From IMG/VR virus record IMGVR_UViG_3300010885_008624, positions 1 to 24,999 of that record: a DNA stretch of 24,999 nt, one strand, 5' to 3'. The position numbers were made by a program, and so were the translations under genes. Shown here in pieces: positions 1-24,999 of the stretch. Each line of letters starts with the position of its first letter. Within the stretch, counting starts at the first letter, position 1. The stretch is from a virus. The notes under the pieces were generated by a model. The model was not told the origin of the DNA and made no database searches. It was given only the letters and a program-made list of their open reading frames with translations.

Positions 1-13
1 ACACGCGTACACA

Positions 14-328
14 TTGCAGGCCATGCTCGCAGGGCCCCGTATGCCGGAGGATCCGAGCGAGGCGCTTTTTTCCGCAATGAAAGGCGCATTCCACGCGGCG
101 GCCACCTTTCCTAGCGCATGGAGAAGAATCTACGCCGCCATCCGCGCCGAGCTGATGAAGCCCCCACCGCCCAAGATGGCGTGGCACGTCTCCAGCGGTA
201 TGGGGTGGGTGCATTTCGACACTCTCGACGCGGCAATGGCCGCTGTCCGCGCTGAAGTTTGCGACAAGAAACGAGCCGGCGCCATCGAGTGGCGAGCCGT
301 CGAGGGTGAAATGGAGGTCCCGGCATGA
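14..328 (+). CDS. hypothetical protein, possibly 5'-truncated
   Basis: I do not recognise this protein. The frame is open to the left window edge, so the true start may lie outside. Inside the window the candidate starts are TTG at 14, ATG at 23 and ATG at 41, none with a convincing Shine-Dalgarno. It would be 104 residues from the TTG. The C-terminal half reads like a compact alpha/beta domain (MAWHVSSGMGWVHFDTLDAA around residues 55-74, then a basic and acidic tail). There is no signal peptide or membrane segment. It precedes a DNA-binding protein gene and the terminase genes, a place where phages often carry small accessory genes. Codon use looks like that of the neighbouring genes, supporting it as real. 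Confidence 0.5.
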   Translation: MQAMLAGPRMPEDPSEALFSAMKGAFHAAATFPSAWRRIYAAIRAELMKPPPPKMAWHVSSGMGWVHFDTLDAAMAAVRAEVCDKKRAGAIEWRAVEGEMEVPA

Positions 329-370
329 CCGGCCAATGTTTCACGCTAAACACGCACAGAAAAAGAGGAA

Positions 371-727
371 TTGCAGCGCAATCGCCGCGCGCGTAGTCTG
401 GATGGCATGCCACGAACGGCCCGCTCTGTCGGCACCGAGATCCAGACCATCGCTGCCCTCAACATGATCGCAGCCCACCAAGGCCGCCCGTGCCCCACCA
501 GGAACGACATCGCAGCATGGACCGGCGTACCCCACCGAGCAATTGGCAGGCTCCTAGCCCTCCTGCAAGCCACAGGGGTGGTTGAGATCGAGGAGCGCGG
601 CAAATCCCCCAAGCTCCGCCGCATCCGACAAGTCGGAAAGCCATGGACAGGATGGAGCAAGAGGGATACCAGCAGAGCGACTGCGAATAGGTGGACGGCT
701 AAAATACTGGAAAATACTCATGGGTAG
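371..727 (+). CDS. winged-helix DNA-binding protein
   Basis: Residues about 25-86 look like a winged helix-turn-helix: a first helix (IQTIAALNMIAAHQ), a helix-turn-helix (TRNDIAAWTGVPHRAIGRLL), and a beta wing (GVVEIEERGKSPKLRRIR). This pattern is known from small phage transcription regulators and from DNA-recognition parts of packaging proteins. The start is uncertain. TTG at 371 has AGAGGA just upstream but very close, and ATG at 407 would give a 106-residue protein that keeps the whole domain. The gene ends at TAG 725-727, overlapping the start of the small terminase gene by 8 bases, so the two are probably coupled. That position suggests either a late-gene regulator or an accessory packaging factor. 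I cannot choose between them from sequence. Confidence 0.65.
   Translation: MQRNRRARSLDGMPRTARSVGTEIQTIAALNMIAAHQGRPCPTRNDIAAWTGVPHRAIGRLLALLQATGVVEIEERGKSPKLRRIRQVGKPWTGWSKRDTSRATANRWTAKILENTHG
700..719 (+). promoter_or_regulatory. AT-rich tandem 10-mer before the small terminase start
   Basis: The bases before the ATG at 720 hold AAAATACTGG followed directly by AAAATACTCA, an imperfect tandem repeat that is strikingly AT-rich for this genome. It includes TAAAAT at 700-705, one mismatch from a sigma-70 -10 box, but I see no good -35 element at the right distance. The GGAA at 709-712 may also act as a weak ribosome-binding site for the terminase gene. A promoter or operator for the packaging genes is an inference. 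Confidence 0.3.
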
Positions 728-1031
728 GCCCAAGGGCTCACCGAATAAGGTGTCAAGAGACGTGCGCGAGGCCGCCCAGCAATACACGGCAGCCGCCCTC
801 AAGACGTTGGCCGATATCTGCGCACGAGGGGAGAGCGAGCAGGCCCGTGTGGCGGCGGCTAATGCCCTCCTAGATCGCGGGCACGGCAAGGCAACCCAGG
901 TGGTCGACGCGACGCTGAACCTAGTGGATAAGCTCAATGTCGATGAACAGCGCCTTTTTGCAGCAGCTCTCCGCCATCTCGCCAGTGTTGAGGGCGAAGA
1001 TGCTGGCGGAACTAGACCGACGCATCACTAG
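720..1031 (+). CDS. terS: terminase small subunit (DNA recognition)
   Basis: The 103-residue product opens with MGRPKGSPNK, the basic AT-hook-like start common in phage small terminases. A helical segment follows (REAAQQYTAAALKTLADICARGES, then ARVAAANALLDRGHGKA), matching short HTH-type small terminase proteins that bind the packaging site and feed DNA to the large subunit. The ATG at 720 was chosen because the protein begins at the conserved GRPKGSPNK motif there, although the same frame is open further upstream to 582. Its start overlaps the upstream stop and its 3' end overlaps the large terminase gene by 95 bases, unusually long for this compact region. Family length is usually 100-200 residues, so it appears complete. 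Confidence 0.75.
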   Translation: MGRPKGSPNKVSRDVREAAQQYTAAALKTLADICARGESEQARVAAANALLDRGHGKATQVVDATLNLVDKLNVDEQRLFAAALRHLASVEGEDAGGTRPTHH

Positions 1032-1701
1032 GCACGATAGCCGCCTCAAGCTGGGGACCTACTACCCGGACGAAGGCCCACTCCGCCGCGAGCTTTACCC
1101 CAAGCACATGGACTTCTTTCGGGGTGGCAAGGAGCACCGCGAGCGGCTGATGATGGCGGCCAACCGCATTGGAAAGACCGAGGGCGTGGGTGGCTACGAG
1201 ACGACGCTGCACCTCACGGGGGCCTATCCGCATTGGTGGGAAGGCCGGCGCTTCACTAAGCCAGTGCGGGCATGGGCGGCCGGGAAGACCAACACAACGA
1301 CGCGCGACATCATCCAGGCCAAGCTATGCGGCCCTGTCACGTTCGATGGCGGCAAGAAGACGGTGGACGGGACGGGCCTCATTCCGGGCGATTCGATCCT
1401 TGATCTATCGTGGAAGGCCGGCATTCCCGATCTCGCGGACAACATCAAGATCAAGCACACCTCGGGTGGCGTCTCGACGCTGGGCCTCAAGTCCTATGAG
1501 CAGGGGCGCGGCGCTTTCGAGGGCACCGAGCAGGACGTGATATGGCTCGATGAGGAACCGAGCCTAGCCGTTTACGTCGAATGCCTCGTGCGCACGATGA
1601 CCACCGATGGCATGGTGCTGCTCACCTTCACTCCACTGGAGGGCATGAGCGAGGTGGTGATGAGCTTCCTTGAGGCAGGGAGGGCGACATCTCAAAGTTA
1701 G
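937..1701 (+). CDS. terL: terminase large subunit, N-terminal ATPase part (frameshifted)
   Basis: This is the packaging motor ATPase half of a large terminase. Visible motifs are Walker A AANRIGKT (residues 74-81), the family signature YPHWWEGRRF (97-106), Walker B VIWLDEEP (201-208, D205 E206) and the coupling motif TFTPLEG (230-236). After SFLEAG the frame runs into GRATSQS and stops at TAG 1699-1701, where intact relatives continue into a WDDVPHL motif. That motif is present in the -1 frame immediately downstream, so the 254-residue product is a truncated half. The frame -1 to it is open from 1674, which bounds the shift to about 1674-1701. ATG 937 or 943 are possible starts; both overlap the small terminase gene. 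Confidence 0.85.
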   Translation: MSMNSAFLQQLSAISPVLRAKMLAELDRRITRHDSRLKLGTYYPDEGPLRRELYPKHMDFFRGGKEHRERLMMAANRIGKTEGVGGYETTLHLTGAYPHWWEGRRFTKPVRAWAAGKTNTTTRDIIQAKLCGPVTFDGGKKTVDGTGLIPGDSILDLSWKAGIPDLADNIKIKHTSGGVSTLGLKSYEQGRGAFEGTEQDVIWLDEEPSLAVYVECLVRTMTTDGMVLLTFTPLEGMSEVVMSFLEAGRATSQS

Positions 1702-2450
1702 TGGTTTCTGCGACATGGGATGACGTGCCCCACCTGTCGAGCGAGCAAAAAGAAGCGCTGTGGTCCAGCATCCCGCCCTACCAGCGCGACGCGCGGTCCA
1801 AGGGTATTCCCCAGCTCGGCAGCGGCGCCATCTTCCCGGTGCCCGAGAGCGACATCGTGGTCGAGCCCTTTGAAATCCCGCGGTACTGGCCGCGAGCCTA
1901 CGGCCTGGACGTGGGTTGGAACCGCACCGCCGCAGTTTGGGGTGCGCACGACCGCGAGGTGGACTGCCTCTATCTGTTCTCGGAGCACTACCGGGGGCAG
2001 GCGGAGCCATCGATGCATGCGGCTGCCATCCATTCCCGAGGCAAGTGGATGCGAGGGGTGATCGACCCGGCATCCCGAGGGCGCGGACAACGCGACGGTG
2101 AGCAGCTCTTGCAGAACTACGTCGACCTTGGCCTCAACCTCTCGATGGCTGAGAACGGCGTTGAGGCTGGCCTGTTCGATGTGTGGGAGCGCCTGTCGAC
2201 CGGCCGGCTCAAGGTGTTCAAGACCCTCCAAAACTGGCTGTCCGAGTACCGCCTGTATCGCCGGGACGAGAAGGGCGCTGTCGTCAAGAAGGACGACCAT
2301 TTGATGGACGCGACGCGCTACTTCGTGGTGTCCGGCATCCACCATCTGGCGTGCGCGCCAGACGCCGCAGACCGCACCATGGCTGCAATCAAGGGCGCTA
2401 ACCGTGGCAAGTCGACGGTGCACGAGTACGACCCCATGGAGGACGCATGA
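1701..2450 (+). CDS. terL: terminase large subunit, C-terminal nuclease part (frameshifted)
   Basis: This is the RNase H-like nuclease half of the large terminase, in the -1 frame relative to the ATPase half. It begins with the conserved ATWDDVPHL stretch and PPYQRDARSKGIPQLGSG, then shows the acidic nuclease residues in LDVGWN (D70), VIDPASRG (D122) and DDHLMDATRY (D198, D199, D203). The first possible start in this frame is GTG at 1701, overlapping the upstream TAG, but the GGGAGGG purine run lies about 17 bases upstream, too far to be a good ribosome-binding site. A separate 249-residue polypeptide made by re-initiation is therefore possible but not well supported. The frame itself is open from 1674. 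The 3' end overlaps the lipoprotein gene by an ATGA. Confidence 0.82.
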   Translation: MVSATWDDVPHLSSEQKEALWSSIPPYQRDARSKGIPQLGSGAIFPVPESDIVVEPFEIPRYWPRAYGLDVGWNRTAAVWGAHDREVDCLYLFSEHYRGQAEPSMHAAAIHSRGKWMRGVIDPASRGRGQRDGEQLLQNYVDLGLNLSMAENGVEAGLFDVWERLSTGRLKVFKTLQNWLSEYRLYRRDEKGAVVKKDDHLMDATRYFVVSGIHHLACAPDAADRTMAAIKGANRGKSTVHEYDPMEDA

Positions 2451-2671
2451 AGCGCATCGCCATCATTCTGCTGCTCACCGGCTGTGCCACAGAGCAGGGC
2501 GGCCTATGGGAGCGCGCCGGCAGCACCAGGGCTGACTTCGACCGCGAGCACTACGCCTGCACCCGCGACACGCTGGCGATCGGCGCAGCGGCTCACCTCA
2601 ACCTCCCCTCTCATATCGCCACCTACAAGCTCTGCATGAAGGCGGCTGGCTGGACATTTCGCGAGGCTTGA
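2447..2671 (+). CDS. small predicted lipoprotein
   Basis: The 74-residue product has a short basic start (MKR), a hydrophobic stretch IAIILLL and the lipobox LTGC with C13 as the predicted lipidated residue, so it should be exported and membrane-anchored. The mature part has just two more cysteines (C38 and C63), which could pair, and ends in a CMKAAGW segment seen in small bacterial lipoproteins. It begins inside the terminase stop codon (ATGA), so it is translated with the packaging genes. It lacks the proline-rich body of an Rz1-type outer-membrane spanin and no inner-membrane partner is adjacent. A cell-surface role such as receptor masking is possible but is only a guess. Confidence 0.75.
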   Translation: MKRIAIILLLTGCATEQGGLWERAGSTRADFDREHYACTRDTLAIGAAAHLNLPSHIATYKLCMKAAGWTFREA

Positions 2672-2724
2672 TCCGATAGGAGACGGAATAGGCGTTTCAG
2701 CGCGGCCGGCATTATGGTCCGCGC
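2671..2724 (+). promoter_or_regulatory. conserved leader / putative phage promoter, copy 1
   Basis: This gap aligns without gaps over most of its length with 22211-22265. The shared parts are ATCCGATAGG at the 5' end, then AC[G/A]GAAT followed by a GC, then TATGGT at 2713-2718 followed by CCGCGC and the ATG at 2725. TATGGT is -10-like and sits 6 bases from the start codon. There is no Shine-Dalgarno, so transcription could begin at or near the ATG. GCGCGG (2700-2705) and CCGCGC (2719-2724) can pair, placing a small hairpin over the -10 and next to the start. No recognisable sigma-70 -35 box is seen. Confidence 0.45.
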
Positions 2725-2943
2725 ATGGGACTATTTGGCGGCACACCGACACCCTACGTTCCCCCGATGCCAACGGCACCGCCGCCGCCTCCGACGATGG
2801 CTGACCCCATGGTCAAGCAGGCTGCGCGCAATGTGCAGCAGAACGCGGCAGCGGCCAGCGGCTACGGCAGCACCATTGCCACGGGCGGGCAGGGCGTGAC
2901 CACGTACGCGCCGACCGAAAAGAAAGAGCTGCTAGGCCAGTGA
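2725..2943 (+). CDS. small proline-rich phage protein of unknown function
   Basis: The 72-residue product starts MGLFGG, has a proline-rich segment (TPYVPPMPTAPPPPP, about residues 10-24), a helical middle and a glycine-rich end finishing KKELLGQ. Small proteins with this make-up (MGLFG, polyproline, a glycine-rich turn, then LLGQ) are familiar from the gap between terminase and portal genes of podoviruses, with no known function that I can name. The ATG at 2725 has no ribosome-binding site but lies right after the putative promoter leader. It ends in TGATG, coupling it to the next gene. There is no export signal. Confidence 0.7.
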   Translation: MGLFGGTPTPYVPPMPTAPPPPPTMADPMVKQAARNVQQNAAAASGYGSTIATGGQGVTTYAPTEKKELLGQ

Positions 2944-3257
2944 TGGGCATCGGGACTCAGCGTCAATCAACCTACGTTCCGACCGTGGCGCCCCCCGTTC
3001 CGACAATCGCGGGTGGTCTAACTCCGGTGAAACTGGGCGACACTCGCATGTTCGACGGCGAGGAATACGAAAGCGATGGCGTGTTCGAAACCTTGGGGAT
3101 CAACGATCCGAGAACCATGACGACCAAGCCCATCGACATACCGGAAAAGGACTTCAAGACGCCGTATATCTACAACGACTTCAAACACACCGAGACACCC
3201 GTACCGGGCGGCTATCGGACAGAACGGTGGCGTAAAAAGACAAGGCCGATGAGCTGA
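2943..3257 (+). CDS. hypothetical phage protein
   Basis: I do not recognise a family. The 104-residue product is polar, with a proline-rich N-terminal part (TYVPTVAPPVPT) and an acidic middle (DGEEYESDG), ending in a basic RTERWRKKTR. There is no membrane segment. The ATG at 2943 overlaps the upstream stop (TGATG); a GTG directly before it at 2940 is an alternative that adds one residue. The stop is 2 bases before the portal start, so the gene is part of the same translational unit. By position it may be a minor head protein or portal-associated factor, but this is inference from neighbours only. Confidence 0.65.
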   Translation: MGIGTQRQSTYVPTVAPPVPTIAGGLTPVKLGDTRMFDGEEYESDGVFETLGINDPRTMTTKPIDIPEKDFKTPYIYNDFKHTETPVPGGYRTERWRKKTRPMS

Positions 3258-3259
3258 CC

Positions 3260-5005
3260 ATGCCGGACGGCGCAGTCTCCCTCCAGGACGCCAAAGACCC
3301 GTGGCTCCGAAATTACTTCATCAATCGCCTCGGAGCGATGGATAACGACCGCACGAGCTACTGGCTGACATGGAAAGACCTGGCGCAGAACTTCGCGCCC
3401 CGTCGCGGCAAGTTCCTGATTTCGAACAACGATTACACACGCGGTCGCCGGAAAGATCAGCGCATCATCGACAACACTCCAGCCATTGCCGGTCGCGTCA
3501 TGGCCTCGGGCATGATGGCTGGCATCAGCTCGCCGGCCCGCCCGTGGTTTCGCCTCAAGATGGCCGACGACGCGGCGAATGAGGAGAACGGCGCGCGGGC
3601 GTGGCTCGATGAGGTGCAGAAGCGCATCCTGCACATCTTCGCCAAGTCCAACCTCTACAACTGCCTGCACACGCTCTATGCCGAGCTGGGCACATTCGGC
3701 ACGGCTGTCCTGTGGGTGGATGAGGACGACGAAGACATCATCCGGGGCTACACGCTCACGGTCGGCGAATACTGGCTTGCCAGCTCCAGGCGCTTGGCCG
3801 TCGATACCGTCTATCGCACCATGTGGTGGACCGTTCGCCAGATTGTGGACGAGTTCGGCCGCGACAAGGTGAGCGAGGGCATCCGCTCGCTCTACGACAA
3901 CGGCTTGATGGACCTCGAATATGAGATCGTGCACGCCGTCGAGCCCAACCCGAACGCCGCTGCGAAGGGCCGGAAGTCGCCCGGCGCGTTCTGGAATGGC
4001 CACCTCTCCGACCGGATGCCCTATCGATCGGTGTGGTTCGAGCGCGGGCAGCAGGGCGAGCGGGCACTGCTCAAGGTGTCGGGCTATGACGAGTTCCCCT
4101 GCATGGCTCCCCGGTGGGAGGTGGCGGGCAGCGAGACCTATGGCTCGGGCAATACGCCGGGATGGCTGGCCTTGGGCGATTCGCAGTCCCTACAAATCCA
4201 ACAGCGCCGCAAGATGGAGTTCATCGACAAGCTCGTGAAGCCGCCCATGACGGGTCCGCCGAGCCTGGACAACAAGCCGTCCAGCCTCCTCCCTGGTGGA
4301 ATGACCATCGTGAGCGAGCAGGGGCCGCACGCTGCCTTCCGGCCGGCATTCGAGGTCAATCCTGCGGGTATGCAACCGCTCATCGCCGATATCATGGAGA
4401 CGCAGAACCGCATCAAGCAGGCGTTCTATGCCGACCTGTTCCTGATGATGGCGGAGAGCGACCGCCGCGAGATCACGGCGCGCGAGATCGACGAGCGCCA
4501 CGAGGAGAAGATGCTGATGCTGGGGCCGGTGCTTGAGCGACTCCATGATGAGCTGCTCGACCCGCTGGTTACGCGCGTCTTCAACATCTTGGGACGGAAG
4601 GGCGGCATCCCGCCGATGCCCGAAGGCATGCAGGCGTCGCATGTCCAGATCGAGTTCATCTCCATGCTGGCCTCGGCGCAGAAGGCGGCGGCGACGGGCT
4701 CCATCGAGCGGTATGTGCAGTTCGGCGCCCAGCTCGCCCAAGTCGGCCTGCCCGGCGCCCTCGACCGCATCGACGTGGACGGCACGATGGACGAATACGG
4801 CGAAATGACCGGCGTGCCGGGCAAGGTGATCGTCGACCTCAAGAAGGCCATGGCCGTGCGCGATGCGCGGGCCAAGCAGCAGCAGGGGCAAGAGACGCTC
4901 AACAACCTCCAGGCATTGGCGACGACGGCCAAGACGGCGGGAGAGATCGACGTGGGCGGAGGGCAGAATGCGGTGTCGGCCGCAATCCAGGGAGCAACGG
5001 CATGA
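3260..5005 (+). CDS. portal protein (head-to-tail connecting protein)
   Basis: The 581-residue product matches the podovirus head-to-tail connecting protein family, which forms the dodecameric portal at one capsid vertex through which DNA is pumped in and ejected. Recognisable stretches are the N-terminal WKDLAQNFAPRRGKF (about 38-52), the DNTPAIAGRVMASGMMAG and SPARPWFRL block (71-99), and a long helical C-terminal part with EITAREIDERHEEKMLMLGP and a charged Gln-rich tail. Length fits the family. The start at 3260 follows the previous stop by 2 bases. The C-terminus overlaps the next gene by an ATGA at 5002. Placement after terminase and before scaffold and capsid is the standard order. Confidence 0.93.
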   Translation: MPDGAVSLQDAKDPWLRNYFINRLGAMDNDRTSYWLTWKDLAQNFAPRRGKFLISNNDYTRGRRKDQRIIDNTPAIAGRVMASGMMAGISSPARPWFRLKMADDAANEENGARAWLDEVQKRILHIFAKSNLYNCLHTLYAELGTFGTAVLWVDEDDEDIIRGYTLTVGEYWLASSRRLAVDTVYRTMWWTVRQIVDEFGRDKVSEGIRSLYDNGLMDLEYEIVHAVEPNPNAAAKGRKSPGAFWNGHLSDRMPYRSVWFERGQQGERALLKVSGYDEFPCMAPRWEVAGSETYGSGNTPGWLALGDSQSLQIQQRRKMEFIDKLVKPPMTGPPSLDNKPSSLLPGGMTIVSEQGPHAAFRPAFEVNPAGMQPLIADIMETQNRIKQAFYADLFLMMAESDRREITAREIDERHEEKMLMLGPVLERLHDELLDPLVTRVFNILGRKGGIPPMPEGMQASHVQIEFISMLASAQKAAATGSIERYVQFGAQLAQVGLPGALDRIDVDGTMDEYGEMTGVPGKVIVDLKKAMAVRDARAKQQQGQETLNNLQALATTAKTAGEIDVGGGQNAVSAAIQGATA

Positions 5006-5193
5006 CGCAGCGTGAGGAGGCCATCGTGTTGGCTCGGCAGATTGCGGACAATCGCTCCGATCTTGGCTGGCTGGCACCGCTGGCCAACGAGTTCCTGGCC
5101 ATGGTCGAGCGTGAGGCGGCGCGAATGAAGCCGGACATGCGCGAGTATTTCAAGGTTCTGCCCGGCGGGATCACCTACGCGCGCGACAAGTGA
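5002..5193 (+). CDS. small hypothetical phage protein
   Basis: A 63-residue soluble protein, probably helical (REEAIVLARQIADNRSD, then LAPLANEFLAMVEREAARM). I do not recognise a family. Both ends are coupled: ATGA overlap with the portal stop and GTGA overlap with the next start. Its position between portal and the Bbp19-like gene suggests a minor head or portal accessory protein, without direct evidence for a function. Confidence 0.65.
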   Translation: MTQREEAIVLARQIADNRSDLGWLAPLANEFLAMVEREAARMKPDMREYFKVLPGGITYARDK

Positions 5194-5507
5194 CGGACCT
5201 CGGAAACCGCCGCGAAGTCGAGAGGCGCAACAAGGCGTTGAAGGTCGCCGGCCTTGAGGACGATGCCGCGCTTCGCTGGCTGATGGGTGATTCGCGAGGC
5301 CGCCGGCATGTGTGGGGCATCCTGAGCGCTGCCGGCGTCTACCGGATAAGCATGGGCGCATCGCCCGAGTGGACGGCCTTCAATGAGGGCAAGCGCCAGA
5401 TTGGCTTGACCTTGTTGGGTGACATCATGCGCGTGACGCCGGGCCTGTACCAGACGATGCAGACCGAGAACACACCACAGACGAAGACGGAGACCGACGA
5501 TGGCTGA
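5190..5507 (+). CDS. Bbp19-like phage protein
   Basis: The 105-residue product fits the small Bbp19-like family found between portal and scaffold genes in podoviruses. The recognisable pattern is LRWLMGDSRGRRHVWGILSA AGVYRISM (in two pieces, about residues 28-55), then FNEGKRQIGLTLLGDI and YQTMQTEN. The family role is not established to my knowledge; a minor head component is assumed from gene order. The start is GTG at 5190, overlapping the preceding TGA, and it is the only start that keeps the conserved N-terminal part. The 3' end overlaps the scaffold gene by 8 bases. Confidence 0.7.
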   Translation: MTDLGNRREVERRNKALKVAGLEDDAALRWLMGDSRGRRHVWGILSAAGVYRISMGASPEWTAFNEGKRQIGLTLLGDIMRVTPGLYQTMQTENTPQTKTETDDG

Positions 5508-6333
5508 CGAACCGATTGCAACCCCGACTGCGGCGCCTGTGGTGCCAGCGGCTCCGGCAGCGCCCGTTGTGGCTTCGTCTCCCGCGCCGGGCGCTGCCGT
5601 TGAGCCCGTTGCAGCCAATCCAGCACCATCGCTGGTCACGTCGGCCCCTGCTGAGCCTGCTGCCCAGACGCCGGAACAGCTCGCGGCAGCCGAGACGGCC
5701 AAGGCCGAATCGAAGGCGCGCACCGATGCTTTCACTGCGGCTGCCGATCCTGCCGGCAAGAAGGCTGCATACGCGGCGCTGAATGCCGATGAGAAGAAAG
5801 CGACGTTCGACGCGCTGAGCGAGGACGACCGCAAGGCGCTGGAGATCAAAGACCCAACCATCCCGGTCTATGACTTCAAGCTGCCCGAGGGCATGACAGT
5901 GGCCAAGGAGCAGATGGACGCCTTGACCACGCTCGCGACGGAGACCAAGACGCCGCCCGAGGTGGCGCAGAAATTCCTCGATATGCACGTGTCCCTCGTT
6001 CAAGCGCAGGCTAACGCCAGCGTCCAGAACTACGTCGACACGCAAAACAAATGGGTCACGGAAGTGAAGGCTGATCCCGAGATCGGCGGGCCGCATTTGG
6101 AGGCAACAATCGCCTCCTGTGCCCGCGCGATAGATCGCCTGAATGTTCCGGGATTCCGCGAGGCACTGGACTTGACGGGGGCCGGCAATCACCCGGCCGT
6201 CGTCAAGGCCATGAATCGCATCGGGCAGCTCATGAGTGAGGACAGGTTCAAGCCGGGCGGAGCACCGCCGGCCGCTGGGCCGAAGTCGCCTGCCTCAGTC
6301 CTCTATGGCGATGGTCCGATCACCACGACATAG
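5500..6333 (+). CDS. capsid scaffold / head assembly protein
   Basis: The 277-residue product sits directly before the major capsid gene and has the make-up of a scaffold. It has a low-complexity Ala/Pro-rich N-terminal region (about 1-60), a charged helical middle, and a C-terminal part with YDFKLPEGMTV (about 124-134), KADPEIGG and the GAGNHPAVVKAMNRIGQLMS block. The LPEG, EIGG and GNHP landmarks are typical of podovirus head scaffolds, which direct capsid protein assembly and then leave. The ATG at 5500 overlaps the preceding gene by 8 bases, consistent with coupling. No protease motif is visible, so a fused maturation protease is not supported. Confidence 0.82.
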   Translation: MADEPIATPTAAPVVPAAPAAPVVASSPAPGAAVEPVAANPAPSLVTSAPAEPAAQTPEQLAAAETAKAESKARTDAFTAAADPAGKKAAYAALNADEKKATFDALSEDDRKALEIKDPTIPVYDFKLPEGMTVAKEQMDALTTLATETKTPPEVAQKFLDMHVSLVQAQANASVQNYVDTQNKWVTEVKADPEIGGPHLEATIASCARAIDRLNVPGFREALDLTGAGNHPAVVKAMNRIGQLMSEDRFKPGGAPPAAGPKSPASVLYGDGPITTT

Positions 6334-6341
6334 CCCTTCAA

Positions 6342-6352
6342 TTCGGAGTAAC
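6342..6352 (+). promoter_or_regulatory. strong ribosome-binding leader of the capsid gene
   Basis: TTCGGAGTAAC with GGAG at 6345-6348 lies 6 bases before the ATG at 6355. The same 11 bases precede the repeat-protein gene at 8048-8058, both within a longer similar context (TTCAAT or CTCAAT just upstream). Shared, well-placed leaders on two probable high-copy virion genes suggest selection for strong translation. Confidence 0.6.
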
Positions 6353-6354
6353 CA

Positions 6355-7380
6355 ATGGCTCTCATCAACTCCTCTACGGCCCTGACCCTCGCGGAATGGG
6401 CCACGCGACTCGACCCCGGCGGGAAGCCGGCGGCGATCATCGAACTGCTCGGCCAGACCAACGAGATGCTGACCGACATGCTGTGGATGCAGTGCAACGA
6501 CGGCGCGGGTCACAAAACCACCGTTCGCACCGGCCTGCCTGCCGCCACGTGGCGCCTGCTCAACTACGGCGTCCAGCGCACCAAGAGCACCACGGCCCAG
6601 GTCCGTGACGCCACGGGCATGCTGGAAGCCTACAGCGACATCGACAAGGCGCTGGCCGACCTCAACGGCAACACCGGCGAGTTCCGCATGGGCGAGGACA
6701 TGGCCTTCTTGCAGTCCATGAACCAGTCGATGCAGGGCACCATCATCTATGGCAGCCAAGCAGCGACGCCTGAGCGCTTCACCGGCCTGGCGCCGCGCTT
6801 CTCCTCGTTGTCGGCATCGAACGGCCAGAACATCGTCGATGCTGGTGGCTCTGGCTCGACCAATACGAGCATGTGGCTCGTGGGTTGGGGGCAGAACACC
6901 TGCCACGGCCTGTTCCCGAACGGATCGAAGGCCGGCTTGCAGCAGCGTGACCTCGGCGAGGTGCCGCTGTACGACCAGAACGGCAACGTCTACCAGGGCT
7001 ATCGCACCCATTTCAAATGGGACTGCGGCCTGACCGTCCGTGACTGGCGCTTCGTCGTGCGCATCGCCAACGTGAACGTCACGTCGGGCGCCGTCACCAC
7101 GTCCAACCTGCTCAACTACATGATCGCGGCTGTGAACAAGCTGCCGTTCGTGTCGGCCGCTGGCAACAGCCCGCCTCCCGAGGGCACCAAGCCCGGCGCC
7201 GTCAACACGGCCTTCTACTGCAACCGCTATCTCCGCACCGCCCTGGACATCCAAGCGCTGGCGAAGACCAACAACTTCCTCACGATCGAGACGCGGGATT
7301 CGAAGCCCTACACCTCGTTCCGTGGCATCCCCATCCGCATTTGCGACCAGCTTCTCAACACCGAAGCCCGCGTCGTCTAA
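6355..7380 (+). CDS. major capsid protein
   Basis: The 341-residue product matches the major capsid protein of BPP-1-like and related podoviruses, expected to adopt the HK97 fold and form the icosahedral shell. Landmarks are LAEWATRLDPGGK (11-23), ELLGQTNEMLTDMLW, the TTVRTGLPAATWR block, LADLNGNTGEFRMGED, PERFTGLAPRFSSLS, TSMWLVGWGQNT, HGLFPNGSKAGLQQRDLGE and GLTVRDWRFVVRIANVNV. Length fits the family. It is not fused to a protease. A strong ribosome-binding site (CGGAG, 6 bases from the ATG) marks it as highly expressed. The next gene starts 11 bases after its stop. Confidence 0.93.
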   Translation: MALINSSTALTLAEWATRLDPGGKPAAIIELLGQTNEMLTDMLWMQCNDGAGHKTTVRTGLPAATWRLLNYGVQRTKSTTAQVRDATGMLEAYSDIDKALADLNGNTGEFRMGEDMAFLQSMNQSMQGTIIYGSQAATPERFTGLAPRFSSLSASNGQNIVDAGGSGSTNTSMWLVGWGQNTCHGLFPNGSKAGLQQRDLGEVPLYDQNGNVYQGYRTHFKWDCGLTVRDWRFVVRIANVNVTSGAVTTSNLLNYMIAAVNKLPFVSAAGNSPPPEGTKPGAVNTAFYCNRYLRTALDIQALAKTNNFLTIETRDSKPYTSFRGIPIRICDQLLNTEARVV

Positions 7381-7391
7381 GGAGAACACCC

Positions 7392-7820
7392 ATGTTGATC
7401 GACTTCCTCAATCAGTTCTCGGCGGCCTATTCGCCGACCGCAGTGGGCACGACCTACTCCGATGTCCTCGACCTCGGCGTGGACCGCGACGTTGGTGGTG
7501 CCGTCACCGAAAATCTCATGATGCTGATCCAGGTGACGACGGCCTTCACCTCTGCTGGCTCCGCCACCATGCGGGTGCAGTACCAGACATCTTCGGACAA
7601 CGTCACCTACTCGACGCTGGTGCAGTCCGACGATGTTCCCGTGGCCTCGATGATCGCCGGCTATCGGTTCCTGGAGAACTCGGCGCCGGACATCACCAAG
7701 CGCTACAACCGCATCGCCTACATCATCGGCACCGCCGCGATGACGGCGGGTGTCATCAAGTCGGCGTTCACGCCGGACCTCCAGCGCGCCCCGTCCTACG
7801 CGGCCGGCTACACGGCATAG
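7392..7820 (+). CDS. Bbp16-like capsid cement protein
   Basis: The 142-residue product resembles the Bbp16 family, cement proteins that bind the outside of the expanded capsid and stabilise it. The start MLIDFLNQFS and the central AGSATMRVQYQTSSDNVTYS (about 57-76) fit the family's beta-rich, jelly-roll-like pattern. The ATG at 7392 has GGAGAA 7 bases upstream and gives the family-typical N-terminus; the same frame is open further upstream into the capsid gene, but that extension is not expected to be translated. Immediate placement after the capsid gene is the normal order. Confidence 0.78.
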   Translation: MLIDFLNQFSAAYSPTAVGTTYSDVLDLGVDRDVGGAVTENLMMLIQVTTAFTSAGSATMRVQYQTSSDNVTYSTLVQSDDVPVASMIAGYRFLENSAPDITKRYNRIAYIIGTAAMTAGVIKSAFTPDLQRAPSYAAGYTA

Positions 7821-7827
7821 GTGATCC

Positions 7828-8028
7828 ATGGCTAAGGAAAAGGTTCTCTACAAGGTCTTGGATACCTCCTACATCGGCATGCGGACATACGAGCCCGGCG
7901 AGTACGTCGCGCTCGATGCCGACACCGAGACGGGGGCCAATCTCAAGAAAGCCACGGCAGCGGAGATCGCGAAGCATCAGGCAGCGATCGAGGAAGCCAA
8001 GGGCGATCCCGACCTTGTAACGGCCTGA
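7828..8028 (+). CDS. small head-associated hypothetical protein
   Basis: A 66-residue protein with a small beta domain at the front (KVLYKVLDTSYIGMRTY, then EPGEYVALDAD) followed by a charged helix (ATAAEIAKHQAAIEEAKG). Similar short proteins with a YxPGExV pattern are common beside phage head genes and are of unknown function. It starts 7 bases after the cement gene stop. A decoration or assembly helper role is inferred from position only. Confidence 0.62.
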   Translation: MAKEKVLYKVLDTSYIGMRTYEPGEYVALDADTETGANLKKATAAEIAKHQAAIEEAKGDPDLVTA

Positions 8029-8047
8029 TCCAAGCCGTTCCTCAATC

Positions 8048-8058
8048 TTCGGAGTAAC
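8048..8058 (+). promoter_or_regulatory. strong ribosome-binding leader, second copy
   Basis: TTCGGAGTAAC is repeated exactly from the major capsid leader, with GGAG at 8051-8054, 8 bases before the ATG at 8063. It lies in a 34-base gap (8029-8062) with no terminator-like hairpin. The shared element suggests this gene is expressed at a high, virion-structural level. Confidence 0.55.
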
Positions 8059-8062
8059 TTCA

Positions 8063-9463
8063 ATGGTTGCAGTCTCTACTCTTGTATCCGACCCCAGCAC
8101 CACGGCAGGCTGGCGGGCGGAAGGTAACGACTTCGCGGCACGTCAGGGTGACGGCGCGGACTATGCGGACCTGATCGCCAAGTCGATCACCCTCACGGGG
8201 CCTCCGGCTGGCACGGGCGTCAATGCCCAGTCCGCTATCCCGCGAGGTGGGGCCGGTGGCTTCGTGGCGACCTTCGCCTCGAACCAGTCTCCCGCCTCTG
8301 TCGCCACGCTCACGACCGTCAATCGAGGGATGACGCTCATCAACGGCACGGGCGCCGCAGTCACCATCGCGAGCACCGATCTCGTGATCGTGAACAAGCC
8401 CACGGCCCAGGCCGGGCTCGGCGTCGGCAACGAGTATGTGTCGTCTGCCGGCGTGTTGGCGGTCTCCTTCGCCAACCTGTCGGCCGGCTTCCTCACTCCC
8501 ACGTCGGCGGAGAAGTACGGCGTCATCGCCCTTCGTGGTCTCAACTCCGTCACGACCGTGCTCACGCCGGCCGCCGTGACCCTGAGCACCACGGCAGAGC
8601 AGCAGTTCTCCGTCACGGGCCTCCGTGCTGGCGAGCTGGTGAAGGTCAACAAGCCCACGATCCAGCCGGGCCTGGAGATCGTCGGCGCGCGAGTGGTGTC
8701 GAACAACCTTCTCGGCATCACCTTCGGCAACCTCACGGCTGCCACGCTCACCCCGACCGCTGGCGAAACCTACACTGTGATCTCGTTGGGCGGCCTCGAC
8801 GCCATCAACAACGATATCCAGTTCCAGGTATCGGCGGCGCCCGTAGCGGTGCCCACCCTGTCCTCGCTGGCGGGGACGCTGACCATCAGCAACCTCGCTG
8901 TCACCGACACGGTGAAGGGCGTCCAGAAGCCCACGAACCAGCTCGGTCTCATTGCCGGTGGCGGCTTCGTCTCCGCTGCCGGTGTGGGTGCCGTCGTGTT
9001 CGGCAACTTCACCACCGCGTCGATCACGCCGACCGCCAACGAGATTTATGGCGTGTCGGTCTTCCGGCCCAACCCGGCTGCCCCGCTTGTGGTGCAGGCG
9101 GTGACGCTCACCCCGGCATCTGTGGCTGCCAACACCACGGCAGAGCAGACTTTCGCTGTAACGAACGTCGTGGCTTCGTCCATGGTGTGGGTCAACAAGC
9201 CCACGGCACAGGCGGGCCTCGGCATCCTCGGTGTCCGCGTCTCGTCCGCTGGCAACATCGCGATCACCTTCGCCAACTTCACGTCGGCGACGCTGACCCC
9301 GACTGCCGGTGAAAGCTATCTGGTGGGCAACTTCCAGATGCCGCTCGATACTGCGGGTGGTGCTGTGATCCAGTCCGCCAGCATCGTCGAGACCACGACA
9401 TCGACGCTGGCGAACGCCATGCGTGCGGCGCTCGTGTCGGCCGGTTTCATCCCCGGCGCATGA
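8063..9463 (+). CDS. four-repeat beta-rich structural protein, probable capsid decoration or fibre
   Basis: The 466-residue product has a unique N-terminus (1-75), four divergent repeats of about 80-92 residues (roughly 76-160, 166-245, 252-335 and 345-422) and a helical tail that ends FIPGA. Each repeat carries a (N/Q)KPT motif (positions 111, 196, 288 and 378), a glycine-rich turn, a VxFxN(L/F) strand and an LTPTxxExY end. Ser/Thr/Val/Gly content and the periodic pattern suggest immunoglobulin-like or similar beta modules. It shares its ribosome-binding leader with the capsid gene, sits at the end of the head cluster and overlaps a glycosyltransferase-like gene by 4 bases. Capsid surface or head fibre is the best inference; a tail-surface role is the alternative. 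Confidence 0.75.
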   Translation: MVAVSTLVSDPSTTAGWRAEGNDFAARQGDGADYADLIAKSITLTGPPAGTGVNAQSAIPRGGAGGFVATFASNQSPASVATLTTVNRGMTLINGTGAAVTIASTDLVIVNKPTAQAGLGVGNEYVSSAGVLAVSFANLSAGFLTPTSAEKYGVIALRGLNSVTTVLTPAAVTLSTTAEQQFSVTGLRAGELVKVNKPTIQPGLEIVGARVVSNNLLGITFGNLTAATLTPTAGETYTVISLGGLDAINNDIQFQVSAAPVAVPTLSSLAGTLTISNLAVTDTVKGVQKPTNQLGLIAGGGFVSAAGVGAVVFGNFTTASITPTANEIYGVSVFRPNPAAPLVVQAVTLTPASVAANTTAEQTFAVTNVVASSMVWVNKPTAQAGLGILGVRVSSAGNIAITFANFTSATLTPTAGESYLVGNFQMPLDTAGGAVIQSASIVETTTSTLANAMRAALVSAGFIPGA

Positions 9464-10281
9464 TCTCCATCATCCTTCCAAGCAGGGGGCGGCCCGCCAG
9501 TCTGGCGCGGGCCGTCGCTTCGCTTGTGCGATGCGAGTGTGAGATCGTGGTTGGCCTCGATGAGGACGACCCCACGGCCGACGATGCCATGGAGATGCTG
9601 GACTATCCGCAAGTCAGGATCGTCCGCAGTTTCCGCAAGACCACGACGGCGCAGCTTTTCAACGTGCTGTCCGAACATGCCACGGGAAGTCACGTCATCG
9701 CCTTCCCGGACGACTACACCATGGACCAGCCGAACTGGTCGGAACTGGTTGAGGAGACCGTCGCGCGCCTTCCTGGAGGTTATGGGGTGGCGTACCTGCA
9801 AGACCCGATGTATCCGTACTTCGCCACCTTCCCCATTCTCTCGCGCGCCACCATAGCGCTCAACGGTGGGGCATTCTTCCCTCCGTACTTCCCGTTCCTG
9901 TTCGGTGACACCTACTGGAATGAAGTCGGCGTGATGAGTGGTCTGATCGTACGATCGGAGGCGTCGGTGACGATCCGCGCCGACACGGGCCATATCCATA
10001 CCTACCGGGACCTGAAGTTCTGGTCGGAGATGTACGACAAGACGCGCCCCCTTCGGGAGGATATCGCCATCAAGATCATCCGTGCCGCCTTTGGCGATGG
10101 GCAGCAGGCCGAGACGCTCATCACCACCCTGGCCGAACGGAAGGCCGCGCTGATCCGTCTTCATGCACCCAACATGACGCAGGAATTTTACGACAAATGG
10201 GAGAACAAGCACGGTGGATTCCACCATCCCGCCTATGCTGCCCTGAAGGCCAAGGCCGACAAATTCATGGAGATCGCATGA
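9460..10281 (+). CDS. family 2-like glycosyltransferase (GT-A fold)
   Basis: The 273-residue product opens with ISIILPSRGRPASLARAVAS, the nucleotide-binding first strand and helix of GT-A glycosyltransferases, and has acidic clusters at DEDD (34-37) and PDDY (83-86), the latter a DxD-like metal/sugar-nucleotide site. The C-terminal half is helical and basic, including YDKWENKHGGFHHPAY. There is no membrane segment, so it should act in the cytoplasm. It overlaps the repeat-protein stop by 4 bases and the next glycosyltransferase start by 4 bases. Lying in the virion operon, it may glycosylate a structural protein during assembly; modification of a host surface polymer is the alternative. Donor and acceptor cannot be read from sequence. 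Confidence 0.72.
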   Translation: MISIILPSRGRPASLARAVASLVRCECEIVVGLDEDDPTADDAMEMLDYPQVRIVRSFRKTTTAQLFNVLSEHATGSHVIAFPDDYTMDQPNWSELVEETVARLPGGYGVAYLQDPMYPYFATFPILSRATIALNGGAFFPPYFPFLFGDTYWNEVGVMSGLIVRSEASVTIRADTGHIHTYRDLKFWSEMYDKTRPLREDIAIKIIRAAFGDGQQAETLITTLAERKAALIRLHAPNMTQEFYDKWENKHGGFHHPAYAALKAKADKFMEIA

Positions 10282-11072
10282 CGTTCGTGGTTTTCGCTAC
10301 CCCGGCTTTCGACGGCACCGTGACGCTGGGCTACCTGACTTCGATGATGCGGACCACCCGCGTGCTTGACGAACGCGGGATCAAGTGGGAGCACGCGACC
10401 ATCGGCGGCGACCCCTATCTCGCCAAGGTCCGCAACGCGCTGGTATCCGCTGCATTGCAGCAGTTCCCGGACATGACGGACCTGTTCTTTCTCGACGCCG
10501 ACCTCGATTGGGACCCGCAAGCGGTCCTGAAGCTGCTCGACCATCCTTCGGAAGTGGCGGCGGCGATCTACCCCAAGAAGATGGACGCGCCGGACTTCCC
10601 CTGCGAGCTGGTCTACGAGGGTGCAGAGATCGTGGACGGCAAGCCGGTCGGCGGTTCGATGGTCGAAAAAGACGGCTGGTACAAGGCCCGCAAGGTCCCG
10701 ACCGGCTTTCTGCGCATCAAGCGGCAGGTTCTCGAAGCCATGGCATCCGTAAGCGGACGCTACAAGGACGGGACCAACGGCGGTGCGCTGTGCTGGAACA
10801 TCTTCGAGATGGGCTACTCTCCCGACAAGGAAGCGGTCGACGGCCTCGGCGAGTGGTGGGGCGAGGACTACGCCTGGTGCGAAAAGTACGTTCGTGGCGG
10901 AGGTGAGATATGGGTCTGGCCCGATGCCGAGTTCGGGCACCGCGGCCCGAAGACCTGGCGCAACAACCTGCTGCCCTTCGTCCAGAACGCCGCCGCCGGC
11001 CGGAACCTCAAGCTTGTGAAGTACGGCGGGCACGGCGAGGCGGATCAATCTTTCCCTGTCGCGGCGGAATAA
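10278..11072 (+). CDS. second glycosyltransferase-like protein (DxD motif)
   Basis: The 264-residue product has a different GT-A-like layout: PYLAKVRNALVSAAL (47-61), FFLDADLDWDP with the metal-binding D73-x-D75 (70-80), VAAAIYPKK, a PTGFLRIKR segment (141-149), GEDYAWCEK (195-203) and WPDAEFGHRG (214-223, H221). This order fits glycosyltransferase-like proteins of the type found in phage and capsule clusters. The ATG at 10278 overlaps the previous stop as ATGA and was preferred over an in-frame upstream extension that lies inside the previous gene. Two unlike glycosyltransferases in tandem suggest successive sugar additions. No sugar-nucleotide synthesis gene is nearby, so the host would supply the donor. 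Confidence 0.72.
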   Translation: MTFVVFATPAFDGTVTLGYLTSMMRTTRVLDERGIKWEHATIGGDPYLAKVRNALVSAALQQFPDMTDLFFLDADLDWDPQAVLKLLDHPSEVAAAIYPKKMDAPDFPCELVYEGAEIVDGKPVGGSMVEKDGWYKARKVPTGFLRIKRQVLEAMASVSGRYKDGTNGGALCWNIFEMGYSPDKEAVDGLGEWWGEDYAWCEKYVRGGGEIWVWPDAEFGHRGPKTWRNNLLPFVQNAAAGRNLKLVKYGGHGEADQSFPVAAE

Positions 11073-11750
11073 ATGCCCAGCATCACCGACATTTGCAACG
11101 CGGCGATCTCTCACTGTGGCACGCGGTCGAAGATCAGTTCTATCAACGAAGGCAGCCCCGAGGCGAATAGCTGCGCCACGCACTTGCCCTTCGTTCGAGA
11201 CTCGACGCTGCGGGCTGGTGATTGGAATTTCGCTCGCCGGACGATGGAGCTGGCCACGCTGCTCAACCCGCCCGCGCGGTGGAGCTACAAGTACGGCGTG
11301 CCGACCGACTGCATCCGCGTGCGTCGATTGAACGATGTCCCGATGCTGATCCTGCCGGAGACGTTCTTCGAGATGGCGGCCGATGTCGATCAGACCGGGG
11401 CCATTATCAGCGTGATCCTGACGAACGCCACGCCCCTTGCCGCGATCTACACGGCACAGGTGACGGACCCCTTGCGGTGGGATGCAGGCTTCACCGACGC
11501 CATCATTTACGGCTTGGCCGCTCGCGTCTGCTACGAGCTGACGGGCAAGGAGGACCGGACCAAGACCCTCACGCAAATGTGGGCTGCCGCGCTCGATACC
11601 GCCAAGGTCGAGATGGCGAACGAGCAGAGCCAGCCGAACCGCACCTACGTGCCGGAGAACCTTGCTGTGAGGGGATACAACGACGGACTGGCTGAGTACG
11701 GACAGGTCTGGCCGGGCAACGGCTGGCCGTGGCCACAGGGAATTCCGTGA
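11073..11750 (+). CDS. head-tail adaptor (T7 gp11 / P22 gp4-like tubular protein)
   Basis: The 225-residue product matches the tail adaptor proteins that dock below the portal. Landmarks are SSINEGSPEANSC (about 22-34), LPFVRDSTLRAGDWNFARR (38-56), RWSYKYGVPTDCIRVRRL (68-85), and the helical C-terminal half with AARVCYELTGKEDRT. Length is close to T7 gp11 (about 196) and longer than P22 gp4 (about 166). Its ATG directly follows the stop of the second glycosyltransferase gene. It is followed 1 base later by the nozzle gene, the usual adaptor-nozzle pairing. Confidence 0.82.
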   Translation: MPSITDICNAAISHCGTRSKISSINEGSPEANSCATHLPFVRDSTLRAGDWNFARRTMELATLLNPPARWSYKYGVPTDCIRVRRLNDVPMLILPETFFEMAADVDQTGAIISVILTNATPLAAIYTAQVTDPLRWDAGFTDAIIYGLAARVCYELTGKEDRTKTLTQMWAAALDTAKVEMANEQSQPNRTYVPENLAVRGYNDGLAEYGQVWPGNGWPWPQGIP

Positions 11751-11751
11751 C

Positions 11752-14322
11752 ATGCCGGCAATCCCCACGATCCAGCCATCATTCGCCGCTGGTGAGCTAG
11801 GGCCATTCCTCTATGGGCGAGTGGACCTCGCCAAGTTCCATGTTGGCGCGCGGAAGATGCTCAATTTCTTCGTGCATGCGCAAGGTGGAGCGTCGAACCG
11901 GGCTGGGACCTCATATGTGGGTGAGGTGGACAGCAGCACCTACCGCCATCGATTGATCCCATTCCAGTTCCGCTCTCTACCGGGTGGGCAGACCTATGCG
12001 CTGGTGTTCGGCAATCTCACCATGCAGGTTGTGAAGAACGGTGCATTCGTCGAGTCGAGCCCCGGCACGCGCTATACCTTGGCTACGCCCTACCTTGCCG
12101 CCGATCTCCCACTGCTGAAGTTCGTGCAAAGCGCCGATGTCATGACGCTCACGCACAGCCTGTACCGTCAGCAGAAGCTCACCCGCACAGGTGACGCTGC
12201 ATGGACGATCACACCCATCACCTTTGCCCCCACTCAGGCGGCCCCCACAGCCTTCTCCAGCACCGGCGTGGGCACCACCTACCTCTATGGCATCACGGCT
12301 ATCAGCGGATCGAACGGCGAGGAGAGCCTGCCGCTCTACGGAACGTCTCTTTCCCAAACCTCAAAGCTCACCTGGACGAATGCGCTCAACGGGATTTCCT
12401 ACAACATCTACAAATCCTTGAACGGCATCTATGGCTTCATCGGCTATTCTAGCGATGGGACGGTGGGCTTCACCGATACCACGATTGTGCCCGATGTCGG
12501 CGACACACCTCCTCAACAGCGCAACCCGTTCGGCTCGAATATCTCTGCGATCACCAAGGCCAATCCCGGCGCCGTGACGACCATCGGCGCGCACGGCTAT
12601 ACGACCGGAGACACTGGGTATTTCGATAGCGTCGGAGGCATGGTCGAGTTGAACGGCAACAGCTACACGCTGACCGTGACCGGAACGACCACCTTCACCA
12701 TCGGTGTCAATACGTCGGGATACACCACCTACACCTCTGGCGGCACGGTGCAGGGGCCGGGAGATTTCCCAATCTGCTCGACTTACTACCTGCAACGACA
12801 GGTCTTTGCCGGCACGCTCAAGAAGCCAGACACACTCTGGTTCTCCAATGTTGGAGCCTTCAACAACATGAGCGTTGCGGTTCCCACAAAGGACAGCGAC
12901 GCCATCACCCGGACGCTGGTGAGCCGAGAAGTGAACGCCATCCGGCACTTGGTTCCGATGACCTCCATGCTCGCCATGACTTCCGGTTCGGAATGGCGTG
13001 TGTATCCAGGCGGAACGGCTTCAGCTCTCACGCCCGCCCAATGCACGACGCTGCCGCAAACCTACCTCGGCTGCTCCGATAACTGCCCGCCGATCATCGC
13101 CGACAATTCGGTCCTGTTCGTGCAGGGTAAGGGAAGCCGCGTCATCGCGCTGAAGTACGACGCCATCCAGGACCTATACGACTCCAAGGATATGTCCGTG
13201 CTTTCGCAACAAGTCCTGTGGGACACGCTGGCACAGTACACGCTGGACGAATGGGCATGGGCACAGGAGCCGTTTCGCATCGTCTGGGGCGTGCGCAGCG
13301 ACGGCTATGCGTTGGGCTTCACCTACATGCGCGAGCATGACGTTTACGCATGGCATCGCCACAATACTCAAGGCACCTTCGAAAGCGTCTGCGCTATCAC
13401 GGAAGGCGATGAGGCCACAGCCGAGGCGGAGGATACGGTCTATTGGATCGTCAACCGGACCATCAACGGTGCGACGAAGCGCTATGTCGAGAGGATGGTG
13501 AGCCGGACTTTCGAGGACGTGACCGAGGAATGGTTCGTCGATTGCGGATTGCAGTACGACGGATGGAACACCGACGCGACCAAGACGCTCAAGGTATCTG
13601 GCGCGAGTTATGCGGCGGGTGCCACGGTGACGATGACGGCAGCAGGCTTCACGCCCTTCACAAATCCGGCGAGCATCGATCGATACTACAAGTTGCGCTC
13701 TGATGACGATGAGATCGTTGTGCAGGTATCGGCCTATACCAGCACCAGCGTTGTATCTGCCACGCTGCTCAATCCTGTTCCGGCAAGCCTGCAAAACGTG
13801 GTGACGGACGATTGGGCGTTGATGGCCACGAGCGTCTCCGGTCTTTCGCATCTTGAGGGTGAGACCGTCTCCATTTTGGGTGATGGCTCGGTCGTTCCCG
13901 AGGCCGTCGTGACTTCTGGCGCCGTGACGCTCGACGCCTACTATGCCCGTGTTACCGTTGGGCTTGGCTATACAGCCGACCTCGAAACGCTCAACCTCGA
14001 ATTGGCCGCCGCTGGCGGGACGATCCAGGGCGAGATGAAGAAAATAGCCCAGATCACCACGCGCGTGAAGGATACCCGAGGGATCGAGGTTGGTATCGGA
14101 CAGTTCAATCGGAGGACGGGACAGGATGCGGAACCGGCCTTGGTCGAGATCAAGCAGCGCGGCATGGAGAACCTTGGCGACCCGATGTCGTTTTTCAGCG
14201 GAGACTTCGCAACCGTGATCCCGACCGAGTGGAACCGCGAAGGCTGGATGTACATTCGGCAGCGGTATCCGCTGGGCTGCACGATCCTCGACCTTGTGCC
14301 CGAGGTGAACGTCGGCTCATGA
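11752..14322 (+). CDS. tail nozzle protein (T7 gp12-like tubular protein B)
   Basis: The 856-residue product begins PTIQPSFAAGELGPFLYGRVDLAKF, the N-terminal signature of the large podovirus tail nozzle, which forms the tube below the adaptor. Residues about 162-253 look like a fibronectin or Ig-like insertion (YLYGITAISGSNGEES, SYNIYKSLNGIYGFIGY). Residues 264-334 match the small beta domain annotated in databases as FCCH (NPGAVTTIGAHGYTTGD, GMVELNGNSYTL). A later block SGLSHLEGETVSILGDG, near residue 693, is also typical of this family. T7 gp12 is about 794 residues, so this is a complete, slightly longer member. It overlaps the following gene by an ATGA. Confidence 0.85.
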   Translation: MPAIPTIQPSFAAGELGPFLYGRVDLAKFHVGARKMLNFFVHAQGGASNRAGTSYVGEVDSSTYRHRLIPFQFRSLPGGQTYALVFGNLTMQVVKNGAFVESSPGTRYTLATPYLAADLPLLKFVQSADVMTLTHSLYRQQKLTRTGDAAWTITPITFAPTQAAPTAFSSTGVGTTYLYGITAISGSNGEESLPLYGTSLSQTSKLTWTNALNGISYNIYKSLNGIYGFIGYSSDGTVGFTDTTIVPDVGDTPPQQRNPFGSNISAITKANPGAVTTIGAHGYTTGDTGYFDSVGGMVELNGNSYTLTVTGTTTFTIGVNTSGYTTYTSGGTVQGPGDFPICSTYYLQRQVFAGTLKKPDTLWFSNVGAFNNMSVAVPTKDSDAITRTLVSREVNAIRHLVPMTSMLAMTSGSEWRVYPGGTASALTPAQCTTLPQTYLGCSDNCPPIIADNSVLFVQGKGSRVIALKYDAIQDLYDSKDMSVLSQQVLWDTLAQYTLDEWAWAQEPFRIVWGVRSDGYALGFTYMREHDVYAWHRHNTQGTFESVCAITEGDEATAEAEDTVYWIVNRTINGATKRYVERMVSRTFEDVTEEWFVDCGLQYDGWNTDATKTLKVSGASYAAGATVTMTAAGFTPFTNPASIDRYYKLRSDDDEIVVQVSAYTSTSVVSATLLNPVPASLQNVVTDDWALMATSVSGLSHLEGETVSILGDGSVVPEAVVTSGAVTLDAYYARVTVGLGYTADLETLNLELAAAGGTIQGEMKKIAQITTRVKDTRGIEVGIGQFNRRTGQDAEPALVEIKQRGMENLGDPMSFFSGDFATVIPTEWNREGWMYIRQRYPLGCTILDLVPEVNVGS

Positions 14323-14777
14323 TCGAGATTGTTCCCGCCTCCATGGATCATGTCCACGCCATCGATCTCAGGGCCGCCGATGCCGCCGAGATCGCGGCGC
14401 ATGGCGTCTCGAAAGAGAAGGGCTTGCGGGTGAGCCTTGAGCGCGCGATATGGGCCGACGCCTATCTGGTCGACGGAGAGGTGGCGGCCATTCTTGGGTG
14501 CGGCATGTCGAGCTTGGTTGGCGGCCACGTCACGCCATGGCTCATCACGGGGACGCCGGTCGAGCGCGTGCGAAAGTCGTTCGCCAAGCTGGCGCGGGCA
14601 CGCATCGCGGAGATGAGGAAGCAGCACCCGGTGATGGTGAACTACGTTCATGCAGAGTATGAAGACTCGTTGAAGTTCATGGCGTGGCTGGGCTTCGATA
14701 TCGAGGACCCTATGCCGATAGGCCCGCTTGGCGCGCCGTTCTGTCGTATCTCAATGGGTGAAGTCCATGGGCGTTGA
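14319..14777 (+). CDS. GNAT-like / T7 gp13-like internal virion protein
   Basis: The 152-residue product resembles the T7 gp13-type assembly protein and the overall pattern of a GNAT acetyltransferase fold: MIEIVPAS, ADAYLVDGEVAAILGCGMSS, GGHVTPWLIT, then VNYVHAEYEDSLKFMAWLGFDIED near the C-terminus. In such podovirus operons this gene helps assemble the ejection core and is not known to be an enzyme. The conventional acetyl-CoA loop (Q/RxxGxG/A) is not evident, so catalysis is doubtful. The ATG at 14319 overlaps the nozzle stop as ATGA and was chosen over an upstream in-frame extension that lies inside the nozzle gene. Confidence 0.72.
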   Translation: MIEIVPASMDHVHAIDLRAADAAEIAAHGVSKEKGLRVSLERAIWADAYLVDGEVAAILGCGMSSLVGGHVTPWLITGTPVERVRKSFAKLARARIAEMRKQHPVMVNYVHAEYEDSLKFMAWLGFDIEDPMPIGPLGAPFCRISMGEVHGR

Positions 14778-15348
14778 AACCATCGCCATCGCCTCCCTCG
14801 CCATGGCCACCATCGGCACGGGCATGGCTGTCGTCGGCCAGGTGAAGCAGTCCGAGGCTGCATCCGCGAACGCCAACTATCAGTCGCAGGTTGCTCGCAA
14901 CGCCGAACAGGTCGCGAATCAAAACGCCACCTTCGCCCGACAGAAGGGGGAAATCGCCGCCCAGAACCAACAGCGCCAGACCGCGCTTCTCTTGGGCAAG
15001 CAGCGGGCCGCGCTCGCGTCGCAGGGCAGCGACATCAACAGCGGATCGGCGACGGACATCTACGGCGACACGGCCCGGACTGGCGCGCTCGATACGCTCA
15101 CGATCCGCAACAACGCCGCGCGCGAGGAGTTCAATTTCAAGGCGCAGGCGGCTGGTGCGGGCGGGATGGCGGGAATGGCCGATGCCACCGGGGCGAACGC
15201 ACGCGGCGGCCTGCCGTTCGGCGTCGGCGCTACCCTCCTCGGCGGAGCCTCCAGCATCGGCGAAAAGTTCGCGAACTACTCCAATAAATTCGGCTGGCTA
15301 CAGGGTGGTGGTGGATCGTTCCCCATCGGTGGGGGGCATGAAATCTAA
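14767..15348 (+). CDS. small membrane-active internal virion protein (T7 gp14-like)
   Basis: The 193-residue product has a hydrophobic segment near the N-terminus (TIAIASLAMATIGTGMAVVG, about residues 5-24), then an Ala/Gln-rich stretch likely to form a coiled coil (QVARNAEQVANQNATFARQK), and a Gly-rich C-terminal third. This is the make-up of the small ejection-core proteins such as T7 gp14, which enter the outer membrane during infection. The ATG at 14767 overlaps the previous gene by 11 bases. Its stop overlaps the next start as TAATG. Function is inferred from composition and order, with family-level identity not certain. Confidence 0.7.
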   Translation: MGVETIAIASLAMATIGTGMAVVGQVKQSEAASANANYQSQVARNAEQVANQNATFARQKGEIAAQNQQRQTALLLGKQRAALASQGSDINSGSATDIYGDTARTGALDTLTIRNNAAREEFNFKAQAAGAGGMAGMADATGANARGGLPFGVGATLLGGASSIGEKFANYSNKFGWLQGGGGSFPIGGGHEI

Positions 15349-17861
15349 TGGCCGGCGGTCTTTCCATCCCCGAATACCAGACGCCACAGGTTGCGCCGAC
15401 AACGCCGCTTCAAGCGCCGAATATCAGCTCGACCCCGGACGCATTCGGGGGGCAGGCGGGTGCGCAGCTTGAGCGTGGGGGTGCCCGTCTCGACCAGGGG
15501 GCCGATGCCCTTGCGCGCTGGGCGCTTCGCGAACAGGGCCTACACAACGAGGCCCAGGCCAAGGACGCCGACACCGCTCTATCGAACGAGATGCGGACCA
15601 TCCTGTTTGATCCCACGAAGGGCTACTTCGCCCAGCGTGGGCGGGGGGCAATCGACGGCGCCAAGCCGGTGCTGGAGGCTATCGACCAGCTCCAGCAGAA
15701 ATACAGGTCCTCGCTCGGCAATTCCGATGCGCAGCGTATGTTCCGCGATGTGGCGGAGCAGCGGGTGCGCGCGGTCAACGATCAGGTCGCGAGGCATGTG
15801 ACGGCGGAGACGCGGACGTGGCTGGACCAGGCCAGCGTGGCGCGGCGGCAGTCCCTCATCAACGACATCCCGACCGCGATTTACGATCCCGTCCAGCGAG
15901 ACAAGCTTATTGGGGCTGCTGCAAACGAAGCGATCCAGCACGCCATCGACCAGGGGCTTTCGCCCGAGGCAACCCTGCTTGCTGGCCAAAAGGCCCGCTC
16001 GGATGGCATCAAGATTGCCGTGCTTGCGATGTCCGACAGGGACCCTCTGGCCGCAAAGCAGTTCCTCGACGCGAACAAATTGAAGATGGACGCCAACGAT
16101 GTGGTCATGCTGGACCGCACGTTGAAGGAACAGGCGACGCACCGGGCGGCGCAGAACATCGTGCAGGGTGTGGTGTCGACTGGTGGAAATCCGGGCGGCG
16201 CGTCGATCTCCGGCGTTCATGCCGACGCCAAGAGCGCGCTCGCGGCCAAGGGCATTACGGTAGGTGTCTCGTCCGAGACGCGCACGCCCGCGCAGAACGA
16301 TGCCGTTGGGGGAGCCAAGGATAGCCAGCATCTTCACGGCAACGCAATCGATGTGCCGCTCGCTGGCATGACCGAGGCGCAGCAGCAGGAAGTTCTCAAA
16401 CAATACACCAGCGATCCGCGCGTCAAGGGCGTGGGCTTCTATCCAGGCTCGCATATCCACATCGACACGCGCGCGGGCGAGAAGGTGTCGTTCGGATCGA
16501 AGGCCGACCCCACGGGCCAGAATTGGCCGCAGTGGGCCAAAGATGTGGTGGGGGCGTGGAAGGGCGCGGCGCCTGATAACGTGTCGTCCGGCGTCATCAG
16601 CATGCTCGGCAGCGGACCGGCGAAGGCCATCCTGAAACTGCCGGATAATACACCGCTGCGATCCGGCATGGTGCTGGCGCACGCCGGCATTCCCGATGCA
16701 GAGGGCGCCACGACGCGCATCTACGAGGCCAACCCGTTCCTGGCACAAGTCCAGACCGTGGGGGACCTCAAGGCGCTGGCCGGGCAAAACCCGGCCACTG
16801 TGCTTGCCAGCTCTCCGTCGCGTCCGAACCTAGATTTGATGATGCAAGAGGGGCTTCGTCGCGCGGGCTCCGATCCAGACTTGCGCGAGAAGACCGCTGC
16901 GATGATAAAAACGGAGTACGCCACGAAGCTCGCGATATGGACCCGCGACAAGGACGATGCAGAAAAACGGGCCATCGACCACATCAACGGCGGCGGAACG
17001 ATCGACAACATCCCAGCTCCTATCCGGGGGCGCCTTGATGCCGACTCCATGATTAAGGTCCAGGCATACGAAGAAAAGGCCATCGAAAAGAAGCGCACGC
17101 GCATCTCCATGGAGACCGAGAAGTCGCTAACCGATTTGCTGTTCCTTGGCCAACTTACTGATGAAGAAGTCGTCAAGAGCCGCGACCAGTTTAAGACGGC
17201 CAAGGAATATCAATCGTGGAGAGAGGCGGCGAGCGGTAAAGGTCGGGTCGATGACCCGAACACTTATGAGATAATCCAGCGAGGGCTCGGCACTCGCGAC
17301 ATGCGAGATGATATCTTCTCTGCGCACGCGAACCGTAAGATCAGTACCGAGACGCGGACAGCGTTCCTAGAGAAGAACGCCACCCTCATGAAGGAAGGCG
17401 CGCCGGCCACGCCCTACAAACTGGGACATGATTATGTCACGCGCGCTCTCGATCCCGGCTTGATGGGGGCTGGAATCAGCCGGCAGACGGCGGCGGCGGG
17501 CATCAAGGAATACGACCAATACGTGGCGGCCAACCCCCAGCGGGAGAGCGAGACACCGAAGAACTACGCCAAGCGGCTCAATACCTTTGCTGAGGATACC
17601 GTCAAGCGGTGGTCCCTCATCAACACGCAGGAGATGGCCGTCTCTCTGCCGCTGCCCGCGCATGCTCCGTTCAATCGTTCGGAAATGTCGAGCCTGCCCA
17701 AGCCCGAGGCGACCAAGAAAATCATCGCCACCAACAAGGAACTGGAGAAGCGCTTTACCGAGGGACGGATCACTGAAGACCAGTACAATGCCGACTCGAT
17801 TGCGTTGCTGCGCTGGCATGAGTTCGTCCAGAAGCGCCCCGACACTCCGGCGAAAAAGTAG
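15348..17861 (+). CDS. internal virion/ejection protein with M15-type murein peptidase domain
   Basis: The 837-residue product is a large helical ejection protein with an embedded peptidase. Residues about 288-375 carry the zinc peptidase M15 signature SxHxxGxAxD, seen as SQHLHGNAID at 326-335 (H328 and D335 as ligands), preceded by SSETRTPAQNDAVGGAKD and followed by GSHIHID (367-373, with H371 as the likely third ligand). M15 enzymes cut peptide crosslinks or stems in peptidoglycan. Here it would open the wall as the core is ejected, replacing the transglycosylase domain of T7 gp16. The flanking parts (1-280 and 400-837) are alpha-helical and charged. The ATG at 15348 overlaps the upstream stop; the next gene starts 3 bases after its stop. 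Confidence 0.82.
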   Translation: MAGGLSIPEYQTPQVAPTTPLQAPNISSTPDAFGGQAGAQLERGGARLDQGADALARWALREQGLHNEAQAKDADTALSNEMRTILFDPTKGYFAQRGRGAIDGAKPVLEAIDQLQQKYRSSLGNSDAQRMFRDVAEQRVRAVNDQVARHVTAETRTWLDQASVARRQSLINDIPTAIYDPVQRDKLIGAAANEAIQHAIDQGLSPEATLLAGQKARSDGIKIAVLAMSDRDPLAAKQFLDANKLKMDANDVVMLDRTLKEQATHRAAQNIVQGVVSTGGNPGGASISGVHADAKSALAAKGITVGVSSETRTPAQNDAVGGAKDSQHLHGNAIDVPLAGMTEAQQQEVLKQYTSDPRVKGVGFYPGSHIHIDTRAGEKVSFGSKADPTGQNWPQWAKDVVGAWKGAAPDNVSSGVISMLGSGPAKAILKLPDNTPLRSGMVLAHAGIPDAEGATTRIYEANPFLAQVQTVGDLKALAGQNPATVLASSPSRPNLDLMMQEGLRRAGSDPDLREKTAAMIKTEYATKLAIWTRDKDDAEKRAIDHINGGGTIDNIPAPIRGRLDADSMIKVQAYEEKAIEKKRTRISMETEKSLTDLLFLGQLTDEEVVKSRDQFKTAKEYQSWREAASGKGRVDDPNTYEIIQRGLGTRDMRDDIFSAHANRKISTETRTAFLEKNATLMKEGAPATPYKLGHDYVTRALDPGLMGAGISRQTAAAGIKEYDQYVAANPQRESETPKNYAKRLNTFAEDTVKRWSLINTQEMAVSLPLPAHAPFNRSEMSSLPKPEATKKIIATNKELEKRFTEGRITEDQYNADSIALLRWHEFVQKRPDTPAKK

Positions 17862-17864
17862 ACC

Positions 17865-20800
17865 ATGGCCGATCCCGATCTCATCGCCCAAGCGCCACCG
17901 CTTGAAATCACGGTATCGCCGACCGCGAGGCCGCCGACCTTCACGCCGGAAGGGCGCACGGGTGGCGGCGCCGGTGCCGGGGGGCAGGCAGCCCCGACGA
18001 TTGGTGACGACTACTTGCGGCAAACGCAGGCGGAGCAGGCGCGACATGCTCGCGAGATACTGGGCGGTCTGGCTGAGGGCGACAAGCCAGCAGGCGGCGC
18101 AAAAGCTCCAGCGCAACCGACCGAGGCAGCCCCACAGACGTGGCAGGAAAAGGCCATAGCGGCGCGGAATGCGCTCGTGATGGCTCCCGTGACCGTTGGG
18201 AAGGCATACGTCGCCGCCAGCAAGGACGTGGCGCGCAGCCTGCCGCAGGCGCCGGCCGCCATCGTTGGGGGGGCTGGCGAAGCCGTTCGGCAACTCAGTC
18301 GAGCGGGCGCCTCGCTGGATCAGTGGCTGAGCGAAAAGACGGGGGGGATGATCGGCACGTCGCTCGATGAATACAAGACGTTGCTGAGGGCCGATCCCAA
18401 GACGGCGGCCGATGCAAACCTACCCGACGCGGAGTTGTGGAAGCGGATCGAAAAGAGCGGCAATGAGCTGCTGAAAAGCGTCGTGCCGTCGATCGGCAAG
18501 CCCGATACCGTGACCGGCGGCCTGATCCACGATGCGGCTCAGTTCCTGACCGGCATGGCGGTTGGCGGCAAGTTGCTAGAGGGCATGACTATCCCTATCC
18601 AGGGCTTCGGCAAGGCTGTTGCCACTGGTGCTTTCTCCGACTTTGCGGCGCGCGACCCGGATGCGGCCAAGCTCGCCGACCTGATCGAGAAGCACCCGGC
18701 GCTGAAAAATCCAGTGACTGGTTTCCTCCAGGCGAAGGAAGACGACCCCGAAGTAATGAAGCGCCTCAAGGCCGCCCTGGAGGGGGCGGGGATGGGTGTC
18801 GTGACGGAGGGCTTCATCCGTGGCCTTCGTGTCCTCAAGGCCCGCAACAAGGCCGGGCAGGCCGCTGGAAACGATGCCTCGCTGTTGACCAAGATGGAGG
18901 AGGACGCGGCGGCCAAGTTCGGTCGCATGTCGGATGAGGCCATGGCGTTGATTGGCGATCCGACCGCCCCGCTCGTGTCGGCCAGAACGCCGGGGCAGAA
19001 GGCATCCGTCGCGGCCAAGCGGATCGATGCCGCCGGCCGCGACTTCGATGGCGCACCGCTCCAGTCCCCGACAACGATCAAAGCCTATCACGGCAGTCCG
19101 TCCGAATTCACGTCATTCGATGCGGCCAAGATCGGCAGTGGAGAGGGTGGAAAGCTCACCGAGGGCACCGGGCATTATTTCACCTCCAACCCACTGCTGG
19201 CGCACGAGTACAAGGATTTCGCCAAGGGGCCGAAGCAGAACATCCCGAACGGCAAGGAAGGCGGACCGGGCCACCTCTATGAGGTTGAGCTGCACGTCAA
19301 GCCAGAGGAGCTGATGACGTGGCCGCGCATTGCCTTGGCGAAGCAGCCGCCAGAGGTGCAGGCGCTCGCCAAGGAATGGAAACTGACGGCCGCCGAGTCC
19401 GCATCCGGCCGTGAAATCTATGCCGCGATCAAGGCCAAGATCATGGCCAAGGATGCGACGCTCACCGAGGCGGCGGCGGAGAAGGAGACGGCCCGCATCG
19501 TAGGCGAGAAGGTTCCCGGATCGAAGTATCAAGAGCCGGACTTGCATGGCGGCCTGCATACCAACTTCGTTCTGTTTCCCGGCAACGAAAGTCGCGCAAA
19601 GGTGGTCCGGCGCAACGGGCAAGCCGTGCCAGACCCGAATGATACGCGATCCGCCGATGAGATCATGGCGGCGCTGGAAGCCAAGCTTGAAGCGAACACG
19701 TCGAATATCTCGACGCAGGAACTTGCGAACGGTTTGGTCAAGACCGTCGATGCTGGCGGCAATGACATCTATGTCAACTTCGCCCGGATCGACAGCCCGG
19801 AGGCGGTGAAAAAGACCATTGGATTGATGGCGGATGCCGGCCAAGCGCGGATCGACGCCAAGCGCGGCGGAGCAAAGCAGACCTTCCGGGAAATGGAGGG
19901 TCTGGCCGACGACCTTGGAATGGACGTGACTGACCTCCTGTCCCGTCGTTCCGGGGCGCCGATGAGCGCGGCTGAGGCGCTGGCGGCTCGCAGTCTTCTC
20001 GTGGCGTCAGGCTCTCGCCTCACTGAGTTGGCGCGGAACATCGCTGGCGGCACAGCTAGGCCGGCGGAGGAGTTCGCCTTTCGCCGACAGATGGCTTTGC
20101 ATGCGGCCATTCAGGCCGAAGTGATTGCGGCCCGCACAGAGACCGCCCGAGCGCTGGCGTCTTGGAACATTCCCCGAGGCGGAAGCCTGGAGGCGTCGAA
20201 GTCTATCCACGAGACATTGGAGGCCATGGGCGGGAGCGCCACGACGCACCAGCTTGCGTTGCGGCTGTCGCAGTTGAGCGCTCAGGGTCTTAACAGCCCG
20301 GCGAAGTTCAACGACTTCGTGCGCAAGAGCGCGACAGCGGCAACGATCGATGCTGCCATGGAGGCGTGGAAATCCGCACTCCTCTCGGGACCGACAACCC
20401 ACCTATCCAACATGTTCTCCAACACTTTGACCATGGGTGTGATGACCGGCGAGCGCCGCGTCGCTGCGATGATTTCCGACTTCCGTGGAACGGTCGACGG
20501 CGTGGCCGCTGGTGAGGCCGACGCCATGGTGCATGGCTTGGTCGAGTCGTCCAAGGACGCCTTTCGGATGGCGTGGGCTGCCTTGAAGACCGGAGATAGC
20601 GAGTTCGGCCGGGCCTCCGGTAAGGCCGACATGATGCAGACGCGGGCGATCTCCCGCGAGGCGTTGGGGCTGCCCGACAACGTATGGGGCAACGCGGTCG
20701 ACTATCTCGGGAAGGGCTTCAATGTCCCCTTTCGCTTGCTCACGGCTGAGGACGAGTTCTTCAAGACGATGACCTTCCGCATGGAACTTCACGCCCAGGC

Positions 20801-22211
20801 GCAGCGCGTCGCCGTATCGGAGGGTCTGACTGGCGAGGCGGCCTTCCGCCGCATGCGCGAGGTGATCGACAATCCACCCGAGGTGGTGAAACTGGCGGCC
20901 CAAGACTTTGCGTTGGCCGCGACCTACAATCGCGAGCTGACTGGAGCCTTGCAGAAGATCGGACAGGCGCGGGGCGATGATGGTGCTATGGGCCGCGCAC
21001 TGCAATTCGTGCTGCCCTTCTTCCGCACACCCGTGAACGTCTTCACCGCATCAATGGAGCGCTCGCCCCTCGCCCCTCTGACGGCGCAGTTTCGTGCCGA
21101 CGTGCAGGCAGGCGGAGCGCGGCAGGACTTGGCCCTAGCCAGGATGGCGACTGGAACGACAATTATGGCGATTGCAGCCGACCTTGCCGACCGAGGAATG
21201 ATTACGGGCAGCATCGGCCACTATCCCCAGGAGCGCGAGGCGCGCGAACGCCAAGGCATCCCTCAGTATTCCATCAAGATCGGCAACAAGTGGGTGAGTT
21301 ACAACAAGCTCGACCCCATCGCCATGCCGATGGCCGTGGCAGCAAACATGGCAGAGCTGGCCCGTCGTTTCGAGATCGAGCCGGACAAGGTGGATAGCGT
21401 CAAGGAGATCGTGGGGGCTGGCGTGGCTGCCACGGCTAAGGCTGCCCTAGACCGTTCGTTCATGCAGGGCACCGCCGGCATTCTCTCCGCTATTGAGAAT
21501 CCCGAGGAGAAAATGGATGCCTACTTGAAGTCGCAGATTGCCGGCTTCTTTACGCCTGCCATTTCCAACACGGTTGCCCAGCTCTCGGACCCGACGAAGC
21601 GCGAGACGTTCGATGCGCTCGATGCTATCGAGGCGCGTATTGCTGGCCTGTCACGCACGCTCATTCCACGGATGGACCTGTGGGGGCGAGAGGTTCGCAT
21701 CGCGGAGAGCGGCGCCGGTCGGGTGTTCGATGTCATTTCGCCGATCAAGGTCCAGAGCGACAAGCCCAACCCCATCGACGCCGAGCTGATCCGGCTCAAC
21801 TTCTTCCCCAAGCGGATCGACAAGAAGGGCCATTGGGACGGGGCGCCGGTCGAGTTCTCGAAGTATCCCGAGGTTTATGCCGCATATGCGAAGCTGGCCG
21901 GAAACGATCTTAAAGAGCCGCAGTACGACGGCAAAGGCATGATGGACTTCCTCAATTCGGTGGTCGAGGGCAAGTCGTCCTACAACGACTATTGGAAAAT
22001 CCTCACAGACGGTGCCGAGGGTGGAAAAGCCCAGTTCATCCAGAAGGTCGTGCAGGACTATCGTAAGGCCGCGCGGCGAGAGATTGAAGGTGATCCGCGC
22101 TTCACTAAGTTCCGCCAATATCTGGTCAAGCAGGGCGGCGACGAGGCGGCGAAGAAGGCCAAGACGCAAGAGGAGCGCGACATCGCGCCCTCCATTCCCC
22201 GCCTTCAATAA
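17865..22211 (+). CDS. large ejection protein with polyvalent-type ADP-ribosyltransferase domain
   Basis: The 1448-residue product is the last and largest core gene, close in size and position to T7 gp16 (about 1318). The first 400 residues are helical and low in recognisable domains. Residues about 404-586 match the ADP-ribosyltransferase domain of phage polyvalent proteins: YHGSPSEFTSFD (408-419), KIGSGEG (422-428), GHYFTSNPLLAHEY (436-449), LYEVELHV (471-478), and NFVLF (567-571) near the end. H409 and Y438 fit the H-Y type of active site; the third residue is not certain. The C-terminal half has SGPTTHLSNMFSNTLTMGVM (841-860) and PFFRTPVNVFTAS (1051-1063), stretches typical of large phage internal proteins. 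No lytic transglycosylase is visible. Confidence 0.82.
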   Translation: MADPDLIAQAPPLEITVSPTARPPTFTPEGRTGGGAGAGGQAAPTIGDDYLRQTQAEQARHAREILGGLAEGDKPAGGAKAPAQPTEAAPQTWQEKAIAARNALVMAPVTVGKAYVAASKDVARSLPQAPAAIVGGAGEAVRQLSRAGASLDQWLSEKTGGMIGTSLDEYKTLLRADPKTAADANLPDAELWKRIEKSGNELLKSVVPSIGKPDTVTGGLIHDAAQFLTGMAVGGKLLEGMTIPIQGFGKAVATGAFSDFAARDPDAAKLADLIEKHPALKNPVTGFLQAKEDDPEVMKRLKAALEGAGMGVVTEGFIRGLRVLKARNKAGQAAGNDASLLTKMEEDAAAKFGRMSDEAMALIGDPTAPLVSARTPGQKASVAAKRIDAAGRDFDGAPLQSPTTIKAYHGSPSEFTSFDAAKIGSGEGGKLTEGTGHYFTSNPLLAHEYKDFAKGPKQNIPNGKEGGPGHLYEVELHVKPEELMTWPRIALAKQPPEVQALAKEWKLTAAESASGREIYAAIKAKIMAKDATLTEAAAEKETARIVGEKVPGSKYQEPDLHGGLHTNFVLFPGNESRAKVVRRNGQAVPDPNDTRSADEIMAALEAKLEANTSNISTQELANGLVKTVDAGGNDIYVNFARIDSPEAVKKTIGLMADAGQARIDAKRGGAKQTFREMEGLADDLGMDVTDLLSRRSGAPMSAAEALAARSLLVASGSRLTELARNIAGGTARPAEEFAFRRQMALHAAIQAEVIAARTETARALASWNIPRGGSLEASKSIHETLEAMGGSATTHQLALRLSQLSAQGLNSPAKFNDFVRKSATAATIDAAMEAWKSALLSGPTTHLSNMFSNTLTMGVMTGERRVAAMISDFRGTVDGVAAGEADAMVHGLVESSKDAFRMAWAALKTGDSEFGRASGKADMMQTRAISREALGLPDNVWGNAVDYLGKGFNVPFRLLTAEDEFFKTMTFRMELHAQAQRVAVSEGLTGEAAFRRMREVIDNPPEVVKLAAQDFALAATYNRELTGALQKIGQARGDDGAMGRALQFVLPFFRTPVNVFTASMERSPLAPLTAQFRADVQAGGARQDLALARMATGTTIMAIAADLADRGMITGSIGHYPQEREARERQGIPQYSIKIGNKWVSYNKLDPIAMPMAVAANMAELARRFEIEPDKVDSVKEIVGAGVAATAKAALDRSFMQGTAGILSAIENPEEKMDAYLKSQIAGFFTPAISNTVAQLSDPTKRETFDALDAIEARIAGLSRTLIPRMDLWGREVRIAESGAGRVFDVISPIKVQSDKPNPIDAELIRLNFFPKRIDKKGHWDGAPVEFSKYPEVYAAYAKLAGNDLKEPQYDGKGMMDFLNSVVEGKSSYNDYWKILTDGAEGGKAQFIQKVVQDYRKAARREIEGDPRFTKFRQYLVKQGGDEAAKKAKTQEERDIAPSIPRLQ

Positions 22212-22265
22212 TCCGATAGGGCACAGAATGCGCCATCCCGCCAACCCATCCTATAGTGCCGCACC
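22211..22265 (+). promoter_or_regulatory. conserved leader / putative phage promoter, copy 2
   Basis: This 55-base stretch aligns with 2671-2724: ATCCGATAGG (22211-22220), AC[G/A]GAAT, a GC block, and a -10-like TATAGT at 22252-22257 followed by GCCGCACC and the ATG at 22266. TATAGT is one mismatch from TATAAT and lies 8 bases before the start codon. There is no Shine-Dalgarno, so the expected start of transcription is close to or at the ATG. It stands between the core genes and the tail fibre, a natural place for a new transcription start. Confidence 0.5.
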
Positions 22266-23843
22266 ATGACGGTTTCGAGCACCACCTCCAGGGTCGTCTA
22301 CAGCGGCAACGGCGCTACGACCGTCTGGCCGTTTAACTTCAAGGTCGCGACCGCCGCCGACCTCGTGGTGATCTACACCGACACGACGGGCACCGATTTC
22401 ACCCTCTCGACCTCGCAATATACCGCGACGGGCTTCAACCTGGATGCCGGCGGAAACGTCACCTATCCCACGGTCGTATCCGGCGCCTCGCCCATCGCCA
22501 CGGGGACGAAGCTCACCATCTATCGCAGCGTCGCGCTGACGCAGCCGGCTTCGATCTCCAATCAGGGGGCGATGTGGCCCCAGGTGATCGAGGCCGCGCT
22601 CGACCGCCTCACCTACATGGCGCAGGCGGTATCCGATGCCGTCTCCCGCGCCTTGGTCATCAGCCCGACCGACAGCACGGCAATCAACAATCTACCGAAC
22701 GCCACCGAACGGGCAAATTCATTCCTCGCCTTCGATGCCACGGGACAGCCGATAGCGGCCACGAGCATCTCGATTACGGCTGTCACCACCTGGCTCGCGA
22801 CGAATTTCCTTCTCGTAGGCACGTCTGCCGCGACCGCTCTAGCGGCCCTTGGCGGCCTCGCGTCGAGCCTGTTCACGACCCGAGGGGATATTCTGGTGCG
22901 TGGTGCCAGCGTGGCGCAACGGCTCGCCGTGGGCACGAACGGCCAAGTTCTCACCAGCAACGGCACGGACCCGGCATGGGCTACGCCCGCAACCGTCACG
23001 GTCCCGTTCCCCGGTGCCCGACAAACGGTGCCAAGCGGCCCGGTCGATACCGCCGGCCTGCCGACATTCTTTGCTGCCACCTTCACCGGCCTTACGATCA
23101 CGGCGCAGAACATCAGCGCGAGCTATCCGCTTGTCGCTACCGCCGCTAACGGGTGGAGCGCGACCACTGGATTGCCGGTCGATACCGTAGGCTACAGCAG
23201 CACCAACCCCGTATGGCCGGCGGCCACGATCAACCGCGCGGCGACGGCTCCCAACTTCGCCTATCTGACGATTGCCGCCGGTGTCCTCACGCCGTTCTAC
23301 ACGTTGCTGGCTCCGATCTATCAATGGGGCGGAACGCCCGCGACGACAAGCGGGCAGTTCACGTTCAACATATCGGAGATGCGCGGCTACCTTGGGAACG
23401 GCTCGACCGCTCCACAGACAAATGCCGTCTTCGTCGGCGAGGTGGCGACCAACGGGACGGACATCATCTCGACTGTCTGCTACGCCTACAACGGTGGATA
23501 CGAGAAGGCATTCACCGCGACGCTCCCGGCTGCGGCCACCGCTGTCTCGTTCAATCACAACATCGGCGTGCCGCCTTGCGTGTTCGATTTCCGCATCCGC
23601 TGCAACGCGACGGAAGCGGGTTATGCCGCTGGAGACATTCTAAGCTTTCGCGATATCAACGGCGACAACAGCGCGCAGTTCATGCAGCAGGCTCTTGAAG
23701 TCACGTCCAAGGCCATGAGCTTCATTGCCAACTCTCCCAACCCCTATTGGGTAATCAACAAGGGCACGGCTGCCAGAACGGCGCTGACGCTGGCGAAGTG
23801 GGACTATGCGCCTGTGGCACGTCGTGGTTGGGGAGGAGCCTAG
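22266..23843 (+). CDS. tail fibre protein with T7 gp17-like N-terminus
   Basis: The 525-residue product has an N-terminal attachment domain (about 1-130) like T7 gp17: YSGNGATTVWPFNFKV (12-27), LVVIYTDTTGTDF, a YTATGFN strand, LTIYRSVALTQP (83-94), and the helix IEAALDRLTYMAQAVSDAVSRAL. This part binds the tail tube. The middle includes GDILVRGASVAQRLAVGTNG (207-226) and VLTSNGTDPAWAT, a repeat-like motif common in phage fibres. The C-terminal 250 residues are beta-rich with no recognised receptor domain and probably decide host range. The ATG at 22266 lacks a ribosome-binding site and follows the conserved leader. No intramolecular chaperone motif is evident. Confidence 0.82.
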   Translation: MTVSSTTSRVVYSGNGATTVWPFNFKVATAADLVVIYTDTTGTDFTLSTSQYTATGFNLDAGGNVTYPTVVSGASPIATGTKLTIYRSVALTQPASISNQGAMWPQVIEAALDRLTYMAQAVSDAVSRALVISPTDSTAINNLPNATERANSFLAFDATGQPIAATSISITAVTTWLATNFLLVGTSAATALAALGGLASSLFTTRGDILVRGASVAQRLAVGTNGQVLTSNGTDPAWATPATVTVPFPGARQTVPSGPVDTAGLPTFFAATFTGLTITAQNISASYPLVATAANGWSATTGLPVDTVGYSSTNPVWPAATINRAATAPNFAYLTIAAGVLTPFYTLLAPIYQWGGTPATTSGQFTFNISEMRGYLGNGSTAPQTNAVFVGEVATNGTDIISTVCYAYNGGYEKAFTATLPAAATAVSFNHNIGVPPCVFDFRIRCNATEAGYAAGDILSFRDINGDNSAQFMQQALEVTSKAMSFIANSPNPYWVINKGTAARTALTLAKWDYAPVARRGWGGA

Positions 23844-23845
23844 CC

Positions 23846-24055
23846 ATGTGGATTGGACAGGCCGGGAACATCTACATCGGCGATTGCCGCGATGGCGACC
23901 GTAAGGCGACGGACGATGAAATCGCTGCATGGAAGGTAAAGACCGCGCCGGACTATCGCGCGCTTCGGCAATATCCGCCCATTTGCGAGTTCGACAAGAT
24001 CGCGGACTGGATGGCCGCCTGTGACGCAGTGAACGCCAAGTATCCAAAGGCTTGA
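23846..24055 (+). CDS. small tail-fibre-associated hypothetical protein
   Basis: A 69-residue protein beginning MWIGQAGNIYIGDCRDGD and ending with RALRQYPPICEFDKIADWMAA and KYPKA. The pattern of a YPPI stretch followed by an acidic helix and a terminal YPK is seen in small proteins encoded after tail fibres, some resembling XkdW or fibre assembly proteins, but I cannot name a family firmly. The ATG at 23846 has GGAGGAG about 8 bases upstream, inside the 3' end of the fibre gene. Good translation and proximity suggest a partner of the fibre. Confidence 0.62.
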   Translation: MWIGQAGNIYIGDCRDGDRKATDDEIAAWKVKTAPDYRALRQYPPICEFDKIADWMAACDAVNAKYPKA

Positions 24056-24064
24056 GGATCTATC

Positions 24065-24577
24065 ATGGAATACCCGGTTGCAGGAAGTCCACCGAACGTC
24101 GTCGATGGTGTAGCCCTTGGCTACCTCGACACCAGCGGCAACTTCGTCCCAATCACCGCCGCCGTCCCGATGCCCGTCGCCGGCCTTCCGACCAGCCTTG
24201 GCCAAAAGACCATGGCCCTGTCTCTCGGTGTCGCCATCGCCAGCGATCAGAGCGCGGTGCCGGTCTCAATTCTGGACATCAGCAATGCCGAATACGAGAC
24301 CGTGGCGGCAGGCCAGACGGCCCAGGTGTTGGGTGGCACGGGTGCGACCGGAGACTATCTTGGCGGCCTGCTGGTCACGCCAGCAAGCACGTCTCCGGGA
24401 GTCGTCACGATCCTCGACAATGCCACATCCATCAACGTCTTTGCCGGTGGTGCGTCGAGTCTGTCCAACCTCGTGCCGTTTTTCATTCCCATCGGGGCCA
24501 AGAGCGTGAGCGGCGCGTGGAAGGTGACGACGGGATCGAACGTCTCTGTCGTGGCTGTCGGTAACTTCTCCGCATAA
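24065..24577 (+). CDS. virion-associated hypothetical protein
   Basis: The 170-residue product is soluble and beta-rich. Residues about 76-170 carry the run ETVAAGQTAQVLGGTGATGDY, LLVTPASTSPGVVTI, NVFAGGASSL and SGAWKVTTGSNVSVVAVGNF, a conserved unit I know from structural-region proteins of many tailed phages, without an established function. The ATG at 24065 is preceded by GAGG with suitable spacing. The stop overlaps the next start as TAATG, so the two are coupled. A baseplate-hub, fibre or collar accessory role is inferred from its place downstream of the tail fibre. Confidence 0.7.
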   Translation: MEYPVAGSPPNVVDGVALGYLDTSGNFVPITAAVPMPVAGLPTSLGQKTMALSLGVAIASDQSAVPVSILDISNAEYETVAAGQTAQVLGGTGATGDYLGGLLVTPASTSPGVVTILDNATSINVFAGGASSLSNLVPFFIPIGAKSVSGAWKVTTGSNVSVVAVGNFSA

Positions 24578-24999
24578 TGTACCCTATCGGACCCTACCGA
24601 TACGGCAACCCTGCGGCGATGGGGGGCGTGGTCTACGACCCTATTGTGACCGCATGGAGCGCCGCCGTGGTCTCTGCCGGTGGCGCCCCGTCAGCCGCGC
24701 GCCTCGCCATCTGGTCGACCATGTGGGCAGGCATCCGGGCCGATGGCGACTTGTCGAGCTTCGATAGCCTGTGGGGATTCTGTGGCGAAGATACGCAATC
24801 GGCGCTGATCGACTTCATCGGACTGCGCACGGCGACGGCGGTGAACTCGCCAACCTTCACGGCGAACCAAGGATACGCCGGCAACGGCACCACGAGCTAC
24901 ATCAACTCGACGTGGAACCCTGTTACGCACGGGGTGGCCTATACGCAGAACTCTGCAGGTATCATCCTGTACGACAGGACCGCGCGGACGGACTCTGCA
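24577..24999 (+). CDS. probable lectin-like structural protein, cut by window end
   Basis: The frame from ATG 24577 is open to the last base (141 codons, no stop), so the gene continues beyond the window. It begins MYPIGPYRYG, has a helical middle with ARLAIWSTMWAGIRADGDL and FDSLWGFCGEDTQSALIDF, then a beta section SPTFTANQGYAGNGTTSYI and GVAYTQNSAGIILYDRT. The FTANQGYAGNGTTSYI element resembles concanavalin-like modules in phage surface proteins with a fixed GxGxxxY pattern, which often bind sugars. The TAATG overlap couples it to the preceding gene. The assignment rests on a partial sequence. Confidence 0.65.
   Translation, partial: MYPIGPYRYGNPAAMGGVVYDPIVTAWSAAVVSAGGAPSAARLAIWSTMWAGIRADGDLSSFDSLWGFCGEDTQSALIDFIGLRTATAVNSPTFTANQGYAGNGTTSYINSTWNPVTHGVAYTQNSAGIILYDRTARTDSA

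Follow-up and report, generated by a model that had tools for sequence, protein, structure and literature searches.

Two intergenic gaps in the window (the whole stretch of 24,999 nucleotides of viral DNA analyzed here) carry the same promoter-like site, and sites of this class recur in related phages and prophages and on the chromosomes of Reyranella/Enhydrobacter. From these sequence comparisons, we consider it likely that the sites are late promoters that join a sigma70-type -10 element to an activator box, belong to a class shared with the host, and yield leaderless or nearly leaderless messages.

The window comprises the late module of an epsilon15/BPP-1-like podovirus, with genes for terminase, portal, tail proteins, internal virion proteins, and a tail fibre. 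Gaps 2672–2724 and 22212–22265 share TCCGATAGGNNACRGAAT, followed by TATRGT located 6–8 nt 5' of an ATG. By our own gene calls, on which the count and the lengths rest, five gaps in the window exceed 12 nt, and these two rank among the three longest. The relevant features are as follows.

407–727, + strand: small winged-HTH (MarR-like) protein, preceding the terminase genes
2669–2671, + strand: TGA, stop codon upstream of copy 1
2671–2692, + strand: upstream box of copy 1, ATCCGATAGGAGACGGAATAGG; relatives hold GACCNNAATNGG at the homologous position
2713–2718, + strand: -10-like TATGGT of copy 1, 26 nt from the AAT of the box to TAT and 6 nt to the ATG at 2725
2725–2943, + strand: 72-aa gene MGLFGG... 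(phrog_831), first in the portal operon, predicted to be leaderless; the gene start is conserved in relatives
3260–5005, + strand: portal (head-tail adaptor) gene, within the operon of promoter 1
22209–22211, + strand: TAA, stop codon upstream of copy 2
22211–22232, + strand: upstream box of copy 2, ATCCGATAGGGCACAGAATGCG
22252–22257, + strand: -10-like TATAGT of copy 2, 25 nt from the AAT of the box and 8 nt to the ATG at 22266
22266–23843, + strand: tail fibre/spike gene with a T7-fibre-like N-terminus (phrog_1640 and others)

Two overlapping ORFs (937–1701 and 1701–2450) encode the terminase large subunit, and the same split occurs in L007. The product of positions 17865–22211, an internal virion protein of 1448 aa, weakly matches ADP-ribosyltransferase (ART-PolyVal); an 845-aa protein of the related phage G007 matches ART-PolyVal above the cut-off. 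Two genes that appear by eye to be glycosyltransferase-like lie amid the structural module (9460–11072). A near-identical contig pair, G002 (the contig of L006) and G001 (the contig of L004), extends the window on both sides. G001 has ERF-like and NinB-like genes, as read from the sequence, which suggests a lambdoid, temperate-type early region. The early region also encodes a near-pure GYGDGSG-type repeat protein (L064, ~2300–3020 of the deposited contig), adjoining a pentapeptide-repeat-like protein.

The decamer ATCCGATAGG occurs perfectly at 2671–2680 and 22211–22220 and at no other site without mismatch. Its first A is in both copies the final base of the preceding stop codon, and it is followed in the same register by ACGGAAT (2683–2689) or ACAGAAT (22223–22229). 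Taking the A of the ATG at 2725 as +1, the box of copy 1 spans about -54 to -33. Both -10-like hexamers have the A at -11 and the T at -7 of a sigma70 -10. Neither gap has a -35 hexamer 16–18 nt 5' of the -10, and a sigma70 consensus promoter scan and a terminator search of both gaps returned nothing. There is no Shine-Dalgarno-like sequence within 20 nt of either ATG; an AGGAG within the box of copy 1 is 43 nt from the ATG and is followed by no start codon of its own. A -10 hexamer 6–8 nt 5' of an ATG that lacks a Shine-Dalgarno is the arrangement expected of a leaderless promoter. These observations confirm what an earlier note had described from the sequence, namely two gaps with a common 5' box, an AC(G/A)GAAT block, TATRGT, and no Shine-Dalgarno.

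Taken by itself, the pair in the window is suggestive, being modestly beyond chance. Over 17 bases, the best ungapped alignment of the two gaps has 14 matches, a level attained by 2 of 1000 dinucleotide shuffles. When all TA(N3)(T/C)-N5–9-start sites of a genome were scanned blindly, 8 of 200 shuffles attained the score of the window pair. Across IMG/VR, TCCGATAGGNNACRGAAT is found in 24 stretches, with TAT and ATG in place only in the window's species (L003–L005); the others were rejected as chance matches in unrelated sequence. The earlier note had held that a lack of further copies before other operons would count against its proposal. Within this phage that lack technically holds, as the near-identical contigs G001 and G002 have no box copy with a -10 in place beyond the same two, but relatives carry two to three copies each.

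As judged by sequence comparison, it is these relatives that make the case for the site pair decisive. Phages and prophages whose portals are 60–72% identical have GACCNNAATNGG, N19–20, TATNN(T/C), usually N6–8, and ATG, before the same two genes (the MGxF gene ahead of portal, and the tail fibre) and sometimes before other late genes. At 60–68% portal identity, the gap 5' of the homologous MG(L/I)F gene contains a diverged yet alignable site, consisting of a variable left part, GACC-NN-AAT-N-GG, 19–20 nt, TATNNT, 6–8 nt, and ATG; the TATNN(T/C) lies at the same spacing as the -10 of copy 1. Second copies are found 5' of the tail fibre in G007 (TTCTGTTGACCNNAATAGG), G010, and G005 (ATCCATTGATCAGAATCNG, three copies), and 5' of another late gene in G016 and G017. 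In the blind scan, the top-ranked pair was this one or its analogue in the window, G007, G005, G016, and G017, and in the last four the score was reached by none of 100–200 shuffles. The resident prophages of named and MAG genomes likewise have the site 5' of MGxF, and those of G033 and G034 have it also 5' of the tail gene MPALPTIQPSF and those of G035, G036, and G037 also 5' of a gene downstream of portal. A long inverted repeat, GCTGTGCCGCCGCGTC ... GACGTGGCGGCACAG, occurs at L015:1080–1165 and also in L012, L016, and L017, and its right arm overlaps the portal start codon.

The fibre promoter has TATAAC as its -10 in G007, G005, G010, G016, G017, G036, and G037, and thus no T at -7. The fibre gene is inverted and divergent in G016, G017, G036, and G037, yet the box and TATAAC are kept at equal spacing, with ~30 nt separating the -10 from the ATG. 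Because of these ~30 nt, a leaderless structure, although apparently usual at MGxF, would not be obligatory for the class. The shared geometry of the relatives, with a different sequence, supports the earlier suggestion of late-gene promoters with no -35, an upstream box, TATRGT, and a probable start at or next to the ATG. The conserved upstream box of that proposal also stands, but ATCCGATAGG is not its most widely conserved part, as relatives share only the right half, GACCNNAATNGG.

Box sequences agree better within genomes than between them. In eleven genomes with two to three copies each, mean agreement was 17.5 of 20 positions within a genome versus 12.2 of 20 between genomes, a difference equalled by none of 20,000 permutations, whether near-duplicates were removed or not. 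Each genome or lineage has its own left half of the box, and the right half (GACCNNAATNGG) is common to all relatives. The copies were gathered through their shared core, which raises the between-genome value, so this bias works against the within-genome result.

The class extends to Reyranella/Enhydrobacter chromosomes, with 6–93 copies per genome (controls, 0–1), counts that include a few prophage-borne copies (two to three per genome). The box of prophages L165/L166, CCATTGCCCANAATAGG, is present with at most one mismatch 93, 63, and 28 times in G036, G037, and G079 (reversed-pattern control, 0), and at most once per genome elsewhere in the genus sample. The pattern GACCNNAATNG-N17–23-TATNNT occurs 33, 32, 10, and 11 times in G033, G034, G035, and G039, and 7, 6, 8, and 29 times in G038, G040, G072, and G097 (controls, 0–1). 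For the prophages of G033–G039, the same or nearly the same version of the box is repeated in their own host chromosome. The two versions are identical in G033/G034 (GACCGGAATCG), G035/G039 (GACCATAATCGTCG), and G036/G037 (CATTGCCCANAATAGG) and nearly so in G038 (chromosome GACCGTAATAGG/CG, prophage GACCGTAATGCG); the prophage of G040 has a weaker match (GACCATAAGTC). A search for TGACCATAATAGG in 65 genus genomes yielded three copies in two genomes only, and hence the hosts of G007 and G010 are not evident among these genomes.

In 90% of the host copies of G036 there is an A at -11, and in 86% a T at -7; the search pattern had specified neither. In G036, an ATG lies 5–8 nt 3' of the -10 in 21 of 27 sites. 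The figure is only 9 of 26 in GACC-type hosts, so leaderless use cannot be called a constant feature. Where the gene start is more distant, as in DUF5681-like genes with AGGAG before the ATG, the spacing between box and -10 is unchanged. The regions upstream of glcE-like genes in G033, G038, and G040 conserve the box and the -10 but little of the sequence between them, and the stretch from the -10 to the gene diverges. Box copies also lie at orthologous places before the response-regulator gene of G035 and G039. The earlier idea of a phage-specific promoter class is contradicted by these chromosomal copies of the same architecture, 6–93 per genome and orthologous at the glcE-like gene in three hosts; activator dependence, its other suggestion, may still apply.

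Several further elements accompany the chromosomal sites. In hosts G033–G040 (L264–L292), TTTATT is found 56–118 nt downstream of 15 of 26 sites, often in a small CCATTTATTTAATGG-like palindrome, and such sites precede argS, ilvD, htpG, glcE, and a response regulator (genes read from the sequence). Box promoters lie directly 5' of DUF5681-like (assignments below the Pfam cut-off) or HNH endonuclease-like genes at L215, L216, L273, L220, L224, and L266. The Reyranella MAG G036 has dispersed intergenic repeats of 200–400 bp, mostly between convergent genes (L214–L243, e.g., L217, L230, and L235), in which two inverted box copies ~60 bp apart are followed by conserved hairpin-rich sequence (GTGGATTCGTGGACTCC...CCGATGCCATCGGCATCGAACCGGTCCACA). 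The repeats that were tested had no Rfam match, and an Rfam search of ten host loci found no family.

We propose that each of the two gaps is a phage late promoter, one serving the portal operon and the other the tail fibre. Host RNA polymerase would use the sigma70-type -10 (A at -11, T at -7), with the missing -35 replaced by a ~20-nt box centred near -41 and bound by a putative activator in the class II position. Transcripts would begin with the A of the ATG or no more than ~2 nt away from it, and so be leaderless or almost leaderless. The promoter class would be common to the host lineage (Reyranella/Enhydrobacter-type Alphaproteobacteria), in which it may drive dozens of chromosomal transcripts; the specificity of the activator would drift between host lineages, and the phage's spelling of the box would follow that of its host lineage.

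We favour a host factor as the probable reader of the box, since the site sits at orthologous host genes and the search showed no phage regulator present in all relatives. A phage-encoded activator or sigma factor might read the box instead, the chromosomal copies then being phage-linked dispersed elements that respond to induction or infection. Copies are present in 10 of 12 genomes with a close portal relative and in 1 of 53 others (Fisher p 4e-9), so that the many-copy genomes nearly coincide with those carrying the phage clade; this co-occurrence could mean either host phylogeny or a dependence of the copies on the phage. The specificity of the box also drifts inside one genus, unlike that of a global regulator, and most G036 copies lie between convergent genes in the dispersed repeats, in some cases alongside HNH or DUF5681-like genes. 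However, the orthologous copies at the glcE-like gene and at the response-regulator gene of G035/G039 look like host regulation, and G079 has 28 copies but no portal match, albeit in a fragmentary genome. A candidate phage regulator, the winged-HTH protein, precedes terminase in the window, G007, G004, G008, L014, L019, and L170, but was not found in the available sequence upstream of the late genes in G033–G039. The protein at 407–727 was rejected as a universal activator, as it was not found 5' of the late genes in most relatives. On balance, we regard a phage-encoded reader as rather unlikely. For the host-factor reading that we prefer, the main unexplained point is that so long a box should change quickly within a single genus, which would be unusual for a global regulator.

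It is very improbable that the shared blocks are some other DNA or RNA signal (a packaging, replication, or processing site) with TATRGT present by chance. Some host copies do sit between convergent genes, but the conservation of A at -11 and T at -7 does not depend on the box, the spacing to the -10 is fixed at 19–20 while that to the gene start varies, and the phage sites lie 5' of late genes and are oriented with them. A promoter for a phage single-subunit RNA polymerase, with the TATAGG-like part of the box as start site, is barely credible: ATCCGATAGGAGA faintly resembles the T7 sequence CACTATAGGGAGA, but relatives do not conserve the TATAGG-like part, the site also has chromosomal copies, three large proteins of G007 and two of the window had no polymerase match, and no polymerase is apparent in the ORF list of G007 (the window genome being incomplete).

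In the window itself the box reads ATCCGATAGGNNACRGAAT, a loose fit to the GACCNNAATNGG core (GAC-GGAATAGG; CACAGAATGCG). Compared with the host-class core (GACCNNAATNGG, N19–20, TATNN(T/C)), which relatives' copies match in full, the window copies keep the spacing and GAAT and have GACC altered (GAC-, CAC-). The window's box, searched for in 76 genomes, gave nothing beyond chance and no many-copy host. The pair nevertheless agrees with the class in geometry, in gene context, and in the identity of its copies within the genome. As its right half is aberrant and its host is absent from the 76 genomes, we infer its membership from homology of position and not from sequence match alone, and suppose by extension that the window's own host has the same promoter class.

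The system offers a testable case of phage late promoters that would track a host promoter class lineage by lineage. Matching phage and chromosome versions of the box might make it possible to pair phages with their hosts by promoter spelling, and the box copies point to a putative transcription factor with 6–93 or more sites per genome. More tentatively, and with considerable doubt, Reyranella-type bacteria may possess a large leaderless promoter regulon under a factor whose long recognition box drifts fast between species, with their temperate podoviruses rewriting all their late promoters to match. If this is true, promoter spelling would be a determinant of host range at the level of transcription.

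In the literature searched, we found nothing relevant on Reyranella promoters and no mapped transcription starts for the group. The podoviruses Epsilon15, BPP-1, and Caulobacter RapA (Uetakevirus, Rauchvirus) have homologous portals (38–43% identity) and the same structural gene order, but within 1.5 kb of the portal gene they lack sites of this class. Sinorhizobium meliloti has 171 mapped leaderless promoters (PMC3616915). As in these alphaproteobacterial host promoters, the -10 described here is predicted to set the start at the A of AUG with no Shine-Dalgarno; unlike them, it is accompanied by a long lineage-specific box of ~14–20 nt near -41. The late promoters of phages P2 and 186 depend on the Ogr/B activator and its TGT-N12-ACA site (PMC3931495). 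By inspection, TGT-N12-ACA is absent from the box sequences of the window copies and relatives, and no Ogr-like zinc-finger activator was noticed in the ORF list of G007 or in the proteins scanned. The likeness to P2/186 is that several late operons of a temperate phage have in common an upstream site outside the sigma70 type, activator-dependent in P2/186 and putatively so here, and that such sites recur before late operons in relatives. The two systems differ in the sequence of the site, and here the messages appear to be leaderless and the host chromosome bears dozens of sites of the class.
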